A stretch of DNA of 64,000 nucleotides from a virus: the IMG/VR virus record IMGVR_UViG_3300010403_000003, positions 1 to 64,000 of that record, one strand, 5' to 3'. The translations under genes were made by a program, and so were the position numbers. Positions 1 to 64,000 of the stretch are shown piece by piece. Within the stretch, counting starts at the first letter, position 1. Each line of letters opens with the position of its first letter. The notes beneath the pieces were generated by a model. The model did no database searches, was not told the origin of the DNA, and saw nothing but the letters and a program-made list of their open reading frames with translations.

Positions 1-848
1 GGCATTTCCCGGCTCAACGGGTCGTGCTGTCGCCACTGGCTCGACGTATTTTCGTCGCCGCGCTTCCATACCCCCCAATCGCCGACGTTTTCGAAGCTCA
101 TGCTGCCGTGATGCAGGGTACGAATCTTGCTCGTGATGTAGGTTTTGGCTCCCAATTCCCAGAGTCGCCGCGAGAAATTCCAGTCTTCCGACTCCTGCAC
201 CCGCTGCCATTTACCAGCGCCGTCTCGGTAGACACGCTCCTCGAAGTTAAACATCGCCTTGAGACAGCCGCTCGCATCCGTTTCGCGCCACAACGGGGAT
301 TCCATGTTGAACAGGCAAAGCGCGTGATTGTGGAGCAGGAACTTATCGGCATACCCGATATCAGCGGCGCAAAAGGTTTCCGGAAATTTCTCGAACTCGT
401 TCGGGCAAAATCGTCGCCACGGGTTCCAGCGATTATTCGGGCTCCCAACGCCGCACGAGGTTGCGCCGGAAAAGGCGTCCTTGATAGCCATGGGGACGCT
501 GATAAAATCAGCGTTATACTTGTCCATCTCGTCGTTCAGCACATCGAGCCAACGCTCATAGACCTGAATGCCGCTATGATCGCACTGATCACACTTTTCC
601 CCATGGCAATCACGGCAAATCTCTTGCTTCTCGACGACATGCATGTCCGCGTGAATTTGCGCATGCCGGTCACAGAGTCCGTCGGCGGCGGCATTCAGAG
701 CGGCAACCAGGCAAGCGTTGTAATTTGGTCCGCTCAGGCAGGATGGCAGAATAGACACCTTGTGCTTGCGCGACGACAAAAAAGCAGCATGGGCCGATGT
801 CCATGACACGCTTCCGGAACTCGGCACACCGAGCAAAATGCGATGCAT
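1..848 (-). CDS. Glycosyltransferase-like protein, 3' end beyond the window
   Basis: The frame is open from an ATG at 848 to the left edge, giving 282 residues without a stop. AGTGAAGGGG lies just upstream as a ribosome site. The N-terminus (ILLGVPSSG, then SGPNYNACL) and a later ESEDWNFSRRLWELGAK at about residues 218-234 followed by LHHG resemble family 2 (GT-A fold) glycosyltransferases, where an E-D-W/F segment precedes a conserved His. A four-Cys cluster (C77, C80, C85, C88) looks like an inserted zinc knuckle. It follows the capsid genes, so it may decorate virions or alter the host surface. The fold assignment is a motif judgement. Confidence 0.72.
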   Translation of the reverse strand, partial: MHRILLGVPSSGSVSWTSAHAAFLSSRKHKVSILPSCLSGPNYNACLVAALNAAADGLCDRHAQIHADMHVVEKQEICRDCHGEKCDQCDHSGIQVYERWLDVLNDEMDKYNADFISVPMAIKDAFSGATSCGVGSPNNRWNPWRRFCPNEFEKFPETFCAADIGYADKFLLHNHALCLFNMESPLWRETDASGCLKAMFNFEERVYRDGAGKWQRVQESEDWNFSRRLWELGAKTYITSKIRTLHHGSMSFENVGDWGVWKRGDENTSSQWRQHDPLSREM

Positions 849-858
849 GTCGGCCCCT

Positions 859-1365
859 TCACTGTGGATAGAGATTGGCCTGCTTTAGCGTACGAACAAC
901 GTCGCTAAAGTTCATGAACGTACTGCCCAGATTGCCGTTTGAATTCATGTTGACCGCGTTGGCGTTCGTTGCTGCGTTCCCATTCATGCCGACAAGAAGC
1001 CCGCTGCTCGCGGGGGACACAACAGGCGTCACATAGGTGCTTGAGAATCTAACGGTCTGCGTAGCGTCCGCATCAGCAGACGCGCCAACAGTCACACCCA
1101 AAGGAAGACCGTCGCCGGAGCTGGTAGAGACAATTGACGACCCGGCATTCCAATAAACGCCAACGCCATCCGCAATCGCCGACCCGCCCGATGTTGACTT
1201 TGGAAAACTGACGACCCCTTCAACGCACAATTCGCCAGCGACGTTGGCCGGGATATCACGCATCGCGACACCGACGCGAGATGTGGTAACGATGACATCG
1301 CCTTTGGATTTCGCCGTACCCGGCGTGTGGGAGATGACAAGCGTGCATTGCAGGACGGTGGCCAT
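859..1365 (-). CDS. DUF2190-type capsid-associated protein
   Basis: 168 residues from an ATG at 1365. A longer open frame extends upstream, but it runs antisense-like through the preceding gene and is Arg/Pro-rich, so the MATVLQ start is used. The pattern GDVIVTTSRVGVAMRDIPA, GELCVEGVVSFPK and GVGVYWNA matches the small beta-barrel DUF2190 family found beside phage capsid genes, often called head fibre or decoration proteins. It lies directly downstream of the capsid gene and a 139-residue protein, which fits a virion surface role. The C-terminal half is rich in Asn, Ala and Ser. Confidence 0.75.
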   Translation of the reverse strand: MATVLQCTLVISHTPGTAKSKGDVIVTTSRVGVAMRDIPANVAGELCVEGVVSFPKSTSGGSAIADGVGVYWNAGSSIVSTSSGDGLPLGVTVGASADADATQTVRFSSTYVTPVVSPASSGLLVGMNGNAATNANAVNMNSNGNLGSTFMNFSDVVRTLKQANLYPQ

Positions 1366-1397
1366 TGCCGTTTCCTCTGAGATTCTGCTGGACGGCG

Positions 1398-1817
1398 TTA
1401 GGCCGCATTGCTCACGAGCTTGATCTGATGCCGCGGCCGGTCGGCATCGATGCCGGTGATACCGGAGATTTTGTCGTAGCGCCCCTGGGCCTCTTCCGGG
1501 GACCGTGCGGGAATGAGCAGGCTCAAATGCCCCGGAACCTGGACCGAATAACGGTCTTTGGTGTCCTTGCCCCAAAGGCGCTCGGCAGCCTCCTGCGTTC
1601 GCTGTTGCGGCGGCTTCGAAAGCTCGGCCTTCCACCGTTCGAATTCCTCTTCCCGGTCCTGCTCGCGCCGAAGCGGCATGGCGACGGGGCGCTCCACGGA
1701 GATCGTCCGCTGGAGGTTATTGACTGTGGCGGTGAGATCGGCGACTTGCTGCATGAGGGCCGCGACGTCGGGCGACACCACTGCTGACGGTTCCTTGGTC
1801 TTGTTCGGTTCGGCCAT
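1398..1817 (-). CDS. Head-module protein with central coiled coil, unknown function
   Basis: 139 residues. The ATG at 1817 has GGAG nine bases upstream, so it is preferred to a TTG at 1832. Residues ~15-40 (AALMQQVADLTATVNNLQRT) form a short heptad-like helix. A charged segment follows, then LSLLIPARSPEEAQGRYDKI near the C-terminus. I recognise no family. Its place between the capsid gene and the DUF2190 gene suggests a structural or assembly role in the head. Confidence 0.65.
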   Translation of the reverse strand: MAEPNKTKEPSAVVSPDVAALMQQVADLTATVNNLQRTISVERPVAMPLRREQDREEEFERWKAELSKPPQQRTQEAAERLWGKDTKDRYSVQVPGHLSLLIPARSPEEAQGRYDKISGITGIDADRPRHQIKLVSNAA

Positions 1818-1891
1818 TGCGAAAGGCTCCAAAAGAAAACCCCCAGCCCGGCCGGTAGATAAGCCGAACCGGGGGAGCGAAGGATGGTCTG

Positions 1892-3070
1892 TTACGGCAA
1901 CGAGGAAGAAACGTACCGCGGCTCAATGACGCCCACCACGTCGCGCGTCGAAATCTTGGTCCGCGCCCAGATGTCGCGGTCGAACTTCATCTGGTTGTTG
2001 TCGGCCGCCTGCGTGATTTCCTTGTCCCAGTTGTAGTAGCGCCGGAAAGCCCGCTTGAAGTCGCCAAAGAACCACTTCGTGGCCGATCCGGTACGAGCCT
2101 TGACGTAAGCATTGCTCATCACGTTGTAGCGCGGCCCGCCATAAAACCCGGTCTCCATGGGGTTCGCACCGATGGTGCGAATCGTGGTGGCCGACGCCGT
2201 GTTATCGACGTGCTGGACTTCGCTGGCTTGGAGGATGCGGTTCGCGGTTCGCTTGAGCGCGGAAGGAACGATGAGGCTCGCGGCCCGCAGCATGACCGGC
2301 TCGCCCGTATTCGGGTCCGTAATGGCGTCGAACAGCAACTCGGCCGTCTGGACCGACGTCCAATCGGTGAGACCATTGCCGCTCGCCAAGGCGTTGATAT
2401 AACTGCCGGACGTCAGATAGGTATTGGTCGCCACGCCGTTCCGCTTGTAGCTATTCACGACTCCGAAGACGACATCAAGGCCGCGCTTTTCGAGTTCGAG
2501 GCCGTAGCTATACCCGAGGTCTTTGGCCTCGTCCAGCACCTTGCCCGTCATGTCGAATTCGACGGCCTCGCGCGTCACGTTGGTGATGAGCCCCTTCTTG
2601 GTCGTCGGTGCAATATCGATGTATTCTTCGTTCGGCCCGGCCGTCGGGTAGAGTTCGCCCTCGCCAACCGCGCCAATTTTGTCGCCGACCTTGCCGACAC
2701 CGGGGATGCGCTCGCCGTAGGGGAACGGCGATTGCCGCGAATCGACGAGATTTGGAAAGATGAACTCAGGGGAAGCCATCGCCTCCTTGATCTCGGTGAA
2801 CATAATCTGGCCGGTGATGTTCGCGAACGCCGAGAGGTCGGTGGCGTCGGCCGCTTCCAAGAGTGGGATTGACCGACCGCTCTTGCGGTAGTTGCTCGTC
2901 ACGCGAATGAATTCCGCGCCGCCGGGAACGAGCGACTCGAAGAGACCTTGAAACGAGAAGTCCCGCGGCTTGATCGCGCCGGATTCGATCGCCTCAACGA
3001 GCCGGACCTGGCAACCCTGCGGGTCTTGTTCGAACTCACGCTGGAGTTGCGGGTATTTCAGAACGCCCAT
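1892..3070 (-). CDS. Major capsid protein
   Basis: 392 residues from an ATG at 3070. The N-terminus has VRLVEAIESGAIKPRDFSF and the body is beta-rich, including a long segment on target-site residues (GELYPTAGPNEEYIDIAPT). The C-terminus has WFFGDFKRAFRRYYNWDKE. Length, composition and position after a prohead protease and before a DUF2190 protein fit an HK97-fold major capsid protein. It may be closest to the gpT-like capsids that accompany Mu gpF-type head proteins, but that subfamily call is unsure. It carries no obvious cleavable delta domain, consistent with a separate scaffold region in the protease gene. Confidence 0.82.
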   Translation of the reverse strand: MGVLKYPQLQREFEQDPQGCQVRLVEAIESGAIKPRDFSFQGLFESLVPGGAEFIRVTSNYRKSGRSIPLLEAADATDLSAFANITGQIMFTEIKEAMASPEFIFPNLVDSRQSPFPYGERIPGVGKVGDKIGAVGEGELYPTAGPNEEYIDIAPTTKKGLITNVTREAVEFDMTGKVLDEAKDLGYSYGLELEKRGLDVVFGVVNSYKRNGVATNTYLTSGSYINALASGNGLTDWTSVQTAELLFDAITDPNTGEPVMLRAASLIVPSALKRTANRILQASEVQHVDNTASATTIRTIGANPMETGFYGGPRYNVMSNAYVKARTGSATKWFFGDFKRAFRRYYNWDKEITQAADNNQMKFDRDIWARTKISTRDVVGVIEPRYVSSSLP

Positions 3071-3126
3071 GGTCGTTTCCTCTCCTGAACCGTGAATTCG
3101 TGAAACGTCTCTCGGTGCGAAATCTC

Positions 3127-3867
3127 TTAACGGGCCTGGTAGGCCGCAAGTCGGTCGATGAGCATAAGTTGCGTCGTCGCCGTTCCGCCGGCCTTGACGC
3201 CCGCGCCGACCATCATTTCGGTCGCGTTCGTGTAGGTGAAACTGATCTTGATTGGGACGTTGCGGGCCGTCTGGGCGGCGTCATAAAGCGGGACCATGCC
3301 GCTGCCCGAATCGGCGAAGAACGCGGCCTCGGCAATCGTGGCGTTGATGGGGCGAATTTCAATGCGGAGCGTCTGGTAAGCCGCGCCGCCCGCCGTGAGC
3401 GTGCTCGTAAGGATCGTCTGCGTGGTGCCGATCGACACCATGCACTTCCAGACGGTACTGCCGTCAACCTTGAAGATCGCGGCCCCGCTGAAAGAAGTCT
3501 TCACGCCCGCGCCGTTATCGACCATGAAGTCGGCCGCGATGGCGTCCGAGAAGGCGAAGAACACATTGGCCGTATTGTTCGCCCCGGTGACGGCCTCGGT
3601 GTATTGCAGCTTGCATTCGCCTTCAATCGGCTTGTTCGCGGCGATGAGGAAGATTTCCTTCGTCGTCGCGAGATAAACTTCGTTGTTGTCGGTCGCGCCC
3701 GTGGTGAGCGTGATGACGCCGCCGGCCGCATCGCCTGCCGCCGCGGTGCCGTCGCCGACGAGCGTCCAAAGGTGCGGGGAGATGTACCAAAGGAAGTCGT
3801 CATCGAGGCCGAAGGTGTGCTTGCCGACATGGAAGGACTGCGGCAGTTGCAACGTGCTCATTCCCAT
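3127..3867 (-). CDS. Virion structural protein between protease and capsid
   Basis: 246 residues from an ATG at 3867; a second Met two codons later is possible. The sequence is beta-rich and Ala/Thr/Gly-rich with few charges, including FLWYISPHLWTLVGDG, GVITLTTGATDNNEVYLA and a C-terminal LMLIDRLAAYQAR. It looks like a jelly-roll or concanavalin-like sandwich protein and lacks enzyme motifs. The position between protease and capsid suggests a decoration or minor head protein. I cannot name a family. Confidence 0.7.
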   Translation of the reverse strand: MGMSTLQLPQSFHVGKHTFGLDDDFLWYISPHLWTLVGDGTAAAGDAAGGVITLTTGATDNNEVYLATTKEIFLIAANKPIEGECKLQYTEAVTGANNTANVFFAFSDAIAADFMVDNGAGVKTSFSGAAIFKVDGSTVWKCMVSIGTTQTILTSTLTAGGAAYQTLRIEIRPINATIAEAAFFADSGSGMVPLYDAAQTARNVPIKISFTYTNATEMMVGAGVKAGGTATTQLMLIDRLAAYQAR

Positions 3868-3930
3868 GATCGTTTCCCCTTACCCTGTCTCTGTTTCGGT
3901 GACTTCGATGCCGGTGATTTCGGGCGGCGT

Positions 3931-5106
3931 TTAGCCGAAGATGCGGGACAGGAATTCCTTGCTGTCCTTCGCGGGGCCGGTCGGCTGGCCCTTCGATTCG
4001 AGCAGCGACGCGGACGAGTTCGAACGGGGGCCTTTGGCGGGAGCGGTGGGGACCGGTTTGGTCGCGGCCTTCTCCTCGGTGATGAACGCCTTCCGCTCGG
4101 CTTCGGGCAGATTCATCAGCGCCGTGAACTTGACCGGCGACGGACGGTATTCGAGCGATTCGCAAAGCGTGCGAACGGCGTCCTTATCGCGGAGTTTCTT
4201 GACTTCGGCTTCGAGGGATTCCATCTTGTCCTCTTTCTTTGGCTCAGCAGCCTCGCCGCCTTCCGCCGCGTCCTCCGGAGGGGTTTCCGTCGGCGGGGCC
4301 GCGTCGCTGGCGTCGTCGAGGATCGCCAAAATCTGATTGATCTTTTTCTTCTTCTTGGCCGCGTCGATTGTGTCGTCGGACATGAACGCGGTCACGGCGC
4401 GGGCCAGGTGCGTCGCGGCGTCCTCGTCTTCGGGGGCCACGACCGGGGCCGCCGTCTCGGCTGGGGCATCGCCACCCGCGAAGCCGTCCATTTCGAGCAG
4501 CGGCTTGGCCGCGCGGGCACTGATGCCGAGTTCTTCAAGCGTTTCGAGAAAGGTTTTTCCCGGCATGTGCGTCTCCCGCGATTCGTAAAGCCCCCGCGTC
4601 GTGGCAGGGTCGCACACGATGTCGATGGAGCGAACTTTGTCGATGGATTCGATGATCTGTTTGCGGCCCTTCATGCGGCCGGTGCCGAAAGCGTTCTGAC
4701 TGAGGCCGAAGGCGGTTGGATGGTGCTCGGCCCAATCGGCGACGAGTTGAAAGTTGGGTGATTGCGGCGGGCCTTGTAAATCTCCGTAGACTCCGTCCGG
4801 CTCTACGGTACAATTCGAATAGACGCCCGCGAGATCGCGCAGGGACCGTTCCGCTTTTGCGTTCCGGTTGGCCGGATGGTCGATGTAGGCTTTGCGGCCT
4901 TCCATCAGTTTGGCCGCGCTCTCAAGCGCCGTGTCGCTGTACTCGGTGCCGTCGCAGTCCTTCCGGCCGTGCTTGTTTGGGGATGATCGGCCCAGCATCT
5001 TGACGCGGCGGATAACGCCGGTCGCGCGGTCAACCTCGTGCGTTTTGCCGTCGATGACTGCTTCGCAGAGTTCGATGCGCGTCAAAGTCTTTGACCGTGT
5101 GGCCAT
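3931..5106 (-). CDS. Prohead protease with C-terminal scaffold-like region
   Basis: 391 residues from an ATG at 5106; a longer frame to 5343 lies antisense over a plus-strand gene and is rejected. Residues 1-180 match T4 gp21-type prohead proteases: KAYIDHP (His77), HPTAFGLSQNAFG (Ser136) and VRSIDIVCDPATTRGLYES (~158-176) are the conserved blocks. Residues ~200-391 are acidic and lysine-rich with a KKKKK run near 240 and a predicted coiled coil (EAEVKKLRDKDAV), as in scaffolding proteins. Protease and scaffold are therefore probably one polypeptide. The gene starts divergently from the plus-strand gene at 5164. Confidence 0.82.
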   Translation of the reverse strand: MATRSKTLTRIELCEAVIDGKTHEVDRATGVIRRVKMLGRSSPNKHGRKDCDGTEYSDTALESAAKLMEGRKAYIDHPANRNAKAERSLRDLAGVYSNCTVEPDGVYGDLQGPPQSPNFQLVADWAEHHPTAFGLSQNAFGTGRMKGRKQIIESIDKVRSIDIVCDPATTRGLYESRETHMPGKTFLETLEELGISARAAKPLLEMDGFAGGDAPAETAAPVVAPEDEDAATHLARAVTAFMSDDTIDAAKKKKKINQILAILDDASDAAPPTETPPEDAAEGGEAAEPKKEDKMESLEAEVKKLRDKDAVRTLCESLEYRPSPVKFTALMNLPEAERKAFITEEKAATKPVPTAPAKGPRSNSSASLLESKGQPTGPAKDSKEFLSRIFG

Positions 5107-5163
5107 AAGCCGAGCATAAAAATTGCTTGGTTGTTGATTCAAACGAAGGGGAGCGAAGGACTG

Positions 5164-5523
5164 ATGGCTACGCGACTCGATCATTTCCCGCACGTCTGGA
5201 TTCCGGTCCCGCCCGAAGTGGAGGCGTATGTCGATTCCGCGCGATTCACCTATCACACCAGCACGCCGGATTGCCAAATCACGATCACGATGAACCCGGC
5301 CTTCGACATTCGCTGGTGCGGCGAAATGCGAGCCACGGAACAAGAACTGAAAGAGGCTCAGGTCGGCGGTGTCTGGAAAGGCTCGCGCCCAAAGTATTGG
5401 GACGAGACAGAAGAATGTTGGCGATTTGACGAACCCGGCAAATATGTGCCGTTGGGGGCCGTAGTCGTTAGGACGTTAGCTCAAAAGATACAAGCGAGGG
5501 GAGTTTCATGGACGCCGATATAA
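5164..5523 (+). CDS. Small plus-strand protein, unknown function
   Basis: 119 residues. The ATG at 5164 follows AAGGACTG and is preferred to a TTG at 5131. The protein is acidic with many aromatics (FPHVWIPVPPEVEAY, WCGEM, GGVWKGSRPKYWDETEECW). No family is recognised. It starts a plus-strand island running against the surrounding head operon and overlaps the next gene by 16 bases, so it is probably cotranscribed with it. Confidence 0.65.
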   Translation: MATRLDHFPHVWIPVPPEVEAYVDSARFTYHTSTPDCQITITMNPAFDIRWCGEMRATEQELKEAQVGGVWKGSRPKYWDETEECWRFDEPGKYVPLGAVVVRTLAQKIQARGVSWTPI

Positions 5524-5774
5524 ACGCCGACGAGTCGCCCGAAGAATGCGACAATTGCGGATACCAAACGAAACTTGAACGCTACGAAGAGGCTACATGG
5601 CGCGACAAGAGAGGTGTTTTTTGGTTTTGCGAAATCTGCGCCAACACGCACTTAAGTAAAGCGGCCCAGTATCCGGCGCAATGCAGCGACGTGATGCTCT
5701 ACAAATCAATCGGCTGGATAGCCAACCGGCTTCTCGACGAAATTAGAACGCTGGCCCACGCGAAGGAGATTTGA
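5508..5774 (+). CDS. Small zinc-ribbon-like protein
   Basis: 88 residues. CDNCG near residue 15 and FCEICANTH near residue 44 form two CxxC pairs typical of a zinc ribbon. GAGGGGAGTTTC upstream holds its ribosome site inside the previous gene. Its TGA overlaps the next ATG (ATGG/TGATGG junction), which indicates translational coupling. Function unknown; zinc binding is inferred from the Cys spacing only. Confidence 0.65.
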   Translation: MDADINADESPEECDNCGYQTKLERYEEATWRDKRGVFWFCEICANTHLSKAAQYPAQCSDVMLYKSIGWIANRLLDEIRTLAHAKEI

Positions 5775-6112
5775 TGGACGCCGACACGCAGCGAAAAATG
5801 GACGAAAAGTTCTTAAGAGACAAATTCATTCGGTCGATCCAGCCTGTTCGAAGTGCTCAAATGGCCGAGATGATTCCCAGTCATCTCGCGTCGCTGGCTG
5901 GGCACATTGCGGCGGCGCTCATTGCCAATCCGGCCACCTTGTTAGGTAATCAGAACTGGGACTTCACCCAAATGAACGGGCATACTGGGAAGTTGGCGAC
6001 CACAACCAGGATTCTTTGCGACGCCATCGCCGAAGAGATGGAGAAGTCGAAGCTATTCGCCCCCGCAGTCGTTTTTCATCCGCCCCAAGAAATGGATTCG
6101 CCGAGCAAATGA
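5774..6112 (+). CDS. Small plus-strand protein, unknown function
   Basis: 112 residues from an ATG at 5774, with AAGGAG seven bases upstream. The N-terminus is helical and charged, followed by MIPSHLASLAGHIAAALIANP, an amphipathic or weakly hydrophobic helix. No family recognised. It ends in an ATGA overlap with the next gene. Confidence 0.6.
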   Translation: MDADTQRKMDEKFLRDKFIRSIQPVRSAQMAEMIPSHLASLAGHIAAALIANPATLLGNQNWDFTQMNGHTGKLATTTRILCDAIAEEMEKSKLFAPAVVFHPPQEMDSPSK

Positions 6113-6882
6113 CGGATCTGCTCCGGGAGATTCGCGACAAAGCCAAAGACATCCGAGATTGCATCGCGTACGTCAGGTCTCTTTCCGATGCCGATCTCAA
6201 GTGGATTTACGAGCGCATCGGCATCGACAAACCGCCGAAGACGAACGGGAAGTTGATTCCGTTTGGTTCGAAGAAGAAGCGACGGCTGCGCGCGGCGCGG
6301 GTGCCGATCGAGATTCACGCCGCCATCATGTCGAAGCTCTGGCCGAAGATTTACGGGGAGCGGTGGCCGGCGAAGAAGCCATTCAAAGCGCGAACGGCAG
6401 CCGAAGCTGTGGCGGTCTATGAGAAGCGGGCCGCGTCGGGACTGTCGCTGTGGCTGAATGGCCGAGATGACGTCGAGATCACCGACCGCAAGCGACTATT
6501 TCACCGGCAAGGGCATCAGTTCGCGAAGGCGGATTCGAACCGGAAAAAGAATGGCAAGTGGAAGGTGCCGCTTTCGAAGACCGCTCTAAGCCCGCCGCGG
6601 CATCTCAATATTGACGACGATTGCCAAGACGAGGATACGGTGAGGCGGTTTATGAGCGGGCATCAGGCTCCGAAAGAGACGTTCATGAGGTTTATCTCGG
6701 CTGGCACTATGCAGGGCGAAGAACGTCGTTGGAATAGTCGTGGAGAGGTTAACTTCGTTCCGTATATAAGCATCGAAAAGAGCCTCTCACAGAAGGCGGG
6801 ACGCAAAATAAACCCGCGAAAAAAGCGAATGACGGGGGCGGAGCTGGCGGAGAAACTGAAAGGGATGAGGGCGGTTAAATGA
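6109..6882 (+). CDS. Basic protein of the plus-strand island, unknown function
   Basis: 257 residues. The ATG at 6109 overlaps the previous stop in ATGA, so the longer frame from 6016 is rejected. The protein is very basic (FGSKKKRRLRAARVPIEI, GRKINPRKKRMTGAEL) and contains FMRFISAGTMQGEERRW. The charge suggests nucleic-acid binding, but no catalytic motif is visible. It is the largest gene of the island and is coupled to the next by a four-base overlap. Confidence 0.6.
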   Translation: MTDLLREIRDKAKDIRDCIAYVRSLSDADLKWIYERIGIDKPPKTNGKLIPFGSKKKRRLRAARVPIEIHAAIMSKLWPKIYGERWPAKKPFKARTAAEAVAVYEKRAASGLSLWLNGRDDVEITDRKRLFHRQGHQFAKADSNRKKNGKWKVPLSKTALSPPRHLNIDDDCQDEDTVRRFMSGHQAPKETFMRFISAGTMQGEERRWNSRGEVNFVPYISIEKSLSQKAGRKINPRKKRMTGAELAEKLKGMRAVK

Positions 6883-7478
6883 ACGAACACGAATGGGGCG
6901 GGCGACGAGTTCTAAGCCCAAATGAAGGCTATATCAGCTTTATGGAAATGCCTCGCGCGAATACCGGCGAATTGATCGGTGACGCAATTTATGTAAAAAC
7001 TTCTATGTTCCATGTGAAGATTCCGGCCGATGTCGGTATCTTTAACGTGACTTCGGAATGCGGCAGGTTCAAAGGCGAGATGCGGATTGAACAATGCGGC
7101 ACACATCGGGTGCTGACTCACCTCTTTATGTCGGCCCCGATAGAAGAAGCGGCGGAGGATGGCTGGAGAAAGCTATCGCCCGCAAACAATGACAGTTTCA
7201 TTCGCTTCGACGGGGTAGTTTGCAATTGGAATCCGCGAACTGGGCAATCGGAATCCACTGGCGTTCGTTGGCTTGGGGGCTTGCCTACCTGTGACTGGAG
7301 AAATGGATTAGAAGATTCCGAAATCTCGTTTCTGTACAGGGTCGCGCACGCCAGGGGCGATAAGGAACCAACCATCGAGGACGTGAAGGGCATGCGCAGG
7401 CTTGAGGCGAAACTGGATGAAATCATTGCCGAACAACAATGCGATCAGCCCGCCATCGTGAAAGGGAACGAAAAATGA
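6879..7478 (+). CDS. Plus-strand island protein, unknown function
   Basis: 199 residues, starting within the previous stop (ATGA). Mixed alpha/beta composition, with segments such as VHIKIPADVGIFNVTSE-like beta strands and a C-terminal helix (DVKGMRRLEAKLDEIIAEQQ). No conserved motif recognised. Its own stop overlaps the next start (AAATGA). Confidence 0.58.
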   Translation: MNEHEWGGRRVLSPNEGYISFMEMPRANTGELIGDAIYVKTSMFHVKIPADVGIFNVTSECGRFKGEMRIEQCGTHRVLTHLFMSAPIEEAAEDGWRKLSPANNDSFIRFDGVVCNWNPRTGQSESTGVRWLGGLPTCDWRNGLEDSEISFLYRVAHARGDKEPTIEDVKGMRRLEAKLDEIIAEQQCDQPAIVKGNEK

Positions 7479-7588
7479 TTCCGCGTGAGGATTGCTTTAA
7501 TCCGGTGTGGATAACCTGTGTCATCATCGAACCCGGCTGCCCGGTCGGCTGGATCGTCGCGGCGGTTTACCCGTGGAGGATGCCGTGA
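7475..7588 (+). CDS. 37-residue coupled protein
   Basis: The ORF starts in an ATGA overlap at 7475 and ends in TGATGG, where the next ATG begins at 7588. It encodes a hydrophobic peptide with two Cys (WITCVIIEPGCPVGWIVA), possibly a single membrane span. The double overlap is the main reason to believe it is translated. Function unknown. Confidence 0.5.
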   Translation: MIPREDCFNPVWITCVIIEPGCPVGWIVAAVYPWRMP

Positions 7589-7950
7589 TGGACGGTGAAC
7601 CTGCCGATTACTTTGAATGGGCTCCAAGCGAAGAAACCGTAGCCCATATGGCCAAAGGCAATTGGCTTGAAAAGATGACGAAGGACATCAAAGAGGAATT
7701 CGCGAACGGTCGCCGCGAAATGAACGTCGGCCGTTATTTATTCGACGGGCTTTTTCCAGACAACATTGCCGCGTTAAAATGGGCTAAACAAAATGGTTTC
7801 TGCTTGTCAGGTCAGGAAGTTGTGGGACGCGATGTAATCGTTAAACCGACCCAAACGCAAGCACCCGTCTTAACGCCGCCGCCCGCTGATCGATCAATCC
7901 ACGAACCTCCCCAATCCGCTTCGTGCGCGTCTCCGGATGCTCCCGGCTGA
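7588..7950 (+). CDS. Last gene of the plus-strand island, unknown function
   Basis: 120 residues from the ATG at 7588 inside the previous stop. The N-terminal 85 residues look like a folded helical domain (HMAKGNWLEKMTKDIKEEF, NVGRYLFDGLFPDNIAALKW). The last 35 are Pro/Ser-rich and overlap by 110 bases the 3' end of the convergent gpF-like gene. That tail may be a by-product of the overlap, or the island may have been inserted there. Confidence 0.55.
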   Translation: MDGEPADYFEWAPSEETVAHMAKGNWLEKMTKDIKEEFANGRREMNVGRYLFDGLFPDNIAALKWAKQNGFCLSGQEVVGRDVIVKPTQTQAPVLTPPPADRSIHEPPQSASCASPDAPG

Positions 7951-9232
7951 GTGTTTGCAATGGCAAGAGTGAACCGGTGTCCGGATCAAGGAACGATTCC
8001 CACGGCGGATTGTCGCCGAGTTTCGTCTTGATTGTATCGTACCGGCGACCACCCACGGCGAGGCGGCGGCGGCGCTCGTCGGCGGTGGCATACCAATCCC
8101 TATAAGAAACCGGATCGGGAGCGACTTCGCTTTGAGCGTTTCGAAAAACGGCGGTCAACGCCGGGTCGTTTTCGATGTAGTCGGCTGGAAAAAGCACCGG
8201 AGTTCGGTAACAGCGACACCCCCAAGCCATTATGCTTCCATCGCGAGGCGACTCCAATGGTGGGGCCGGACACTCATCCATACCCTTTTGGCCCGGTTTT
8301 GGGTCCAAGTAATAGATTTGGCCATTCCTGGCGGCGTGTGCGGGCCTAGTGTTTTCATCTAATACGCTGTGGATTTGCCATCCTTGAATCATGTCGCCTA
8401 AGCCGAGATGCGCCTCATGATTCGCTTCGTTGAACACTCTCAAGCTTTCGCTTCTCGCAATCCGCCGCGCAGTCGAACGCACCCCGTCAACCACCGGGAC
8501 CAAGTCCCGAGCAATCTGCGACGTCATCTTCCCTTGCGCCACGCCCTGCCCGACGATCTGCGCCAATTGCTGCGGCGTCGCCGAAGTCCGCGTGGCCCCC
8601 TCCAGCCGTTGCTCCCACGTCACCCCGGCCACGGGTGCGTAAACGATGCGGTTAACTTGCTCCTGCGACGGCGGCGGGAAGAGGAACCCGGCGAACGCCT
8701 CGCGCTTCTCTGCGGCGGACAATTCATCTTCGGTCGGTTCCGGTGCCGTGTATTCGGGCCGCACGCCGAAGCGAAAAGCCGGCTCGCCAGGCGATGTCAG
8801 TCCGAGCGCCCGCAAGACGATTTCGACGATGCCGGGTTTTTGCGGGCCGCTCGGCAAGACGCTGGGCCAGGTGTCGTCTTCGAGGAGCAGCGATTCTTGG
8901 GCCGGGGCGATACGCTGCAAGGCGGCGGCGCGGAGGTAATTCGTCGGGAGAATGCCGAGCGTTTCGAGGGCCGCACGATGACCGTGGCGCGTCATGCGGT
9001 CGAGCGAATGGGCGATGGATTGCTTAGCGACGGGAAGGATACCGGCGAGGGCCGTCTGGGCGTATTGCTGGGCACGGAAAGGAGATTGCTCCGAAATAGC
9101 GGCCATGAGGCGACGCCACTGGCTAATGATCTGGCGATCCACGGTGTTGGCGGCGCGGTCAGCCATCAGGACCGCGTCTATCTGGCGAGCCGTGGCGCGG
9201 GCGGCAATGCGGGAGGAAAGATGATTGCTCAA
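7841..9232 (-). CDS. Head morphogenesis protein, Mu gpF / SPP1 gp7 family
   Basis: 463 residues. The start is a TTG at 9232 overlapping the portal stop as TTGA. The family signature is at ~265-310: RIARSESLRVFNEANHEAH, GWQIHSVLDENTRPAH, then a GCRCYRTPV segment, as in minor head proteins that bind the portal and enter with DNA. Preceding region: SATPQQLAQIVGQGVAQG and TSQIARDL helices. It directly follows the portal gene, the usual order in such phages. Confidence 0.85.
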   Translation of the reverse strand: MSNHLSSRIAARATARQIDAVLMADRAANTVDRQIISQWRRLMAAISEQSPFRAQQYAQTALAGILPVAKQSIAHSLDRMTRHGHRAALETLGILPTNYLRAAALQRIAPAQESLLLEDDTWPSVLPSGPQKPGIVEIVLRALGLTSPGEPAFRFGVRPEYTAPEPTEDELSAAEKREAFAGFLFPPPSQEQVNRIVYAPVAGVTWEQRLEGATRTSATPQQLAQIVGQGVAQGKMTSQIARDLVPVVDGVRSTARRIARSESLRVFNEANHEAHLGLGDMIQGWQIHSVLDENTRPAHAARNGQIYYLDPKPGQKGMDECPAPPLESPRDGSIMAWGCRCYRTPVLFPADYIENDPALTAVFRNAQSEVAPDPVSYRDWYATADERRRRLAVGGRRYDTIKTKLGDNPPWESFLDPDTGSLLPLQTLSREHPETRTKRIGEVRGLIDQRAAALRRVLAFGSV

Positions 9233-12200
9233 ATGTTCGCCCTAAATCCTGATCCGACTCGATGAGCGATTGTCTGTAAAATCGTCTTTTTCAACTCAGC
9301 AAGAGTGCCTCTCGGAGTTACGCCCAAAACACGCTGCGCCGCGTCTTTCACTTGCCCATTTGGTAATACATCGAGGGCGGACCGCACTTTGTTTTGCAAC
9401 TCGGCCCAATCCGCCTGGAACCGCTCCGAGTCCTTTCCTTTCTCGTCGGCACTGATCTTGCGAGCCAAGACGCCGGCCTCCTCATGAAGTTTGGCCAACC
9501 CATCAGCCGAAGCGAATTCGCTGCCTCCATCCTTCTTGGGCGCTGTTTCGCTCGCCGGCTTCGCTCGCTCATGCTGTTCGCGGCGTGATTTGATTTTCTC
9601 GCCGATGCGATCAACCAGTTCGCTCTTAGTCCCGCGAACGTCATTGATCCCAAACTTGCCGGCAAGCAGTTTGATCTGCGGTACACTCATCTCGTTCGAG
9701 ATCGACGCCATCGCCGCATCAACCTTCTCGAAAAGCTTGTCATCGGTCAGTGCCGAATCAAAAAGCTTCTTGACGTGCTCGTGCGCGGCGTCCAGCGTGG
9801 CGGCGTCTTCGGCCTTCTCGTGGGGCTTCGCCTTGACGACGTTTTCGGGGGCTGGCGCGGCGTTGGGAGCGGCCGGAAGTGGCTTCGGCATGTCCTTCGC
9901 TGAAGCCAATCTTTCCAATTCTTCCTTAATCATTTTAGCGACATCGTATTTCTCACGAAATGTTTTTTCAGCAACATCCTCCCAATGCTCATCGCCGATC
10001 ATGCCATTCTGGTCAGCCGTAGCCTCGACCTGATTGTACACCTTGTCGGCGGCTTTTTTGGCGGAAGGGAAGGCGGTTGAATAATCAAAGGCTCCGTCCA
10101 GAAAATCAGTTATCACGGCTTCGATGGTCGTTTTGCCGCTACGAACGTCGTTTGCGACTTCGCGGAACCAGCTTTTATTTGGTTTGAATGGCTGATTTGC
10201 GCTTTCCTCCTTCGCCGGCTCCCCAAACTCCTTCCCCAAGTCGAAATCGCCGATATCGTGATGCGTCGCCAATCCCGCCAGCGCCACCTTCGCCGCCATC
10301 GCCTTCCGTTGCGCCGCCGGGTCCGCATCGTCCGCGTGCTTCGCGATCGCCTCTTCGAGTTTCGCCTTCGCGTCCTTGCCCCAAAGTTTCACGGCCTGCT
10401 CGGCGAGGTCTTTCGCCTTCGGGTGGCTCGCGTGGCTGACGTCGATTGCCGTCGGGCCGGCGACGTGATGGCCGTCTTGGTAGTGTTGCTTGTGTCCGAG
10501 GCGGTCGGTGAGGACGCCGGTGAAGCCGGATTCGAGGAGGAAGGCTTCGAAATCTTCACTCTCGACGACCGGCTCCGACTCATCCGCCATCACCGCCACC
10601 ATGAACTCCTTGCCGAGTCGCGCGATCTCTTCGGGCGTCAGCGTCGCCTCTTCGCTCTCCATGGCCGGCGTTCCTTTGCCCTTGAACCATCGCACCAGTT
10701 CCGCGACCGCGACAATGGGCGCAGGCCCGATGATCGTCCCCCCAGGCAAGGGAAATGCCGCAATCCCAGCGCCAATAATCGCCAACGCCGTCGGCCGGCC
10801 ATAGCGCGCCTCGAGGCGATCATAATGCCCTTTCACTTTCACCTTGGCCGCTTGCATCACCTTCGCGGGAATCTTGCTGGCATAGCTGGCCCAGGTTTCG
10901 ACGTGCTTGTCTGGAGATGCCGGTGCGTCTTTCGGAGCGGCTACTTGCTTGCCGTTTTGCCAGTGGTGGCCATGGGCGTCTATGCCGGTGAAATTTTCGA
11001 GGACGTCGCGCGATTCCCTTAACGGCCCCTTAAGCTTCAAAATCATATTGAAATTGTCGTCGCCTCTTTTAATGCCATGATCGAGCATGGCTTGCAAGCG
11101 AGCGTTCTCTGCTTCTCGCCCTTTTCTTCCTAGTCGTGGGCGCTCATTCACCTGTTGCATCTCGATTTCGCCGCGATCCCACATCCCCTGCAATTGCTTG
11201 TGAAATTCGGGGAGAGTCAGCGGTGCATCGCCCGCTTTTTGCCGGTCATGATTTACTTGCGCGAAAGCCCGATGGATATCGATTAAGCCGTCTTGGAATT
11301 GCGGCATCCTTTTAAGCAAGTCCAAAGACTGATGAATCTGCTCATCGGCCGGCTTTCCGCTTCCAGATTTCTGCGTGGCATTGGCGGCAGGCGCAGCCGC
11401 TTGAGCCGTGTCGCCTTTTTCAAGCTCCATCTCGATACGGCCAAGGACTGTCGTGTAATCCATGTATTTACGTTTAGCTTCCTCGATCTTAGCCTTCGCC
11501 TTGTCTCCGTATTTCTGTATCAGTTGATCCGCATAGCCGCGTATTTTGTCTGGCGACGTTGCGTCCTTTGCCGCATCGCGCTGAACACCCGGCTTGTTAA
11601 GGTCGTCTCGCGCGACCTGCTTACCGTCGGACCATTTGTGCCCGTGGGAATCAATTCCGGTGAAACCAGCCTCCATCAGTTCCAACGATTCGAGACTGGC
11701 GAGCATCCCAGCCAACGGATCGCCGCCGCTCGGCTGTGGCCCACCCGATGGCCCCCCTCCTCCACCACCAAACGGATCGCCCCCATCCCCCGGCATCGGC
11801 AGCGCCCCGCCCTGTTGCCCAAACTTCGCGTCAAACTCCTCGTTGTTCGCCGCCTCATGGTCCGGGTCCAATCCCCGCTCGCCCTGCGCCGTCTTGACGC
11901 TTTTAATCTTCGTACCGATGAGAATCTGATCTTCCTGCGCCGTTTGCAGCGGATCGCGAACGCTGATCGTGGGGGCCGTCACTTGCAACTCGACGACGTC
12001 GAGTGTGTTTTCGGCAAGCAGGCCGCACTTCATGCCCCACTTGATGGCGCGGAGGACGATGATCATGAAAGCGGTCTTGAAATGGCCTTGCGTGACTTCG
12101 GACGCGATAACGAAGGGCGCGCCAGCTTCTTTTGAGGAGCTGTAATTTGCGTTCGAGGCATCGCCCGTCATGTACTCGGGCGCAGCGAACACGGCTCCGC

Positions 12201-13431
12201 ATTGCCGCAGATCGCCCTGCAAAACCTCCAAGTGCTCGCTCGCTCCCACCGCTTGCGGCCACACCGGCTTTTGCCCCATCGGAATCCGCCGCGTCGATCC
12301 CGGCCGCGTGCGTTCCTGCGTCTCGGTTTTCCCGCTGACCGGGTTCGTGAATTGCCGCTCGGATAAGCGCGTGGCCAGCGATTGCACCTGGGCCTCGCTC
12401 GCCACCTCATGCTGCCAGATTTCAGCCGTCGCCGCGCGGACGCCGCTCGACGTGCTCACGTTCCGCATAAGCTTGGACGCCCGCTCCAATGAATCGACCA
12501 TGTCGAGCGAGAACGCCGGCAGGCCCCGCTTCGTCGCCGCGTCCTCTTCGAGATTCTTGAGATGCACAATCTCCGACGCCGGCACATATTCGCCCTCTTG
12601 CCCGTCGTTGCGGGTGCCCTTGTACTTGACGTAGTATTCCTTGATGTCCTCTTCGTCTTCGAAAGGTTCCGTCTGGTGGCGCATGCCGTAAGACCAGCCC
12701 GTGCCGTCCCCGGATTGCGGCGGGTCCGTCACCTGCTCCGGTTCCACGAACCGCACAAAAGTCATGCCCCGAAGTTCACTTTCCTCGTCCTCCACGAAGA
12801 AAAGCCGAAAGATCGTCTCGCCATCGCGCCACACGCGGCGGCCCGATTCCCACTCGCGCGATGAACTAACAATCGACGCATCGGGGTCCGGGTTGACGCT
12901 CGCAGTGAAGCGATTCGTCATCAGGAATTTGTCAACGAATGCCTGGGTTTGCTTGACGATTTGTGTGTCTTGCGGGTTCGCCTGGACGCCGGGCGACTCG
13001 GGGGCGGCGTCCCGGTTTTCTTTCGGTTGGATTTCGTACGTGAAGCCTTTGCCGATGTTGTGCGTTAATAGGTTGAAGAGAAGGCTTCGCGCATAGGAAT
13101 TCTTGCGGGATATGATGCGCGAGCGTTGGCGATACTGGCCCAACTCAAATTCGTTCCGCCAAATCGGATAATTGTCCCCGCGCTTGCGATCGCTGACGAC
13201 CGAAACGGGCAGCCAATATCCGGAACCCGCATTGCCGTAGCGCTCTTGGAAGAGGTCGAATAGCGCGTCCGAGCCGCCGAACCCGTCGTACATTTGCGCC
13301 CACATGACGGATTCGACGAGTCGCCGCGCCCGCTCTTGGCTCTCCAAAAGCGACTGTTCTTGCGGCGGTTTTTGCTCGCCGTTTGGGGGTTTTCCGTTGG
13401 CCGGCTCGGGAGTGGCGGTGTCGGTTGGCAT
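9229..13431 (-). CDS. Portal protein with very long repeat-bearing C-terminal extension
   Basis: 1400 residues from an ATG at 13431 (a TTG at 13467 is possible), about 2.5 times a normal portal. Residues ~30-550 carry the portal: RSRIISRKNSYARSLLFNLL, VRFVEPEQVTDPP, YVPASEIVHLKN and PEYMTGDASNANYSSSKEAG, as in lambda-type portals. The rest (~560-1400) is an extension with three copies of a small motif, FTGIDSHGHKWSDGKQV near 594, FTGIDAHGHHWQNGKQV near 819 and a variant, FTGVLTDRLGHKQHYQDG, near 979. It also has a Gly/Ala hydrophobic stretch near 890 (LAIIGAGIAAFPLPGG) and a SAP-like helix pair (MSVPQIKLLAGKFGI) near 1265. The extension is a single open frame without stops. Confidence 0.85.
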   Translation of the reverse strand: MPTDTATPEPANGKPPNGEQKPPQEQSLLESQERARRLVESVMWAQMYDGFGGSDALFDLFQERYGNAGSGYWLPVSVVSDRKRGDNYPIWRNEFELGQYRQRSRIISRKNSYARSLLFNLLTHNIGKGFTYEIQPKENRDAAPESPGVQANPQDTQIVKQTQAFVDKFLMTNRFTASVNPDPDASIVSSSREWESGRRVWRDGETIFRLFFVEDEESELRGMTFVRFVEPEQVTDPPQSGDGTGWSYGMRHQTEPFEDEEDIKEYYVKYKGTRNDGQEGEYVPASEIVHLKNLEEDAATKRGLPAFSLDMVDSLERASKLMRNVSTSSGVRAATAEIWQHEVASEAQVQSLATRLSERQFTNPVSGKTETQERTRPGSTRRIPMGQKPVWPQAVGASEHLEVLQGDLRQCGAVFAAPEYMTGDASNANYSSSKEAGAPFVIASEVTQGHFKTAFMIIVLRAIKWGMKCGLLAENTLDVVELQVTAPTISVRDPLQTAQEDQILIGTKIKSVKTAQGERGLDPDHEAANNEEFDAKFGQQGGALPMPGDGGDPFGGGGGGPSGGPQPSGGDPLAGMLASLESLELMEAGFTGIDSHGHKWSDGKQVARDDLNKPGVQRDAAKDATSPDKIRGYADQLIQKYGDKAKAKIEEAKRKYMDYTTVLGRIEMELEKGDTAQAAAPAANATQKSGSGKPADEQIHQSLDLLKRMPQFQDGLIDIHRAFAQVNHDRQKAGDAPLTLPEFHKQLQGMWDRGEIEMQQVNERPRLGRKGREAENARLQAMLDHGIKRGDDNFNMILKLKGPLRESRDVLENFTGIDAHGHHWQNGKQVAAPKDAPASPDKHVETWASYASKIPAKVMQAAKVKVKGHYDRLEARYGRPTALAIIGAGIAAFPLPGGTIIGPAPIVAVAELVRWFKGKGTPAMESEEATLTPEEIARLGKEFMVAVMADESEPVVESEDFEAFLLESGFTGVLTDRLGHKQHYQDGHHVAGPTAIDVSHASHPKAKDLAEQAVKLWGKDAKAKLEEAIAKHADDADPAAQRKAMAAKVALAGLATHHDIGDFDLGKEFGEPAKEESANQPFKPNKSWFREVANDVRSGKTTIEAVITDFLDGAFDYSTAFPSAKKAADKVYNQVEATADQNGMIGDEHWEDVAEKTFREKYDVAKMIKEELERLASAKDMPKPLPAAPNAAPAPENVVKAKPHEKAEDAATLDAAHEHVKKLFDSALTDDKLFEKVDAAMASISNEMSVPQIKLLAGKFGINDVRGTKSELVDRIGEKIKSRREQHERAKPASETAPKKDGGSEFASADGLAKLHEEAGVLARKISADEKGKDSERFQADWAELQNKVRSALDVLPNGQVKDAAQRVLGVTPRGTLAELKKTILQTIAHRVGSGFRANI

Positions 13432-13463
13432 ATTTGGAAGATATGCCAGAATGGGTTGTTCTC

Positions 13464-13694
13464 TCAATTTGCTGGACTACTCATCGCGGGAACCATAACT
13501 GGCCAATCATTCGGCTTGGCTTCGGCAATTCCCAACTTAACCATGAGATCGGCGTAAAACGTCGCGTAAATGTCCGCCTCGCATGGATGATCGATCCTGA
13601 TTCGACTCGCCGACGCCGACAAGTCGCCTTCCGTTTTGAAACGGGTAAAAATACCGGCTCGCCGATATGCTTGTGCTCGTTGGATAGCGAACAA
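13464..13694 (-). CDS. Small protein between TerL and portal (uncertain frame)
   Basis: The frame gives 76 residues from a TTG at 13694, ending CEADIYATFYADLMVKLGIAEAKPND. Another minus frame (13537-13746) starts with ATG and encodes MEKDVVFFNGIEFVRYPTS, which resembles the N-terminus of phage HNH-type proteins before becoming unconvincing. The region could be one small gene or a frameshifted HNH remnant whose two halves lie in different frames. Confidence 0.4.
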   Translation of the reverse strand: MFAIQRAQAYRRAGIFTRFKTEGDLSASASRIRIDHPCEADIYATFYADLMVKLGIAEAKPNDWPVMVPAMSSPAN

Positions 13695-13753
13695 ACTCTA
13701 TCCCATTAAAAAAGACGACATCTTTTTCCATGGTGGTATTATACACGCTAACA

Positions 13754-15040
13754 TTACTGCGTCAACTCTTGGCTAGGTAGAAGTGATGCGAGGACGACGG
13801 CGTCGGCCTTATCGGGCGACCGATTGTTCGGCAGCCGCTTCTTGATATCGTCCTTCTTCTCAATGATAACGAGGCCCCCAGGCGATTTCCACGTCGGCGC
13901 ACAAAGCTCTTGCAAAAGCTCTCGGTCGGGCGGCAACGCCACTTCGAAGCCGTTCGCAGGGTCAAGCAATTCTCTAAAGGACCAATAAGCAAACGCTCTT
14001 ACGTTGCGAAAACTCAAGATGCCGGTGCGGTCCCGCGCCTTCGTCCGAACACCGAAGTCGATCCCAAAGGCATTCATGCCCGCCTGCCCGCAAGCCTCGG
14101 CGGCCGGCGCACCGTAACCGATGCAATCCACGAGCACCATCGCCCCCGGCCACACTCGCAACGCTTCCTTGATCTTGAGCGCCGCCATGGCCCCGCTCGG
14201 CGTCTGGCTCCCTTCGTAGCAAATTAACTCCCCGAACCAGTGCCGATGACGCGGGGCGAGAATAGTGCGATCGGCCCCACCGTGCGCGATGTCGCAGCCG
14301 AGCGCGTCCATCGGTTCGCCGCGGTGCCCGTCCGGCGTCCAGCGCTCTTGGGCAATGCGGACCCACGATTCGGGGATGACTTGGGAGCTGTCGTCCTCGG
14401 CAACGAACTCGCCACCGAGTTCCTGACGGGCGAAGTTGCCGGTGTAGACCTTGGCGAGATTCGAAGCGAAATCTTGATGGACGAACGGGTTATCGGATGT
14501 CTTGGCGTGGAAGATTTCTGTGTTGGGTTGCTGTGTGCCGAAGGCGTCGTATGTCCAGTGGGCTAACCCTTTTGGGGTCATTGTCGCTGTCAAGAATCCC
14601 AACTCGCCTTTCTCACGGAGCGAACCGAGTACGATCTCATAGGCTGCCTGGTCCATCAGCGAAGCTTCGTCGAGCCATGCGCCGGAGAGATTTGGTCCGC
14701 GAAGCGTCTCCGGGTTTTCCGTCGAGCGAAAGCGAATCACCTGCCCCTCGGTGAGCGTCACGTTAGGATGCGGCGTCATCCGTGCCGACCGCCATACGCC
14801 AATCTCTTGAGCAAGAGTGCGGAACGTCGGCAGCGTCGTATCTTCGAGAATGGTATAGGTAGGCGAACAGACGATATAGGTGCGGCCGGGGCGGGCGCGA
14901 ATAATCAAATCGTAAGCACCGACCCACGACTTGCCAGAACCGCGACCAGCGACGAAACCGCGCCGCAATGCCTTACTCTGCCGGAATCTCGCTTGCTCCC
15001 GGTAGAGTTTGATCCGCAGCGTCACCCTGTCCTGGCTCAA
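13754..15040 (-). CDS. terL: Terminase large subunit
   Basis: 428 residues. Walker A AGRGSGKS at 31-38, Walker B region SGAWLDEAS at 118-126 with the acidic pair D123/E124, and a C-terminal RNase H-like nuclease with GCDIAHGG near 250, MVLVDCIGYG near 308 and SPDKADAVVLAS near 415. It packages DNA into proheads through the portal. The start is a TTG at 15040, chosen because GAGG lies six bases upstream and no ATG follows nearby. It overlaps the TerS gene by 68 bases. Confidence 0.93.
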   Translation of the reverse strand: MSQDRVTLRIKLYREQARFRQSKALRRGFVAGRGSGKSWVGAYDLIIRARPGRTYIVCSPTYTILEDTTLPTFRTLAQEIGVWRSARMTPHPNVTLTEGQVIRFRSTENPETLRGPNLSGAWLDEASLMDQAAYEIVLGSLREKGELGFLTATMTPKGLAHWTYDAFGTQQPNTEIFHAKTSDNPFVHQDFASNLAKVYTGNFARQELGGEFVAEDDSSQVIPESWVRIAQERWTPDGHRGEPMDALGCDIAHGGADRTILAPRHRHWFGELICYEGSQTPSGAMAALKIKEALRVWPGAMVLVDCIGYGAPAAEACGQAGMNAFGIDFGVRTKARDRTGILSFRNVRAFAYWSFRELLDPANGFEVALPPDRELLQELCAPTWKSPGGLVIIEKKDDIKKRLPNNRSPDKADAVVLASLLPSQELTQ

Positions 15041-15368
15041 CGACTTCCTCGATGATGGTCAGTTTCTTCGCTTCGTTGATGTCGAGTTCTTGTTTCTCGA
15101 AATACCCCCGGTCCTTGCCGAGTGTCATGAGCGTCCGGTTGATGGCCCACGGTTCGTTCCTCTTCACGGCCGCGATCAGCCGCAACTCGGCCTCATCGAC
15201 GAACTCGCCGCGCTGCATCTTTATTTCGGCTGCGACCTTCGGGCAAGACTTGGCCCTTAATGAAATCGTTTCATGGTTGCAGCCGAGATGTCGCGCCGCG
15301 AGGTAAACCATTCCCTTCGTGTGCTTTAGGGCGGCGAGTATTTCCTCGTTGGTGTAACGGCGCGCCAT
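14973..15368 (-). CDS. terS: Terminase small subunit
   Basis: 131 residues from an ATG at 15368. The N-terminal ~50 residues form an HTH (TNEEILAALKHTKGMVYLAARHLGCNHE-type repeat of helices), a typical TerS DNA-binding domain. Then comes an oligomerisation-like helix (EAELRLIAAVKRNEPWAI) and an acidic tail. It immediately precedes and overlaps terL. The assignment rests on fold pattern and position. Confidence 0.78.
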   Translation of the reverse strand: MARRYTNEEILAALKHTKGMVYLAARHLGCNHETISLRAKSCPKVAAEIKMQRGEFVDEAELRLIAAVKRNEPWAINRTLMTLGKDRGYFEKQELDINEAKKLTIIEEVVEPGQGDAADQTLPGASEIPAE

Positions 15369-15414
15369 GGCTTCATAGTAGCGGAAGTAGCGGGATAGGG
15401 ATAGTAATGATTAA

Positions 15415-16297
15415 CTATTCGCTAGGCGATTCTTCAACATCACCCATTTCGACAGGCCCGCACGCCGCCGTCGCTTTCTTGGGGTCGCCCTTGACGAACA
15501 CAAGCACGTTTTGATGCGTCTTGCCAAGCTTCCGCCCGCTCTCGAATTGCCGCCCTACGCGAATCGGCAGGGAGCCAACGGACGTAATGAGGACAGCGTC
15601 ATTGTACAGTTTAGCCCCGGCATCTTGAAACGCCGCTATCGTGTCGCTGATGAAATTTCGGTACATGCCTTTCTTGTCGCGAACATCGCCGACGACGAAG
15701 CACGCGAAGCGGTCCTCGGCCAGCATGGCGACGCTCGCGGCGACGATTTCCCGGTAAGCGGCAAGGAACGCCGCGTAATCGAGCGTTGAAAGGTCCGCCG
15801 GGTCGTCGCTGTAAACCTCAAGATCGGCGTAGGGCGGGCATGAGAAAACGAGGTCGTATTGGCCGGGTGCGAGCGTCGCAACGTTGCGGCTGTCGCCCAC
15901 GATCCATCGCGGCGGGTTCTCGGGCGTGATCGTGGCCGCTTGCTGCTCGTTCGCGGCGATTTGCTCCGGGCGCAGATCGATCCCGGTGTATTTCCGCCCC
16001 AGCTTGGCGGCCACGATGCCGCGCACGGAGCCACCGGCGAATGGGTCGAGGACAGCGCCACCGGGCGGGCAGAACCATCGATAGGCTAACTCACAGAGAA
16101 CGGGGTCGAAGATTGATGTGCCTGATTGCTCAGCGCACATGCCCCCCCCCCCCGATATCTCCACTGGCGATTTTGTCGTTGACCCACTCTCGAGTGTTGA
16201 TGTTGAGGCTTCTTGGCACTTTGCCCCCCCCCTGTTTGAAGTTTGCGGCCAAATCACCAGGAGCTCCGCTGCCAAACGTCCGCGCGTTTTTTCCCAT
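15415..16297 (-). CDS. DNA methyltransferase, frame broken at a 12-base G tract (phase-variable-like)
   Basis: From the tract to 15415 the frame encodes a full methyltransferase core: TSIFDPVLCELAYRW, VLDPFAGGSVRGIVAAKLG (SAM site), YTGIDL, FSCPPYADLEVYSDDPADLS (SCPPY catalytic motif) and GKTHQNVLVFVKGDPKK. The natural N-terminus appears in another frame, from ATG at 16297 (MGKNARTFGSG, then VPRSLNINTREWVNDKIASG). It hits TGA at 16130-16132 after the G12 tract at 16142-16153. Removing one G, or adding two, joins both parts into one protein. As sequenced the gene is OFF from 16297; a TTG at 16275 opens the core frame but makes an odd N-terminus. The alternative is a homopolymer sequencing error. 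Confidence 0.8.
16142..16153. repeat. C12/G12 homopolymer tract in methyltransferase gene
   Basis: Twelve consecutive C on the plus strand (G in the coding strand). The tract sits exactly between the N-terminal and core parts of the methyltransferase. Length 11 or 14 would keep one frame. Such tracts are classic slipped-strand switches in surface and modification genes. Confidence 0.9.
16224..16232. repeat. C9/G9 homopolymer tract near methyltransferase start
   Basis: Nine consecutive C on the plus strand, inside the N-terminal part of the methyltransferase (codes KQGGGK in the 16297 frame). At nine bases both flanks read naturally in that frame. It gives a second possible slippage site 70 bp upstream of the G12 tract. 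Confidence 0.85.
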
Positions 16298-16340
16298 CTG
16301 GAGTTGCCCGCTTACGTCTAGGTGCTAAACTCTGGTCACC

Positions 16341-16547
16341 ATGAAACCGCACGAACGCCGCCAATGTGACGCCTATCCCTATTTTAAGCTGGCCGCCTGG
16401 GATGCCCGCTCATTTACGTTTCGCGATGGCAAGCAAGCCCACCCTAGCGAGTCCGCTGCCAAGCAAGAGGCCCGAAAGCCCGGCAAGTATCGCGTGAGCG
16501 TCGTCACCGCCGCAGGGCGAACTGATCTTGAGCCGTTCGCCATTTGA
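16341..16547 (+). CDS. Small plus-strand protein with TFRDGK-AHP motif
   Basis: 68 residues on the opposite strand to its neighbours: SFTFRDGKQAHPSESAAKQEAR, then GKYRVSVVTAAGRTDLEPF (read in two parts). It looks like a compact beta-hairpin domain and resembles small proteins I associate with planctomycete genomes, unchecked. It ends one base before the PLP-fold gene's stop, so it converges on that gene and diverges from the methyltransferase start. Confidence 0.6.
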   Translation: MKPHERRQCDAYPYFKLAAWDARSFTFRDGKQAHPSESAAKQEARKPGKYRVSVVTAAGRTDLEPFAI

Positions 16548-16548
16548 A

Positions 16549-17229
16549 TCACTTCGCGACATTCCAGAACAGTGCCCCCGGCGATGCGTACTGGCGAATA
16601 AACCGCCACGCTTTCGCGTCATAATTCGCGCACGACGGAAATGGCGGCGGATGCTTTGCTGGGTCGTCAAACTTTTCTGGTGCGTTCCAGATTGCCGCCC
16701 GCCCAACATTCGGCATCGCTCCGATTCGCACGGCATGAAAGCGGGCATTCGGCCACGCTTTTTGCAAGCTGAGCGAGAGCGTTCCGCTACCCGCGACAGT
16801 CCAAACCTCGGCCGGCTCTTCGATTTGCTGCGCGAGCTCCGCGATTGCCAAGCGGATCGCCGGCGTATCCAAGCCGAACGGCAGCAACTTCGCCCCGCTG
16901 ACGCTACAATAATCCGCCGCACGCTTGCGGACGACGCTCATATAGCCGGCTGGCCCCACTTCGATGATTTTCGCGCCGGCCGCGATAGCTTCAAGCGTTC
17001 GCGGGTGCTTTGCCTTGCGTGCGGCACAAAAGATCGTTGCACGCTTGCCATAATCGCGGGCGCAATAAGCGAGGGCGACTTGGGCATAGCCTTGAACCGG
17101 CGAGGCATACACATATTCGGAATGCGAATCAAAGAGAATTGGAACGACGCGGGCCTTCGTGCCGCCCTCTACAACGTCGTCGCGAACTACGCGGATGCCG
17201 GCGATGTCGTCAATCCTGACCGGCAGCAT
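16549..17229 (-). CDS. PLP-dependent fold type II-like protein
   Basis: 226 residues from an ATG at 17229, overlapping the ParB-like gene by 20 bases. VRDDVVEGGTKARVVPIL (Lys25) matches the 'RDD...GGNK-RK' block that carries the PLP lysine in ACC deaminase and D-cysteine desulfhydrase. EYVYASPVQGYAQVALAYC and WTVAGSGTLSLSLQKAWP follow the same fold order. It ends with PPPFPSCANYDAKAWRFI and SPGALFWNVA. It is shorter than the enzymes (~330), so it may be a reduced enzyme or a binding protein. Sitting between a ParB-like protein and a methyltransferase, it may act in DNA-base modification; that is inference. Confidence 0.65.
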   Translation of the reverse strand: MLPVRIDDIAGIRVVRDDVVEGGTKARVVPILFDSHSEYVYASPVQGYAQVALAYCARDYGKRATIFCAARKAKHPRTLEAIAAGAKIIEVGPAGYMSVVRKRAADYCSVSGAKLLPFGLDTPAIRLAIAELAQQIEEPAEVWTVAGSGTLSLSLQKAWPNARFHAVRIGAMPNVGRAAIWNAPEKFDDPAKHPPPFPSCANYDAKAWRFIRQYASPGALFWNVAK

Positions 17230-18061
17230 TCAGCGGCCTACCTTTCCCGTCCCCGCGAACCGTTCGGCCGTCTTTGCCGAGTTTCATTGCCGGCCTTGCG
17301 CTGCCCCCTGGGCATACGCGGCCTTGCGCTGCATCGGGTCGTTGTGCATCGCCATCTTTACCGTCTCTCTCTCTCTGAATATCCGCCAGCGTGCCCGATT
17401 GTTCCGCCTTGTCGCTTGATTGTGGCGGCATCGCTGTAATCGTGGACGCCCCCCCCCGTCCTATTTCGCTTTGAATGCCCAAAGACAGCCACGCCCGCTT
17501 GCGATCCTGCCAATAGCCTTGGCGGGCGTCGAGCACGCTGAAAGGCGGCACAAGAAAGCGGTCAGCCAAAGTCTTTGCGGCCTCAGATGGGTCCATGCCG
17601 CCCCCGCCCTCTTGGCTTGCAAGGATTCCACTGTCCGCTGCCAATCCCGCCAGCATCGCGTTCAAGGCTTCATTGTCCGTCTGGAAGCTATCGAGCAGCG
17701 CTTTAAGCTTTTCAGCATCGGCGGTAGCAAGGGCTGCGAGCGGATCGACGGAGGCCAACATCAACTTCGCCTCCTCATCGTTCAAATCGAGCACTTCGAC
17801 GGTGACCTCCATATCTGGCGTCATCTCCTGCCGCAAATGCCCATCGACAAGCTTCAGCCGCCCATCGGGCAGTTCGTAAGCCAACAGCGACCTGGCAAAG
17901 CCGATCTCGTCGTAAAGCCCTTGGAGTGCGGCTCGTTGCTCGTCGGGATGGCGTCTGAAATTTTGCTCGTGCGGGACAAGATCGCCTGCCCGGATCGTGA
18001 CGTGCCTCTTGATGCGGTTGCGAATTGCGGGTTCTGGTTTCGCGGCTTTCTTGCGTGCCAT
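17210..18061 (-). CDS. ParB-like protein with methyltransferase N-terminal segment
   Basis: 283 residues from an ATG at 18061. Residues ~20-110 are a ParB/sulfiredoxin-like domain (LVPHEQNFRRHPDEQRAAL, KLVDGHLRQEM). Residues ~165-200 contain LVPPFSVLDARQGYWQDRKR, a block normally found at the start of the methyltransferase half in fused ParB-methyltransferase phage proteins. After a G9 tract (17449-17457) the frame runs through low-complexity Asp/Arg/Gly sequence to TGA at 17210. The fused protein thus seems split here, with a PLP-fold gene between its parts. Frame fidelity after the G9 tract is uncertain. Confidence 0.75.
   Translation of the reverse strand: MARKKAAKPEPAIRNRIKRHVTIRAGDLVPHEQNFRRHPDEQRAALQGLYDEIGFARSLLAYELPDGRLKLVDGHLRQEMTPDMEVTVEVLDLNDEEAKLMLASVDPLAALATADAEKLKALLDSFQTDNEALNAMLAGLAADSGILASQEGGGGMDPSEAAKTLADRFLVPPFSVLDARQGYWQDRKRAWLSLGIQSEIGRGGASTITAMPPQSSDKAEQSGTLADIQRERDGKDGDAQRPDAAQGRVCPGGSARPAMKLGKDGRTVRGDGKGRPLNAAGQD
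17449..17457. repeat. C9/G9 homopolymer tract in ParB-like gene
   Basis: Nine C on the plus strand, coding RGG in the ParB-like frame just after the methyltransferase-like block. A one-base gain would instead read GVHDYSDAATIKRQGGTIGH-like sequence before a stop, which also looks protein-like, so the tract length may matter. Confidence 0.8.
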
Positions 18062-18071
18062 AGCCTCAACT

Positions 18072-18443
18072 CTACCGCCCCGCGTCACCGGGTTCAAGTG
18101 GCGAGAGCGTTATGCGATTCCACGCCTGGACTGCTTCGAGCTTGGTTAGCCGGTGCGGCCCCACAAGGCACGGCTTGGGTTCAGCGCATTGCACGAGCCA
18201 ATGGCTCGAACCGTATGACGAAAGATGCGATCGGCCTCCGCAAAACGGACAAGCTTGCGGCGTCGGCTCGGCGTTGGGGTCGGTGGCGGTGAAGCCGTAG
18301 CTAATATGCCAGACTTCGTTTTCACCAAGATCGTCTTCCAGCCAAAGGTGTTCGCCATGCTGGGCAATGACTTTCTTGGGTTTTCCGCTCGCGTGTCCAT
18401 CGACCGTATGCCACACCGTCTGCCCAGGCTTGAACTCGCTCAT
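18072..18443 (-). CDS. Lar-like zinc-ribbon protein (restriction alleviation type)
   Basis: 123 residues from an ATG at 18443, overlapping the HTH gene stop (ATGA). The N-terminal half (MSEFKPGQTVWHTVDG, KKVIAQHGEHLWLEDDLGE) looks like a small beta-barrel. The C-terminal half has ACPFCGGRSHLSSYGSSHW, then QCAEPKPC and EAVQAWNRI. This CPFCGG...C..C...EA...WN layout is that of Lar-family proteins, which in lambdoid phages modulate host restriction. It lies just upstream of the ParB/methyltransferase cassette. The functional link is inference. Confidence 0.65.
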   Translation of the reverse strand: MSEFKPGQTVWHTVDGHASGKPKKVIAQHGEHLWLEDDLGENEVWHISYGFTATDPNAEPTPQACPFCGGRSHLSSYGSSHWLVQCAEPKPCLVGPHRLTKLEAVQAWNRITLSPLEPGDAGR

Positions 18444-18631
18444 ATTCTCTCGCTTTCTTTCGGAATAGCCCGCCCGCTCACAATCGCAACCTCGCGCGGC
18501 GTGAGTGTCTCCAGCCCGCGTTCGACGCGGCTGACGTGAACCGCGGAGCATTCCAGCTTGTCGGCCAGCATTTGCACGGTCATTCCGCGCGAGGTACGCC
18601 AATCGCGGAGGGAGGGCCAGTTGGGGATCAC
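18440..18631 (-). CDS. Small XRE-family HTH regulator
   Basis: 63 residues. The start is GTG at 18631, fixed by GGAG eight bases upstream. The Cro/C1-type HTH is clear: LRDWRTSRGMTVQMLADKLE, then CSAVHVSRVERGLETLTPRE. It has no C-terminal oligomerisation domain, so it is Cro-like in size. A 16-bp palindrome lies 18 bp upstream of the start (18649-18664), suggesting autoregulation within the early operon. Confidence 0.78.
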   Translation of the reverse strand: MIPNWPSLRDWRTSRGMTVQMLADKLECSAVHVSRVERGLETLTPREVAIVSGRAIPKESERI

Positions 18632-18648
18632 TCGAAGTTCTCCAACAA

Positions 18649-18664
18649 GTTAGCACCAGCTAAC
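18649..18664. promoter_or_regulatory. Palindromic operator upstream of XRE gene
   Basis: GTTAGC-ACCA-GCTAAC is a perfect inverted repeat with 6-bp arms and a 4-bp spacer. It lies between the upstream gene and the XRE start, in the position expected for an autoregulatory operator. Binding is inferred. Confidence 0.6.
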
Positions 18665-18737
18665 AAAACATTAAAACCGAACCAATTGCGGATAAATCGC
18701 GATCTCGTCCCGAATAGGAAGGGTTCACGGTCGCACA

Positions 18738-19067
18738 TCACTTGAACGCTTCCAATCGCTTAACCGGACACCCATCTTTGTGGCCCACCACAACGCCAGT
18801 CTCGTTCGGATAGCAAACCTTGCACGAGAAGCCCTTGTCAGTGATGAGATGCTCGGCGAGTTCGCGGGCAAGAAGCAACAACGAATGATGATCCTTGGTG
18901 AGTTTGGCGTACCCAAGGCAAACGTCTTCCGTGGCTTCCTTCACGGCGGCGTCGATGGCTTCGGTAATTAATCGGACTGCCGCTTCTTTGCCATCCTCGC
19001 TAGGATTAAGCATCGGCGCAAGGTCGTGATTAAAGACAAGACACTCGGCTCGCTCTTTCGCCGTCAT
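18738..19067 (-). CDS. Early small protein with CxxC and GxxDGCP segment
   Basis: 109 residues, with a four-base overlap to the upstream gene. A long helical N-terminus is followed by FSCKVCYPNETG and GHKDGCPVKRLE, a Cys pair layout often seen in phage early proteins that read 'HK-GCP...R'. Possible zinc site; function unknown. Confidence 0.6.
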   Translation of the reverse strand: MTAKERAECLVFNHDLAPMLNPSEDGKEAAVRLITEAIDAAVKEATEDVCLGYAKLTKDHHSLLLLARELAEHLITDKGFSCKVCYPNETGVVVGHKDGCPVKRLEAFK

Positions 19068-19252
19068 CGTTTTCCCTCTTTCCTTCGCACGGCCTTCCCC
19101 AGCCGTTTATGCGGCCCCTGCCACCCGTGCGGCAGTTCGCTGGGCGGCAATTGCTTTCGCGGAATCTCGTAAGGCGGGACATCCACGATGCCGCGCAGTT
19201 GGCGAACGGCGGCGCGGGCGAACGCTTCGGCGGTGCTGTTGGTGTGGCTCAT
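19064..19252 (-). CDS. Small early protein, unknown function
   Basis: 62 residues, overlapping both neighbours by four bases. Ala/Arg-rich helix followed by Pro-rich VDVPPYEIPRKQLPPSELPH and a basic tail. No family recognised. Confidence 0.5.
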   Translation of the reverse strand: MSHTNSTAEAFARAAVRQLRGIVDVPPYEIPRKQLPPSELPHGWQGPHKRLGKAVRRKEGKR

Positions 19253-19509
19253 TTGCGCATCCCTCGCTTCGCCTTACGCTTCGCAACAATCTCCGCGTGC
19301 TTTCTCCCGGCCGCGGCGGTCTTAACGCGCTTCAGGTCGCGGCGAACGAGTCGCTCGACGTTGTTACCGTCAAGCGTGAGAATCAACGCGATCATTTCCA
19401 GGCCGAGACCACCACGCGCGCCCCGCGATTGCTCAATCCGCATCAGTTTCCCGAATTCGGGATGACGGTCGAGGCCGGCCGCGAACGAAACAACGTCGCC
19501 GATTTTCAT
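19249..19509 (-). CDS. Small basic early protein
   Basis: 86 residues from an ATG at 19509 that overlaps the previous stop (a longer frame to 19560 is discarded). The N-terminus KIGDVVSFAAGLDRHPEF resembles the start of small SH3-like barrel proteins. The C-terminus is a basic helix (GRKHAEIVAKRKAKRG). Function unknown. Confidence 0.55.
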   Translation of the reverse strand: MKIGDVVSFAAGLDRHPEFGKLMRIEQSRGARGGLGLEMIALILTLDGNNVERLVRRDLKRVKTAAAGRKHAEIVAKRKAKRGMRK

Positions 19510-19745
19510 GGCTTTCTCCTCCTCCAATACGCTTCTTCGTAATAGTCGAACCTCTCCCAACCATCACACCCTTTATCGACATTTCGTTCCCAGCCTTCGC
19601 CTTCCGGTGGCTCGTCTTCGTAATCCCAAGCCTTGCGAGGCCCTTTGGTCCGGTCATACTCAAAGTCGGGGTGCCATTCCCGATCGTGAAGTATCTTTTC
19701 GAGGCGAACTAGCCTCTCCATGTCGGTTTCTTTTTTGTCGCTCAT
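19506..19745 (-). CDS. Small acidic early protein
   Basis: 79 residues. The ATG at 19745 has AAGGG six bases upstream and is preferred to a start at 19775. Rich in Glu, Asp and Trp (EPPEGEGWERNVDKGCDGWE). The WE..Y pattern ending in YWRRRKP recurs in phage early proteins of unknown role. Confidence 0.55.
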   Translation of the reverse strand: MSDKKETDMERLVRLEKILHDREWHPDFEYDRTKGPRKAWDYEDEPPEGEGWERNVDKGCDGWERFDYYEEAYWRRRKP

Positions 19746-19825
19746 ATCGAACCCTTTCGCTTTGTCGTGTATCATTCCCTATATGGATGAATCGTTAATC
19801 CGCTGGCTACTCGCCGATCCGTGCA

Positions 19826-20299
19826 TCACGAATGCCGAAGCTGTCCGTTTTGCCGACATTTCCGACACCGCCGCGCCCCGCGTCCGTCCAGGTAAACGTT
19901 CGCCCCTTGGAGCGGATGCCCACGTGAACAATGTGTTTTCCGTGCGATCCACGCGGCACGCCGCTTTTTCGCGATCACCTTGCGATTATCGGCGTACCGC
20001 TGACGGTTGTAATTCGCCTCGCATGTCCGGCACTGGCGGAAGCCTCGCTTATCGAATTTGACGTTGTCGCCGGAATACTCGTGGCCGGACGGGCAGTGCG
20101 TCTTGGCGCGGTTGCCATTCGACGGGTTGGCAATGTCGTGGCCAGCCCGGATAATCTCAAGAAACATCGCCTCGGCGCGGTCGAGCGCGTTCAAGACCGG
20201 CAAATACTTGTCGCCTGATCGCTTCTCGGCGGCAACCATGACGTCAGCGAGGTCTTTCTGGATGCCGACCAGGTGGCGCTTGAGGATTTTGGTTCTCAT
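19826..20299 (-). CDS. Protein with two HNH-associated C-GH...CR-C zinc modules
   Basis: 157 residues from an ATG at 20299. After a helical N-terminal half come two copies of a small zinc module: THCPSGHEYSGDNV...RQCRTC and THCSRGHPLQGANV...RRCRKC. These modules commonly sit at the ends of phage HNH endonucleases, but no HNH catalytic core (H-H-N) is visible here. It may be a DNA-binding remnant of such a protein. Confidence 0.65.
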   Translation of the reverse strand: MRTKILKRHLVGIQKDLADVMVAAEKRSGDKYLPVLNALDRAEAMFLEIIRAGHDIANPSNGNRAKTHCPSGHEYSGDNVKFDKRGFRQCRTCEANYNRQRYADNRKVIAKKRRAAWIARKTHCSRGHPLQGANVYLDGRGARRCRKCRQNGQLRHS

Positions 20300-20574
20300 A
20301 ATTCTCGATACATGCTCGCAAGGTCGTCGGGTTCCAGTTGCAGCGTCATTCTTTTCTTGAAGTCCTCAACGCTCTCGTTCCATTCGACCTGCAACTTGAG
20401 AAATTTAATAAAATGCGGGATTGCCAATTCGGTCAGTTCCGCGACGGTCGTTGTGGGCGGCAACCAAATTTCTACCGGGCCTGCCGCGAGCGGAATACGT
20501 GCCCAAAGCAAACATCCGGGCGATGGCCGAAGAACCCATCGCTCTTGATGCTCAAAAACCAGTTTGTCGGTCAT
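20296..20574 (-). CDS. Small early protein, unknown function
   Basis: 92 residues from an ATG at 20574 inside an ATGA overlap. Mixed sequence, with WLPPTTTVAELTELAIPHF and a helical C-terminus ending LASMYREL. No motif recognised. The longer frame to 20817 is antisense-like and Arg-rich. Confidence 0.55.
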   Translation of the reverse strand: MTDKLVFEHQERWVLRPSPGCLLWARIPLAAGPVEIWLPPTTTVAELTELAIPHFIKFLKLQVEWNESVEDFKKRMTLQLEPDDLASMYREL

Positions 20575-20993
20575 TTGGTCCCCGCGATCCGTTTTTCTCC
20601 CAGGGCGATCGCGGCGTCGATTATGACACACACCGTGGCCTTCGCGATGTCGCGCTCGCACCCGCAATGATTGATGAAGAATTCTGCCTCTTTCAAAGCG
20701 TTCGACATGGCCGCAACGCGATCCGCATCCGGCGCGCACCCGTAAAGCTTCCGCTGCTCGGCGGCGCAACCGTCGGCGAATTCGCGCGGGCCGACTTTGC
20801 CGTGCAGGTCGTGGCATAAATTGTGGGCGGCGATGATGGCGCGGGCCTCGTCCCGCTCCCGCTCCGCGACGGCGAGCTTACAGCGGTCGGATTGGTGGAC
20901 GCCCATAAATGACAAGATTGAGCCACACACGAAAACACGGGAGACTCTGCCCTCTTGGGCTGCGTTGCATTTCGGGCAAGTTGGTTCGCTCAT
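20571..20993 (-). CDS. Early protein with N-terminal zinc knuckle
   Basis: 140 residues from an ATG at 20993 inside an ATGA overlap. TCPKCNAAQ and a later FVCGS give Cys residues near the N-terminus. Then AVAERERDEARAIIAAHNLC, a helical segment common in phage early proteins, and a C-terminal CGCERDIAKATVCVII. Function unknown. Confidence 0.58.
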   Translation of the reverse strand: MSEPTCPKCNAAQEGRVSRVFVCGSILSFMGVHQSDRCKLAVAERERDEARAIIAAHNLCHDLHGKVGPREFADGCAAEQRKLYGCAPDADRVAAMSNALKEAEFFINHCGCERDIAKATVCVIIDAAIALGEKRIAGTK

Positions 20994-21181
20994 GGCGTTG
21001 ACTCCGTGCCGACAAGGCTCAAGCGAACCCCATCGACGATTGGCCGAATCATGAGTATGTCGAGCAGTTCGCCCACTTCGGCCATTGTTTTGCGGCAAAA
21101 TACGCATTCCGGGTTGTGGCACATATCGCCTTTCAAATCCAAGCAATCGTCGCAGATGCGAATTACAATCGGACGAATCAT
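20990..21181 (-). CDS. Small Cys-rich protein
   Basis: 63 residues from an ATG at 21181. CDDCLDLKGDMCHNPECVFC gives four or five Cys in 20 residues, a likely zinc site. MIRPIV occurs twice (start and residue ~43), a small internal repeat. Overlaps both neighbours by four bases. Confidence 0.6.
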   Translation of the reverse strand: MIRPIVIRICDDCLDLKGDMCHNPECVFCRKTMAEVGELLDILMIRPIVDGVRLSLVGTESTP

Positions 21182-21555
21182 GTGAAAAGTTCCTTAAGAA
21201 GCCCAAACACCTTCCCCGCTTTCACGTCGGCTGGCGTGCAATGGATTATTCGCCAGCCGAGAATCGTGGCCCTGTTCATTTTGTCTTGGTCCCTAATAAC
21301 GCCTGAGCCTCTCGTATGGCCTCCTCCCGTCCATATGCCACCGTCCACTTCGAGGGCAATTTTTCTTTCCGGCCACGCGAAATCAATGCGCCAGCGGCGA
21401 GCACAGAACATGAATTCCCGGCACGGAATCGGCAGTCCGTAAGCTCGCCACACGGCGTCAGCGATGACGGTGGCTTTCCTGGGGCCGCGCTTGCCGTTCG
21501 CCTTGGGCAACGTCAGCCCGAGCTTGGTGGCGGCGGATTTGGAGAGGCGAAGCAT
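21178..21555 (-). CDS. Putative PD-(D/E)XK (Vsr/DUF559-like) endonuclease
   Basis: 125 residues. The ATG at 21555 has GAGG six bases upstream; a TTG at 21579 is rejected. RRWRIDFAWPERKIALEVDG gives the D...(E)VDGG pattern of DUF559/Vsr-like nucleases. It is followed by RDQDKMNRATILGWRII with the basic and aromatic residues typical of that fold. It may nick or cut DNA, possibly as a small mobile or repair nuclease. The catalytic assignment is by pattern only. Confidence 0.65.
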   Translation of the reverse strand: MLRLSKSAATKLGLTLPKANGKRGPRKATVIADAVWRAYGLPIPCREFMFCARRWRIDFAWPERKIALEVDGGIWTGGGHTRGSGVIRDQDKMNRATILGWRIIHCTPADVKAGKVFGLLKELFT

Positions 21556-21569
21556 TCGGAACCTCGGGG

Positions 21570-21773
21570 TTATGGGCAATATCTTTTGATGGTTTCCCGA
21601 GCGGAAGCGACGGACGGCCCGTCAGCCTTGCGGTCAATTAAACTAATGATCGCTGCGCACAAATCCACCACGGCGAGATCGTAGCTGCCTATAGCCTCAG
21701 CGTAAGGCACGAATCGTCCTTCCGGGTTCTCTTCGAGGCTAGCACCGGGGCCGGCAAAATCTAGTCGCGTCAT
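21570..21773 (-). CDS. Small early protein, unknown function
   Basis: 67 residues from an ATG at 21773. Contains YDLAVVDLCAAIISLIDRK, a moderately hydrophobic helix. No recognised family. It lies 15 bases upstream of the nuclease start. Confidence 0.5.
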   Translation of the reverse strand: MTRLDFAGPGASLEENPEGRFVPYAEAIGSYDLAVVDLCAAIISLIDRKADGPSVASARETIKRYCP

Positions 21774-21801
21774 CTGGTATCCTCGCGCACCAGTGTGGGG
21801 G

Positions 21802-22074
21802 TCACTGTCTCGCTACCATGACGACGTTTCCGCTCCGATACCTTTCGAGACGTCGCACGGCTTCGGCGTGTTCTTTCATGCGAATCTCGTACTGGCCCAT
21901 CACTTCCAGCATAGCTAGTCGCGTCAATCGCTCATGTTTTTCAAGTTCCTTGCCGCGAGGGTGGGCATCGCACTTTGGATCATCGCAAATCAAGTCAACG
22001 TCGCCGCATTCTGGACACCATGACACTGGGCCGTGGCATTTGAAGCGTCCAGGGCAAATAGGAGTTTCGCTCAT
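21802..22074 (-). CDS. Cys-rich small protein
   Basis: 90 residues from an ATG at 22074 that overlaps the upstream stop. Six Cys are arranged as CPG...CHG...WCPECG and CDDPKCDAHP, followed by a long charged helix. A zinc-binding head with a helical tail is likely; function unknown. Confidence 0.6.
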   Translation of the reverse strand: MSETPICPGRFKCHGPVSWCPECGDVDLICDDPKCDAHPRGKELEKHERLTRLAMLEVMGQYEIRMKEHAEAVRRLERYRSGNVVMVARQ

Positions 22075-22262
22075 GGTTTTCTCGCTCTGTCTTCGTCCCA
22101 AGCTGGTCGGCCATCACTGTGATTTGAACAACACTGGCTTGGGTCATGTTTGAAACCGAATTCATTGCATTCCCCGCACCGGGGACATCCGGATTCAACG
22201 CCTCAGCCGTCCCAATTGTGGCCGCACTTCCAGCACGACCAGCTAACCCACGGAAAACTCAT
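22071..22262 (-). pseudogene. Small zinc-ribbon gene with in-frame TGA
   Basis: From an ATG at 22262, directly after the upstream TAA, the frame reads WSCWKCGHNWDG and meets TGA at 22203-22205. It continues in the same frame as ESGCPRCGECNEFGFKHD to a TGA at 22071, which overlaps the next ATG (ATGA). CxxC halves on both sides of the stop form one zinc ribbon, and the downstream overlap shows that the whole frame was once, or still is, translated. TGA is used as a normal stop elsewhere in the window. A nonsense mutation (CGA to TGA is one option) or readthrough are the explanations. Confidence 0.6.
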
Positions 22263-22439
22263 TTAAGATTCCTCGTCGGCCTCTTCGATCGAAAAATGCT
22301 CGCATGACGGATCACAGTCAAACATCAGTCGTGCCTGATCTTCGGCCGCTTCGGGCGTCTCGGCTAGGATTTGCCCAAGGTAATCGACATTGCCGGCTCG
22401 CGGGCCTTCCTGGCATCGAAATACATCGAACGTCGTCAT
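22263..22439 (-). CDS. Small acidic early protein
   Basis: 58 residues from an ATG at 22439 with AGGGGGAACGAG just upstream. TTFDVFRCQEGPRAGNVDYL, then AETPEAAEDQARLMFD, resembles short phage proteins that convert 'EAL-KAK...F' signals. Function unknown; the start of a longer frame at 22541 is not supported. Confidence 0.55.
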   Translation of the reverse strand: MTTFDVFRCQEGPRAGNVDYLGQILAETPEAAEDQARLMFDCDPSCEHFSIEEADEES

Positions 22440-22470
22440 CTCGTTCCCCCTAAGTGTGCAAAGCTGGTGG

Positions 22471-22671
22471 TCACTGGCAGCGTACAAGATTCTTGATTTG
22501 CTCAACTTGGCATCTCGTGGACTGGTACGCGAGTCTCGCATGTTTGCTGGTCCAGCAAACCAAGGCGTTTTCCTCGCCGTCGTAAATGGTTTGCACGGTC
22601 CCTCGTCGCTCGCTAAATTTCCCGTTTGCCAATCTCCGCTTGACTCGGTCGCCGGATTTCAGGTTGCACAC
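22471..22671 (-). CDS. Small SH3-like protein with GTG start
   Basis: 66 residues. GTG at 22671 is chosen because AGGAGA lies six bases upstream; the frame opens earlier with another GTG at 22698. NLKSGDRVKRRLANGKF and RGTVQTIYDGEENALVCW look like a small beta-barrel. Role unknown. Confidence 0.55.
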   Translation of the reverse strand: MCNLKSGDRVKRRLANGKFSERRGTVQTIYDGEENALVCWTSKHARLAYQSTRCQVEQIKNLVRCQ

Positions 22672-22740
22672 GTCGATTCTCCTAGTGGTCAAGCGCACCA
22701 GTATGGCAGGCTGGCGGTCATCGCCCTTCCCGAAAAATCA

Positions 22741-23007
22741 CTAATTGCTTTCATCATTAAAAGTAAATGGTTCCATACTAGCTTCTAAAACTTTTCCGCC
22801 GGTCTTTTCAAGAGCTTTCCTTATCGACGAAAGTGTCGATTCGGCAATTAGTTTTTCCCAGGCTTTGCGAATACCCGGTTCGTCTTCAAGACGATGAAAC
22901 AAAAATGCTATCTCTTTCGTGGTCCCATTTCCTTGAACCAAAACAGCGTGAACGCCGTCGCGTTTATCGATGAATTTGATGCCCACTTCGATTTTTTTCT
23001 GTGCCAT
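22741..23007 (-). CDS. Small early protein, unknown function
   Basis: 88 residues from an ATG at 23007. The start KKIEVGIKFIDKRDGVHAVL is beta-rich, then helices (LIAESTLSSIRKALEKTGG). No family recognised. It is the first downstream neighbour of the replication-type genes. Confidence 0.52.
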   Translation of the reverse strand: MAQKKIEVGIKFIDKRDGVHAVLVQGNGTTKEIAFLFHRLEDEPGIRKAWEKLIAESTLSSIRKALEKTGGKVLEASMEPFTFNDESN

Positions 23008-23022
23008 TAGGGCATACTCCTT

Positions 23023-23220
23023 TTAGGCGCGGGCAACGAGACGAGAATTTTGCTTTATTTCATCCCGCAATTGCCGCTCGAACTCTTCCAAGTTGCGGAA
23101 CTTCGCGTCCAGAGACGCCGCTAAAATCGTCTCGCCGTTGTCCGCGGCAGTCTCGAATCGCTCCCAAACGTCCTGCATTTGGTCGCGAAGTCGCTCCAAT
23201 CGCTTGCTTGGGTCGGGCAT
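23023..23220 (-). CDS. Small coiled-coil protein
   Basis: 65 residues from an ATG at 23220, two bases after the upstream stop. Almost wholly helical and charged (RLERLRDQMQDVWERFETAA, EEFERQLRDEI). Function unknown; it may partner the adjacent replication-type protein. Confidence 0.55.
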   Translation of the reverse strand: MPDPSKRLERLRDQMQDVWERFETAADNGETILAASLDAKFRNLEEFERQLRDEIKQNSRLVARA

Positions 23221-23222
23221 TT

Positions 23223-23816
23223 TTAACTCACCTTTTTCATTTTTCCGCGCGAGTTGTCGGCCAGTCGCGCTTGGTTTTGAAGCTCGGCGCGACCCTTGTC
23301 CTCTTTGTTTTTCTCGTCAATCATGTCCTGCCAGCCGGTTGTCACAGTCGTTTCGTAGGTGTGAAGCGACATTGGACGACGCTTTGCTTGGTCAAAACTT
23401 TGCAATTTAGACGCGCCGCGATGGCAAGAACATGTGACCGCAGCCGTCGCTTTGTAGCCTCCCGGCCCTTGAATATACTCGCCGTCTTTCACGCATTGCG
23501 GATGCGGAACGAGCACATATCCGAGATTTTGGCAGAGTGAGCAACGCAGGCCGGTAAACTCGTCGTCGCGCTGCGCGGCGAACGCTTTTGTTTGCTGGGC
23601 GCGTTTAACGCCCAGGATGCGGAAAAGGCCGGAAACATGCTCGTTTCTGAACGTTGGGGCTAGTTTTAGGAGTTCGATCGAGGCGGCTTTCAACTCGGCC
23701 AACGAATAAGAATCGAGAGCGTTCCGCCACGACACGACCATAGCAATGTCGGCCTCATTCATGCCAAACATGGTCGTGTGCAAAGTGACCCAGGCAGCAA
23801 AATCATCCTTACTCAA
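23223..23816 (-). CDS. Putative replication accessory protein with zinc module
   Basis: 197 residues from an ATG at 23816, overlapping the upstream gene by four bases. The N-terminal ~95 residues are helical (VVSWRNALDSYSLAELKAAS, FRNEHVSGLFRILGV). The centre has CSLCQNLGYVLVPHPQCV and CSCHRG, a zinc module. It follows a replisome-organiser-like gene, the position of helicase loaders or replication accessory proteins, but no AAA+ Walker motifs are present. Role inferred from place only. Confidence 0.5.
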   Translation of the reverse strand: MSKDDFAAWVTLHTTMFGMNEADIAMVVSWRNALDSYSLAELKAASIELLKLAPTFRNEHVSGLFRILGVKRAQQTKAFAAQRDDEFTGLRCSLCQNLGYVLVPHPQCVKDGEYIQGPGGYKATAAVTCSCHRGASKLQSFDQAKRRPMSLHTYETTVTTGWQDMIDEKNKEDKGRAELQNQARLADNSRGKMKKVS

Positions 23817-24355
23817 GATCGCGTCCTTTCCTGCTTTTCAAGTTCCGCTTCCAGAAACGCCTCACGTTTCGTTTTTTTTCTAGGCGAAGCCGATGGGTTA
23901 GGTTTTCCGTCCGCTCCGTCCGTTAGTCCGTTAGTTCCGCCCGGGAGAGCATTGCTCGTTGCATCGCTTTGCAATGCTTCAAGCATACTTGAAGCAGATT
24001 GCTTGGCTTTAGCCCAACGCGCTTTTGCCCCGGCTTTTCCGCGGATACTAAACGATTCGATATGTCCTTGATGGTCAAGGAAGTCGTGGACGTTGTAATT
24101 TCCGTCACCGACTGGCTCTAAGAACCCGACAGACACTAGGAGTTCGATAGCTTTGCCCTTCTTACCATGCCAATTAAGATGAACCTCAAGTAACTTCATT
24201 GAACGGGCAGATATCACTCCGGTCTCTGGATGATACCTGGCGGTAAACCGCCATAACCTGATCGGTAGTATTTCCGCCCAGTTTCCAAGTTCAGCTACGA
24301 GGCTCATCACTTTGGGATGTTCAAAGTAGTCGAGATCGATGTTTAGTGCTGGCAT
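23813..24355 (-). CDS. Putative phage replication initiator (replisome organiser-like)
   Basis: 180 residues from an ATG at 24355. NIDLDYFEHPKVMSLVAELG, PIRLWRFTARYHPETGVI and IELLVSVGFLEPVGDGNY give the winged-helix N-terminal pattern seen in phage replication proteins. A basic low-complexity linker follows (GGTNGLTDGADGKPNPSASP) with an acidic/basic tail. It overlaps the HNH gene by 13 bases. Confidence 0.6.
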   Translation of the reverse strand: MPALNIDLDYFEHPKVMSLVAELGNWAEILPIRLWRFTARYHPETGVISARSMKLLEVHLNWHGKKGKAIELLVSVGFLEPVGDGNYNVHDFLDHQGHIESFSIRGKAGAKARWAKAKQSASSMLEALQSDATSNALPGGTNGLTDGADGKPNPSASPRKKTKREAFLEAELEKQERTRS

Positions 24356-24753
24356 TCGTTCGACTCCAATATTTCGATTGGAGCGGAAGGGAGACGCCCA
24401 CCCTTCCAAGAATTGCAACTTTGACAGATTGGCTGAAAGTTGCAAATATCATTCGTCCCACCCCAACAAATAGGGAGGACGTGGTCTATGAGAGTTGCCG
24501 GGTTGCCTTTGCAAATAAGGCATTGGTCGCCGAATTTGGCGAAAACTAAAGGAAAAAGTTTCAGGCGTATTTTCCTGAATCGATTACGCAGATAAATGCA
24601 AGTTGATTCGTTTGCGGTTATTCGACGCCGGACAAACTGTGGGTGAGATCGCGATTTCGGAGCGGGGGAATTAATCGGCCACTTTCCAGCCCAGACTTTT
24701 TGAAAGTCCGGGTCGGCCCAAATACGAGGATCTATAATGTGCGTCGCTGGCAT
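24343..24753 (-). CDS. HNH endonuclease
   Basis: 136 residues from an ATG at 24753. The C-terminal half has the full HNH pattern: CLICKGNPATLIDHVLPICWGG (Cys pair and H), then NICNFQPICQSCNSWKG-type N and second Cys pair (DICNFQPICQSCNSWKG). It is probably a homing or nicking endonuclease inserted upstream of the replication genes. Confidence 0.82.
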   Translation of the reverse strand: MPATHIIDPRIWADPDFQKVWAGKWPINSPAPKSRSHPQFVRRRITANESTCIYLRNRFRKIRLKLFPLVFAKFGDQCLICKGNPATLIDHVLPICWGGTNDICNFQPICQSCNSWKGGRLPSAPIEILESNECQH

Positions 24754-24835
24754 TCCTTACCAATCCTTTCCCCACTCGCAACTTTCGCCCCGCTAACGAC
24801 TTTCGCAATCTGTGAACTATCGGCGCACAAAAAAA

Positions 24836-25327
24836 CTACACAAGCCGAATGAACCCGACGCTCGCGTTCCAGGTCGCCTTCTGCACCGCCTGAATCGCCT
24901 CGCTCATGCGCTGGGCAACATCCCCGTCCACGAGCGGCGTATTCTGCGACGCCGCCTCGGCCCGGTTCTCGAACTCCGCAATCAGCCGATGACACTTTTC
25001 CACGGTCCCGCGGATCGGCGTCACGGTCGTCTGATCGAACATTGCCGCCTGCTCGCAGGCTCCCACAGCGTCCTTGACGGCGTCGCGGAGTTCCTTGAGA
25101 CTCTCGCCGTCGATTGCCTTTTCGCGAAGCCGAGCGGATTGCTGGTCGAGCAGATCAGCGGCGGACTCGCGAGCGCCTTTGTTCGCCTTCTGGAAGGCGC
25201 AGTACATCTGCTGCCAGCCATCGGTTGCCGTGGTCTCGGCGGCGCGGCGGACTTCGACGAGGGCGTCCTCGTAAGCCTCTTGGAATTCCTCGACCAAATC
25301 CTCTTTCTTCGAGCGGTTCGTTTTCAT
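24836..25327 (-). CDS. Helical early protein, unknown function
   Basis: 163 residues from an ATG at 25327 with AAGGAG upstream. Long amphipathic helices with many Ala, Glu and Gln (LVEEFQEAYEDALVEVRRA, ESLKELRDAVKDAVGACEQ). No motif recognised. About 200 bp upstream (25328-25528) holds no gene I can support, only a likely leader. Confidence 0.58.
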   Translation of the reverse strand: MKTNRSKKEDLVEEFQEAYEDALVEVRRAAETTATDGWQQMYCAFQKANKGARESAADLLDQQSARLREKAIDGESLKELRDAVKDAVGACEQAAMFDQTTVTPIRGTVEKCHRLIAEFENRAEAASQNTPLVDGDVAQRMSEAIQAVQKATWNASVGFIRLV

Positions 25328-25528
25328 GCAATTTCTCCTTAAGTGCCGGTACTCTCCCGGCTTGTCACGCCACTTTTCATTTCGCAGGTGTCGCGCGGTG
25401 ACCGATTAACGTGGCTTCCCCCACACGGCGGCTTGGCCTTTTTGTTTAACCCCGGTCATGCAAGCCGCAACGTCGCGACCGGAGGTTCCTCGTGCTTCAC
25501 TCCAAAACATACACCGCAAAAAACTCGC

Positions 25529-26386
25529 TCACGCTGGCAAGAGCGATCCGCGTTTCTCTGGGCACTCCCGCACGCGGAACTGTTCCGGCCATTCTTCCCA
25601 ATTGCCGCCATGGCTGTCGTCGCAATGCCACGGTTCACCGTTCCAAACAACACGCGAACCGAACTGCTTGACAAAACACGGCACGCCGAACAGCGCGCAC
25701 GATTGCAAAGCCTGCTCGACCCAAGCGATATCAAATTTCCGTGGCTCTCCCTTGCCTTGCTTCGACTCGCCGCCGACGATCACCCAATCGATCTCGCCCG
25801 TCGAAAGAAGCTGATCGAGGTCAACCGGGCCGATCTGCGGCTCAAGAGAAAGGAACAGGAAGCGGGCGAATGGGCGGCAATGGCGAATAAGACGTTGGCC
25901 CCAAATGTCCGCCGTGTCCTGGTCAGATATGGACGTTCCAATCCAAACGTTCCTGCGACGGAATTCCCGCCGCGTCAACTCGGTTTTGCCGAAGCCGCCT
26001 TGCTCCTGCGAATACCACATATCGGGGACGTTCTCGGGGCGCTTTGTGAGCATCAGGTAATCGAGAGACGGCGTCTTGTCGATTAATTGGAACAGTTCGC
26101 GCCGCCATTCTTGAAGTTCTGGTCGTTTCTCGAAGATGTCGGCCAGCGACGCGCAGAAGACTTTCGCGCGGTGGCCGCTCGCTTCCGCTTCACGTTGCCA
26201 GCGCGGCGGGTCGTTCCATGTCTTTGTTTTCGAGCGAGTGCCGCCCGGCCCCCATTTAACGCGATGATAGCGATGGTCCATCATCTCTTCGGCGTAGCAG
26301 AATTTGCAGCCGGTGTGGACTTTTTCGCAACCGACCCACGGATTAAACGTGTGGTCGGTCCATTGGATTTTTGAATTCTCAGCCAT
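25529..26386 (-). CDS. Gp37/Gp68-family (DUF5131) protein
   Basis: 285 residues from an ATG at 26386 inside an overlap with the upstream stop. The hallmark is near the start: IQWTDHTFNPWVGCEKVHTG and CKFCYAEEMM, a CxxxxxxCxxC cysteine motif reminiscent of radical-SAM proteins. Then DIFEKRPELQEWRRELFQLI, LDYLMLTKRPENV, RNVWIGTSISDQ, FLSLEPQIGPVDL, WVIVGGESKQGKGEPR and PCFVKQFGS. All are characteristic blocks of this phage family. The biochemical role is not established to my knowledge; iron-sulfur chemistry is plausible from the Cys spacing. Confidence 0.88.
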   Translation of the reverse strand: MAENSKIQWTDHTFNPWVGCEKVHTGCKFCYAEEMMDHRYHRVKWGPGGTRSKTKTWNDPPRWQREAEASGHRAKVFCASLADIFEKRPELQEWRRELFQLIDKTPSLDYLMLTKRPENVPDMWYSQEQGGFGKTELTRREFRRRNVWIGTSISDQDTADIWGQRLIRHCRPFARFLFLSLEPQIGPVDLDQLLSTGEIDWVIVGGESKQGKGEPRKFDIAWVEQALQSCALFGVPCFVKQFGSRVVWNGEPWHCDDSHGGNWEEWPEQFRVRECPEKRGSLLPA

Positions 26387-26754
26387 TAGATATCCTCGCT
26401 TAATTTTGGCCACCAAACCGCCGCCTTGAACCCCGTCACGCCGCAAACCCTCACCCCATCCCGATACGCCAATCCGGCCCGCTCAAGTTCGGGAAGCCGT
26501 TTCCTGACGTCGCCACGGGGCGTCCCCGCGATCTTGTCCAATTCGTTCGACGTTCGCCCCGGATTCGCCCGGAGGATGCCCAGCGCCCATTCCTGAGCCT
26601 CGCCGAGCCTTGTTGCCATGTGCGCCGCGGCTTCGTGACTCGTCGCCGGGTCGGAGGCGCGTGCGATGGGCTTTGGCCGGAAATCCGGCAAATCTCCAAA
26701 AAGCGGGTAATTGGCGGATGCCGTCACGTTGCCACCGCCTTTTGGCGACGCCAT
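26386..26754 (-). CDS. Winged-helix-like small protein
   Basis: 122 residues from an ATG at 26754. ARASDPATSHEAAAHMATR is a common N-terminal block of phage winged-helix proteins. It is followed by WALGILRANPGRTSNELDKI and VRKRLPELERAGLAYRDGV, a MarR/winged-helix pattern. It overlaps the HNH gene upstream by 31 bases. A DNA-binding regulator is likely. Confidence 0.68.
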   Translation of the reverse strand: MASPKGGGNVTASANYPLFGDLPDFRPKPIARASDPATSHEAAAHMATRLGEAQEWALGILRANPGRTSNELDKIAGTPRGDVRKRLPELERAGLAYRDGVRVCGVTGFKAAVWWPKLSEDI

Positions 26755-27320
26755 GTACTCCTGGAGTGCATGGCATGGCAAATTCTGCACATGCGATGTC
26801 CAAGTTTTGTTATGTGGGTATTTGCTTCCGAGAATTCATGCCCGCGCTTGCAGACTTTTTTGATGCTATTAATGGCTGATAGCGATACGCTGTTTTCAAG
26901 ACAATTAGTTCGCGCATCGACGAGGCGTAGGTGGAGGATATTAATGCAGCGTCGATTTCTGCAAATGTGATCAACAAACATGGCACTCGGGATATCGCCT
27001 CTCAACAATTGCCACACAAACCTATGCGCGCCTTCCATTCGCTTGTTTACCCATATTCTCCCGTAGCCGGTTTTCTCAATTATGCCAACAAACTCCAGGC
27101 AGCCATTTGCAGCCTGCTTAAAACGAATGATCGGCACATCATCTTTATGACGAATTTGCCGCACCGCCTTAAGTTCACAACCACGGGACCATTGTCGCCA
27201 ATGGCTCGCACAAAGGCCGCGACAGAAAAGCCGGCGTCCGCAATCGGCAAATGCGCATATCCTGGTTGGCTTGTCCATTTGAAATTCGCCGAACAGGCTG
27301 TTGGGGGTGGTGTCGGGCAT
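26724..27320 (-). CDS. HNH endonuclease
   Basis: 198 residues. An N-terminal Cys module (CAFADCGRRLFCRGLCASHW), then the HNH core GAHRFVWQLLRGDIPS and FVDHICRNRRCINILHLRLV. A C-terminal module CKRGHEFSEANTH...RMCRIC ends the protein. This domain order is typical of phage HNH homing nucleases. It starts one base from the DUF1643 gene's stop. Confidence 0.85.
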   Translation of the reverse strand: MPDTTPNSLFGEFQMDKPTRICAFADCGRRLFCRGLCASHWRQWSRGCELKAVRQIRHKDDVPIIRFKQAANGCLEFVGIIEKTGYGRIWVNKRMEGAHRFVWQLLRGDIPSAMFVDHICRNRRCINILHLRLVDARTNCLENSVSLSAINSIKKVCKRGHEFSEANTHITKLGHRMCRICHAMHSRSTWRRQKAVAT

Positions 27321-27321
27321 T

Positions 27322-27801
27322 TCACCAATCCTGCGGGACGCAATCGCCGCGCAAATACAGTGGATGCTTCGGTTGTCCGCCCGATGTCAGTCCAAGCGTC
27401 TTCGTCTCCACCATATGCTTCACCATAAACCCACGGCTTTTCAGATTTCCATGTGCGCCCCACGCCGCGATCATCAGGGGCACCGTATGCCGGACATTGG
27501 CTATATGGGCGTCATTGTCCGGCCCAATTGGGTCGCTGTGCTTGTAGAGCACTAATGGGTCCGTGGATCGCAGCGCGAAGATATTCACGACGACCAAGCC
27601 GCCATAGCCCCATGCCTTAGCGAACCCGATACAGCGGCGAATCGTGGGGTCTTCAATCTCGGCGGTCGCCGTGCTCGGGTTCAACATGCAGAACGCTATG
27701 GTAGGCTCGACTTCGGACCAAATGCGCCAGAGGCGATAGCGGTACGCGCCGTCGTCGCTGAATATTGCGCCAGTATCAAGCCACTTTGCCATTTCGGTCA
27801 C
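27322..27801 (-). CDS. DUF1643-family protein
   Basis: 159 residues from an ATG at 27801, overlapping the upstream gene by four bases. RYRLWRIWSEVEPTIAFCML, then NPSTATAEIEDPTIRRCIGF, VVVNIFALRSTDP and IVAAWG-like MIAAWGAHG match DUF1643, whose members occur in phages and bacteria and have no settled function. It lies directly downstream of the putative annealase. Confidence 0.82.
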   Translation of the reverse strand: MTEMAKWLDTGAIFSDDGAYRYRLWRIWSEVEPTIAFCMLNPSTATAEIEDPTIRRCIGFAKAWGYGGLVVVNIFALRSTDPLVLYKHSDPIGPDNDAHIANVRHTVPLMIAAWGAHGNLKSRGFMVKHMVETKTLGLTSGGQPKHPLYLRGDCVPQDW

Positions 27802-28844
27802 TTCCCCTTGTTCGCCGCCAGCAGTTCCGCCGACTTCGCCTGTCGCAGCCCAGTCAGTTCGGCGTAGTATTTCTCGCCGAGCACTTTCCGGCGCTGCTCG
27901 ATTTCTTCGCCGACCTTGTACATGGCCGGCATGGCCGCGACTTCATGGAGCGCGTCGGCGAGATTCATGTACCATTGTTTGGCGACTTCTTCGTCGAAGT
28001 CCGGGTCGTTCGGCACTTCCCCGCCAGCGGTATCGAGATTCTCTTGGGGCAGTTCAGCCGGCACGGCTGCTGCCGGCTTGCCGTTCGGAATCTTCGAGCG
28101 GCCCGTTGGAATTGGGGCGGCCTCGGCCCCTTCCTTCGGCTCCGGGTCGTCGCTCTCGGTGATCTTCGTCCCCGTGAGTTCCTCATAAGCCGCCTTGAGG
28201 GCCTTGCGCGCCGCCTTGCCAAGTATGGCGTCCGGCCCCATGCCAGCGTTGACGCGGATGGTAAACTTGCGGCCCGGTTCGCCCTTCTCGTTTTTCAGGA
28301 ACCATTCCTTGCCGTTGATCTTGCAGCGGACAATGAACCGCACCGACGTATTGCCGTTCTCGGCGACGGGGCTGCCGGGGATTTCTTCCAGGTCCGTCAG
28401 GCCGGGAATCTCCCGCACGAGGCGGCGGTAGCCGTTCTGTGCGCCGTAGAATCGGCCGCTGATGACGTTCATCTCGTTGCCGGCGATGTTGAAACCGCGG
28501 ATGAGGGCCTCAACGACAGGCTCAACGAGGTCGCCGGGGCGATAGAGGTCGGTGTTGCCCTTAGCCCCCGTCTTGTCCGTCATGAAGCCGAGCGGGCTAT
28601 TCATTAGCGGCATCACGTAATCGTCGAGGAACTTCTGCGTCACCAGCTTGCGGGCACGCTGGAGCGCCGTCGATGTCGCCACGGCCCGCGAGAGGCCGGG
28701 GTGAGAATCGTCGATGCGGGCGCGGAGCGCCGCTAGGTCTTCCTCGGTCTGAATCAGCACCCTTTCCAGTTCGGCCGCCGATTGCGGGGCGTCTTGGGTC
28801 CGGGCCTGTGCTTGTGTTCGTACTGGTTGCGTTGCAACTGCCAT
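27798..28844 (-). CDS. Putative RecT-like single-strand annealing protein
   Basis: 348 residues. The central region fits the RecT-type pattern: IRGFNIAGNEMNVISGRFY (substrate choice), NGYRRLVREIPGLTDLEEI, VRFIVRCKINGKEWFL, then GPDAILGKAARKALKAAY. It lies near a PD-(D/E)XK exonuclease (29180-30310), the usual pairing. Acidic/Pro-rich linker near 230-275 and a helical C-terminal tail. The family call is by pattern and neighbour, and another annealase family is possible. Confidence 0.55.
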   Translation of the reverse strand: MAVATQPVRTQAQARTQDAPQSAAELERVLIQTEEDLAALRARIDDSHPGLSRAVATSTALQRARKLVTQKFLDDYVMPLMNSPLGFMTDKTGAKGNTDLYRPGDLVEPVVEALIRGFNIAGNEMNVISGRFYGAQNGYRRLVREIPGLTDLEEIPGSPVAENGNTSVRFIVRCKINGKEWFLKNEKGEPGRKFTIRVNAGMGPDAILGKAARKALKAAYEELTGTKITESDDPEPKEGAEAAPIPTGRSKIPNGKPAAAVPAELPQENLDTAGGEVPNDPDFDEEVAKQWYMNLADALHEVAAMPAMYKVGEEIEQRRKVLGEKYYAELTGLRQAKSAELLAANKGK

Positions 28845-28857
28845 CTCTATTCCCCCT

Positions 28858-29166
28858 TTAGTTAGGCTTTATCACGGAATCCCATCTTAATTTGAGCGCC
28901 GCAAAAACACGCATTACGTCGGCCTTGTTGGCATTCGCTAATAGGCGGATGCGGCTTGCCTTGTAATCTTCGCACCGATGCGGCAACAGTTCGGTAAGTA
29001 TGTCGCACGTGCCGTGGGCTTCGGGCGTCTCTGGGTCGTCTTCAAAGTCGAGAACGAGGCAAAACTCGCCAGAGAAACCGTCAAACACTAACTTCCTTGG
29101 TTCACTGCGGCGAACCCGGCAAAACTTTTTAGCCCATTCGTACAATTCGTCGGTGCTTGCGATCAT
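28858..29166 (-). CDS. Small protein between annealase and exonuclease
   Basis: 102 residues from an ATG at 29166. STDELYEWAKKFCRVRRSEP, LVFDGFSGEFCLVLDFEDDP, then ILTELLPHRCEDYKASRIRL. Composition suggests a compact alpha/beta domain. No family recognised. It may be part of the recombination module by position. Confidence 0.5.
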   Translation of the reverse strand: MIASTDELYEWAKKFCRVRRSEPRKLVFDGFSGEFCLVLDFEDDPETPEAHGTCDILTELLPHRCEDYKASRIRLLANANKADVMRVFAALKLRWDSVIKPN

Positions 29167-29179
29167 GTGGAATGCCCTG

Positions 29180-30310
29180 CTAAACAGCCTGCTCAATCAA
29201 TTTCGGTTCTTCCTGCGTCACCGGCTTCGGAGCCTTCCGCAATTCGAGTTTCTCGATAAACGTTTCGCTCACGGCCCCGGCGGCGCGAAGATTTTCCATC
29301 AATAATTCGGCCGCTTCCTTTTTCTTGCCGTGCGGAGCATTCTTCCGAACCACGTCGAGTATCTTCGTCTTGCCGATGGTGCAGGCGTCCAGAGTATTGG
29401 TGACGCCAACAGTTTGGACCATGGACACCCAGCCATTTTGGGCGTCAATCTTCTCCCGCTTCTCGCGTTTGAGCCGCAGCATATTCCCGGCCGCGTCTTT
29501 GAGTTCGCCATCGTTCTGGGCCGCCAGCGTCCGGCACTGCTCGATGATGTCTTCGCATCTTTTTTTCACAAAACTGGCGCGTTCATAGGCGTTAATGGCC
29601 ATGTCCGTGAGGATGGCAGTTTTTGTGTCCGCAACGATGGCGATTTCCTGCCGCGACAAGTCTTCACCAGCGGGGCATTCGTTGTGCCTGTGGCAAAACC
29701 GGCACGATTCGTAGCTCGGCCCGTAGACCTCACGGCCGGCGTCAATGCGTGCGGCCATCTGATGCCACCATTCGGCCAACTCGTCCACCGTCCAGACGAA
29801 TTTTTCCATTTCGCCCAGGCGGATATTCAGGTGCAAGGCTTCCACCGTCCGCACCGGGAATTCTTGGGCGATGAGCCATGCGTAGCCGCGGAGCTGGGGT
29901 TCGCAATTACTCCAGAGGAATCCGCTTTTCCAGTCGGCAACGATCGCCGTGTCGCCATCGACCGAGAAAACGTCGGGATGCCCGCTGAGGCCGATCTGGA
30001 AGTCCTCGTCGATCCAGGCGAATTCTTCCTCGCAACGTGGCGTGGGGAAGTGGCCTTTAATTGAATCCCAGGCGCGACGGACTGCACCGCAAAGGTAGCC
30101 GAGTTCGTCGGCGTCCACGCGGTATTCTTGGGCAAGAGCGCCTACAGGAACCACCACGCCGTCGATGACGTACCCCTTCGCTGCGATGTGCGTCCCGTCT
30201 CCAAGCCGTGCCGGCTCGCCGCTGGGCGGAACGATTCGCAACGACGCCGGATACGCTGACGCCGCGCACAAGTCGATTTGATTCAGGGAACTGCAACGAA
30301 CTCGGAACAT
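29180..30310 (-). CDS. PD-(D/E)XK nuclease, Cas4/RecB-like exonuclease
   Basis: 376 residues from an ATG at 30310 with GGGGAAGTGATA upstream. SGHPDVFSVDGDTAIVADWK gives the D...D-W-K (GHPD then ADWKSG) core of RecB-type nucleases, followed by QLRGYAWLIAQEF. CRFCHRHNECPAG near 215 adds a Cys cluster as in Cas4-like enzymes. The C-terminal third is helical and lysine-rich. With the putative annealase it forms an exonuclease/annealase pair for phage recombination. Confidence 0.75.
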   Translation of the reverse strand: MFRVRCSSLNQIDLCAASAYPASLRIVPPSGEPARLGDGTHIAAKGYVIDGVVVPVGALAQEYRVDADELGYLCGAVRRAWDSIKGHFPTPRCEEEFAWIDEDFQIGLSGHPDVFSVDGDTAIVADWKSGFLWSNCEPQLRGYAWLIAQEFPVRTVEALHLNIRLGEMEKFVWTVDELAEWWHQMAARIDAGREVYGPSYESCRFCHRHNECPAGEDLSRQEIAIVADTKTAILTDMAINAYERASFVKKRCEDIIEQCRTLAAQNDGELKDAAGNMLRLKREKREKIDAQNGWVSMVQTVGVTNTLDACTIGKTKILDVVRKNAPHGKKKEAAELLMENLRAAGAVSETFIEKLELRKAPKPVTQEEPKLIEQAV

Positions 30311-30392
30311 TATCACTTCCCCTTAAATACCACCGATTTCGCACACCGCTCGGTGGCCACACGGCATACTTCGGCCAGCGCCTAGTGCTTCG

Positions 30393-30572
30393 CTACTGCC
30401 CCTCTTCCCATTTCATCGCTATCGCCTCGTCCAACGTCTCAAACGCCTCGACAACTTCCTGCCAATCGACACGCGCCGCCTGGAATTCGCGAGCGAGTTT
30501 GGCGGTATCCTCGCGGGGTCGCTTGAGGAGGCGCAGGCGCAGGGTGTTGTCGGGGTCTTTGAGGTCGGTCAT
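30393..30572 (-). CDS. Small early protein, unknown function
   Basis: 59 residues from an ATG at 30572, overlapping the upstream stop (ATGA). Basic helix then DWQEVVEAFETLDEAIAMKW. No family recognised. Confidence 0.52.
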   Translation of the reverse strand: MTDLKDPDNTLRLRLLKRPREDTAKLAREFQAARVDWQEVVEAFETLDEAIAMKWEEGQ

Positions 30573-30805
30573 GATCCATCTCCTTCGGACAGCACTCTCG
30601 CCACGCAATCGGCGGCCGACTCGTAAGTGAACGTATCGACAAGTTCATCCGTCATCGCTTTGCCGTGGCGGAACGTCCAGCAGCGGACTTCGTATCGTTC
30701 GCCGCGCTTCACCACCGCATAGACATCACCGTCAAGCCTCGGCTCCGAATAATGCCGCGAGGATGGTGCGATCTCGCGGGTTCCATTACCTAGAATCTGC
30801 AACAT
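30569..30805 (-). CDS. Small early protein, unknown function
   Basis: 78 residues from an ATG at 30805. Beta-rich centre (DVYAVVKRGERYEVRCWTF) and C-terminal helix (YESAADCVARVLSEG). No family recognised. Coupled to the next gene by a four-base overlap. Confidence 0.55.
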   Translation of the reverse strand: MLQILGNGTREIAPSSRHYSEPRLDGDVYAVVKRGERYEVRCWTFRHGKAMTDELVDTFTYESAADCVARVLSEGDGS

Positions 30806-30820
30806 CTCAAAACCTCCGTG

Positions 30821-30997
30821 TTAAGATTCGTATTCAATCAAGTCCTGCAACTCTCGCTTGAGTCTTTCGGCAGCGTCCATCGCTTGCGGCCAATTGCCGG
30901 CTTCGAGCGTCCATTGCAATCGCCGCATAAGCCGAGCAATCGCCTCTCGGTATTCGAGCATGTCTTGCTCGCGTGTGAAGTCGTATTGGCCGATCAT
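30821..30997 (-). CDS. Small helical early protein
   Basis: 58 residues. ATG at 30997 lies in an ATGA overlap with the upstream gene. MIGQYDFTREQDMLEYREAI, then LMRRLQWTLEAGNWPQ and MDAAERLKRELQDLI, almost fully helical. No family recognised; the overlap and codon pattern support translation. Confidence 0.55.
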   Translation of the reverse strand: MIGQYDFTREQDMLEYREAIARLMRRLQWTLEAGNWPQAMDAAERLKRELQDLIEYES

Positions 30998-31218
30998 GAC
31001 GCCGTCTCCAGCTCACATCTCGCCGTTTTCGCTTCCAAACGCGCCGCCTCGCGAAACAGCTTGGCGGCGAATTCCATAAGCCGCGCCGGCGTCCCGAACT
31101 GAATCGACACTGCCGGCCCGTCCCCGTCGATGCCGATTTCCAGCGTGCGGCCATGGCAGGCAACTTCGGGCAGGGGTTCGTGGTCGTAGCAGTGGAGGCG
31201 CGTTATTTCGGCGTGCAT
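30994..31218 (-). CDS. Small early protein, unknown function
   Basis: 74 residues from an ATG at 31218. Beta-strand first half (ITRLHCYDHEPLPEVACHG) and helical second half (RLMEFAAKLFREAARLEAK). No recognised family. Overlaps both neighbours. Confidence 0.52.
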   Translation of the reverse strand: MHAEITRLHCYDHEPLPEVACHGRTLEIGIDGDGPAVSIQFGTPARLMEFAAKLFREAARLEAKTARCELETAS

Positions 31219-31457
31219 GATTGATCCTCAACAACTCGCCGAAGCGAGTAGCGGAATAAGCCAGACGAAACAACGACGATTTCATTCCTAAATTCATCCA
31301 CGCATCGCAGATAAAACCGCCTTGCCCCTTTGCGTAGAGATTCTTCAACGGCGACGACCCGCATGGGGTCCGTTCCGCGAGACGGCGACGTGTAAATCGC
31401 TCGCCCTAGCAAAGCGTCTGCCTCTCGTCGCGTAAAATAAACGTTTTTTGCACGCAT
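31203..31457 (-). CDS. Small early protein, unknown function
   Basis: 84 residues from an ATG at 31457. VYFTRREADALLGRAIYTS, DPMRVVAVEESLRKGARRFY, then a beta-rich end. Function unknown. Overlaps the next gene by 16 bases. Confidence 0.52.
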   Translation of the reverse strand: MRAKNVYFTRREADALLGRAIYTSPSRGTDPMRVVAVEESLRKGARRFYLRCVDEFRNEIVVVSSGLFRYSLRRVVEDQSCTPK

Positions 31458-31460
31458 GGT

Positions 31461-31661
31461 TCACCTTCTGCTTGCAACCTCGGCCACCATCTCGTCGCGG
31501 CTGAGCGGTTGCTGGCTCTTGAGCAATTCAAGCCCACGGCCAACCGATTCGCACGTCGCCAGAGTCGCGTCCACAAAATTGGCCGCGTCTTCGAGCAGGC
31601 CGGGAACGTCCCAGTTATCGGGAGACTTCGCGGCGGAACGGAGTTTTTCGGATAAATTCAT
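31461..31661 (-). CDS. Small helical early protein
   Basis: 66 residues from an ATG at 31661. NLSEKLRSAAKSPDNWDVPG, then LEDAANFVDATLATCESVG, a helical pattern common in phage early genes of unknown role. Ends three bases before the upstream edge of the following start. Confidence 0.5.
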   Translation of the reverse strand: MNLSEKLRSAAKSPDNWDVPGLLEDAANFVDATLATCESVGRGLELLKSQQPLSRDEMVAEVASRR

Positions 31662-31677
31662 GGTGTCCTCGTGGTGA

Positions 31678-31818
31678 TTACCCTGCCTTGCGTACCTTGA
31701 ACGCCGAGCCAATCCCGCGCAGCCACTTGCGATACTGCCGCGCGGTCGGCTTAACGTCGGCCTTCTGGCAAGCGTCGATGAATTTCTGGTCTTGGCCGTT
31801 GAACATCTTGACTGTCAT
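31678..31818 (-). CDS. Small basic protein
   Basis: 46 residues from an ATG at 31818. FNGQDQKFIDACQKADVKPT, ARQYRKWLRGIGSAF: helical and basic, possibly nucleic-acid binding. Too short for a family call. A run of A/C-rich sequence (31819-31897) upstream has no gene. Confidence 0.5.
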   Translation of the reverse strand: MTVKMFNGQDQKFIDACQKADVKPTARQYRKWLRGIGSAFKVRKAG

Positions 31819-31897
31819 CGCTTCGCCCTCTTTGAAAAAGCCCGTCGCCCCCCTCGTAAGTTGCCGTGACGAGCGGCAGGGGGCGACGGAAGGAGAG

Positions 31898-32230
31898 TCA
31901 CATCGCCGGGACAGACAGAATCCGCTTCTGGATGGCATCTTTGCGGGCCGCGTTGCAATCCATCCGGTGAAGCATTTGCGCGGCCAATTCAACGTGGAAG
32001 TAGGCGGCGCAGGAGTCGCACATATTCGCCGGGTCGTAAGCGAAAAACGGGCGTCGGCACCAGTCTTTTGCTTTCTCTTCTTTCGTTAGCTTCCGATTCT
32101 CTTCCCGCGTGATGCAGGAATCGGCGTCTTGGCCATGAATCCGGTGATTAACGCACGGGCAATCGCTGCCGAACAAATCATTGGCAAGCGTTCGTGCTGT
32201 TGCGGACATCTCTTGCAATGTCTTCGCCAT
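31898..32230 (-). CDS. Cys-rich early protein
   Basis: 110 residues. The ATG at 32230 has GGAG seven bases upstream; the Met two codons earlier is too close to that site. CPCVNHRIHGQDADSC, DWCRRPFFAY and MCDSCAAYFHVEL provide at least six Cys and several His, a probable zinc site. C-terminal helix. Function unknown. Confidence 0.58.
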   Translation of the reverse strand: MAKTLQEMSATARTLANDLFGSDCPCVNHRIHGQDADSCITREENRKLTKEEKAKDWCRRPFFAYDPANMCDSCAAYFHVELAAQMLHRMDCNAARKDAIQKRILSVPAM

Positions 32231-32314
32231 CGTCATTCTCCTTTTGGCCGTGTCACCGGCCTTTGATTCCGCCCCGGCCGCGAAATTGCGGACGCGGGGC
32301 ACTCGGTTGGTGAT

Positions 32315-32614
32315 TCACGGATCGCAGCATTCCGGGCAAGGAACGTCGCATCGTAAAATGCTGTTTGCGGGGGCGGTTTTGTCGCCTTCCAAGACGCCGG
32401 TTCCTTTGCAGGCCGGACATGGAGCCGCCTTTATTGTCCCTGGCGGATAAAGCCTCGGGGTTCCGCCGCTCGCCCTCGTTTCGCACCAATTTTCGATCCG
32501 TTGTACGCCGCATTTTTTGCATGTCTCATAGCTGCCGTAAACGACACCGAATGTCTGTTCTTTGATCTGGACAGGTGGACCGAACTCGTGTTCGCAAGTG
32601 GCAGATTTTTTCAT
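32315..32614 (-). CDS. Zinc-finger protein with DnaJ-like Cys pairs
   Basis: 99 residues from an ATG at 32614. CEHEFGPPV, ETCKKCGVQRIENWC, then PCPACKGTGVLEGD and CDVPCPECCDP. The C-terminal ~35 residues (CPACKGTG...VPCPECC) closely match the end of the protein at 38596-38883. Zinc binding is likely; role unknown. Confidence 0.62.
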   Translation of the reverse strand: MKKSATCEHEFGPPVQIKEQTFGVVYGSYETCKKCGVQRIENWCETRASGGTPRLYPPGTIKAAPCPACKGTGVLEGDKTAPANSILRCDVPCPECCDP

Positions 32615-32621
32615 TGGAGGG

Positions 32622-33152
32622 TTATGCCTTCTCGATAATGAACGCGGCCTTTTCACCGGCTCCGTTATCCAAGCACCAATTCACGTAATCGAGCAAAGTC
32701 TTGCCCTGCGCTGCGAGGTAAGAGTTCGGATGTTTCTTTTCGGAAAGCGTTCCGCAAACCGTCGGTAACTTCTCGCGGGCAGCGGCAACCCGAACAGCAA
32801 TCCGAGCCTTCCTGCTCGCCTTCGCGGCAGCGTTCTTTTTGTCGCGGAGATCGCGTTCCGCTTGGGCGATTTGCTTGATGAGGCCGGCATCGTCCGTCTT
32901 GTGAATGCAATCGCAGCCAACCTTGAATTCCTTGCCGCAAGCCGACCGCACCCAAAACTCGTACCGGATGCACGTCCCGCAGAAATCGCAAGTGCTGCCG
33001 GCCTGAACCGGGGCACCGTGGCAAGCCTGGTACGTCTTCTCGGTGACTGCCCCGGTGAAAGCGAAAGGGGCCACTCCTAGGCCGGCCCGCTCGAAGCGAT
33101 GAATCGTCGAGGTTTCGCCAGCTTTCAGGTTCTCGTTTACGATGGCTAGCAT
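32622..33152 (-). CDS. Phage protein with zinc-binding CDFCGT...VGCDC domain
   Basis: 176 residues from an ATG at 33152. Core: CHGAPVQAGSTCDFCGT, CIRYEFWVRSACGKEF, then KVGCDCIHKTDDAGL. This is a recognisable small zinc domain in phage early proteins. A long basic helix follows (ASRKARIAVRVAAAREKL) and PNSYLAAQGKTLLDYVNWC. Possibly DNA binding. Function not established. Confidence 0.65.
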   Translation of the reverse strand: MLAIVNENLKAGETSTIHRFERAGLGVAPFAFTGAVTEKTYQACHGAPVQAGSTCDFCGTCIRYEFWVRSACGKEFKVGCDCIHKTDDAGLIKQIAQAERDLRDKKNAAAKASRKARIAVRVAAAREKLPTVCGTLSEKKHPNSYLAAQGKTLLDYVNWCLDNGAGEKAAFIIEKA

Positions 33153-33223
33153 TTCGTTTCCCCTCGTCGATTCGCCCCGGCCCTTGAGAACGCCTCAAGG
33201 GTCGCGGGGCGATAAAAATGCCA

Positions 33224-33442
33224 CTAAACAGTCTTGAGGAAACACCGAGCGGCCTTGCGGGCGTCGTTAACCATCGTCTTCACGGTCCAATGGCAAACCG
33301 GAGCGCCGTAGAGGACTTTCGACCGCATTGTCGCCCGTGGAAAATCAATCGTCCTTTTCGTTCCTTCGCAGTCAGTCACGGACGTTTCCACGCAAATGTA
33401 ACCGATCGTTTCCGTTACTTTGCCGGTCAATGTCGCGTTCAT
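33224..33442 (-). CDS. First gene of the leftward early operon, unknown function
   Basis: 72 residues from an ATG at 33442, 43 bp downstream of a strong leftward -10. Beta-rich (TLTGKVTETIGYICVETSVT) with three Cys. Being the first gene after the promoter at 33485-33512, it should be among the earliest expressed. No family recognised. Confidence 0.58.
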   Translation of the reverse strand: MNATLTGKVTETIGYICVETSVTDCEGTKRTIDFPRATMRSKVLYGAPVCHWTVKTMVNDARKAARCFLKTV

Positions 33443-33484
33443 CGTTTCCCCTTGTTCGTGGCCTTCATGTCATTCAATAACACC

Positions 33485-33512
33485 ATTGTACCCCGATGGA
33501 AACCAGAGTCAA
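33485..33512 (-). promoter_or_regulatory. Leftward sigma70-type promoter of the early operon
   Basis: On the minus strand TTGACT (33507-33512) and TACAAT (33485-33490) are 16 bp apart. It lies 43 bp upstream of the first early gene and points into the 18-kb block of leftward genes. Strength is inferred from similarity to consensus. Confidence 0.7.
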
Positions 33513-33536
33513 CAGAAAAATCCAAATAAAACCAAA

Positions 33537-33565
33537 TTGCTTTTTGGTGGTATCGTGGGTATACT
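33537..33565 (+). promoter_or_regulatory. Rightward promoter, divergent from the early promoter
   Basis: TTGCTT (33537-33542) and TATACT (33560-33565) are 17 bp apart, 48 bp before the ATG at 33614. With the leftward promoter 25 bp away it forms a compact divergent control region, as between lysis and lysogeny operons. Confidence 0.62.
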
Positions 33566-33613
33566 TTAATTGGCCAGTAACATTTCCTTGAGGTTTGGGA
33601 GGAACCATTTACA

Positions 33614-33853
33614 ATGCTCGCCATGGCACGCAAAAAGAACCATGAGTCGGCAGCTGACGAATCGCCCAAGCGCGACAGGCAAACCGTACAATTGCCGGGC
33701 AATTGGCACCGCGCCCTGCTTCGGTTGTCCGCTCACTGGCGGCAACAAAAAGTCTGGGCAATGTGCCGATTGATCGGCGAAGCCTGCGAAAAAGAGGGGC
33801 TTGAGCATCCGCCATTCCCCTGGGAACAACTCGAAGACGAAGAACAAATCTAA
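33614..33853 (+). CDS. Small basic plus-strand protein (possible regulator)
   Basis: 79 residues. ATG at 33614 follows GGGAGG at an 11-base distance; a Met at 33623 is also possible. KRDRQTVQLPGNWHRALLRL, SAHWRQQKVWAMCRLIGEAC, then PPFPWEQLEDEE. The 'lp-W---L--LA' pattern resembles short ribbon-helix-helix-like proteins. Position at a divergent promoter suggests regulation; evidence is indirect. Confidence 0.58.
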   Translation: MLAMARKKNHESAADESPKRDRQTVQLPGNWHRALLRLSAHWRQQKVWAMCRLIGEACEKEGLEHPPFPWEQLEDEEQI

Positions 33854-33999
33854 AATCCGCCGAGCACGCTTCCGCCGCGAACCCCCATCCGAAACGTCCA
33901 CGGCTCGGCGAATATCCAAGAAACCCCGCGAAGAATAAACCGTTGACCCTCGACTCTCGCTTGCCGCAATCGTGTCGGGCCAAACGGTGGGTTCACCAT
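33850..33999 (-). CDS. Small 49-residue protein
   Basis: From an ATG at 33999 overlapping the upstream stop by seven bases. MVNPPFGPTRLRQARVEGQR, then FILRGVSWIFAEPWTFRMGV, and a Gly-rich end. It converges on the 33614 gene with a four-base overlap. No family. Confidence 0.45.
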   Translation of the reverse strand: MVNPPFGPTRLRQARVEGQRFILRGVSWIFAEPWTFRMGVRGGSVLGGF

Positions 34000-34235
34000 T
34001 TCTCGCTCATCAAAAGTCGGAACGCCATGCCCGGTGCGCCGGTGTCTCGAAGGATTTCGGCCCGCCTTTCGACGCCCAAATCGTGCATGAGCGATATCCA
34101 AAACGCCGTTGCCCGGCGAGACTCTTTGGTATGCTCGACGCGGTCGAGGGCCTTGTTTTTCTTGCCTTCGGAGTAGGCTGACGCTCTTGGCGTATCGATG
34201 GCCTTCACGATTTTCCTGGCGAGTCGGAGTTTCAT
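33993..34235 (-). CDS. Small basic protein, unknown function
   Basis: 80 residues from an ATG at 34235 overlapping the upstream stop (ATGA). RLARKIVKAIDTPRASAYSE, LDRVEHTKESRRATAFWISL and a C-terminal GAPGMAFRLLMSEKW. No family recognised; the longer frames in this region are antisense noise. Confidence 0.52.
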   Translation of the reverse strand: MKLRLARKIVKAIDTPRASAYSEGKKNKALDRVEHTKESRRATAFWISLMHDLGVERRAEILRDTGAPGMAFRLLMSEKW

Positions 34236-34870
34236 GAGCCAACCCCCGCCACTTCCGCCGGCAACAACTCGCGTAGCGTCCGCCCGTCTTGGTTCGTCAT
34301 GCCGACCAAGAACGCTGTCCAATCCGCCGCGCGGAGAACAAACGTCGCGGCGAAGAGTTTGCCGGCCGTTATTTTTTCGTTCTGCACGATGCCGACCGCG
34401 ATTTCTTTCTGCGGCGGCAAGTGAGCGAAAAGGTATTGCAGCAGCGTTGCGTCAACCGGATGCCCGAGAAGCAAGACGGGGTCCTGGTCGGGGAATGTCC
34501 GTCCTGTGCCGAAGCATTCGCGGCAATTCTCTTCTTCTGCGTCGCAGAGGTCGCACCCGCAAACGTGGGGCACAACCCCACTGGCCCAGCATTCTCCACA
34601 CTGCTCATCGCCGGGAAACGCGCCCACGATTGCCGCGAACTCGTCCCACGGAAAGCTGCGTTCGATTTTCGTATCGTTTACCAGCAACCGAGCGAGGGCC
34701 GATGAGCGGGTAGGATGCGGCTTCATGTCCCCAGCAGGCTCGTTCGCGATGACCGCGTAACGGCCGTTTGTCGCCGCGATCTTGCCGTCAGACTCGAATG
34801 GCGTCGGTGAGATATGCTCGGCCACGAACCATTCCACCCAGTGCGATACTTTTGTGTCGTTAGGTCGCAT
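34232..34870 (-). CDS. Protein with DnaJ-like zinc finger
   Basis: 212 residues from an ATG at 34870. CGECWASGVVPHVCGCDLCD and NCRECFGTGRTFP form a four-pair CxxC zinc finger as in DnaJ central domains (CxGxG variants CxxCxGTG). The flanks are mixed alpha/beta (HWVEWFVAEHISPTPFES, VLLLGHPVDATLLQYLF). Role unknown, but a similar protein class is common in phage early regions. Confidence 0.65.
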   Translation of the reverse strand: MRPNDTKVSHWVEWFVAEHISPTPFESDGKIAATNGRYAVIANEPAGDMKPHPTRSSALARLLVNDTKIERSFPWDEFAAIVGAFPGDEQCGECWASGVVPHVCGCDLCDAEEENCRECFGTGRTFPDQDPVLLLGHPVDATLLQYLFAHLPPQKEIAVGIVQNEKITAGKLFAATFVLRAADWTAFLVGMTNQDGRTLRELLPAEVAGVGS

Positions 34871-34947
34871 TATTCGCTTCCTCCAATCCCAAAAACCTCG
34901 CGCAGCCAGTCGAAAAAGTCGATGGCTAGGTCGTAGAGTCCGTCCAT
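34870..34947 (-). CDS. 25-residue peptide with strong ribosome site
   Basis: ATG at 34947 with GGGAGG six bases upstream, encoding MDGLYDLAIDFFDWLREVFG and five more residues. An amphipathic helix with aromatic residues, perhaps membrane-associated. It ends at 34870, where the next gene starts. Very short, hence moderate confidence. Confidence 0.45.
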   Translation of the reverse strand: MDGLYDLAIDFFDWLREVFGIGGSE

Positions 34948-34949
34948 GT

Positions 34950-35138
34950 TCAGCCTCCCTTGCGCCGCTTCCCCTTCGTCAACTTCGGCATCGGCTCCCG
35001 AAACGCTGGCGGCGTCATGTCGCTCGGAACCTTCGACTTTTCCGCCGCGTCCTTGCATCGCTTGTGGTGCGGCGCGTAGGCACATGGCTTGTGGCAAAAA
35101 CAACAGAGGCGGGCAGCGTCGTCTCCGTGGGATCGCAT
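34950..35138 (-). CDS. Small Cys/His-rich basic protein
   Basis: 62 residues from an ATG at 35138. LCCFCHKPCAYAPHHKRCKD is a compact zinc-binding cluster, then a basic tail (LTKGKRRKGG). Possibly nucleic-acid binding; function unknown. Confidence 0.58.
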   Translation of the reverse strand: MRSHGDDAARLCCFCHKPCAYAPHHKRCKDAAEKSKVPSDMTPPAFREPMPKLTKGKRRKGG

Positions 35139-35150
35139 CAGTCCTCCGAT

Positions 35151-35567
35151 TCACCAACTCCGCTTTGCGACAATCCTTTGGATCGCCGCCTTTGCTTTTC
35201 GTCCCGGCCTAGCGATCGCTCTTAACCCGTGTCGCATAGCCGCGACTCCTGAGCGAAACAGGCCAACCGTAGGCTTCGCCAGCGCCACGCCACTAACTTG
35301 TTTCACGTCCAGTTTTGGATGATTCAGCCGCAACGCCAAAAGATCGACATCGTGTGGCCGATTCGCGTGACTTTGAAGCCATCCCGTGCATAATCCGCCC
35401 GTGTTCTGATGGCACATGAACAGCGCCGCCGGCTGCTCCCACGTAGGCCGGTCATACGCTGCCAATTTTCGATACTCTTCTTCCGCCCAAACCCCGGACG
35501 GCACATCACGCCGATAAGGGCACGTCGTGCATGGAACGGGAGAGCATCCGATTTTTTCTTGACTCAT
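35151..35567 (-). CDS. DUF6283-like protein
   Basis: 138 residues from an ATG at 35567. PVPCTTCPYRRDVPSGVWAE, EEYRKLAAYDRPTWEQP and FMCHQNTGGLCTGWLQ carry the Cys pairs and 'CPYR-D--sG-W--eEy--L--Y' pattern of this small actinophage-type family. The remaining part is basic and helical. Function unknown. Confidence 0.68.
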   Translation of the reverse strand: MSQEKIGCSPVPCTTCPYRRDVPSGVWAEEEYRKLAAYDRPTWEQPAALFMCHQNTGGLCTGWLQSHANRPHDVDLLALRLNHPKLDVKQVSGVALAKPTVGLFRSGVAAMRHGLRAIARPGRKAKAAIQRIVAKRSW

Positions 35568-35602
35568 CGCCTCAATCCTCTCCCAGCATCGCCGCAGCCC
35601 GG

Positions 35603-35812
35603 CTAAATCATCCCTTCCGGGTTCTGCACAATTGGCACGCCCATCGCCACCAAGATTCGCTCAGCCTTGAGCAGATGAATCTTCGCCGCCGACGCCCGGA
35701 CGCGGCACCTCTTGAGCGAAGGCGTTGCGATGGCTACGAACGAGCATTCGCGAACCGCTTCGTCGATCATGTTGGCGACTTCCATCAGGTCGTCGCGTTC
35801 GTCTTGGGTCAT
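35603..35812 (-). CDS. Small helical protein, unknown function
   Basis: 69 residues from an ATG at 35812. Acidic helix (QDERDDLMEVANMIDEAVRE) followed by a basic one. No family recognised. Precedes the DUF6283-like gene in the same direction. Confidence 0.5.
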   Translation of the reverse strand: MTQDERDDLMEVANMIDEAVRECSFVAIATPSLKRCRVRASAAKIHLLKAERILVAMGVPIVQNPEGMI

Positions 35813-35821
35813 CGTTAGTTC

Positions 35822-36094
35822 CTATTGCCGCCCCACGCCGATTTCGGATGCTTCCCGAATTCTCACGTCGTCGCGATTGATCCACACGGAGCCTTCCGGG
35901 TGGTGGCAATTGAGCGTTTTTTGTGGACGCCACGAATACGGCGGATTTTGCCAGATGCCGACCATTGTGCGTTCGACCGGCTTCGCTTTCTCAAGCATCC
36001 AGCACTCGCCGCCAAGAGCGATATTGGAGCCTTGATGGTTGTAAAAGTCGTCTCGGCAACCGCGGCAGAGCTTTTTCTTTTCGTGTTTTTCCAT
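35822..36094 (-). CDS. Small Cys-rich protein (CRGCRDDFYNHQG type)
   Basis: 90 residues from an ATG at 36094. CRGCRDDFYNHQGSNIALGG, ECWMLEKAKPVER, GIWQNPPYSW and CHHPEGSVWI give four or five conserved-looking Cys. I recall similar phage proteins with this layout but no function. It is divergent from the integrase, with 212 bp between them. Confidence 0.6.
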   Translation of the reverse strand: MEKHEKKKLCRGCRDDFYNHQGSNIALGGECWMLEKAKPVERTMVGIWQNPPYSWRPQKTLNCHHPEGSVWINRDDVRIREASEIGVGRQ

Positions 36095-36147
36095 TTGTTA
36101 ATTTCCCTAATAGCCTTTCACCAGTCCGAAATATTTCAAAAAAGATA

Positions 36148-36176
36148 TTGAATTCGCGATTATCGCTGTTTAATAT
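36148..36176 (+). promoter_or_regulatory. Integrase promoter
   Basis: TTGAAT (36148-36153) and TAATAT (36171-36176) are 17 bp apart, 130 bp upstream of the integrase ATG. Downstream at 36240-36265 is a GC-rich hairpin (CTCGCG/CGCGAG with extra CCCG/CGGG pairs), possibly a leader attenuator. Confidence 0.5.
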
Positions 36177-36306
36177 TCGTCCACCCCAAATTACTCCAAA
36201 AGCCTTGCTAATCAGCTGCAAACAGGTATCTCAAAGAGGCCCGCTCGCGCGCCACGCGAGTCGGGCCGATGGGCTTCCTGCCAGCATGTCTTTAGGGAGC
36301 CCGCCC

Positions 36307-37353
36307 ATGCCAGCTCTCCGCATTTTCACCGGGGACGACGACGACCAAAAGCCGGCCGCTTCGCCCCCATCGCCCGCGTCCTCGCCCGCATTGACCGGCG
36401 GCGCGGTCATTCGGCGATACCTGGACGATCTCGCGTATCGATGCCAGACCGGCAAAGTCACGCACGAGCATTACGGCAATTACCGGCGTTCGCTGAGCGC
36501 TTGCACCAGCGGCCGTTACGTCGGCTTCATCGAGGTCATCGGCGAGCGTCCCGTCTCGGAACTGATTCAATTCGATTTGACGGAATGGCTGCGGCGCAAC
36601 CCGCAATGGAAGCGGGCCGATACGCGGCTCAACAACATCGCGGCTGTTTTGGCGTGCTTCCATTGGGCCGATAGCGAGGGAATCCTGCGGCCGTGCCCGT
36701 ACACGAAGACGCGGCAATTGCAGGAGCAAAGAGCCGAGCGCCGGGATGCCACGGACGAAGAGGCCGACAAGGTTTGGGCGGCGGCGAGCGAATCGCTTCG
36801 CCGAATCATTTGGTTCATTGACACGGCTGGCGTCCGCACGAAAGAGGCCCGTGATCTTTTGTGGGAGCAAGTGTTCTTCGACAGGCAGATAATTCTCATC
36901 AAGATTCACAAGACGGTTCACATGACGACCGAACCAGAGCCGCGAATCGTCGGCCTCGACGCCGACGGCTGGGCCGAGTTGCGGTGCTGGTACGACTTGC
37001 GACGACCGGGGCAGACGCACGTTTTTTTGACCCCGCGGGGCCGGACGTGGACCAAAAATAATCTTTGCCAGACGTTCGAGCGGTTGAGTGCGAAGTGCGG
37101 ACTGGCGGACGATCTTTCTCCGTACTGCTTTCGGCATCGCTACGGCACCCAAGCTATCCTCGCCGGGGCGACGGAGCGCGAGGCCGGCGACGGGCTTGGG
37201 CACCGGGATTCGAGATCGACGCGGCGATATAGCCATACGGCGAACAAGGTCGAGCACATCAAGAGCATCGCGGACAAGGTCGGCTCGGCGAGGAAGGCAC
37301 GGACCACGGCTAAGAAGGACTCGGCTGAGTTTCCGCTGTTTGGGGATGATTAG
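36307..37353 (+). CDS. int: Tyrosine recombinase / integrase
   Basis: 348 residues from an ATG at 36307 with AGGGAG upstream. N-terminal SAM-like domain ~40-130 (GNYRRSLSACTSGRYVGF, RLNNIAAVLACFHWADSEGI), catalytic domain from ~145. Catalytic residues: R177 in TAGVRTKEARDLLW, K202 region (IHKTVHMT), R276 in SPYCFRHRYG (the usual box-II His is replaced by Tyr273), H299 in LGHRD and Y308 in RRYSH. It integrates and probably excises the phage. tRNA-Gly 3' halves lie 2.2-3 kb downstream. Confidence 0.9.
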   Translation: MPALRIFTGDDDDQKPAASPPSPASSPALTGGAVIRRYLDDLAYRCQTGKVTHEHYGNYRRSLSACTSGRYVGFIEVIGERPVSELIQFDLTEWLRRNPQWKRADTRLNNIAAVLACFHWADSEGILRPCPYTKTRQLQEQRAERRDATDEEADKVWAAASESLRRIIWFIDTAGVRTKEARDLLWEQVFFDRQIILIKIHKTVHMTTEPEPRIVGLDADGWAELRCWYDLRRPGQTHVFLTPRGRTWTKNNLCQTFERLSAKCGLADDLSPYCFRHRYGTQAILAGATEREAGDGLGHRDSRSTRRYSHTANKVEHIKSIADKVGSARKARTTAKKDSAEFPLFGDD

Positions 37354-37366
37354 GTGTCGCATCTGG

Positions 37367-37615
37367 TCATGCCCTGTGTTCACTGTTGACCCAACAATGT
37401 TCGGTTGTACGTAGCGCGAAAGCTGCGAATTGAAGAAGATGGTGCTTTACTATTTCGGCGTCTTCTCTGCGTAGGAAACGGATCGCTTCATTCGGCTTCC
37501 GCGTGAAGCCGCGACTGTCTGGGAACCGTCCGTCCCAATAGCATTCGTCGCCTTCGATAAGCCAAGCGAACTGTTCCATCACATCGTTTCGCTTGCAAGT
37601 GTCACATTGCTTCAT
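37367..37615 (-). CDS. Small protein with N-terminal CxxC
   Basis: 82 residues from an ATG at 37615, overlapping the upstream stop. KQCDTCKRNDVMEQFAWLIE and DECYWDGRFPDSRGFTRKPN. It seems a compact alpha/beta domain with a Cys pair. No family recognised. Last gene of the operon that contains the Acb2-like gene. Confidence 0.55.
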   Translation of the reverse strand: MKQCDTCKRNDVMEQFAWLIEGDECYWDGRFPDSRGFTRKPNEAIRFLRREDAEIVKHHLLQFAAFALRTTEHCWVNSEHRA

Positions 37616-38106
37616 GGTTGGTGCGTCCTCACGATCTCGCGAAGCTCACCGATTTCTTTGAGGTACTTCGTTAACTCGGCCGCAAACTCATCGGCACGAT
37701 TTTCCATAGCTTCAGCGCGAGCGTTGGCGATGAAAAGTTGCTTGCGCGTCTTCTTTAAAGCCGCCGCGATTTGCATTTGCTCATTGTTGGTGCAACGGTT
37801 CGCCGGGTCGGTCGCATAGGCCACGATCCTCTGTATTTCCTCCTCCGACACTGGCACGGCCTCAGCTTCGTCGTAAGCCCTTTGAGCCTCTTCCGGCGTC
37901 AGCGGCCTCCACAATGCGAGGTCGGCCTCAAGTTTTTCGATTCGCTCGATAGCCCACAAGAAGCCGCCAGAAAGATCGTCGGCAACCGCTTTTTCGGTGG
38001 CCGCGTAAACGCAGGTCGCCATCCTCTTCAATCGCCCGATTGAGTGTTCGATTGTGCAAGGCTCCATATCTTTGCGTCGCATTGCGTTTAAGGGCGTCGT
38101 CGTCAT
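37612..38106 (-). CDS. Helical protein, unknown function
   Basis: 164 residues from an ATG at 38106. Coiled-coil-like (WAIERIEKLEADLALWRPLT, AALKKTRKQLFIANARAEAM, TKYLKEIGELREIVRTHQP). Several in-frame Met near the start (residues 1, 9, 14) make the start uncertain. No family recognised. Confidence 0.58.
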   Translation of the reverse strand: MTTTPLNAMRRKDMEPCTIEHSIGRLKRMATCVYAATEKAVADDLSGGFLWAIERIEKLEADLALWRPLTPEEAQRAYDEAEAVPVSEEEIQRIVAYATDPANRCTNNEQMQIAAALKKTRKQLFIANARAEAMENRADEFAAELTKYLKEIGELREIVRTHQP

Positions 38107-38202
38107 TTTGCCTGTTACCTTTCGTGATTTTGCCCACTTAGTTATTGAGGCCGTGAACTAGTCTCCCACCCCCGGATATGTACTAGCTGACGTAGCTAGC
38201 AC

Positions 38203-38586
38203 TCATTCTCCGGCACGTTCGGCCTTGATTATTTTCTTCACGTCTTGCCTCGCCTGCTCAATCTTGTTTGCGACGTCACGCTGCTCGGCCGTTATCTCGC
38301 TGCGCTTACTTGGTTCATCAATTCCCAAAAGACGGCGCATTTCACTTTGCACGCCTTGGACGGCTCGTTTGCATTCCGCGTCCATTAGCTGATGGACCCA
38401 GTAGGGTGCCGACAGAACTTTCCGCGTGGTCTTGTTCCTGAAGTACCATCCGCCTTCGTTGCTTTCGATCACCCATCCGGCATTCGCGAGGTCGTCGATC
38501 GTTGTGTGACACCCATAGAATCCGTGGTAATCCTTTTCTTCTGGCGCAACTATTGGAGGTTCGTCACCCATCCTGAACGTTTTCAT
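38203..38586 (-). CDS. Small protein, unknown function
   Basis: 127 residues from an ATG at 38586. The first half is mixed (YHGFYGCHTTIDDLANAGWV, ESNEGGWYFRNKTTRKVL), the second is a charged helix (NKIEQARQDVKKIIKAERAG). No family recognised. It sits between two small zinc-type proteins of the anti-defence operon. 38107-38202 has no gene. Confidence 0.55.
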   Translation of the reverse strand: MKTFRMGDEPPIVAPEEKDYHGFYGCHTTIDDLANAGWVIESNEGGWYFRNKTTRKVLSAPYWVHQLMDAECKRAVQGVQSEMRRLLGIDEPSKRSEITAEQRDVANKIEQARQDVKKIIKAERAGE

Positions 38587-38595
38587 TTGGTCCCT

Positions 38596-38883
38596 TCATG
38601 CGTCTCCGCAACATTCGGGGCAAGGAACATCTTGTCGCCGAATACTTCCGGGAGGCGATTTTTGGTCTCCTGCCATGACGCCGGTCCCGCCACATTTGAC
38701 ACATGCTCCGATCAAGCATTTCGCTTTGATGATCGGGCAATTACTCACATGCTTAAAGTTAGGGCGAAAACTTACTGGTTTGCCGGTGCAATATTGACAT
38801 CGCCAATCATCGCGGCCGACGAGCGCGTCCCATCGTTCCTGAAAGATTCGGAGCAATTCGACTGCTGAGTAATCGCTCATCAT
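38596..38883 (-). CDS. Zinc-finger protein paralogous to 32315-32614
   Basis: 95 residues from an ATG at 38883. CQYCTGKPVSFRPN, CPIIKAKCLIGACVKCGGTG, then CPECCGDA. The C-terminus CVKCGGTGVMAGDQKSPPGS with DVPCPECC closely matches the C-terminus of the 32315-32614 protein (CPACKGTGVLEGDKTAP...DVPCPECC). It starts directly at the Acb2-like gene's end. Confidence 0.65.
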   Translation of the reverse strand: MMSDYSAVELLRIFQERWDALVGRDDWRCQYCTGKPVSFRPNFKHVSNCPIIKAKCLIGACVKCGGTGVMAGDQKSPPGSIRRQDVPCPECCGDA

Positions 38884-39108
38884 TCACTCATTCCGTGCAA
38901 TCGCCGCATTAAACAAAAACATCGCCTCATCGAGCGCGTTGAGTGCCCGCGTCTGTTCCGGCGAGCATGGCGTTTGGTCAACGCCAATTTTCGCCGCCCC
39001 CAGGATGACGGCGCGAATCGTTTCGTAACGCTTCGCCTGGTCGCCCTTGGGGGCGTGGTAGGTGTAACGCTGGGACAGTTGCTCGAAGGTTGGTTTGTCG
39101 AATGGCAT
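38884..39108 (-). CDS. acb2: Acb2/Tad1-domain anti-CBASS protein
   Basis: 74 residues from an ATG at 39108. RYTYHAPKGDQAKRYETIRA, then GAAKIGVDQTPCSPEQTRAL and LDEAMFLFNAAIARNE match the Acb2/Tad1 hairpin family (F/Y-T-Y-H-P/A-P-K...Q..RY...R near the N-terminus and A-NA-IARNE at the end). Family members act as sponges that bind cyclic oligonucleotide signals and block CBASS (and, for related proteins, Thoeris) defence. Length fits the family's single-domain form. Symbol by family resemblance. Confidence 0.75.
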   Translation of the reverse strand: MPFDKPTFEQLSQRYTYHAPKGDQAKRYETIRAVILGAAKIGVDQTPCSPEQTRALNALDEAMFLFNAAIARNE

Positions 39109-39117
39109 GAGATTCTC

Positions 39118-39312
39118 CTAACGAGGCGAATGACTCAACATTCGCCAACATCGTGGCCCACGATCAGGAAATGCTGTCCGCCGCAACTCCTTCACGGCCG
39201 CGTAAAAGATGTCTTCGCCATCGGCGTCATCGTCCACGCAGATATCGACATGGCCTTCGTAGAATTCAAGGCCCGGCGAAGGCGACGTTTGCATTTCAAC
39301 GCGAAGCTTCAT
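39118..39312 (-). CDS. Small protein upstream of the Acb2-like gene
   Basis: 64 residues from an ATG at 39312, in an ATGA overlap with the upstream stop; this decides the start against a longer frame at 39393. KLRVEMQTSPSPGLEFYEGH and VDICVDDDADGEDIFYAAVK. Acidic, alpha/beta. Function unknown. Confidence 0.55.
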   Translation of the reverse strand: MKLRVEMQTSPSPGLEFYEGHVDICVDDDADGEDIFYAAVKELRRTAFPDRGPRCWRMLSHSPR

Positions 39313-39509
39313 TTCGCACAGCCTTTCAACGCGGTCTTCGTTTTCGGTTCTTTTTTTTCTCTCAGCGTCACTCGTCCGCCATGGAAAAGGCATAAATACA
39401 GCTTCGACAAGAAAGCCTCATCCCTTTCGCTCTCCGCTGTTAGGCGCAACCATTTGCATCGGTCGCGCACGTCAACCATTTTTGCGGGCGATGTCGCGTT
39501 GCACCTCAT
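39309..39509 (-). CDS. First gene of the anti-defence operon, unknown function
   Basis: 66 residues from an ATG at 39509 with GGAGG six bases upstream. VDVRDRCKWLRLTAESERDE, then LSKLYLCLFHGGRVTLREKK. Basic, no family recognised. It lies just upstream of (and reads away from) the first tRNA half. Confidence 0.52.
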   Translation of the reverse strand: MRCNATSPAKMVDVRDRCKWLRLTAESERDEAFLSKLYLCLFHGGRVTLREKKEPKTKTALKGCAK

Positions 39510-39602
39510 GCCGCACCTCCAGACGAGCGGAGACTAGCCCACATCGAAAACAAGCGTCGGCCAGTTTCAAGAGAATTGTGTACTAGCTTAAGGCTAGGTG
39601 AA

Positions 39603-39649
39603 TTAGCTTCCCAAGCTGGACGTCGTCGGTTCGAATCCGATCGCCCGCT
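39603..39649 (+). tRNA. 3' half of a tRNA-Gly(CCC), copy 1
   Basis: Anticodon stem TTAGC/GCTGG with loop TTCCCAA (anticodon CCC at 39610-39612), variable ACGTC, T arm GTCGG-TTCGAAT-CCGAT and 3' acceptor strand CGCCCGC-T. The expected 5' acceptor strand (GCGGGCG) is absent, and the D region is degenerate. A tRNA fragment, probably an attachment-site remnant rather than a functional tRNA. Confidence 0.7.
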
Positions 39650-39696
39650 CTGCAAAAGACTTGCGAAGTTTTTCGATGAGGAAAACATTCGAGACC

Positions 39697-40224
39697 CTAA
39701 TGAGAAAGACCGCTCAATTCATTGAATTTCGCCTGGAACGCCGCCGCGGCATCTTCCTTGCTGGCAAAGGAGCCAAGATGGAATTTTTGTTTGTTGGACT
39801 CGATGTCCGCTCGCCAAGAACCTTTGGTCCACCGAACGCCGCGGATACCGCTCGAACTGTTTGCCGGAGCGGATTTCCGATTCAGCATGTTCACGTGATG
39901 AGGCACCGACCGAAGATTAGTTCGTCGATTGTCGAGCGTGTTGTGGTTGATGTGGTCAATGTCCATCCCGGCCGGGAAGCCCATGATAAGCCGGTGCATT
40001 CCGAGCATGCTCTTTTCTGTCGGGGACGGTCTCCCGATCGCATAAAAGGATTTGGTGCAAGGGTTCCATTGGGCGTGCCAGCGCGAGCCGTTGGAAAGGA
40101 CGCGGCTCAAATCGGAAATATCGATGAGGCATTCGAGAATCAGCTTTTCGCATTGGCGTTTCAGAAAAACGACAGCAAAGCCGTCTCGAATCTCAACGGG
40201 GTTACTTCGCTTCGGAAATTGCAT
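39697..40224 (-). CDS. HNH endonuclease with C-terminal AP2-like domain
   Basis: 175 residues from an ATG at 40224 with AGGA seven bases upstream. HRLIMGFPAGMDIDHINHNT, then LDNRRTNLRSVPHHVNMLNR is the HNH core; GIRGVRWTKGSWRADIESNK and HLGSFASKEDAAAAF form the AP2-like DNA-binding domain. This is a standard homing-endonuclease architecture. The gene lies between tRNA halves 1 and 2 and its ribosome site abuts half 2. Confidence 0.88.
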   Translation of the reverse strand: MQFPKRSNPVEIRDGFAVVFLKRQCEKLILECLIDISDLSRVLSNGSRWHAQWNPCTKSFYAIGRPSPTEKSMLGMHRLIMGFPAGMDIDHINHNTLDNRRTNLRSVPHHVNMLNRKSAPANSSSGIRGVRWTKGSWRADIESNKQKFHLGSFASKEDAAAAFQAKFNELSGLSH

Positions 40225-40244
40225 CAGCAAATCCTCTTAGAGCC

Positions 40245-40291
40245 TCGCGTTCCCAACGCGGTGGTCGCCGGTTCAAATCCGGTCGCCCGCT
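40245..40291 (+). tRNA. 3' half of a tRNA-Gly(CCC), copy 2
   Basis: Anticodon stem TCGCG/CGCGG, loop TTCCCAA (CCC at 40252-40254), variable TGGTC, T arm GCCGG-TTCAAAT-CCGGT, acceptor CGCCCGC-T. TTAGAGCC just upstream is the end of a D arm. No 5' acceptor strand. Distinct in sequence from copies 1 and 3, with the same anticodon loop and acceptor strand. Confidence 0.75.
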
Positions 40292-40341
40292 TTTTCTTTC
40301 AATTGGCTTCGAGCAAATTCGCCGTGAAGTTCCTTCACTTC

Positions 40342-40387
40342 CAACTTTCCCAAAGTCGCTACGAGGGTTCGATTCCCTTCGCCCGCT
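40342..40387 (+). tRNA. 3' half of a tRNA-Gly(CCC), copy 3
   Basis: Anticodon stem CAACT/AGTCG (one mismatch), loop TTCCCAA (CCC at 40349-40351), variable CTAC, T arm GAGGG-TTCGATT-CCCTT, acceptor CGCCCGC-T, then TTTTC. 97 bp after copy 2. No 5' half upstream. Confidence 0.7.
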
Positions 40388-40568
40388 TTTTCTCCGCCCG
40401 CTCTTTCTCCAATTGCAGACGCCCAACGATTTCGGCCAGCGTCATAACGGACGCCATCAGGGCTCCAATGATCTCGGCGACTCGTTCGCTGTGCGGGGCC
40501 GCGGCATCGTTTCGCCGAAGACGCCGGATATCTGCGGCGATGTCCCAACAGATTTCGAGGTCCGTCAT
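40359..40568 (-). CDS. Small protein whose C-terminus is formed by a tRNA half
   Basis: 69 residues from an ATG at 40568. TDLEICWDIAADIRRLRRND and RVAEIIGALMASVMTLAEIV form a plausible helical body. The end (ERAEKKRAKGIEPS) is read antisense through tRNA half 3, so the original C-terminus was probably replaced at that junction. It overlaps the upstream gene by four bases. Confidence 0.55.
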   Translation of the reverse strand: MTDLEICWDIAADIRRLRRNDAAAPHSERVAEIIGALMASVMTLAEIVGRLQLEKERAEKKRAKGIEPS

Positions 40569-40681
40569 GTTTCACCGCAAGAAAAATTTTGGATCAAAAA
40601 TCCCGGCGACTCCGACACAACATGAACGGACGAAGCCGCCGGGGCGACGGAATGCGGCGAATAGATAAAACCGCGTTCCAT
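40565..40681 (-). CDS. 38-residue protein
   Basis: ATG at 40681; the stop overlaps the next start (ATGA). MERGFIYSPHSVAPAASSVH, then VVSESPGFLIQNFSC. No obvious ribosome site near the start, so support rests on the overlap. Function unknown. Confidence 0.4.
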   Translation of the reverse strand: MERGFIYSPHSVAPAASSVHVVSESPGFLIQNFSCGET

Positions 40682-40738
40682 AAGTGCTCGGCGATGACTC
40701 CTCAGCTTTCGCCGGGCGGGAGCGGCAACGAGCCGCAA

Positions 40739-40810
40739 TTACGGGGGCAGGATTCGCACCTGCGACCTCCAGGTTATGAGCCTGGCGAGCTGCTGCTGCT
40801 CTACCCCGTA
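40739..40810 (-). tRNA. tRNA-Met (anticodon CAT)
   Basis: Complete 72-nt cloverleaf on the minus strand: acceptor TACGGGG/CCCCGTA, D stem GAGC/GCTC, anticodon stem CCAGG/CCTGG with loop CTCATAA, T stem GCAGG/CCTGC with loop TGCGAAT, discriminator A. It could be Met or, if modified at the wobble C, Ile(CAU). CCA is not encoded. The loop TGCGAAT is a small departure from TTCGAAT. Confidence 0.9.
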
Positions 40811-40830
40811 CCATTCGATCCCCGGAACCA

Positions 40831-40860
40831 CCCGCAGAGAAAAGGCTGCGGGGCCTTTTG
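40831..40860 (+). terminator. Rho-independent terminator-like hairpin
   Basis: CCCGCAG (40831-40837) pairs with CTGCGGG (40846-40852) across an 8-nt loop and is followed by GCCTTTTG. On the plus strand it would end transcripts before the 41031 operon; it is also just upstream of the tRNA-Met on the minus strand. Confidence 0.55.
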
Positions 40861-40960
40861 TTGACCGTAAAGGCGAACCGCCAGGAGCGAGAACTACTAA
40901 CGATCCGCCCGGCAAAGATGCCCTCACGGAGAGGATGATAAAAAGTTCTCCCGAAGAAAG

Positions 40961-40992
40961 CAAGTGCAAAGTTTACATTTTTTTTGCACTTG
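40961..40992. promoter_or_regulatory. 10-bp-arm palindromic operator and promoter
   Basis: CAAGTGCAAA (40961-40970) and its exact reverse complement TTTGCACTTG (40983-40992) flank 12 A/T-rich bases. TATACG at 41011-41016 with TTGCAA at 40990-40995 gives a weak promoter (15-bp spacer) that overlaps the right arm. A repressor bound here would block it. It precedes the RHH-like gene at 41031. Confidence 0.65.
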
Positions 40993-41030
40993 CAAAAAGA
41001 CTTTGGCCTGTATACGCTTAGGAGAAGAAA

Positions 41031-41252
41031 ATGAGCGAGAAAATCGGAGAGTATCCGAAAATGAATGTGGTCAATGTAAAGATGTCTCCGGAGCTTAAAT
41101 CGCTCGTAGGCAAAGAAGCCGACAAAGAAAACATCTCCATGTACGAGTGGATCGTGAACGTCGTCGCGGAACGGCTTGGCCGGCCAGAATTGGCAAAGGT
41201 CCAGAAGCGACGCGCGGGGCGTCCACGGCAGGAGTTAGCGGAGGCGGTATGA
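41031..41252 (+). CDS. Ribbon-helix-helix (Arc/CopG-like) regulator
   Basis: 73 residues from an ATG at 41031 with AGGAG upstream. MNVVNVKMSPELKSLVGKEA, then ENISMYEWIVNVVAERLGRP is the beta-alpha-alpha pattern of RHH proteins, followed by a basic tail (QKRRAGRPRQE). Likely binds the palindrome just upstream. First of four overlapping plus-strand genes (ATGA/GTGA junctions). Confidence 0.72.
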   Translation: MSEKIGEYPKMNVVNVKMSPELKSLVGKEADKENISMYEWIVNVVAERLGRPELAKVQKRRAGRPRQELAEAV

Positions 41253-41461
41253 AATACGGATGGCCACCAAAGACGCTTTTGCCGCCGCAAAGCGAAGAGG
41301 AGCGGCTGATGGGCCGAATCGAGGCCGAAGATCAGCTTGAATGGATCGACGGCAAGCTCAAAGAATTTCGCAAACTCCGGCGACTTTGGAACACGCGGCT
41401 TGGGCTTTGTTTGAAGCGGCGCGATTCCAACGGCCACGCGAAAGAAAAGGTGAGCGCGTGA
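41249..41461 (+). CDS. Small coupled protein, unknown function
   Basis: 70 residues from an ATG at 41249 in an ATGA overlap. EEERLMGRIEAEDQLEWIDG, KLKEFRKLRRLWNTRLGLCL: charged helical. No family recognised. Function unknown. Confidence 0.55.
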   Translation: MKYGWPPKTLLPPQSEEERLMGRIEAEDQLEWIDGKLKEFRKLRRLWNTRLGLCLKRRDSNGHAKEKVSA

Positions 41462-41733
41462 GTGACGATCCCCGAATCGAAAAGGCCCTCGACTTCGCCG
41501 TTCGTTTCGGCGGCATCGACGGCGACAACCATAAAGCATGGGTCATCGACCAAATGGTTCGCGCGCTGACTGGTTGCCCGATACTCCAACGCCAAGCGAT
41601 TGATTGCAAAGGCCAGCTTTACGAATTCAAGGATCAAGGGGAATCGGACGAGTATTTGAAGATCGTCGCGGACGCGAAAGCCGGCGAAGACGGGCCGGAA
41701 ACTTACGAATGGAAAGTGGGGATTCCGCCGTGA
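41458..41733 (+). CDS. Small coupled protein with GTG start
   Basis: 91 residues. The GTG at 41458 overlaps the previous TGA in GTGA, which decides the start. DDPRIEKALDFAVRFGGIDG, DNHKAWVIDQMVRALTGCP and GQLYEFKDQGESDEYLKIVA resemble a common phage protein of unknown role whose members share the 'HK-WVIDQMVR-L-G' segment. Confidence 0.68.
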   Translation: MSDDPRIEKALDFAVRFGGIDGDNHKAWVIDQMVRALTGCPILQRQAIDCKGQLYEFKDQGESDEYLKIVADAKAGEDGPETYEWKVGIPP

Positions 41734-41963
41734 CGATTCCTCCTCCCCCGGAATGCTGCTCCCCTTGTCCCGATCGCCTCACCATCCAGGGACCAAACGG
41801 CGAACTCGGCTACCTCGTCCCCGGCGACGGCCCGGCGGGGTGGATTTGGGGGCAAAAGCCGAGCGATGATGCCGCGTGGGCCGTAAACGCTTGTCTGCGG
41901 CAGTTGGGATTTGTGCTTAGAACTGATATAACGGAGTTGATGCTTGAAGAGTCCACGCCTTAA
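41730..41963 (+). CDS. Small protein, unknown function, GTG start
   Basis: 77 residues from a GTG at 41730 in a GTGA overlap. TIPPPPECCSPCPDRLTIQG, GELGYLVPGDGPAGWIWGQK, SDDAAWAVNACLRQLGFVL. Cys-rich start. No family recognised. Confidence 0.55.
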   Translation: MTIPPPPECCSPCPDRLTIQGPNGELGYLVPGDGPAGWIWGQKPSDDAAWAVNACLRQLGFVLRTDITELMLEESTP

Positions 41964-41997
41964 AACGCCACCGTGCATTCAGCCCCATCGCTGGTCG

Positions 41998-42171
41998 TCA
42001 TCCCCGAAAAACATCGTCGAGCCGTTTCATCTGCTCCGGCGTCCATTCGGTTGCGATCGGCTGTTCGGCGGGTTCCGGTTTTGATTCTGGCACTGGCTTG
42101 CGCGAGCGGGTGATTTGTTTGCTCAGAGCGAGCAAGCTGGTCCCAAGCTCGTCGAGTTCGCAGTCGGTCAT
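41998..42171 (-). CDS. 57-residue protein
   Basis: From an ATG at 42171 with AGGAG seven bases upstream and a strong promoter 49 bp upstream. TDCELDELGTSLLALSKQIT, then PEPAEQPIATEWTPEQMKRL. Acidic ends with a Pro-rich middle. No family recognised. Confidence 0.6.
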   Translation of the reverse strand: MTDCELDELGTSLLALSKQITRSRKPVPESKPEPAEQPIATEWTPEQMKRLDDVFRG

Positions 42172-42219
42172 GGCGAGGCTCCTAAGTGACGGGCCGGGGC
42201 GGCGGAGGGATTTGTTGCT

Positions 42220-42247
42220 ATCATACGCTATAGCTTTAATTTGTCAA
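42220..42247 (-). promoter_or_regulatory. Leftward sigma70 promoter
   Basis: On the minus strand TTGACA (42242-42247) and TATGAT (42220-42225) are 16 bp apart. It reads into the gene at 42171. One of the closest matches to the -35/-10 consensus in the window. Confidence 0.7.
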
Positions 42248-42450
42248 CGAGAATTGCCCGCCCAAATCGTCCCGCTGAGCGGATTTGAAATCGTCGCGCT
42301 TTGGCCCACCGAACTTCCGCAATAGGGGCATATCCGCGATTTCTCAAACTCCCCGACAACCCGCTCCGCGTCCTCGTAGTCGAGGAATTCTTGCTCCATC
42401 AGCGCGGCTACAAAGTGGTCGTGCAATTCGCGGCGGCGAGTGTCGTCCAT
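42244..42450 (-). CDS. Small protein with C-terminal CPYCG
   Basis: 68 residues from an ATG at 42450. DDTRRRELHDHFVAALMEQE, then RICPYCGSSVGQS. A charged helical start and one Cys pair. The C-terminus lies over the leftward promoter. Function unknown. Confidence 0.52.
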   Translation of the reverse strand: MDDTRRRELHDHFVAALMEQEFLDYEDAERVVGEFEKSRICPYCGSSVGQSATISNPLSGTIWAGNSR

Positions 42451-42583
42451 GATGCCCCTCGAAGAAAAACACCGGCCGCGGCTCTCTTGTTCCGCGACCG
42501 GCGATCCGCCGCACCACGGCTTGCCCAAACCCTCTTTGCGGACGGAATAAACTTCCAGCGATGCGACCCCTTGCCCGCTCGCC

Positions 42584-42642
42584 AAAAAAAATAAGTGCCG
42601 TGGGCCAGGCTCTTCCCCTGGTGCGCGATGGGGCCTCACGGC
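42584..42642 (-). terminator. Terminator after the HNH gene
   Basis: On the minus strand GCCGTG...CACGGC (42637-42642 with 42597-42602), with inner GGCC/GGCC pairs, is followed by a T run (42584-42591). It ends at the HNH stop, so it should stop leftward transcripts there. Confidence 0.6.
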
Positions 42643-43232
42643 TACGGCACGGCGCTTGGTTTAACGTGCCGGTGCGGGCATATGCCGCACAGATGCTTGG
42701 CGTGATTGCAATTAAAGCACAACGTTTGAAATCCGTCTGGAAAACCTTCTCGACGAAGCCAAGAATAAAAGTCTCCAGACGACTCCGATGCTAACGTCTT
42801 TCGGTGCCGATTGCCTCCGCCGTTTATATGGTCTATCGTGAGAAACTCCGAAATCGATTCCCCGCAGCATGCACACGATTGTCCGTATGCTGCCAATACC
42901 TCCATTCGTAATTTTTTTCGATAGCTATTACGTTTTTCCTTGCATTTACGACACACTTGGCTTTCGCAACTTTCTCCGCAATTGGTACACAATCGCCTTT
43001 CGCGCCTATCATGCTTCAATGCCTTCTTCTTCTCTTTCAATGATTTGCTGCATATTGAGCACCTGGAGGCATTATTCGATAGAAGATTATTGCAGACACA
43101 TCGCCCAATAGAAAGAAGTCGATCGCGGCGTTTTTTGGATGCGACCCTCTGCCTATCAAGGCAAGATGGGCACTTTCTTTTACCTAACTGGCAAAATAAT
43201 CCGCAACGGCATTTGTGATCTGCAATCATCAT
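42642..43232 (-). CDS. HNH endonuclease with N-terminal zinc-ribbon repeats
   Basis: 196 residues from an ATG at 43232. N-terminus has several Cys pairs (CRCGLFCQLGKRKCPSCLD, CVCNNL...RCSICS, CTNCGESCESQVCRKC). C-terminal core SCACCGESISEFLTIDHING, then GFQTLCFNCNHAKHLCGICP is a full HNH motif. Flanked by a 23-bp direct repeat (42647-42669 and 43254-43276), suggesting insertion as a unit. Confidence 0.87.
   Translation of the reverse strand: MMIADHKCRCGLFCQLGKRKCPSCLDRQRVASKKRRDRLLSIGRCVCNNLLSNNASRCSICSKSLKEKKKALKHDRRERRLCTNCGESCESQVCRKCKEKRNSYRKKLRMEVLAAYGQSCACCGESISEFLTIDHINGGGNRHRKTLASESSGDFYSWLRREGFPDGFQTLCFNCNHAKHLCGICPHRHVKPSAVP
42647..42669. repeat. 23-bp direct repeat, left copy
   Basis: Identical to 43254-43276; begins GCACGGCGCTTGG and ends TTTAACGTGC. 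The ends (GCACG/CGTGC) are themselves complementary. Lies at the 3' end of the HNH gene. Confidence 0.85.
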
Positions 43233-43253
43233 GAAAGGAATCTCAAGGGTCTT

Positions 43254-43276
43254 GCACGGCGCTTGGTTTAACGTGC
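43254..43276. repeat. 23-bp direct repeat, right copy
   Basis: Exact copy of 42647-42669, just upstream of the HNH gene start. Flanking bases differ, so the repeat ends are sharp. Possible target-site duplication or recombination product of HNH-element insertion. Confidence 0.85.
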
Positions 43277-43308
43277 TAGCTTTCGCCGCCGCATCGCCGG
43301 AATATCGT

Positions 43309-43572
43309 TCACCGCCGAAACAGCCGCACCCGCTGGCGCACTTGCACCGTCTCGGTCGTCGAACTCGTCTGCACCGGCGCAGCTTGTACGACGACGCGCG
43401 GAGCGGCTTGCGTCACGGTTTGCGTGCGAACGGTTATCGACGTGCGCTGGGCGTTTCGTGTCGTCTCACGGACGGTGAGGCCGTTCAAAAGCTGGCAATT
43501 GCCACCGGCGCACTGAGCATCGGCAGCTCCGGCGAACAAGACGAGGGCCGCGAGAGAGGCTAGGTAACGCAT
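43309..43572 (-). CDS. Small secreted protein
   Basis: 87 residues from an ATG at 43572 with AGGA nine bases upstream (a TTG at 43590 is rejected). Signal peptide MRYLASLAALVLFAGAADAQ with a cleavage site after ADA. The mature part is Gln/Thr/Val-rich (TQTVTQAAPRVVVQAAPVQ) with CAGGNC at its start. Function unknown. Confidence 0.65.
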   Translation of the reverse strand: MRYLASLAALVLFAGAADAQCAGGNCQLLNGLTVRETTRNAQRTSITVRTQTVTQAAPRVVVQAAPVQTSSTTETVQVRQRVRLFRR

Positions 43573-43586
43573 GGGGAGAAATCCTT

Positions 43587-43859
43587 TCAAGTAAAAGACT
43601 CAAACTGACGAAGTTGGCTCGTATCCACGGCCACAATTTGGCCCTTTTCCATGTACGGCACGTGGCGCACTTCGACGCCGGGAAGGAACTTGGCGATGTC
43701 GGCGTCTTCGATGCCTGGACCGACGTAGACGACGCCTTCGCGCTTTGCGAGTTCGACCGTCTTGCGAATCTGGTCGCGGCGTTTGAACTCGTCGATAACC
43801 TTCATGATGCTTTCGACGGTCGGCATTGGCATGGTCGAAGCGTTGGCGTATGTGTTCAT
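43587..43859 (-). CDS. Small protein, unknown function
   Basis: 90 residues from an ATG at 43859. SIMKVIDEFKRRDQIRKTVE, LAKREGVVYVGPGIEDADIA, VRHVPYMEKGQIVAVDTSQL. Alpha/beta. No family recognised. Overlaps the upstream gene's stop. Confidence 0.55.
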   Translation of the reverse strand: MNTYANASTMPMPTVESIMKVIDEFKRRDQIRKTVELAKREGVVYVGPGIEDADIAKFLPGVEVRHVPYMEKGQIVAVDTSQLRQFESFT

Positions 43860-44089
43860 TCGGGATCGTAACCTTTCGAGCCTTTGAAGACGGCGTCGGC
43901 GATGGAGTAAAAATGTTCGCCATCGCCTTCATCAACGATCCATTCGCCAGGATGCACTTGCACAATCGTCCCTTGAATTGTTGTCACATACAAAATGCCG
44001 AGTCTATTTTCTTTGACGCCGCGTGGCAGCGGGCTGCCAAGGAGTTGCTCGGCATGTATGCGTTCCGGTTTGCTTTTGAACCACGGCAT
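43856..44089 (-). CDS. Small beta-rich protein
   Basis: 77 residues from an ATG at 44089. PWFKSKPERIHAEQLLGSPL, LGILYVTTIQGTIVQVHPGE, WIVDEGDGEHFYSIADAVFK. The 'G-WIV-----GE-Y---D-F---Y' end is frequent in small phage proteins of unknown role. Confidence 0.62.
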   Translation of the reverse strand: MPWFKSKPERIHAEQLLGSPLPRGVKENRLGILYVTTIQGTIVQVHPGEWIVDEGDGEHFYSIADAVFKGSKGYDPE

Positions 44090-44092
44090 CGT

Positions 44093-44587
44093 TTACCTCA
44101 CGAAAAGATGAGAATATCTGCGCCCGTCTCGTCCAATCACCCACGCCGCGCCCGCATAAGTCCATCGCTCGAATTGAGCGCACGCCTGGAATCCCCATGA
44201 CGGCTCAAGAGCGGCGCACCCAGCCGCCGCGGCACTCGTCCCCGCCGGCAGGAATTGGAAGTCCCCGCGTCCGCTCATGACGTGGCCCGCGAGCAACACC
44301 GACGCCCGGTAGCGTGCCGCCGCCAATGCCGCGGCCGTGAGATTCGGATCGCGAGCATAGGGCGGCAAGCCACGCGCGGCGCGAGCCTGGTTGACCTCGT
44401 CGAGCGCATCGGGCGACTCGGAAAAAGAAACGGGCGTAGACGCCGGCGCGACAGCGATTGCTGGCTTACTAGGTGGGACCGTCATTCGCGCCGGTGCCAG
44501 ATTGGCGACTCGCCTACGCCCGGCCGCCGAAACATCTTGTGGGGAAAATGCCAAGGCGGCAAATGAAGCAACCAGAAAGAAACGCAT
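44093..44587 (-). CDS. Secreted CAP-domain-like protein
   Basis: 164 residues from an ATG at 44587. Signal peptide FFLVASFAALAFSPQDVSAA. Residues ~60-100: DALDEVNQARAARGLPPYAR, then LTAAALAAARYRASV, a CAP/SCP-like start. The C-terminus has GWSY-type FERWTYAGAAWVIGRDGRRY. The usual CAP His/Glu pairs are not all evident, so this is a divergent or partial domain. Similar proteins are frequent in planctomycetes. Possible virion or lysis accessory. Confidence 0.6.
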   Translation of the reverse strand: MRFFLVASFAALAFSPQDVSAAGRRRVANLAPARMTVPPSKPAIAVAPASTPVSFSESPDALDEVNQARAARGLPPYARDPNLTAAALAAARYRASVLLAGHVMSGRGDFQFLPAGTSAAAAGCAALEPSWGFQACAQFERWTYAGAAWVIGRDGRRYSHLFVR

Positions 44588-44628
44588 TCGGGGAATCCTC
44601 CGTGTCCAAAAGAAAAAGAAACCTCGTG

Positions 44629-44838
44629 TCAGCCATATTCACTCTGCCGTTGCGCCGGTCGCCGCTTTCGCAGAATTCTTCGCGCTGGCGGCAAACGGAC
44701 CAAGCCAAAACAATGCTCGCGTTCCTCTTCGGGTTCTTCCTTGCACGATGGCGAATCGTCGTAAACGCACGTCGCGGCCGAAGTCGTTTCGTCGGTCGCG
44801 TTAGTTGTGGCATCGCTCGAATCAACCCAAGCGATCAT
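44629..44838 (-). CDS. Small acidic protein (low support)
   Basis: 69 residues from an ATG at 44838. WVDSSDATTNATDETTSAAT, then CKEEPEEEREHCFGLVRLPP and a basic end. Low-complexity first half. It fits the gap between neighbours, but composition is unconvincing. Confidence 0.35.
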   Translation of the reverse strand: MIAWVDSSDATTNATDETTSAATCVYDDSPSCKEEPEEEREHCFGLVRLPPARRILRKRRPAQRQSEYG

Positions 44839-44855
44839 TTAGCCGCCCCGAAAGG

Positions 44856-45053
44856 TTAAACGGTCGTCACGGTATGATGTTTCCGCGAAAGCCTGTCCTC
44901 TTCAACCCGCTCGTAAACCTCTGTGACCATCCATTTTCTTGAATCGTCGCGAAACGTCAGGGCGTTGCCCAGAATGGCGAGTTTTTCCGGCAGCCAACTC
45001 ACGGTGACGTGGTTGTCGGCTCTTAGTTCGCATTGACGGATATAGTTCGGCAT
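44856..45053 (-). CDS. Small protein, unknown function
   Basis: 65 residues from an ATG at 45053. PNYIRQCELRADNHVTVSWL, PEKLAILGNALTFRDDSRKW, MVTEVYERVEEDRL. Beta-rich then charged helix; similar short proteins beginning like this occur near phage lysis genes. Function unknown. Confidence 0.55.
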   Translation of the reverse strand: MPNYIRQCELRADNHVTVSWLPEKLAILGNALTFRDDSRKWMVTEVYERVEEDRLSRKHHTVTTV

Positions 45054-45057
45054 TGCG

Positions 45058-45144
45058 CTAATCCATCTTGCTTATCCGATACACCGCCACCGCAATCGCG
45101 AAAAAGACGCCGACGAACAACAGGGCGAGGAGTGCGGCGGTCAT
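45058..45144 (-). CDS. 28-residue membrane peptide
   Basis: ATG at 45144 in an ATGA overlap with the upstream gene. MTAALLALLFVGVFFAIAVA, then VYRISKMD: one transmembrane helix. Possibly a small holin or lysis accessory; assignment open. Confidence 0.5.
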   Translation of the reverse strand: MTAALLALLFVGVFFAIAVAVYRISKMD

Positions 45145-45317
45145 TGGATGACGAAGCCAAAAGCCTTCCATCCGAGAATGAAAAGCAGCACGAATAGAAG
45201 CAAGTTGCCGCCAATGACCCCGAATCCCTTGGGGCCTGGCTCGTTTGGCCAGTTCCAATAAAGTCCGAAGAGAAACCACAGTATCATCAGCATCCAAAAG
45301 ATCATCCCGGCCGGCAT
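45141..45317 (-). CDS. Small two-helix membrane protein
   Basis: 58 residues from an ATG at 45317. MIFWMLMILWFLFGLYWNWP, then GVIGGNLLLFVLLFILGWKA: two transmembrane helices. Size and topology fit a class II holin-type protein, but similar phage proteins of unknown role exist. Confidence 0.58.
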   Translation of the reverse strand: MPAGMIFWMLMILWFLFGLYWNWPNEPGPKGFGVIGGNLLLFVLLFILGWKAFGFVIQ

Positions 45318-45331
45318 GACGCACCGCCCTT

Positions 45332-45490
45332 TCAAAAGCGATATCCGAGCAAGAGCAAAATCACAAGAATCAATAAGAGCAGGCCGACACCGCCAGCCGG
45401 TGCCGGTCCCCAATCAGCGCTATGGCCCCATGTGGGCAACGCTCCAATGAGCAGCAAGATCAACAGAATCAAAAGGACCGTGCCGAGCAT
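45332..45490 (-). CDS. DUF3309-family small membrane protein
   Basis: 52 residues from an ATG at 45490. MLGTVLLILLILLLIGALPT, WGHSADWGPAPAGGVGLLLL, ILVILLLLGYRF: the LP-W-HS--WG--P-GG-GL pattern is that of DUF3309, a family of tiny two-helix membrane proteins in bacteria. Presence in a phage lysis-type region is notable. Function unknown. Confidence 0.82.
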   Translation of the reverse strand: MLGTVLLILLILLLIGALPTWGHSADWGPAPAGGVGLLLLILVILLLLGYRF

Positions 45491-45492
45491 CG

Positions 45493-45627
45493 TTATTCCT
45501 CAGGCCACTCCCGCATCTGTCCCGGCGGCTGATCTATCTCGCGAAGGCGAATCCAAATCAAGCACGCAGTAGCGCCGACCATACAGCCGAACAAGAACCA
45601 GATTACAAAATCGACGTTCACGTTCAT
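45493..45627 (-). CDS. 44-residue membrane protein
   Basis: ATG at 45627, overlapping the upstream stop. VDFVIWFLFGCMVGATACLI is one transmembrane helix, then WIRLREIDQPPGQMREWPEE. Third of four adjacent tiny membrane proteins. Confidence 0.5.
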   Translation of the reverse strand: MNVNVDFVIWFLFGCMVGATACLIWIRLREIDQPPGQMREWPEE

Positions 45628-45812
45628 TCTCCAACCGGAGCGTAGTCCGCCAAATCTGTCACCATCGCATTAATGGGGCCGATGGCTTCCTTGCCGCCTT
45701 GACTGCCGTAGACCGTCTCCAAGATTAGATTGCACTCGTCGGCGGCGGTGATCGTGCAGAGGATCACCACCTTGTCGCCGATTTTGAGCGGCCTTCCAAT
45801 TCGATCGCACAT
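45624..45812 (-). CDS. Small beta-barrel-like protein
   Basis: 62 residues. ATG at 45812 has GAGG eight bases upstream; the Met at 45842 lacks one. CDRIGRPLKIGDKVVILCTI, then CNLILETVYGSQGGKEAIGP. Looks like a small SH3-type barrel. Function unknown. Confidence 0.55.
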   Translation of the reverse strand: MCDRIGRPLKIGDKVVILCTITAADECNLILETVYGSQGGKEAIGPINAMVTDLADYAPVGE

Positions 45813-45849
45813 GAAAAACACCTCGAAGATTTTGCCGTGCATGGGGAAC

Positions 45850-46200
45850 TCAGATCAAAAGCTTGAGGATGAACGGCAATATTGTCGAGATCAGGTTTTT
45901 CCAGTCGATCCTGCCGGCCTGCATTCCCTTCTTCGGCTCGGCGCTGGCGACGACAGCTTCGAGAGCCGCCACGCACTCTTCCTTGGTGCATGTGGCCGCG
46001 GGGCCAGCCGCCGTTGCAGCATGGAACATTACGTGATCGCTCGGCAGAAATTGCCCCATGGCGTAGGACTCGGCGTTATTCCACGCTAGGCCAACCTCTC
46101 TTGCCGACACTGGCTGGCCGATCTTAACGAGTGACAGCAGGGTCTTGAAGTCCTCCAGCGGGAGGACATCGACGAATTCGGTTCTACGTTCAACGTGCAT
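45850..46200 (-). CDS. Protein with C-terminal membrane-seeking helix
   Basis: 116 residues from an ATG at 46200. Helical body (FKTLLSLVKIGQPVSAREVG, GQFLPSDHVMFHAATAAGPA) and C-terminal DWKNLISTILPFILKLLI, a hydrophobic helix. CTKEECVAALEAVVASA gives two Cys. Function unknown. Confidence 0.55.
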   Translation of the reverse strand: MHVERRTEFVDVLPLEDFKTLLSLVKIGQPVSAREVGLAWNNAESYAMGQFLPSDHVMFHAATAAGPAATCTKEECVAALEAVVASAEPKKGMQAGRIDWKNLISTILPFILKLLI

Positions 46201-46221
46201 GACTGTCTCCTTAGAAACGTT

Positions 46222-46461
46222 CTACCAGAAGAAATTAATAACCTGACTGCCGCAATGGTTGACCTTAGCGAACCAGAAATCGATCACGAGCGGGAGCCAG
46301 TAGTTTTGCGTGAGAAACCCGAAAGCTTGGTCAGGGCGAATAACGTACCACCTGCCGAAAACTTCGATGGCAACGATCTCCCAAAAAAAGAGCCTATACA
46401 AGTGGTGGAGCATCCATCTCATCTCCTTCGGAATAAGCCGATCAAAATGCCGAACTGGCAT
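46222..46461 (-). CDS. Aromatic-rich small protein (low support)
   Basis: 79 residues from an ATG at 46461. RWMLHHLYRLFFWEIVAIEV, FGRWYVIRPDQAFGFLTQNY and IDFWFAKVNHCGSQVINFFW. Hydrophobic, aromatic-rich; may be membrane-associated. The start is uncertain. Confidence 0.45.
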   Translation of the reverse strand: MPVRHFDRLIPKEMRWMLHHLYRLFFWEIVAIEVFGRWYVIRPDQAFGFLTQNYWLPLVIDFWFAKVNHCGSQVINFFW

Positions 46462-46475
46462 TAACGTCTTTGGGT

Positions 46476-46850
46476 TCAGCCACTCGGCGGACAACCCTGA
46501 TAGGCCAAGGCAGAGCGTTGCAACGTCGCCAAAGGAGCGGCCGGCCTGGGTGCGGCACTTTGGACTGGAATCGTTCGCAGAATCGTCGTCGGCCGGTTCG
46601 ATTGGACGTATTGAGCGGCCCCGCAATGCGGGCAATTATGCCCCGGCTGCATGGCGTGGCTCCAAACGTATGGTTCGCCATAGGTTCGGCGAAACGAGCA
46701 ATTGGGGTTCGGGCATACGTGCGTATGGCCAGTGAAATAGCCGTGATCGAGGACTGTGCGCGTCGCGATCGGAACGGTCGCTTTGACAGCCGGCGGCGAT
46801 GGTTCGCCACCAAACACGAAAGCCAGGATCAAAGCGGTTTCGACATTCAT
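46476..46850 (-). CDS. Secreted zinc-ribbon-like protein
   Basis: 124 residues from an ATG at 46850. The start MNVETALILAFVFGGEPSPP is a short hydrophobic leader. HTHVCPNPNCSFRRTYGEPY and GHNCPHCGAAQYVQS hold two Cys pairs, with conserved His. A Pro/Ala tail ends the protein. It follows the protease gene by seven bases. Confidence 0.58.
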   Translation of the reverse strand: MNVETALILAFVFGGEPSPPAVKATVPIATRTVLDHGYFTGHTHVCPNPNCSFRRTYGEPYVWSHAMQPGHNCPHCGAAQYVQSNRPTTILRTIPVQSAAPRPAAPLATLQRSALAYQGCPPSG

Positions 46851-46857
46851 GCCTGCC

Positions 46858-47823
46858 TCAGTACACGTAGTCGAGCAACTTGTCTTGCTGGGCGGGAAAC
46901 CAATTCAGATGCGAATAGAGAAAACCTTCGTTGCGTCCGCCAAGCTGATTTATCATTCGCGTCACTTCCGATTCCGGTATCCACACGCTGCACGGGGACG
47001 CTTCGCCGTTCGGGTCCGGTGGATAAACGCTGGCAGGCCAGTTGTTTTGGTAAAGATAAAGCGTCCCGTCGTTGGGATGCTCCCAGACGCCGAGAATGGA
47101 TGTCGCATGGCCGCCGCGAGAATCGAACCGGCCGGCGACATAGGCGTCTTTTCCACTCCCCTTAATTGACCCGTGGCCAACGAAGAGATCGCACCCGTAA
47201 TGGTACGGATAGCCGTTGACGATCCCTTGATAGATCGTTTCGGCATCATTGGCGGGAGCGACGGTCCCAATGGGATGCTCTTTGGCAACGCCGACGTATT
47301 GCTCGCTCGTCCTGCCATCCGAGAATGACATTTCTGTGGCCGAAGACACTACGAGGCCGTCTTGATTCTGGAAGTCGGGCATTGCCGACCCTTGGTCAAT
47401 AAGAACCCCCTCCGTGGCGGCTTGGCGTCCCTGTGCGGACACAATCGAGCCTTCCCCGCGTCCGCGGAAGCCGGCCAGCAATCGCCCTCTGCCGTAATTG
47501 AATAGCCAATACGGCAAGAATACTTTCGTCGCCCCTTCGGTGAGTTTTCGCTGAATACAGACGAGCGTAAAACACGAATTGCCGAAGGATGCGCCGACGC
47601 AACTCCCGGTGAGTTGATGGAACCGAGCGAACGTAAAGCCAAGTTCTTGGACAATGAGCGGGTCGCGCCACAGCGCGGAAAGAATCAGCTTTTCGCCTTT
47701 GCCGAGCCTCTTGAACGGCTCCGACATCGCGAATTGCGGCATTTGAGCGAGAGCCGCCTCATGGGCCAATTCTTGCTCTTTGGTTCGATCAGCGGGACTC
47801 ACCCACCCAGTTGGATAATTCAT
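46858..47823 (-). CDS. Papain-like (C1-type) cysteine protease
   Basis: 321 residues from an ATG at 47823, overlapping the upstream stop by four bases. FHQLTGSCVGASFGNSCF holds the oxyanion-hole Gln70 and nucleophile Cys75. RGGHATSILGVWEHP holds His239, and LYLYQNNWPASVY the Asn260/261-Trp262. This is the order of a C1 papain fold. No signal peptide. Its substrate may be host envelope protein or a virion protein; lysis or infection-stage use is inferred. Confidence 0.8.
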   Translation of the reverse strand: MNYPTGWVSPADRTKEQELAHEAALAQMPQFAMSEPFKRLGKGEKLILSALWRDPLIVQELGFTFARFHQLTGSCVGASFGNSCFTLVCIQRKLTEGATKVFLPYWLFNYGRGRLLAGFRGRGEGSIVSAQGRQAATEGVLIDQGSAMPDFQNQDGLVVSSATEMSFSDGRTSEQYVGVAKEHPIGTVAPANDAETIYQGIVNGYPYHYGCDLFVGHGSIKGSGKDAYVAGRFDSRGGHATSILGVWEHPNDGTLYLYQNNWPASVYPPDPNGEASPCSVWIPESEVTRMINQLGGRNEGFLYSHLNWFPAQQDKLLDYVY

Positions 47824-48551
47824 TTAAGCCCCCTTAACGCCAGTGCGACGTAACCGTGCTCTGACGCGACTTTGGCGAAGTAAGCGTCATTCGCGGGCGT
47901 ATTGGCTTCACGTGGCAAAACAGTCTGTAGGTAATTGCCGACCGATTTGCGGATGCCGGGAATAGCCGCGGCCCCGATGGCCAAATCCGTCGCCTGTTTC
48001 GTGAGCGTGACAAAATCCCCGGCCGTCTTGACTCGTCCGCCCGCCTTGGCGGCGGCGACTGAGCCTTCAAGGATGTCGGCGAATTTGAGGACATTTGTCG
48101 CTTTCGCTTGGTCGGCCTCAACATCGTAGGCGACTTGCAAAACTTTTTGCAACGGCGACGGCGTCGGTGGAGGAGGCGGCGGCGGACTGACGCCCCCAAC
48201 CAGTAGCGTGAACGTGTCAAAATCTTCCGTGATATCCAGCGTCTTTTTGTCGAGAACCGCCCAATCCGCCGAGATTTTCAACTCACCTTTCGGGGCGGCC
48301 GTGATCTCGATCAGCCGGCCCTTGCGCGTCCATGTTACGCCTGCCGGCACGGTCCACGAGGGCCGGATTGCCCCGACTGGCGCTTCGAGCGTAAAGGGGA
48401 ATTCCTTGAGCGAAAGGCGGTCATCCCAGACGCGGACGATCCGTTCGACTTTGATAATCTCCGTCTTACCCTTGAATTCGAGCTTACTGGCCTCTTGCCC
48501 CCACGCCGGCGCGGCGAGCACGATCAACAGAAGGATTGCGAATCGTTTCAT
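47820..48551 (-). CDS. Secreted or lipoprotein-like protein with Pro linker
   Basis: 243 residues from an ATG at 48551. Signal peptide MKRFAILLLIVLAAPAWGQE. Beta-rich domain ~30-120 (LEFKGKTEIIKVERIVRVWD), Pro-rich linker (VSPPPPPPPTPSP) near 125, and a helical C-terminal domain (KVLQVAYDVEADQAKATNVL). Such signal-beta-linker proteins recall planctomycete exported proteins. Next to the protease, it may serve lysis or host surface interaction. Confidence 0.58.
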   Translation of the reverse strand: MKRFAILLLIVLAAPAWGQEASKLEFKGKTEIIKVERIVRVWDDRLSLKEFPFTLEAPVGAIRPSWTVPAGVTWTRKGRLIEITAAPKGELKISADWAVLDKKTLDITEDFDTFTLLVGGVSPPPPPPPTPSPLQKVLQVAYDVEADQAKATNVLKFADILEGSVAAAKAGGRVKTAGDFVTLTKQATDLAIGAAAIPGIRKSVGNYLQTVLPREANTPANDAYFAKVASEHGYVALALRGLK

Positions 48552-48554
48552 TTT

Positions 48555-48767
48555 CTACACCTTGACCGATGGCGGAATCCGCACATGGAGAATCAAGTCA
48601 TCATGCGGCGCGATGGCGTTTATCTCGACGCTTTGCAACAGCCACGGGGCTGGTTCGCTTGCGGAGATGAGGCGAAAAGCGGCGAATCCCCACCACGCCA
48701 GCGCGGCCACGGACGGGACGGCTAGGGCGATAATGACGACGATTGCGATGGCGTCGAAATCGGTCAT
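48555..48767 (-). CDS. Small membrane protein
   Basis: 70 residues; ATG at 48767 two bases after the upstream stop (an ATG at 48779 is also in frame). FDAIAIVVIIALAVPSVAAL, AWWGFAAFRL is a transmembrane helix. Position between secreted and coiled-coil membrane proteins fits a lysis or membrane complex. Confidence 0.55.
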   Translation of the reverse strand: MTDFDAIAIVVIIALAVPSVAALAWWGFAAFRLISASEPAPWLLQSVEINAIAPHDDLILHVRIPPSVKV

Positions 48768-48769
48768 CG

Positions 48770-48952
48770 TTAGTTCCATTGCTCCTCGTCGCCGTTGTAT
48801 CCGACTACGATAACTTCGCTGAACCGTGCCGAAGCCTCCAATATCCTCTTAATCTCCTCGGCGGCGGCTACCGAAGTCAGGCCGCTAGCCTCTGTTCTCC
48901 AGTCTGGGGCGTGTTCGTCATCAGACTTGTTGGCTTCCACTCGGTATGGCAT
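48770..48952 (-). CDS. Small acidic protein
   Basis: 60 residues from an ATG at 48952, overlapping the upstream gene's stop by one base. YRVEANKSDDEHAPDWRTEA, then AAAEEIKRILEASARFSEVI, resembles a small alpha/beta protein. Function unknown. Confidence 0.52.
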   Translation of the reverse strand: MPYRVEANKSDDEHAPDWRTEASGLTSVAAAEEIKRILEASARFSEVIVVGYNGDEEQWN

Positions 48953-49533
48953 TATCTCGATTCCCCCCGCACCTGCGTCCGCTCCCCGTTGTTCGCCCGG
49001 ACCAATTCGAGGATCGTCCCCACCTTGGAATCGACTTCCCCTAACTTCGTTTCGACGTTGGCAATGCGATGCCCGTGCTCCTCGACCGTTTTCCCGATCT
49101 GATCGCTGACGCCCATCGCGTAGCCGGATTTCGACGCTTCTTGAAGCCGCTGCGTCAAGTAGCCGTTGACAAACTCCTTGAGCTGGCGAACATCAACCGA
49201 GAGGTTTTCGATGGCGGTCGTCGTCGTCCCTGCCGTAATTTTCGCATCCATCGCGGTTTCTTTGGCGTCCTTCGCGGCTACCTTGGCGATGCTTGCCGCG
49301 GCCTGGGCCGTGCTCGCTTGGTTCCTGGTCGCTGAATCGACTTTGTCGGCGGTCTCCTTAATCTTGTCGGCCGTCTCAGTAACGACTTTTACCGAGGTCA
49401 CGGCGGCGATTCGGCTCGCTTCTGTTTTTTCGGTGTTGTCGGCGATGCTCCACATTTGTCGTTTATGCAAGAGCCACGCTGCGAAAATGATCGGGGCGGC
49501 AGTCCAAAAGCCCTGCCAGAATGAATCGGACAT
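48952..49533 (-). CDS. Membrane-anchored coiled-coil protein
   Basis: 193 residues from an ATG at 49533. FWQGFWTAAPIIFAAWLLHK is a transmembrane helix followed by a long coiled coil (ETADKIKETADKVDSATRNQ, IAKVAAKDAKETAMDAKITA). Repeated 'AKxxA..T' heptads. Spanin-like or holin-associated function is possible; none is certain. Confidence 0.6.
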   Translation of the reverse strand: MSDSFWQGFWTAAPIIFAAWLLHKRQMWSIADNTEKTEASRIAAVTSVKVVTETADKIKETADKVDSATRNQASTAQAAASIAKVAAKDAKETAMDAKITAGTTTTAIENLSVDVRQLKEFVNGYLTQRLQEASKSGYAMGVSDQIGKTVEEHGHRIANVETKLGEVDSKVGTILELVRANNGERTQVRGESR

Positions 49534-49594
49534 TGTCTCAATCTCCGTCAGGTCCGGTTTTCCTCTGAATCTGGTAATCTTTACGGTTAAAAAC

Positions 49595-50248
49595 TCAATG
49601 TCTTACAACGATTGCGACCACAATGGCGGTCAGGGCGACTAGAAAAGCCAATCCAGAGAAAGCGATCGAGACACCGGCCGGGTTCCGCCCCTCAAGACGG
49701 GTCAGTCGCTCTTTTATGTCTCCGATCTGCTCTCCGACATTACTGATCCCCTGCCGAAGCAAATCCGCAATCTGTTGAATCTGCTTCGTGGTCGTGGCCT
49801 CGCTCTTGTCGGTCGCGGCCCCGAACGCTTCCTGTTGTTTGCCGACCGCTTTTTCCGCCGCTTGCAAGGCCGCGTCCACGGCAACTTTCGTATCCTTTGC
49901 ATTCTGTTCGCTTCTCGTATCGCGCTCCTTGAACTGCGTTTGAATGCTGGCGAACTTCTCCTCGTGGACTTCGCGGAGCGCTTTTATTTTCTCGTCCGTG
50001 CTGATAACCATGTGCTCGGCGGCGATCCTGACGAGGCCGATCGCGATGTCCATTCCGTTGAAGCGCGTTTCAAGGTTCTTTATCCCCAGATGGATAACGT
50101 CCTTGAGCGCCTCATTCTTCGCATCAAAAAACTCGCGGACGCCAGCGATTTCGCGCTGGGTCATCTGGGTTGTCAAGACGGTCGGATCGACCATATTCGA
50201 CATCGTCGGCGTCAATCCGGGTGGCGTTGCTACTTTCTGGTCAGGCAC
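49595..50248 (-). CDS. Coiled-coil protein with C-terminal membrane anchor
   Basis: 217 residues from an ATG at 50248. MTQREIAGVREFFDAKNEAL, then a long coiled coil with DAALQAAEKAVGKQQEAFGA and TKSEATTTKQIQQIADLL-like heptads, and C-terminal AFSGLAFLVALTAIVVAIVV anchor. This layout is common among phage proteins of the lysis/tail-assembly region; role unknown. Confidence 0.65.
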   Translation of the reverse strand: MPDQKVATPPGLTPTMSNMVDPTVLTTQMTQREIAGVREFFDAKNEALKDVIHLGIKNLETRFNGMDIAIGLVRIAAEHMVISTDEKIKALREVHEEKFASIQTQFKERDTRSEQNAKDTKVAVDAALQAAEKAVGKQQEAFGAATDKSEATTTKQIQQIADLLRQGISNVGEQIGDIKERLTRLEGRNPAGVSIAFSGLAFLVALTAIVVAIVVRH

Positions 50249-50257
50249 GGCTCGCCC

Positions 50258-50551
50258 TCAATGAAACGGCGTCGGCGGGCTTTGCTTTTCTTCGACCGCC
50301 GCCCGCCGCCCGGCCGCGAACGCCGCGAGACGATCGGCTTCCTTCAAAATCGCTTCCATCTCGTCCGGGCTTTTCTCGATCACAGCGCCCAAAACTTGCT
50401 TGACCGCGCCCAGTTCGCCCTTGTTGGCGTCGGCCTGCACTTTGGCCTTGGCCGCATAGAAGATCGCATAGCCCCCGAATATCGCGCCGATGATGCCAGC
50501 GATCGCACCGCCTATTGCCGTTACGAGGACTGCCACGTCTTTCAGGTCCAC
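50258..50551 (-). CDS. Small membrane protein with glycine-zipper-like helix
   Basis: 97 residues from an ATG at 50551. VLVTAIGGAIAGIIGAIFGG, then YAIFYAAKAK: a GxxxG-rich transmembrane helix. Charged helical tail (EKSPDEMEAILKEADRLAAF). Holin-like by size and topology; unproven. Confidence 0.58.
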   Translation of the reverse strand: MDLKDVAVLVTAIGGAIAGIIGAIFGGYAIFYAAKAKVQADANKGELGAVKQVLGAVIEKSPDEMEAILKEADRLAAFAAGRRAAVEEKQSPPTPFH

Positions 50552-50560
50552 GGACGGCCC

Positions 50561-50928
50561 TCACACATTTGGGTGATTGCCAGCCGCTTTTATCACAGTT
50601 TTCAGGTCGTCGGTTTGCTTTTCGATGGCCATTTTGATGCTTTCCGTTCGCACATCGAACGCGGCGCGATCTTTTTCCTGAGATTTATCGTGTTGGTCCT
50701 GCATATAGCGGACCTCCTCTTTCTGCGAACCAACAACCTCTTTGAGCGACTCTTTCTGCGTCAGAATGACATCGCTCAAAGCGCTTGTGAACTTGGTCGC
50801 GAGTTCTTGGCGGCGTTCGGCGTCTTCTTTGCGCTCCGCACAGCCCCAAGTAGTCCCGCGCCGACCCAGCCCGCGCCGCCGCTCAAAGACTCCACGGCCT
50901 GCGCGAGAATGATGGCGCTCAAGAGCAT
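50561..50928 (-). pseudogene. Frameshifted membrane coiled-coil gene
   Basis: An ATG at 50928 with GGAGG six bases upstream starts LLSAIILAQAVESLSGGAGW, then VGAGLLG, a membrane helix. At a G4 run (C4 on plus strand, 50844-50847) the frame must change by one base to continue as CAERKEDAERRQELATKFTS and the coiled coil QKESLKEVVGSQKEEVRYMQ to 50561. One extra G would join them. Either a true frameshift mutation, a programmed shift or a sequencing error. Confidence 0.62.
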
Positions 50929-50991
50929 CGTCGCCCTCCGTCAGCGGCGGCGTGGCCATTTGGTAGGCCACTCGCCGCGAATCTTGCGTTC

Positions 50992-51252
50992 TTAAGCAGT
51001 CGGCGGCGCGGGCGGGGGCGTCAGCGCGTCGAGGGCCTCGATCTTGGTCCCGGCCGCGTTGCCGCGCGCCTCGATCTGGTCGAGCAACGCTTGGTCTTCG
51101 GGGGTCAGTTGTCCCTGAGTCGCCTGCAATTGGGCGATGAGTTCGTTCAGTTTGGTGATGTCGCCAGAGACGCCATCGATGCCCTTGTCGATTTTGTCCA
51201 AGTAGGCTGTCGTCTGGTCGAAATGTTTCTGGACTGCGGGGGAAACTGCCAT
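50992..51252 (-). CDS. Small coiled-coil protein with Pro-rich end
   Basis: 86 residues from an ATG at 51252. VQKHFDQTTAYLDKIDKGID, KLNELIAQLQATQGQLTPED, LLDQIEARGNAAGTKIEALD and TPPPAPPTA. Coiled-coil proteins with 'LTPEDQALLD' occur beside phage tail-fibre genes. Function unknown. Confidence 0.65.
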   Translation of the reverse strand: MAVSPAVQKHFDQTTAYLDKIDKGIDGVSGDITKLNELIAQLQATQGQLTPEDQALLDQIEARGNAAGTKIEALDALTPPPAPPTA

Positions 51253-51288
51253 GGCAACAACTCCTTAAGTGGAAACAAAACAAGCGGT

Positions 51289-51486
51289 TCATTGGGCCGG
51301 GTTCTTGTCGTCGAGCGCCTTGAGCCGCGCCGCGCTCCGCTTCAATCGCGATTCGAGATGGGTCAAAAGGATGATGTCGTCCGCGGAAACGCCTTGCTCC
51401 ATGTGGATATGGACCGGCCCGGTTATGGTAAGGCGATGCTCGTAGCCTTGGAAAATCTTCGGCATTCGCTCGGCTTCGTCGTGCAT
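51289..51486 (-). CDS. Small protein near tail fibres
   Basis: 65 residues from an ATG at 51486. LTITGPVHIHMEQGVSADDI, then LLTHLESRLKRSAARLKALD. Beta segment then helix. Function unknown. Confidence 0.5.
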   Translation of the reverse strand: MHDEAERMPKIFQGYEHRLTITGPVHIHMEQGVSADDIILLTHLESRLKRSAARLKALDDKNPAQ

Positions 51487-51562
51487 GTTGGGCCTCGCTC
51501 GCTTGATTCTAGCCGCTTATCGCTCTCGTGTCTATGAACGTCTACGAAAGAGCGTTCAGGCA

Positions 51563-51886
51563 TTATTTTCTGACGTTTTGTACACATCTCTGCATCTTTC
51601 TGCGCCGCAATTCCCTCATCGCCGCTTGCTGCAAATCCAGCGGCCGAAACCCGGAGCGCCAAGTCAGTTCGCAAATCGCTATCAGGGCATCGGCAAGGTC
51701 ATTCAATGTCGCGGGCTGTTTGTCCAGATGCCGCTCCCCATGTAAATCGCGTCCTAGGTATTTCGCCGCGGCATAGATCGCCCAAAACTCCGGTATCGCC
51801 ATCGAATTATTTTCGCTGCCGAACATCCGGTTTTCTCGATTCGTCTCGGGGACGGGATTTCGCGGCGTGTTTTTGTTCGGTGGCAT
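51563..51886 (-). CDS. Small helical protein near tail fibres
   Basis: 107 residues from an ATG at 51886 (a TTG at 51907 is rejected). PEFWAIYAAAKYLGRDLHGE, TLNDLADALIAICELTWRSG, LQQAAMRELRRRKMQRC. Function unknown. Basic C-terminus. Confidence 0.5.
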   Translation of the reverse strand: MPPNKNTPRNPVPETNRENRMFGSENNSMAIPEFWAIYAAAKYLGRDLHGERHLDKQPATLNDLADALIAICELTWRSGFRPLDLQQAAMRELRRRKMQRCVQNVRK

Positions 51887-51903
51887 CTGATCGCCCCATT
51901 CGT

Positions 51904-52050
51904 TCAAACGCCCCCGACCGATTGAAGGTCAGCGATTGGCGTGGTGATGACGAACGAAATATCCGCGACCGGCGTGACGCCGATGTGGGACGTATTCACC
52001 GGCCCGCTACCGCCGCCACCCCCCGAACTCGTCAGTAGCAACAAGAGCAT
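51904..52050 (-). CDS. 48-residue membrane-anchored Gly-rich peptide
   Basis: ATG at 52050. LLLLLTSSGGGGGSGPVNTS, then HIGVTPVADISFVITTPIAD. Short hydrophobic start then a Gly run. Follows the glycine-rich adhesin; may be its accessory. Confidence 0.42.
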   Translation of the reverse strand: MLLLLLTSSGGGGGSGPVNTSHIGVTPVADISFVITTPIADLQSVGGV

Positions 52051-52058
52051 AAATCACC

Positions 52059-52706
52059 TCACGAACACAAATTCATCATCGGGCACCAATCGACGGTTGC
52101 CCCGCCCGCGGCTCCGTTGCCGCCAGCCTGATCGGTACTAGTGCCAGCCCGAGCGCCAGAGCCGCCGCCGCCGAACGTGGCCCCGGTCCCGCCTGCCACA
52201 TTGCCCGACGTCTTGCCCGCCGCCCCATTGCCGCCAGGGGAGGCCGCCGTCCCGCCCGTGGTCCCGCTCGCGTTGCCGCCACCCCCGCCACCGCCGCCGC
52301 CAGAATTGCCAACGTCCACGGCGTTCGCCCCGTTGCCCCCGGCCGTCACCGTGTCGCCGACGCCCCCCGTGGTCGAGCCAGTCGCCCCGGTCCCGGTTGT
52401 CGTCGTCGTTGCTCCTCCGATGCCGCCTTTTGCGACGACATCGGTGGAATTGAACGTCGTGTCGTTGCCGTTGACAGTCGCGGTTGTCGAGCCTGTTGCC
52501 GCCCCGCCAATGACGACGTTATAACTCGTGCCCGGCACGAGGTTCCGGATAGATTGCGCCTTTTGGCCACCCGACCCGCCGCCGCCCGCCGATCCGGTTC
52601 CGGTAGCGCCGCCACCGCAACCGCCGCCGCCCCAAAGGATCACGCGGTTGCTGCGTACCTTGGCCACCAAGGCTGTCGTTCCAGAGGTATAGGTAATGAC
52701 GCCCAT
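52059..52706 (-). CDS. Glycine-rich tail-fibre adhesin
   Basis: 215 residues from an ATG at 52706 that coincides with the upstream gene's end. After a short N-terminal beta segment, the rest is Gly/Ser/Thr/Ala-rich (LWGGGGCGGGATGTGSAGGG, GNSGGGGGGGGGNASGTTGG, GGGGSGARAGTSTDQAGGNG), like polyglycine-sandwich adhesins at fibre tips (T4/S16 gp38-type). Likely binds host receptors. Confidence 0.75.
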   Translation of the reverse strand: MGVITYTSGTTALVAKVRSNRVILWGGGGCGGGATGTGSAGGGGSGGQKAQSIRNLVPGTSYNVVIGGAATGSTTATVNGNDTTFNSTDVVAKGGIGGATTTTTGTGATGSTTGGVGDTVTAGGNGANAVDVGNSGGGGGGGGGNASGTTGGTAASPGGNGAAGKTSGNVAGGTGATFGGGGSGARAGTSTDQAGGNGAAGGATVDWCPMMNLCS

Positions 52707-54010
52707 TACGATGGCACCAAAAAATACGTAATCACCACCTGTAGGCCATTTCCCGTAGCATTCCCCGTCGTCGTAATCCGCAAATCTTCCGCGTCCGCGC
52801 CAACTCCTAAGATGCCAGACCCGTCGCCAACGGTCGCTTGTCCGCCAGCTGGAAAACCGCCGTGAGCGAACAGCACCCCGGTCGTCGTCGGCGTGTTGGC
52901 CGCTCCGAAGCCTATCAGCACCGTCGGAAACACCGTCGAGGCATTGTCGAGCGAGACGCTGATTCGCGTGACTACGATTTTGTTCGGAGTCGTTACCGTG
53001 ACGATAGCTATATCGGTGACTGCCGTGGTGATGGTCGTGTGCTTAACCGTGATGACGCCGGGGTCGCCGCCAATTACGAACGGAACCCGCGTCCGGGTCG
53101 CGACAGGATTGACCGCCGCGTCTACGGCTGCGGAATCCGGTGCTGCCCCGCAGACGACGCTGTGCAAGCCGATCGTGTGGACCTTGCTTGAAGCTACGGT
53201 AAATGCGGCCTCGTCGGCGAAAACCGCATCGTCGATCAGTTGCAGCGACGTCAGCGCGGCCCCGTCCACCTGCACGGCGAACGTCCCGGCGTTGGTGACA
53301 GCGTGCGAACCGACCGTGACCGTGTTGGTAATCGGGATGCCCGTGGCCGCGATGAACCGCAACTTGGCGGAAATACTCCCCGTCGCTGAGGCCGCATCCG
53401 CGTTCGCTCCGAATGGGTCCGCGGGCACGGTGAGGACATCGACGTCGCCGATATTGTTGGTGCCGGCCGGGATGGCGCTAGTGATTGGGATTCCGGTCGC
53501 GGCGATGAATCGGAGCTTCGCCGAAATCGAGCCAGTGGCAGACGCAGCGTCCGCGTTGACGCCGAAGGGATCGGCCGGAACAGTGAGAACGTCAACGTCG
53601 CCGATGTTATTGGTCCCCGCTGCGATACTCGTGACCTGCACGGCGAACGTTCCGGAGTTGGTCACGGCCTGTGAAGGCGGGGCCTGAACGCTTGCGGATA
53701 TTTGCTTAAGAACGGACATCGCCGAAATCGCCGTTGTATCTGTCGCCGTATTCTTCGCGTCGGCCTTGGCCCCGAACGTCACATCTGCCCCGTCTGCCAC
53801 GGTGCAAGCCGCTTGCGTGGCAAACGTTCCCGCGTTCGTGACGTTCCATGTTCCTTGCTGAGCCACGGGCAGCCCATTCGACGACGAAGCGAGCGTTACC
53901 GAGTCAAGGACGCCGAAGCCGACCTTGATAATCTGGTAGTGGACGCCGCCGATGTCGTCCGAGGCGATTGTGGTGCCTGAGCCGGCCGTGATTGCTACAT
54001 TATCCGCCAT
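52706..54010 (-). CDS. Repeat-bearing tail-fibre or virion protein
   Basis: 434 residues from an ATG at 54010. Beta-rich (VALP-like LPVAQQGTWNVTNAGTFAT) with two nearly identical 45-residue repeats containing TNNIGDVDVLTVPADPFG and SISAKLRFIAATGIPIT, spaced 58 residues apart. C-terminal domain (~330-434) with HTTITTAVTDIAIVTVTTPN and LQVVITYFLVPS. Function: receptor-binding or fibre shaft. Confidence 0.7.
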   Translation of the reverse strand: MADNVAITAGSGTTIASDDIGGVHYQIIKVGFGVLDSVTLASSSNGLPVAQQGTWNVTNAGTFATQAACTVADGADVTFGAKADAKNTATDTTAISAMSVLKQISASVQAPPSQAVTNSGTFAVQVTSIAAGTNNIGDVDVLTVPADPFGVNADAASATGSISAKLRFIAATGIPITSAIPAGTNNIGDVDVLTVPADPFGANADAASATGSISAKLRFIAATGIPITNTVTVGSHAVTNAGTFAVQVDGAALTSLQLIDDAVFADEAAFTVASSKVHTIGLHSVVCGAAPDSAAVDAAVNPVATRTRVPFVIGGDPGVITVKHTTITTAVTDIAIVTVTTPNKIVVTRISVSLDNASTVFPTVLIGFGAANTPTTTGVLFAHGGFPAGGQATVGDGSGILGVGADAEDLRITTTGNATGNGLQVVITYFLVPS

Positions 54011-54017
54011 TTGTCAC

Positions 54018-57000
54018 CTACGCATGTACTGAGTAAGTTCGTTCGGGCGCGAAGTAAATACGGTCCGCATGAGAAGCCTTGCCGAGAACCTGGATAACCT
54101 CCCCTGTCCCGCTCGGCGCGGTCTGCGTGATCGTCCCCGTCGTCGAGAGGTAGAGCAGTCCGCCGACCGTCCAGGCCCACGCATCGTTGCGCGCCCAGCC
54201 CCGCATCAGGAATATCCCGGCCTCGTCTCCCGCAATCGTCGCCGCGGCCATCGCGTCCGCCGGATAGGTACTACTGCCGTTCGCGTCCGCTTTCCACATC
54301 TTGCCGTCGGATTTGATGTAGACGGGATCGCCAAACGCAAGAAGTTCGCCAGCCGTCAACATCGCCGTTTCGCCGCTGACCGCCAGATCGGTCGAAGGCG
54401 ACGCCTGGAAAAAGCCGTGCGTGACCCAACTTGTCACGCCGTTACCGTCTGTCCGCAAAAACTGATCGGCATTGCCGTCATTCGTCGGCAGCGTCAGCGT
54501 CCACGAACCGGCAGCGGCGGCGGGCTGAATTTGGACGTAGCCAGACATGTTCCCGTAGAGCTTAAGGACGCCCAGCAAAGTCGCATTAAAGCCTACGCTG
54601 AGGATTCCCGTCCCTGACATCCGCATCAATTCGACGGACGTTGTCGAACTTGTCGCCGCGTACCAAACGTGATCCGACGTCGTTGCCCCCACCTGATAGC
54701 GCATCGCGTTCGTGTTGACGCCAAAACCATAGAACTCATGATCGTTGCTCGATATGACGACCGTGATGACTCGATTGATATTGCTCACATTGTTTGACAG
54801 CAGTTGCCGCGAGTCGTTTATCGTCCAGGCGACGTTGTTGCCAACATTGAGCGTGAGCGCCTGGCCGGCAGAGGCGTTAAGCAGCGTCGCACCGGCACCG
54901 GTCTGTATGACCGCGTAATTCGTCGATACTGTCGTCTGGTCCAGGTTGGCATTGCCCAGGAGCAGCATGGAGGGGTCGAGTGCGAACGAGCCGACGAGTG
55001 CCTTGCCGATCCGGGTCTGCCCGATCGCCGCATTGAATGTCCAATTCGACGCCGTCGTCTTCGCGCCTTGAATGCCTGTCGCGCTTGTAAAAAAGCACGG
55101 AAAGCACGTCGCGTCGCCGGATTCATCAACAACGTTGCCCGCACCGTTCGCCACCACATACGCCGTCGTCGCAATCAGCGTCGAATTGTTCCCAAGCGCC
55201 TGCGTCGGTGCCATCGGCTCGCCGGCGTTATTCCCTTGCGAGTCGTAGTTGCCGGCGAAATTTACGACTGTGTGGCCTGAGTCTCTATTCAGGTTCGCCG
55301 GCCCCCAGGTCGCCCCATGTGCGGAAATCGCCGCCTTGCGGTGATTCACGTTCGAGCCGTCGCCCCAATCGATGACGGCCCCATACAGTCCGCCGATGAT
55401 AGTGATGGTCCCCTTTCCCTGAAAGTCGAGCGACTTGGTCAATCCGGACGTGTGTTCCTCGCAATTTTCGAGCAAGATGTATGCGGCTATCCCGCTGTCC
55501 TGTTCGATCCACTTCATCCCAACGTCATCCGCGTCCCAGTGCGTACAGTCACGAAGTGTCACCACCGTTTCAAAAATACACTCCGCGCTTATTTTGATGT
55601 GGGCATCGACGCCGATGTCGCCGGTACTGCTCTCGAAAATGCAGCCGTCGAAAACCCAGCTATTGCCGGGATTGACGACGCTGTAGTCGCAGATGCCCTG
55701 GAAAAGGCAGTCCTGAAACCTAGCGGTATTGGCCCAGGTCTCGACGCCGGTGCCGGAAAATCCAAGGATATAAGTGTGGAACCCTTGCCAGCCGCACGAC
55801 TCGAAGACGATCGCGATCGCACGGCCCAAATCGAAACAGCGGGTCGCTGCGGTGATCATCTCGACGGTGCTGAGCCGGTACGAGAAGTGGCATCGTATAA
55901 ATGACGCCTTGACAGCGCGCCGAGCGTCGATCATCGTGCCGGTGTAGCTATCTGACGTGTATATCCACGCGATATCGGTCGCAACAAACCCGTAATAACT
56001 TAGGTTGTCGTTGTTGCTATTGAGCGTCATCGCGATCGTGTTGCCGACGCCCTCCCAGAGCAATCGCGTATAGCCGGTCCCGGTCAGTGGTGGATACCAG
56101 TTGTAGCCGGCCGCGCCTTCAAAAAATATGCCGTCGTGGAGGCAACTAAGTGTAGTGCTGTAGGGATAATTGAAAGGTCCGAATATGAAATGGCGGGTTC
56201 CCGCTGCGATAGCCGTGTTGAGGATCGGCCCCCAGTCGGTAACGGCGCGGGGATCGTCTGACAGCGAATCGACGCTGGTGAAAACGCCACCGCCGCCAGC
56301 ATCCGCCCAGGTTGTAACGCCGCTGCCGTTCGTTTGAAGGAATTGACTTGGCGATCCGTCAGTTGTCGGAAGCGTGAGCGTCCATGTACCGGCCGAGACT
56401 ATCGTGGTGGTTCCTATGACCAAGCCAGGAACCGTCAAAACCCCCGTGGCTGCGTTTGCCGTGCATCCGTTAATCGTCGCTGGCGACTGCGGCCCGGTCT
56501 GCGTGTTCGCGAACAACGACCAGACGGTTGTATCCGCTCCCGCGTCGATGACGCTGACCGTGGCCGCGTTGCCGCTGATGTTCGTCTGATCGCCGGTGTT
56601 GACGCCTTGAATCGAGGATATGCCCGTAACAGTAAGCGTTGGCGATGCCGAACCGGAGAAAACGACGCCGTTCACAGACGTCGGCGTAATCGCGTCGAGA
56701 GACAGAGAAATTTCTGGCGCTGTCGTTGGGAAAAGAACCGTGCCGCTGATTCCGTTCGCGGGCGTGATAGAAACGGATGTCACACTCCCGGTGCCCGTGC
56801 TTCCGTCCGTTATTCCGTATCCGGCCAAAGTCGTCGGCGTGTCCGTGATTCTTCGCCACGGCACAAGACTGCTCGCGGGATCAACGATACCGCCAGCGCC
56901 GCCCGGCGCGACATTGACGATAACAAACGGCCCGTAGCTAATCGGCACATTACTGCCGACGACGACCAGCCGATACCGATGGACGCCGAGAGCAAAGTCC

Positions 57001-57227
57001 GCCGTCTCCGTCGTCGTGAAAACGACTTCGACGACGCCCGACGGATCGACCACGGAAATGCCCGACGTCTTGTTGAGTTCCGGCGTCTTGGTGACTGCGT
57101 TGGCGAAGGACTGAAATGCGAACGTCAGCCCGGCAATGCCGCCCGCTAGTGGATCGTCGATGATGATGCGAAACGTCTTCGCCTCGTCGAAGGCTTTCGT
57201 CAGCGGATTGTAGCCGGGCGTGCTCAT
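54018..57227 (-). CDS. Beta-helix tailspike / depolymerase-like fibre
   Basis: 1069 residues from an ATG at 57227. N-terminal ~110 residues (PLTKAFDEAKTFRIIIDDPL, VVEVVFTTTETADFALGVHR) match the 109-residue protein encoded next to it. Middle: VDSLSDDPRAVTDWGPILNT, then a run of CHFSYRL, FESCGWQGFHTYILG, FQDCLFQGI, FDGCIFESS, LRDCTHWD and LENCEEHTS: the right-handed beta-helix rungs of pectate-lyase folds, as in tailspike depolymerases. C-terminal ~300 residues form fibre shaft and head-like domain ending DRIYFAPERTYSVHA. Confidence 0.78.
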   Translation of the reverse strand: MSTPGYNPLTKAFDEAKTFRIIIDDPLAGGIAGLTFAFQSFANAVTKTPELNKTSGISVVDPSGVVEVVFTTTETADFALGVHRYRLVVVGSNVPISYGPFVIVNVAPGGAGGIVDPASSLVPWRRITDTPTTLAGYGITDGSTGTGSVTSVSITPANGISGTVLFPTTAPEISLSLDAITPTSVNGVVFSGSASPTLTVTGISSIQGVNTGDQTNISGNAATVSVIDAGADTTVWSLFANTQTGPQSPATINGCTANAATGVLTVPGLVIGTTTIVSAGTWTLTLPTTDGSPSQFLQTNGSGVTTWADAGGGGVFTSVDSLSDDPRAVTDWGPILNTAIAAGTRHFIFGPFNYPYSTTLSCLHDGIFFEGAAGYNWYPPLTGTGYTRLLWEGVGNTIAMTLNSNNDNLSYYGFVATDIAWIYTSDSYTGTMIDARRAVKASFIRCHFSYRLSTVEMITAATRCFDLGRAIAIVFESCGWQGFHTYILGFSGTGVETWANTARFQDCLFQGICDYSVVNPGNSWVFDGCIFESSTGDIGVDAHIKISAECIFETVVTLRDCTHWDADDVGMKWIEQDSGIAAYILLENCEEHTSGLTKSLDFQGKGTITIIGGLYGAVIDWGDGSNVNHRKAAISAHGATWGPANLNRDSGHTVVNFAGNYDSQGNNAGEPMAPTQALGNNSTLIATTAYVVANGAGNVVDESGDATCFPCFFTSATGIQGAKTTASNWTFNAAIGQTRIGKALVGSFALDPSMLLLGNANLDQTTVSTNYAVIQTGAGATLLNASAGQALTLNVGNNVAWTINDSRQLLSNNVSNINRVITVVISSNDHEFYGFGVNTNAMRYQVGATTSDHVWYAATSSTTSVELMRMSGTGILSVGFNATLLGVLKLYGNMSGYVQIQPAAAAGSWTLTLPTNDGNADQFLRTDGNGVTSWVTHGFFQASPSTDLAVSGETAMLTAGELLAFGDPVYIKSDGKMWKADANGSSTYPADAMAAATIAGDEAGIFLMRGWARNDAWAWTVGGLLYLSTTGTITQTAPSGTGEVIQVLGKASHADRIYFAPERTYSVHA

Positions 57228-57553
57228 GGAGCCCCTCCCGGCGCGACGCTGGTGATGATGAGCGGCCCAAATGCCACGCGCTCACGAGTGCCGGTCATCA
57301 CGCGGTAATAATGGACGCCTAAAGCGAGGTCGGCGGTCTCGTCGGCCGTGAAGGCAACCTCGATGACGGGGGCGGACGAATCGACGACCGCGATGCCGTC
57401 TTCTTTCGTGACTTCGGGCGTCTTCGTTGTCAAGTTCGCGAAAATGTCGAGCGTGAAGACGCTACTTGCAGGCGCTCGATCGAGCGTGACGCGAAACGTC
57501 TTGGCTTCGTCGTAACCCTTCGTCAAAGCGTTATAGCCGGGACTTGCTGTCAT
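57224..57553 (-). CDS. Baseplate-upper-protein-like N-terminal-domain protein
   Basis: 109 residues from an ATG at 57553. YNALTKGYDEAKTFRVTLDR, FTLDIFANLTTKTPEVTKED, VIEVAFTADETADLALGVHY. It is an Ig-like/BppU-type domain closely similar to the N-terminus of the 1069-residue tailspike. It may be an alternative tail anchor or adaptor. Overlaps its start by four bases. Confidence 0.7.
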   Translation of the reverse strand: MTASPGYNALTKGYDEAKTFRVTLDRAPASSVFTLDIFANLTTKTPEVTKEDGIAVVDSSAPVIEVAFTADETADLALGVHYYRVMTGTRERVAFGPLIITSVAPGGAP

Positions 57554-57596
57554 AAGGCCAAAATAACGCTATCCCGGTTGATCATTCCATTTCGAT

Positions 57597-58520
57597 TCAA
57601 GGCGTCACCGCGTCAAATGCGCCGCTGACGCCAACGCCGGTTGGATAATCAACGCCGCCACACGAAACCGTGCTTGGCGATCCTACGGCTGACGTGCTAA
57701 CCGCATTCAAGCTGGCATGAAATGGCGATATTGATACTGCCAAGTCTGCGGAAACCTCGCCGGGAGTCGCAAAATAAGTCCACTGGGCGTCTTTAAGTAT
57801 ATTTCCAGTGGCCACGACCCTTTGCTGGACGCCAAAATCAAACCTCCAAACGCAAACAGCCACTTCACATCGTATCGTGGCGAACCTTGCAACCACTGTG
57901 CCGTCCCCGAGGTCGCAGATCGTTTCAAATTTGAAATATTTGTCGGTAACTTTGTCAAGGTTCATGGTCGCCGGGGGCAATGAGCCAATTGAATAAGTCA
58001 AGGTCGCGGTCGTCGGCATCGAACTCCAGTCTGGGCACACGGATACAACGTCGCAATCGCCAATCGCGAAGTAGAAATCTCCCGATCCGCAGCCGGTGAA
58101 CGAGAACCCAGGCGCAGTTGTTGTGACGCAAAGCGGGTCCGTGCTGACGACGACAACGGACGTCATGCCGCTGATGGTGTTGACCACATCCTGTGTGCCA
58201 TTATTCGTATAGGTGAATTCCGCCGCCCACGAGCCGCCGTCGCACCACAAAACGAAGTCGCGGAATTCTATGTCCCCGCAAATTGCGACGTCATCGCCCA
58301 CATACGCCCAACCTGGCGATACGCCGCCCTTGGCCGTCGGGCTATAGGTGAGCGTGAGCGTCAATTGGACGCAGAGGAATGTCAGCGTAAACGGCAATTC
58401 ACGAGGGACCGCTGTCGGGTTGCACGGCGTTGAAACGGTATCGCAGCAATTGCAATTCGTGGCGAACTTGCCGTCCTTCATAATCCAATCGCTGCCAGAG
58501 CGTGCGAGCGTCAGCGTCAT
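57597..58520 (-). CDS. Cysteine-rich beta virion protein
   Basis: 307 residues from an ATG at 58520, which abuts the giant fibre stop. Many Cys (NCNCCDTVSTPCNP, FLCVQL, CVTTTAPGFSFTGCGSGDF, CDVVSVCPDW, SCGGVDYP) in a beta-rich context. No family recognised. Disulfide-stabilised fibre tip or adhesin is plausible from composition and place. Confidence 0.6.
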   Translation of the reverse strand: MTLTLARSGSDWIMKDGKFATNCNCCDTVSTPCNPTAVPRELPFTLTFLCVQLTLTLTYSPTAKGGVSPGWAYVGDDVAICGDIEFRDFVLWCDGGSWAAEFTYTNNGTQDVVNTISGMTSVVVVSTDPLCVTTTAPGFSFTGCGSGDFYFAIGDCDVVSVCPDWSSMPTTATLTYSIGSLPPATMNLDKVTDKYFKFETICDLGDGTVVARFATIRCEVAVCVWRFDFGVQQRVVATGNILKDAQWTYFATPGEVSADLAVSISPFHASLNAVSTSAVGSPSTVSCGGVDYPTGVGVSGAFDAVTP

Positions 58521-61500
58521 TAGCAGGCAATCGTTCCGCCGAGTTTGATCGTATCATCGGCTGCCAAGTAAATTGGCTGGTCGGTACTCGACACGCGGGT
58601 TCCGTGCGCGACCAGCAGCGTCGCTAAAAGCGCCAATAGGGACTGAAAACTCGGCAACGCGCTTGAGCCATTGCTCGTAAAGACCCGGTTGTTCGTGCTC
58701 ATGCCGGTTGAGGCCGATTGATAGGCCCCCGTCGTCGTCGTGCCGCCGCAAATTGGTGCGTAGATTGTGGCCGACGTTAGCCCTGTGCCGCCGAAAGGAA
58801 CGGTGACGGCCGCGGTGATGTCGGCTGAACCATTGAAGGAGTTGCCGTAAATGCTCCTGGCCGTTTGTAGCGTCGTCGCCGTCGAGGCGTTGCCGACGAG
58901 GTTCCCGATAAACGTGACTGCCGAAAGAGAATACGCGCTTTGCAAAGTGAGCGTGCCAGCGCCGGCCGTGATTGAGACTGTCTGGCTATTCGCGGCATCC
59001 CACCACTTAATCACGCCGTTTGTCGTTGTGCCTGCCTGGATTGCTCCCGTCGTCGTCACGGATGTCGGCGTAATGTTGCCGAGGCCCAAGGTTATGGTGC
59101 CTGCGGTCGTAATTGGCGAACCCGACACGATTGTGATGCCGTTGTTTCCGGCGATCGCTACGCTCGTCACCGTTCCGGCCGTCTTCCACGTCCCGTCGCC
59201 GAACCATGCCGTGCTTGCCGACGCCCCCGTGCCGCTGTTGAGGTAGCTCACCGGCAGGTTGCCGACTAGGTTCGTGGTGACGTACCCCGAAGCGGCAGTC
59301 AATACTCCGCCCGTAACTGTGCCTAGGTTAGTGTTCTGCAAGACGAACGTCGGCGTGTTGCCGGCCGTCAGCGTCGCGAACGTGCGGTAGACGCTGTCAT
59401 TAGTGTCGTAAGCTTCGAATGCAGTAGTGTCACCGGCGATAACTCCCGGCCTGACGCTGGCTGTGGTGACCGAACCGGTGATGACACCCCCGTTGAACAC
59501 GCCTGCGCCAGTGTTTGATATAGATGCCAGCGTATTGGTGTCAGTGACGTCCCTGACGAGGAGCGCGAGTGCTCCGCTCCCGCCGGTCGTGTTCGCGAGG
59601 ATCGCCGCTCTGGTGCTCAGCACGCCCGTGGAACTGATCGTAGTCGGGGCGTCCTTGATCAGCTTGCCCGTCGTGCCGTCGAATATCGCGACGCGGGTGT
59701 CCGTGGTGCTGCTGATCGAGCTAAAGACGTCGCCGCCACCAGGCGTCGTAGCCCAGACGCCGTCCCCGCGCCAGAACGTAGACGATGAGGCAGATGTGCC
59801 ATTGTTGAGGTTCGCGACGGGTAAATTCCCCGAGATGGTCGAGGCCCCGAGATTGATCGTGAAGCCGGCCCCCGTCGCGCCGCCCGTAAGTGTGCTAACA
59901 CTGGTGAGCGAGGACGCCGTCACTGCGGAATTGAGCGTTGTCCCTGTCAGCGTGCCGGCAGGGGCAATGACGGCGTTGGTCGAGATCGCCGTCACAAGGC
60001 CCTTGGCATTCGCGGTGATCGTCGGAATTGCGGTGGACGAACCAAAACTGCCGACGTTGGAATTGACCGTGGCCAACGTCGTCACGATGGACGACGTCCC
60101 CGAACCCGAAACATCGCCCGACAGGGTAATTGTCGCGTTGACGACCGCTTGGAATGTCGGCAGCGTTGCTGCGCCGTTCGAGGTCAATACTTGGCCGGCC
60201 GTCCCAACCGACGCCACCGATTGCAGCGGGCCGGTAGAAGTCGTACCACCACAGATGACCGCGTAAGGTGTGAAAGCCGAGGCCCCGGACCCGCCGTGGC
60301 CCACGTCGATTGTCGTTGCAAGCCAAGTGCCTGTCGAAACTGATCCGAGGGTCACGAGCGACGTGTTGCCGGCCTTGACGCTGTAGATCGCGGAGAGGTC
60401 CGGGATGTCCGCGACCACGAGAGCGTTCCACGCTGGTGCAGCCGAGACCGAGCCATTTCCCGTCTGCGACAGGAACTTGTTCGTGGTCGTCGTATTGCCG
60501 GCCAGCTTCGAAAGCGTATTCGCCGCCGATGAATAGAGAATATCACCTAGCGTGTAATTTGATTGGTTCGTGCCGCCGTATAGCTCGGCGATTTTCGTGC
60601 CTTGCCATATGCCTGTCGCAATGGTGCCTACCGAGGTCAGCGAGGACGTGACGACATTCCCGGCCAAAGTCGTGCCGGTCAGCGTGCCGGCCGGCGCGAT
60701 AACGGCTGCGGTCGTAATGTTGGTGACGCGACCCTTGACGTCTTTGGTGATGACCGGGATAGCCGTCGAACCGCCCGTCGTGTCGGCGGTCGTCACCGTC
60801 GCGAGCGTCAGGGCCAGATTGCTCGTCGAACCTGGGGCCGTCGCGTCGCCGCTTGCCGTGAATGTCTGATCTCCGCTGTTGACATTGCTGATCGTCGCGT
60901 TCCCGGCCATCGTCAGCGTGCGGTTGCTATCGCCCATAATGATGGACAGCGTCCGGTCTACCGTCAACGCTTCCGAGGTCGCAAAAATCAAATCGTTGGA
61001 AGTCGTGGAGCGGATCGATAGACCGGTCAATTCGATCGCCGTACCGCCCGTGATGTTGGGCGCTGTGATTGTCGGCGTCGTAATCGTCGGCGAGGCGTTG
61101 AAGACGACGAGGCCGGAACCGGTGTTGTCGGAAATGACCGAGTTGAATTCCAGCGACGTCGTCGGCGCGAAGAAAGAGAGCTTGTCGGTCGCGTAGGCGA
61201 CTGTGCCACCGCCGCTGAACTGGATCGTCGCTCCATCGGTGGCGTTGATGGTGATCGTATTGTTGACGTCGAGAGTTTTGCCGCTGAGGATATCGAGCGT
61301 GCCCGTCGTCGGCGTGATCGTGAGGCCGTTGACCGTCACGGGTGTCACGCCGCCGATGTTGCCGATCGTCAAGGCTATGGTGCCCGCCGATGTGATTGGC
61401 GAACCCGAGACGACCGTCAAGCCATTCGCGCCAGAGATCGCTACCGATGTCACGGTCCCGCCAGCCGCCCCGCTGACCGCCGCCCATGTCCCGTCCCCGC

Positions 61501-62881
61501 GCCAAAACGTCGAGGACGACGCGGACGTCCCGTTATTGAGATTGGCGACCGGCAAATTGCCGCTGATCGTCGATGCGCCGAGGTTGATGGTAAAACCGGT
61601 GCCCGTGGCCCCTGCCGTCAGCGTCCCCGTCGTGACGATCGACGTCTGGCCCGCGTAGGTCGCCGCAATGTTGATGGTCGGATTGCCACCGACGCCGTTT
61701 CCATCAGCGACGCTGACCCTGTCAGTCGTGCCTGTGATCGTGCGGCCCGTGAACGTGTCGGCCGCCGTCTGCGTCAAAAGGCCGTTGGTGTTGTACGCGG
61801 CAAGCGCGACGAGCGTGGCGTCAAGACTGGCCGTAATCGTGCCGCTCGAAATAACCGGGCCGCCGCTGAACGATATGCCGGCCGTACCATTGGTGACATC
61901 GACGCTCGTGACTGTGCCGCCGCCCGAAAACGTTTGAAACGTGGGCAATGCCCCCGCCCCGTTGCTCGTCAGAACTTGGCCGGCCGTTCCCACGGAAACG
62001 ATTGATTGCAATGCCGCCGTGGAGGTCGTGCCGCCGCAGATAACGGCATACGCGGTCGCTGACGAGCGCCCGGTGCCACCGTCGCTAACGATGACGTCAG
62101 TGCCGGTCGTGTAATAAACGGCGTTCGTGTTGACCGTCGGCGCGTTACTAAATTCGCCATCCGTCGCCCAAATCTTTGTGACGCGAGACCCCGTCGCGGC
62201 GATGCTGCCCGTGAGCGTGAGATTATTCGAGCCGAGGGCAAGATCGCCGCCGCCAACCGTCAGTAGGTTCGCGCTGTGCGTGAGCGTCACGTCGCCAGCG
62301 TTGAAACTGATGACGCCGCCAGATGTCAGCAAAATTGAGGTCGTGAATGTGGGAGATGTCGAACGCACCAGCCCGCCGGTCCCGGTCGAGGTCGCCCCAC
62401 CGAGCGTATTGACCGCGTCCGCGACCGTAGCATCATCCAGATAGGTGCGCGCGGCGGTCGTGACCACGGTTGGATCGAAATTGATCGCGGTCCCGGAGCC
62501 GCTGACGATGTTGTCGCCATAATCCCCATCTGCGAGCGTCGCGCCGCCCGTAGTCGCCGAGGCGAACGTGACCTTCTTAGGGTTGCTGGTGTTGTCCAGC
62601 GTGATCGTCATGTTCGCGCCGGCGACGTATTCCAGCGCGGTCGTTATTGAATCGACGGTGACGGTCGTTTGCCCAGTCACCGCGATCGAAGTGAAGACAT
62701 TCTGTTCGCAAAAGTAAGGAAGCGAATTGTAGGCCGTCGAGCCGTCGCCAACCTTAAGCCGGTGCGTATCGAGTTCGAGAACGAGTTCCTGCACCAACGG
62801 CGTCGCATTTTCCGACGCGAGCGCCGCAGCCGTACCTCCCCACGGCCTGATGAACGCATTCTCGCCCGACCGCACCGCCAT
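58520..62881 (-). CDS. Giant repeat-rich tail fibre
   Basis: 1453 residues from an ATG at 62881. Residues ~25-60 (LVLELDTHRLKVGDGSTAYN, SLPYF) match the N-terminal domain of major tropism determinants and other fibres. The shaft carries many repeats: SDGGTGRSSATAYAVICGGT near 265, again near 860 and 1390 as GGSGASAFTPYAVICGGTTS and GGTGLTSATIYAPICGGTTT, plus TINLGASTISGNLPVANLNN with WRGDGTWA or WRGDGVWA at least twice. Purely beta, very low charge. Receptor-binding shaft and tip; likely chaperone needs. Confidence 0.85.
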   Translation of the reverse strand: MAVRSGENAFIRPWGGTAAALASENATPLVQELVLELDTHRLKVGDGSTAYNSLPYFCEQNVFTSIAVTGQTTVTVDSITTALEYVAGANMTITLDNTSNPKKVTFASATTGGATLADGDYGDNIVSGSGTAINFDPTVVTTAARTYLDDATVADAVNTLGGATSTGTGGLVRSTSPTFTTSILLTSGGVISFNAGDVTLTHSANLLTVGGGDLALGSNNLTLTGSIAATGSRVTKIWATDGEFSNAPTVNTNAVYYTTGTDVIVSDGGTGRSSATAYAVICGGTTSTAALQSIVSVGTAGQVLTSNGAGALPTFQTFSGGGTVTSVDVTNGTAGISFSGGPVISSGTITASLDATLVALAAYNTNGLLTQTAADTFTGRTITGTTDRVSVADGNGVGGNPTINIAATYAGQTSIVTTGTLTAGATGTGFTINLGASTISGNLPVANLNNGTSASSSTFWRGDGTWAAVSGAAGGTVTSVAISGANGLTVVSGSPITSAGTIALTIGNIGGVTPVTVNGLTITPTTGTLDILSGKTLDVNNTITINATDGATIQFSGGGTVAYATDKLSFFAPTTSLEFNSVISDNTGSGLVVFNASPTITTPTITAPNITGGTAIELTGLSIRSTTSNDLIFATSEALTVDRTLSIIMGDSNRTLTMAGNATISNVNSGDQTFTASGDATAPGSTSNLALTLATVTTADTTGGSTAIPVITKDVKGRVTNITTAAVIAPAGTLTGTTLAGNVVTSSLTSVGTIATGIWQGTKIAELYGGTNQSNYTLGDILYSSAANTLSKLAGNTTTTNKFLSQTGNGSVSAAPAWNALVVADIPDLSAIYSVKAGNTSLVTLGSVSTGTWLATTIDVGHGGSGASAFTPYAVICGGTTSTGPLQSVASVGTAGQVLTSNGAATLPTFQAVVNATITLSGDVSGSGTSSIVTTLATVNSNVGSFGSSTAIPTITANAKGLVTAISTNAVIAPAGTLTGTTLNSAVTASSLTSVSTLTGGATGAGFTINLGASTISGNLPVANLNNGTSASSSTFWRGDGVWATTPGGGDVFSSISSTTDTRVAIFDGTTGKLIKDAPTTISSTGVLSTRAAILANTTGGSGALALLVRDVTDTNTLASISNTGAGVFNGGVITGSVTTASVRPGVIAGDTTAFEAYDTNDSVYRTFATLTAGNTPTFVLQNTNLGTVTGGVLTAASGYVTTNLVGNLPVSYLNSGTGASASTAWFGDGTWKTAGTVTSVAIAGNNGITIVSGSPITTAGTITLGLGNITPTSVTTTGAIQAGTTTNGVIKWWDAANSQTVSITAGAGTLTLQSAYSLSAVTFIGNLVGNASTATTLQTARSIYGNSFNGSADITAAVTVPFGGTGLTSATIYAPICGGTTTTGAYQSASTGMSTNNRVFTSNGSSALPSFQSLLALLATLLVAHGTRVSSTDQPIYLAADDTIKLGGTIAC

Positions 62882-62884
62882 CAG

Positions 62885-63250
62885 TTAGCTCGCATTTACG
62901 GTTTCGGTGACATTATCGGTCGCGTGCTTGGCCGGTTCCTTGGCGACGTCGGACTTTTCGCCGCACTCATTAAGCAGCGTCGTACAAGTGCCGATGATCC
63001 ATGGCGTCCATTGCGACTTGAGCAAGCGCGACTTGATGAGCTTCATTTCGGTCTTGTCGATATCGCCGCCGGACTTGATCCGCATTTGCAATTCCCAGCG
63101 ATCTAACTTCTCGTCGTCTTTGAGTTCTTTGTCTTGGTCGAGAGCGGAGAAAATGATCGAGCGGAGCGTGATGGCTTTGCCCGTCGCCTGGTCCCTGAAC
63201 TCTTCACCGTCGAAAGACAAAAGCTTCGCGTCCAAATTACTGATCTTCAT
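62885..63250 (-). CDS. Small tail-region protein
   Basis: 121 residues from an ATG at 63250 in an ATGA overlap with the upstream small gene. NLDAKLLSFDGEEFRDQATG, KAITLRSIIFSALDQDKELK, DEKLDRWELQMRIKSGGDID, TEMKLIKSRLLKSQWTPWI. This resembles small phage proteins that precede fibres; role unknown. Confidence 0.65.
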   Translation of the reverse strand: MKISNLDAKLLSFDGEEFRDQATGKAITLRSIIFSALDQDKELKDDEKLDRWELQMRIKSGGDIDKTEMKLIKSRLLKSQWTPWIIGTCTTLLNECGEKSDVAKEPAKHATDNVTETVNAS

Positions 63251-63345
63251 ATGCGTAACCCTCGAAACCAAACTTCTCCGCCAAGCAAGATAGGCCACAA
63301 AGCCTGTTGCCAAGAGGCGGATGGTAAATTCCTGTAATCGCTCAT
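63247..63345 (-). CDS. 32-residue coupled protein
   Basis: ATG at 63345 overlaps the stop of the repeat protein upstream, and its own stop overlaps the next ATG. MSDYRNLPSASWQQALWPIL, then LGGEVWFRGLRI. Aromatic/hydrophobic. The double overlap supports translation; function unknown. Confidence 0.5.
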   Translation of the reverse strand: MSDYRNLPSASWQQALWPILLGGEVWFRGLRI

Positions 63346-64000
63346 TCGTCGCATTGGATGTGCCCGACAATGACGGTCGTCGGCTCATAAAAACCCTCCA
63401 CGGCAATGAAGCAGCCGTCGGAAATCCGGGCGATGATCTCCGGAACGCCAGCGCCGGCCCTCGCATCGCCCGGACGCATTGCAATCGTGGCAACCGCCAC
63501 CATCGCCGCTTGCCCGGCCCCCAGATTCGCTCCATAGCCTGCGGCAACGATCGTCGCGCTCGCGGAAGGACTGCCGCCGCTTCCTAAGCCGCCCGCGACC
63601 GGAGCGGCGTCTCCCGGCCTCGCGGCGATGAGGCCCGCGGCGACAATGGCCGGCTGGCCTGCGAATGTACCGGCATCGCCGGGGCGAGCGAGCACCGCCG
63701 CCGTGACGGATGCCGCCCCACGTCCGGCGTCAGCGCCGGCGTCCCCCGGTCGTGCCGTCAGCGTGACGCCGATCGACAAACCGGCCGGGTGAGAATCGAA
63801 CGACGAATCACCCGGCCGCCCAGAGACGACCGCCGCTCCTGAGATCGCTGGGCCTCCGTTGCCCGTGGCCGCATCGCCGGGGGCCTGCATGACGGTGACG
63901 GCCGTGATCGCCGTGCCGCGCCCGGCGTCCGGGGCAGAGTCGCCCGCCTGTGCCGTTATGACCGCCGTGCCCGTGAGCGTTGCCGCGCCACGCGCCGGGG
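63342..64000 (-). CDS. Repeat protein cut by the right edge
   Basis: The frame is open from the right edge to 63342, 219 residues visible. It consists of repeats of about 24 residues centred on AGDSAPDAGRGTAITAVTVM, APGDAATGNGGPAISGAAVV, RPGDAGADAGRGAASVTAAV and RPGDAGTFAGQPAIVAAGLI, each with a 'PGDA--G-gA-i-A' core. The last ~45 residues (ISDGCFIAVEGFYEPTTVIV) form a distinct C-terminal domain. Possible fibre shaft or collar protein; start outside the window. Confidence 0.65.
   Translation of the reverse strand, partial: PARGAATLTGTAVITAQAGDSAPDAGRGTAITAVTVMQAPGDAATGNGGPAISGAAVVSGRPGDSSFDSHPAGLSIGVTLTARPGDAGADAGRGAASVTAAVLARPGDAGTFAGQPAIVAAGLIAARPGDAAPVAGGLGSGGSPSASATIVAAGYGANLGAGQAAMVAVATIAMRPGDARAGAGVPEIIARISDGCFIAVEGFYEPTTVIVGHIQCDE

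Follow-up and report, generated by a model that had tools for sequence, protein, structure and literature searches.

A run of 12 G residues, which lies between a leader peptide and the core of a methyltransferase (MTase) in an uncultured phage, probably marks a junction at which a ParB/MTase modification locus is phase-variable through slippage. It is found in a window of 64,000 nucleotides, the whole stretch of DNA analysed here, which is part of a 74,016-base IMG/VR virus record. In the proposed mechanism, the tract links the MTase core to a conserved leader peptide read from ATG 16297. Slippage of the DNA during growth would alter the length of the G run, so that a single protein containing both leader and core is made at 8, 11, or 14 Gs, whereas the two are kept apart at 12, as sequenced. 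The out-of-frame state would leave the enzyme either off or restarted in a short form at ATG 16140. Many phage lineages appear to use the corresponding junction, with poly-G or with tetra- or heptanucleotide repeats. The leader may matter to the enzyme, the MTase product would methylate phage DNA, and the benefit would be a mixed population facing host restriction. What the sequences themselves establish is the position of the junction, the frame break, the family-wide enrichment of repeats, the link between repeats and frame breaks, and the length differences between near-identical contigs.

The window locus and its genes

The features of the locus are collected in Table 1. An all-run scan of the 64 kb gave only three G or C runs of at least 7 (12, 9, and 9 residues long), all on one strand and inside 1.3 kb, a clustering that is not due to chance. 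The G9 tract within the leader lies exactly 70 bp upstream of the G12 tract. The MTase core is read in the frame of ORF 16275-15415, which differs from the leader frame. The earlier note had given these two tracts, their spacing, and the start and stop of the leader correctly, and had described two frames that meet at G12 and would be united by losing one G or gaining two; this holds as well, with 8 Gs as a further joining length. The third tract, the start codon one base past G12, and the upstream ParB and PALP genes were absent from that account. A search with an exact 22-mer beside the G12 tract gave no further contig from the species of the window.

Table 1. Coordinates of the tracts, reading frames, and genes at the modification locus (window positions).
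Feature	Coordinates	Strand	Description
ParB-like protein	17210-18097	minus	N-terminal half of ParB-MTase fusions; tail PGGSARPA...RGDGKGR
G9 tract	17457-17449	minus	in ParB-like gene, directly behind LGIQSEIGRG motif; in frame with nine Gs
PALP-like protein	16549-17229	minus	PLP-dependent enzyme fold family; phrog_7093, 1.4e-36
Leader ORF	16297-16130	minus	55 aa at G12, MGKNARTFGSG...NINTREWVNDKIASGDIGGGGHVR*; frame translation MGKNARTFGSGAPGDLAANFKQGGGKVPRSLNINTREWVNDKIASGDIGGGGHVR; TGA 16132-16130
G9 tract	16232-16224	minus	within leader; in frame at length 9
G12 tract	16153-16142	minus	leader/MTase junction; in frame only at 3n+2 Gs
Candidate short-MTase start ATG	16140-16138	minus	MTase frame, one base past G12 (G12-C-ATG)
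MTase core	15415-16140	minus	241 aa from ATG 16140; class I SAM-dependent; motif I DPFAGGS, motif IV CPPY
MTase motif IV	15829-15840	minus	core residues 101-104

The MTase core matches PF01555 (N6_N4_Mtase) at 1.8e-12, with 48.1 bits against a cut-off of 26.7, and the same match stands above the cut-off in 35 of 35 family members. Among the PHROG profiles, it matches phrog_12517 (8.7e-108) and phrog_498 (5.4e-83), and thus corresponds to the methyltransferase portion of ParB-MTase proteins from phages. A structural model of the core (pLDDT 81.6) has Rossmann MTase matches and a predicted class I fold, the first helix of which begins at residue 11, past the tract; the structure search with this model returned the general class I MTase fold only, with no specific DNA MTase among the top matches. 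Motif IV is CPPY without exception in 35 relatives, which is unusual among amino-MTases with the consensus (D/N/S)PP(Y/F), where SPPY is nearest, so the modified base is not assignable from sequence.

The ParB-like ORF matches positions 32-205 of the phrog_498 profile at 1.8e-16 and phrog_15396 at 1.6e-15. Tracts at the matching junction, behind LGIQSEIGRG, also occur in five relatives (L003, L005, L013, L020, and L039). ParB and MTase are encoded on separate polypeptides in the window, with the PALP ORF and stop codons between them, while other family members are fused. The earlier note had named ParB-methyltransferase fusions for comparison; in this phage ParB is a separate gene, so the locus is classed with the ParB-MTase fusions (PHROG 498 / 12517) as a split-gene relative.

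Of the 131 clusters, approximately 39 have a PALP-like gene near the MTase, in most cases immediately downstream and sometimes upstream; it is found at or inside the MTase domain in three clusters, and L082 and L083 are among the loci with PALP linkage. In Pseudanabaena phage Pam4 and Erythrobacter phages, PALP sits inside the MTase, near core residue 77. This association of PALP with ParB-MTase suggests that they act together in a DNA-modification pathway that goes further than simple methylation. Between PALP and MTase, a small ORF of 68 aa (16341-16547) runs on the opposite, plus strand; in L003, its 58% homologue sits at the MTase's downstream end, and the ORF looks like a real, mobile small gene. 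Elsewhere in the window, a minus-strand ORF of 1412 aa (9229-13467) adjoins terminase and head genes, contains several copies of a FTGIDxHGHxWxxGKQVA-like motif, and has no PHROG match, and a tRNA-Met gene with anticodon CAT is located at 40739-40810 on the minus strand.

Repeats and reading frames among the relatives

The relatives comprise 80 from viral contigs, more obtained via a DNA pattern, three phage records (L082-L084), and 22 genome loci; the ParB protein used as a query gave no confirmed loci. Viral and phage loci together with the window were oriented by the MTase and grouped into 131 clusters at 95% core identity, and two tract-bearing genome loci were added after this grouping. 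Across the 131 clusters, the 500 bp ahead of the MTase core (63 kb) contain 34 G runs of at least 8 and no C run of that length, while the background, made up of DNA more than 1.5 kb upstream and all DNA downstream of the core start, has seven G or C runs of at least 8 in approximately 835 kb. G runs of this length are thus approximately 65 times denser before the core than in flanking DNA. The same 500 bp hold the arrays AGGC x15, GCAG x8, ACCG x8, GCAA/ACGG/GCAG x5, GCAACGG x4, and AG x9, and no trinucleotide array in any of the 131 clusters. GACA x8 and GCCAA x4 are located somewhat farther upstream, yet between ParB and MTase, and repeats of unit 4, 5, or 7 were found nowhere else in these loci at the thresholds applied. 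The C runs in L084, L090, and L105 were set aside because they look intergenic.

Such a repeat is absent from 99 of 126 scorable relatives. On the MTase tree, the repeat label requires at least 19 changes, of which branches with good support account for at least six; repeats are thus gained and lost, and all of the rows nearest to the window bear tracts. Linker repeats are scarce in relatives from cultured or named genomes, many of which are short-linker fusions with no repeat: among the genome hits, only L199 (G9, in an element of a Devosia record) and L210 (G8 and CT8), both MAGs, have them, and the linkers of the three phage records have none. Of the contig ends within 5 kb of the core, 26 of 49 upstream ends lie inside 1 kb, compared with one of 34 downstream ends, a crowding that would be expected if assemblies broke at mixed lengths or at hypervariable linkers. 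The contigs of L037, L042, and L012 start in the G tract or a few bases off, as if the assembly had broken there.

The frame of the leader is supported by homology. The window leader matches the in-frame MTase leaders of L096, L047, L018, and L024 with E values from 1e-6 to 5e-4, and in tract-less relatives ...WVQDKIARGDIEGG-MSAGQSGTSIFDPVLCE is read through in one frame. At the junction, tract-less relatives have GATATC-GARGGCGG-CATG, an in-frame spacer of 8 nt, where the window has GATATC-G12-CATG; with 8 nt in place of 12, it follows that 8, 11, and 14 Gs are in frame and 12 is not. By these comparisons, the leader belongs with the MTase and its frame is real. A mismatch between homologous N-termini and the 16297 frame had been set beforehand as a ground for rejecting the phase-variation reading, and the tract-less relatives instead encode the leader in frame with the MTase.

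Frame breaks are tied to repeats throughout the family. In all clusters, the leader motif is out of frame with the core in 13 of 19 cases where a repeat separates them and in two of 25 where none does, with offsets of 7:7:5; the Fisher p value for this link (5e-5), like the other p values that treat clusters sharing descent as independent, is optimistic. For all neighbouring pairs of linker modules, the frame differs in 29 of 55 with a repeat between and 38 of 210 without, many of these 38 being plain gene boundaries. The linkers of the ParB-MTase loci (L002-L193) are composed of short recurring modules in variable combinations, such as ARTFGQDLMRGEHVVG, PGGSARPA..RGDGxGR, LTWVxGDR..LDETSRKILAA, AIPGGG, HPRYYEQ..EEFERDHW, and WVNDKI..GDIEGG. 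Three loci, L118, L086, and L115, have near-identical MTase cores, yet their last linker modules are unrelated, as if the linker could be swapped like a cassette.

Length differences were also found between assembled contigs that are otherwise nearly the same. L006 and L007 are 99.8% identical across 3.6 kb, and their sole indel is G9 versus G7, which turns a fused leader-MTase ORF into a 25-residue leader, MAKTNYARTFGQDLMRGEHRVGGNE*, and makes them a natural fused/split pair. Similarly, L069 and L072 are 99.9% identical across 3.2 kb with one indel, G10 versus G9, and in L069 and L070 a near-identical block of approximately 1.4 kb has indels only at the two G runs, 10 versus 9 in each. Natural length variants therefore exist among the relatives as assembled, where the G count of a single contig may be miscounted. 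The slippage phase variation put forward in the earlier note is well supported by the conserved position of the repeats, their non-triplet units, the repeat-tied frame breaks, and these contig differences.

Output of the proposed switch and competing explanations

Twelve Gs had been read in the earlier note as the OFF state, and this is unsupported as it stands, since a full core could start at ATG 16140 behind an SD-like G run. An alternative with substantial probability, though short of even, is that the G run serves as the ribosome-binding site of an internal start: the core would always be made, and tract length would decide between fusion to the leader and a nearby stop. In support of this, 20 of 41 linker G tracts have an ATG or GTG in the MTase frame within approximately 6 nt (7-8% in controls, p ~1e-10), and NTGA start-stop overlaps follow 27% of linker G runs compared with 5% in controls. 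In simple in-house measures, as were also used for the module motifs, anti-SD pairing is approximately -9.7 kcal/mol for poly-G, against a mean of -5.0 for leader starts and -3.2 for random sequence. In the window, G12 is followed by a single C and the ATG, with the TGA of the leader at 16132-16130. G12 resembles a strong Shine-Dalgarno site, and the fold predicted for the core begins past the tract; a short MTase restarted there would still contain the entire fold. On the other side, most tetranucleotide arrays at this junction do not resemble SD sites, which makes slippage itself the shared feature, and the corresponding Met in tract-less relatives is internal to a longer ORF. Slippage may thus swap a long enzyme for a short one instead of turning it on and off; the output is the less certain part, no firm choice is made between the two, and the long/short version overlaps with the phase-variable junction preferred here.

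It is unlikely that a poorly constrained, recombining linker has simply piled up repeats by neutral drift with no switch. The linker is hypervariable, unrelated linkers do precede near-identical cores, and the tract label changes often on the MTase tree. However, drift does not fit the strict strand bias of the G runs or the lack of trinucleotide arrays in the 500 bp, and conserved leader modules remain intact on either side while leader and core go out of frame almost only at repeats.

A consensus or sequencing error, with a true length of 11 and a gene that is simply intact, is very unlikely. Homopolymers are error-prone and the window comes from a single assembled virus record, but long runs and tetranucleotide arrays recur at the homologous place across many independent assemblies, tract-less relatives are rarely frame-broken, and a mistake in the window contig would leave the family switch standing. 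An Illumina poly-G read-end artefact was rejected because the tracts are inside contigs, have conserved flanks on both sides, and are confined to the coding strand; it is also contradicted by the tetranucleotide arrays found at that place. Slippage of the polymerase or ribosome at the RNA level, giving joined and unjoined protein in a constant ratio, is highly doubtful: transcription could slip on stretches of 9-12 Gs, and joined and unjoined contigs both occur, but the DNA lengths themselves differ among near-identical contigs and tetranucleotide arrays are not RNA slippage sites.

Beyond the single G12 junction, a broader scheme can be proposed tentatively, in which widespread phage modification genes have combined slippage and ribosome-binding sites at modular linker joints. 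Several serial repeats would then allow the ParB tail, leader modules, and MTase core to be joined or separated combinatorially, in a phasevarion-like manner.

Significance and relation to known systems

If the proposed switch is true, phages hedge bets on the modification of their own DNA and each burst would consist of differently modified particles, with a bearing on restriction escape and on the reading of phage methylomes. The locus provides natural test pairs, and reads from existing metagenomes allow its repeats to be counted. It is also a warning that assemblies may break, or genes be miscalled, at ParB-MTase loci.

Repeat-driven switching of MTases is textbook knowledge for bacteria. 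Bacterial MTases with non-triplet simple repeats in or near the coding frame, where slippage shifts the frame, include type III Mod in Haemophilus, Neisseria, and Streptococcus suis, M.MmyCI with an AG repeat, and a type IIG enzyme of C. jejuni (PMC3498834, PMC4889913, PMC8125046). The phage locus is similar in having a non-triplet repeat in the MTase coding region whose length sets the frame. Unlike those cellular restriction-modification genes, it is a phage gene beside ParB and PALP, and its repeat immediately precedes an internal start where modules meet.

Fusions of a ParB-CTPase with an N6_N4 MTase are known in phages (PHROG 498; survey PMC12704722), and the window encodes the same two domains as neighbouring genes, where the relatives have one protein. 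A term search of that survey found no phase variation and nothing on ParB-MTase linker repeats (PMC12704722). The literature found describes repeat-driven MTase switching for genes of bacteria and for no phage gene family: a full-text search of open-licence literature gave no account of it in phage ParB-MTases, and the accessible portion of a 2025 phase-variation review mentions no phage-encoded cases. Both ParB-MTase fusions and repeat-switched bacterial MTases are thus known, while repeat switching in this phage family is apparently unreported.

Among phage systems, the tail-fibre invertases of Mu and P1 use a recombinase, and diversity-generating retroelements use a reverse transcriptase. 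The MTase locus resembles both, as a phage would be frequently diversifying a gene of its own, but differs from them in that simple-repeat slippage would act on a DNA-modifying enzyme.

What the first reader, a model, noticed from the sequence alone, without database searches (positions are those of the whole stretch)
15415..18061. ParB-methyltransferase protein split around a PLP-fold gene
Phages often encode one protein with a ParB-like domain and a SCPPY methyltransferase. Here the ParB part with the bridging VPPFSVLDARQGYWQ block is one gene, the methyltransferase core another, and a PLP-dependent fold type II-like protein is encoded between them. Genes kept together like this often work together, so a base-modification or nucleotide-sensing role for the PLP-fold protein is possible. 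A plus-strand small gene (16341-16547) is also lodged here.
Basis: partly seen in the sequence, partly recalled or inferred. Interest (0 to 1): 0.78.

Follow-up and report, generated by a model that had tools for sequence, protein, structure and literature searches.

The report
Phage DNA-methyltransferase with vitamin-B6 enzyme partner
Next to, and in some phages inside, a DNA-methyltransferase, many bacterial viruses carry a small vitamin-B6 (PLP) enzyme related to one used to decorate DNA in other phages, which suggests a not yet described way of chemically dressing up viral DNA.

Summary
In detail: on the minus strand a ParB-like gene, a 226-aa PLP fold-type-II protein and a CPPY-type methyltransferase (MTase) lie in a row. 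The pairing is not unique to this contig. Of 71 virus loci found with the PLP protein alone, 56 have an MTase within 3 kb; where at least 3 kb is held on both sides it is 30 of 30 (control family: 0 of 26). In two phage lineages the PLP domain is inserted inside the MTase fold of one polypeptide; elsewhere the genes are adjacent on either side, or convergent. The model of the window protein (pLDDT 96.7) matches D-cysteine desulfhydrase/ACC deaminase (Z 22); the expected PLP lysine is invariant in 60 of 60 relatives. The PLP protein is a remote homologue, over nearly its whole length, of the PLP enzyme of the DNA-hypermodification cassette of Pseudomonas phage M6. The M6 thymidine pathway itself is absent here. 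Best reading: the PLP enzyme is an optional second-step partner of a phage base-modifying MTase. The specific chemistry I propose (SAM aminocarboxypropyl transfer, then decarboxylation to aminopropyl) is a hypothesis. The MTase reading frame breaks at a 12-G run, and such runs are enriched in these cassettes.

The parts
17210..18061 (-). ParB-like domain plus bridging block VPPFSVLDARQGYWQDRKRAWLSLGI and variable tail
   Evidence: ORF; phrog_498 N-terminal part 1.8e-16, phrog_15396 1.6e-15; tail resembles ParB tails of L124 and L114 (read by eye)
16549..17229 (-). PLP fold-type-II protein, 226 aa; start overlaps the ParB stop by 20 bases
   Evidence: phrog_7093 1.4e-36; model pLDDT 96.7; D-cysteine desulfhydrase Z 22.3, rmsd 2.3 over 223 residues; K25 invariant in 60 of 60
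16341..16547 (+). small plus-strand gene, 68 aa, tail to tail with the PLP gene, function unknown
   Evidence: relatives in L125 (63%) and L111 (59%) beside like cassettes; none in 50,697 phage records
16130..16297 (-). N-terminal segment of the MTase gene (MGKNARTFG...), in another frame than the core
   Evidence: ORF; like the N-terminus of the Mae-JY30 MTase MAKGKARTFG and like L126 up to the G run (read by eye)
16142..16153 (-). run of 12 G at which the two MTase frames meet
16224..16232 (-). run of 9 G in the N-terminal MTase segment
17449..17457 (-). run of 9 G just after the bridging block of the ParB gene
15415..16140 (-). MTase core: SIFDPVL..., motif I DPFAGGS, motif IV SCPPY
   Evidence: PF01555 47.2 bits, phrog_12517 3e-108

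Best explanation
The three genes form a phage DNA base-modification module. SHOWN: the PLP protein is a compact fold-type-II (D-cysteine desulfhydrase/ACC-deaminase-like) protein by predicted structure, is tied to CPPY/SPPY MTases in many unrelated phages, and can be built into the MTase polypeptide. INFERRED: the ParB part targets DNA, the MTase puts a SAM-derived group on a base amine, and the PLP enzyme acts on the same product or on the donor as an optional second step, as its relative does in the phage M6 hypermodification pathway. MOST LIKELY CHEMISTRY (hypothesis, about 0.25): the MTase-fold enzyme transfers the 3-amino-3-carboxypropyl group of SAM, or uses decarboxylated SAM, and the PLP enzyme removes the carboxylate, leaving a 3-aminopropyl base that resists restriction.
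For: Association: 56 of 71 PLP loci have an MTase within 3 kb, 30 of 30 when 3 kb is held on both sides, 22 of 22 within 5 kb; 19 of 21 PLP clusters. Control: 0 of 26 M6-type PLP loci. Fusion: PLP domain inside the MTase in R6L, ZS04, L016 and, from another lineage and at the same site, L009; the model keeps both folds. Several arrangements with two MTase groups. PLP and MTase distances correlate, r 0.51, 0 of 999 shuffles. Structure and invariant lysine. Homology to M6 gp52 (about 28% identity, E 5e-8 for M6 itself by tblastn; phrog_7093 is M6 gp52's family), which lies in the M6-like modification cassette (passages of PMC9476957). Precedent for SAM aminocarboxypropyl transfer plus PLP decarboxylase: MccD/MccE (passages of PMC10491745).
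Against: M6-type and MTase-type PLP proteins are only 20-29% identical, with a very long branch between them, so reaction transfer is weak; that the M6 enzyme is a decarboxylase is recalled (Lee et al. 2022 was not held). 43 of 80 close MTase homologues have no PLP gene in the DNA held; 21 of 92 MTase rows lack it although at least 2.5 kb is held on both sides. No catalytic column of the MTase changes with PLP presence (1 of 233 columns with z over 4, not a motif residue), so nothing in the MTase itself points to an unusual donor. None of seven other M6 cassette genes has a homologue in the window or in bases 63001-74016 of the record. Fold-type-II enzymes mostly do eliminations and replacements (recalled). 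No nucleoside data exist.
Confidence: 0.6

Rival explanations
1. The PLP enzyme acts on a free small molecule in the host (for instance cysteine, serine or SAM pools) and only supplies or clears a metabolite for the MTase, e.g. decarboxylating SAM or removing a by-product; DNA is never its substrate.
For: Closest solved folds are small-molecule enzymes; a cellular branch (L097-L100, L102, L103, L108) has no MTase nearby; route b of microcin C is of this type (passages).
Against: Insertion into the MTase fold and close linkage over many lineages suggest a joint machine; a diffusible product needs neither.
Confidence: 0.2
2. The PLP-fold protein is a non-catalytic structural or regulatory subunit of the MTase, as CysK is for some partners (recalled); the MTase only methylates.
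For: Domain insertion between helix B and strand 3, away from the SAM-binding loops of the MTase fold (topology argument recalled); the MTase is unchanged with or without it.
Against: The PLP lysine and G149 are invariant, and S148, Y203 and D204 nearly so, in 60 sequences that include cellular and M6-type ones, as expected for catalysis, not for scaffolding.
Confidence: 0.12
3. Hitch-hiking: both genes are accessory cargo near the packaging genes and travel together without joint function.
For: The cassettes of the window, ZS04 and Mae-JY30 lie next to or within a few small genes of terminase; PLP presence is patchy on the MTase tree (16 changes).
Against: Nested single-ORF fusion; a second group of phages without the ParB-MTase keeps the PLP gene within about 2.6 kb of a different SPPY MTase; distances correlate.
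Confidence: 0.08

Closest known systems
PLP enzyme of the M6/YuA/SN1 thymidine-hypermodification cassette (M6 gp52, phrog_7093)
   Same: Homologous over nearly the full length (phrog_7093 1.4e-36; 51.9 bits by HMM), shared K, SSG loop and PFP....YD.KAW...FWN signature; phage-borne
   Different: 20-29% identity; M6 genes for 5-hydroxymethyl-dU handling are absent here; here the partner is a SAM MTase, which 26 of 26 M6-type loci lack
D-cysteine desulfhydrase / ACC deaminase (fold-type II)
   Same: Fold over 223-226 residues, Z 22
   Different: About 100 residues shorter, 12-16% identity; substrate unknown
Phage ParB-MTase fusions (phrog_498, phrog_12517)
   Same: Same ParB, bridging block and CPPY MTase core
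   Different: Extra PLP gene or nested PLP domain; in the window ParB and MTase are separate, with G runs at the joints
CmoX/CmoA/CmoY carboxymethylcytosine system (PMC12783734; abstract, sections 13 and 14 and passages read)
   Same: Phage MTase using a non-methyl SAM chemistry with an amino-acid tailoring step; ParB domains often nearby
   Different: CmoX has SPPC (C5-cytosine), here CPPY; amide ligase instead of PLP enzyme
MccD/MccE of microcin C (PMC10491745, passages read)
   Same: Precedent for aminocarboxypropyl transfer plus PLP decarboxylase giving aminopropyl
   Different: Acts on a peptide-nucleotide; no homology tested; MccE fold type recalled as different

Membership tests
PLP-dependent fold-type II | Fold | tested here: met
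   pLDDT 96.7; Z 22.3, rmsd 2.3, 223 residues to 4d9f
PLP-dependent fold-type II | Schiff-base lysine in the N-terminal ..K.R motif | tested here: met
   K25 invariant in 60 of 60; profile K lines up with the K of a cysteine synthase KDR motif (its catalytic role recalled)
PLP-dependent fold-type II | Pfam PALP gathering score | tested here: not met
   23.4 against 35 for the window protein; met by relatives L001, L016 and M6 gp52
PLP-dependent fold-type II | PLP bound | not testable with these tools
   needs protein
phrog_7093 / M6-type hypermodification PLP enzyme | Full-length homology | tested here: met
   1.4e-36 over residues 11-225
phrog_7093 / M6-type hypermodification PLP enzyme | Clade membership with M6 gp52 | tested here: not met
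   M6-type rows form their own 100/100 side of a branch 3.5 long
phrog_7093 / M6-type hypermodification PLP enzyme | Neighbouring 5-hydroxymethyl-dU pathway genes | tested here: not met
   no homologue of M6 gp49, 51, 53-56, 58 in the window or L217 at E 0.01
phrog_7093 / M6-type hypermodification PLP enzyme | Decarboxylation of a DNA-linked amino acid | not testable with these tools
   needs assay
N6/N4 amino-MTase | Motifs I and IV, PF01555 | tested here: met
   DPF.GG and CPPY conserved with and without PLP; 47.2 bits against 26.7
N6/N4 amino-MTase | Product is a methylated base | not testable with these tools
   needs nucleoside analysis
CmoX carboxymethyltransferase | SPPC motif | tested here: not met
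   SCPPY
ParB | Sequence family | tested here: inconclusive
   PHROG ParB families to 1.6e-15, but no Pfam family at E 1

The most novel reading that the evidence does not exclude
Phages aminopropylate their DNA: an MTase-fold enzyme moves the aminocarboxypropyl (or aminopropyl) group of SAM onto a base amine and a PLP domain, in some phages nested inside that very enzyme, removes the carboxylate. This would be a DNA modification made from the part of SAM that methyltransferases discard, by a two-cofactor enzyme.
Probability: 0.2. Interest if true: 0.93.

Novelty: new variant of a known kind. Interest (0 to 1): 0.8.

Why it matters
PLP enzymes in DNA hypermodification are so far known to me only from 5-hydroxymethyl-uridine pathways. 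Here a related enzyme is coupled to ordinary-looking DNA methyltransferases, and even inserted into one, in many unrelated phage contigs. If these 'methyltransferases' do not simply methylate, a large class of phage MTases is mis-annotated. Isolated members (Erythrobacter phages R6L and ZS04, Microcystis phage Mae-JY30) make it testable at once.

Tried and rejected
Split as chance or assembly artefact: rejected, since the same trio occurs in many contigs and in finished phage genomes. Thymidine pathway as in M6: rejected for this phage, no homologues. Anti-phage defence system: PADLOC gives only methyltransferase-type matches (Type II and orphan MTases, mads_2), none for the PLP or ParB protein of the window. 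MTase residues that mark the PLP partner: none found. Other recurrent partner genes near PLP: besides the MTase/ParB/PLP set, families shared by 3-11 of the 33 loci compared, most of them antisense or lineage-specific ORFs (not annotated further). PAPS-reductase as a general partner: found only in the Erythrobacter-type loci L013, L014, L016 among the loci. Sequence-only PDB search with the single window protein found nothing. The nested alignment A4 misaligned the MTase halves and A5 was worse; both were dropped and A6 used. The Foldseek list for the nested model is filled by PLP enzymes in the 50 rows shown, so the MTase part was not tested by structure. Literature: searches (listings seen) showed no paper on a PLP enzyme paired with phage MTases; the R6L paper (passages) treats ORF1 as a single CcrM-like domain. 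Subscription papers are missing from the library, so this is not proof of novelty. Other papers looked at without use (passages only): PMC10853773, PMC11946847, PMC9599517, PMC6449724, PMC12185513, PMC11780129.
Full report
OBSERVATION. The window is bases 1-64000 of a 74,016-base virus record. On the minus strand lie a ParB-like gene (18061-17210), a 226-aa PLP-like gene (17229-16549, overlapping the ParB stop), a plus-strand 68-aa gene between (16341-16547), and the MTase core (to 15415), followed after a small gene by the terminase large-subunit gene (13754-15040). The MTase gene's N-terminal piece (16297-16130) is in another frame; the frames meet at a run of 12 G, while in L126 the corresponding stretch runs on in one frame (read by eye).

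NOT UNIQUE. A profile of the PLP protein alone found 71 IMG/VR loci. Using four MTase seeds (phmmer), 56 of 71 have an MTase within 3 kb, 20 of 71 within 100 bases or fused; of the 30 loci with at least 3 kb held on both sides 30 have one, and of 22 with 5 kb, 22 within 5 kb. The 14 loci without any MTase all end within 2 kb of the PLP gene on one side. By PLP cluster at 85% identity: 19 of 21 (the clusters, from whose member lists I left out first-fetch copies of contigs fetched again); the two others are L011 and L066, both on cut contigs. In the 16 loci with 7.5 kb held on both sides there are 16 MTase ORFs within 3 kb and 7 at 3-8 kb. Control: of 27 loci found with the M6 PLP enzyme, 26 have a scorable PLP ORF and 0 of 26 such an MTase. 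Of 24 loci from bacterial genome contigs, 11 of the 23 scored have the MTase directly adjacent; those without include the cellular branch below and cut contigs.

FROM THE MTASE SIDE. The best 80 of 318 confirmed MTase homologues were fetched; 37 of 80 have a PLP gene in the +-4 kb held, 43 do not. On a tree of 92 MTase rows (49 PLP, 21 none with 2.5 kb on both sides, 22 cut) PLP presence needs at least 16 changes (shuffled mean 30.2, 0 of 500 as low): an optional partner gained or lost often. Among 39 PLP and 13 non-PLP non-redundant MTases, 1 of 233 columns has z over 4, and it is no motif residue. In 35 non-redundant of 47 loci with both genes apart, PLP and MTase distances correlate with r 0.51 (0 of 999 shuffles).

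NESTED FUSION. In Erythrobacter phages R6L and ZS04, and in L016, one ORF (about 810-817 aa) reads ParB, bridging block, MTase motif I half, whole PLP domain, MTase CPPY half. L009, about half identical to L016 and cut at its 5' end, has the PLP domain before the same CPPY half with the same junction. The model of L016 (pLDDT 83.8, pTM 0.67) keeps MTase strands and helix up to residue 75, the PLP fold at 92-312, then MTase strand 329-332 onward. The R6L paper describes this ORF as a single CcrM-like domain (passages). Other arrangements: ParB-MTase then PLP (L017, L026, L175), ParB / MTase / PLP (Mae-JY30, L127), ParB / PLP / MTase (the window, L111, L113, L128, L173), convergent (L070, L071, L157), and a second MTase group with FTSPPY and no ParB found, directly upstream (L030, L037), directly downstream (L044-L067 group) or up to about 2.5 kb away.

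THE PLP PROTEIN. Model of the window protein: pLDDT 96.7, pTM 0.91. Best solved matches: D-cysteine desulfhydrase 4d9f Z 22.3, rmsd 2.3 over 223 residues; ACC deaminase homologue 1j0a Z 22.1. In 60 relatives R16, D18, K25, G149, K206 and W222 are invariant, S148, Y203, D204 and N223 nearly so. K25 lies where the PLP lysine of cysteine synthases lies (role recalled).

LINK TO KNOWN DNA HYPERMODIFICATION. A relative of the PLP protein from L008 hits, at 26-29% identity (E 1e-10 to 2e-4 in the rows shown), the 'threonine dehydratase'/PLP enzyme of Pseudomonas phages M6, YuA, PAE1, LKO4, of SN1 and of Bordetella phages. M6 gp52 is phrog_7093 (2e-159), the family that the window protein matches at 1.4e-36 over residues 11-225. 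An announcement on SN1 (passages) lists this PLP enzyme in the thymidine-modification cassette with a radical-SAM protein, a kinase and aGPT-PPlases, citing Lee et al. 2021/2022, which was not held. That the M6 enzyme decarboxylates a DNA-linked amino acid is recalled from that paper's abstract. The M6-type and MTase-type proteins are separate clades with a long branch between. M6-type loci mostly carry other M6 cassette genes; the window and bases 63001-74016 of its record have none of seven of them.

MECHANISM. Shown: tight, many-lineage coupling; fusion; intact predicted fold and conserved site. Inferred: joint action on DNA bases. Hypothesis: a PLP decarboxylase needs an alpha-amino acid; SAM carries one in its aminocarboxypropyl arm. 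MccD/MccE show that an MTase-fold enzyme plus a PLP decarboxylase can add an aminopropyl group, either by transfer then decarboxylation or through decarboxylated SAM (passages of PMC10491745). The unchanged MTase core with and without PLP fits an optional tailoring step, but equally fits plain methylation with an unrelated PLP role. I give about 0.75 to 'same modification pathway', about 0.25 to this chemistry.

G RUNS. The window's only runs of 8 or more G/C are the three in this cassette (G9, G9, G12; shuffles give on average 1.5 of 8 or more and 0.37 of 9 or more in 64 kb). In the 80 MTase loci plus L016, L017 and L026 (those with a cassette hit), 35 runs of 8 or more lie inside the cassettes and 7 outside, 0.216 against 0.017 per kb. 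Of 51 ParB-block/MTase-block pairs, 19 have a G run between and all 19 are split; 12 are fused and have none; 20 are split without (loci not de-duplicated, 3 of the pairs more than 1.2 kb apart; the window and its copy L012 may both count). L177 and L178, near relatives, differ in two run lengths (10, 10 against 9, 9). This looks like slippage-prone joints, perhaps phase variation of MTase expression or of ParB-MTase fusion; Gly-rich linkers and assembly errors are not excluded.

Noticed in passing
window 16142-16153, 16224-16232, 17449-17457; L177, L178, L147, L121: Poly-G runs (8-12) on the coding strand at the ParB/MTase joints, 13-fold denser inside the cassettes than outside (35 against 7 runs); possible phase-variable or slippage switch of phage MTases.
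   Followed up: partly
window 16341-16547 (+); L111 2379-2576 (-); L125 6584-6787 (-): Small plus-strand gene conserved beside these cassettes in opposite orientation; no match in phage records.
   Followed up: partly
L125 5040-5801, L166 722-1471 (-), L144: A more distant PLP type lies beside the same MTases; L125's matches phrog_3650 (7e-21) better than phrog_7093.
   Followed up: no
L097, L098, L099, L100, L102, L103, L108: Cellular branch of the PLP family in Bacteriovoracaceae, other proteobacterial MAGs and an actinomycete, without MTase; in three of the four loci looked at (L097, L098, L100; not L108) a LysR-like regulator ORF (by eye) lies within 2.5 kb.
   Followed up: no
L013, L014, L016: PAPS-reductase-like gene 1-2 kb upstream of the nested ParB-PLP-MTase gene.
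   Followed up: no
window 25529-26446 (-): DUF5131 protein with a C..C..C cluster motif (CEKVHTGCKFC) like radical-SAM proteins (PF07505 1.8e-51); 7.5 kb from the cassette.
   Followed up: no
window 9229-13467 (-): Portal protein (PF05136) with a very long C-terminal extension (1412 aa in all) that repeats a GFTGIDSHGH.W.DGK-like motif about three times (by eye).
   Followed up: no
window 40739-40810 (-): tRNA-Met.
   Followed up: no
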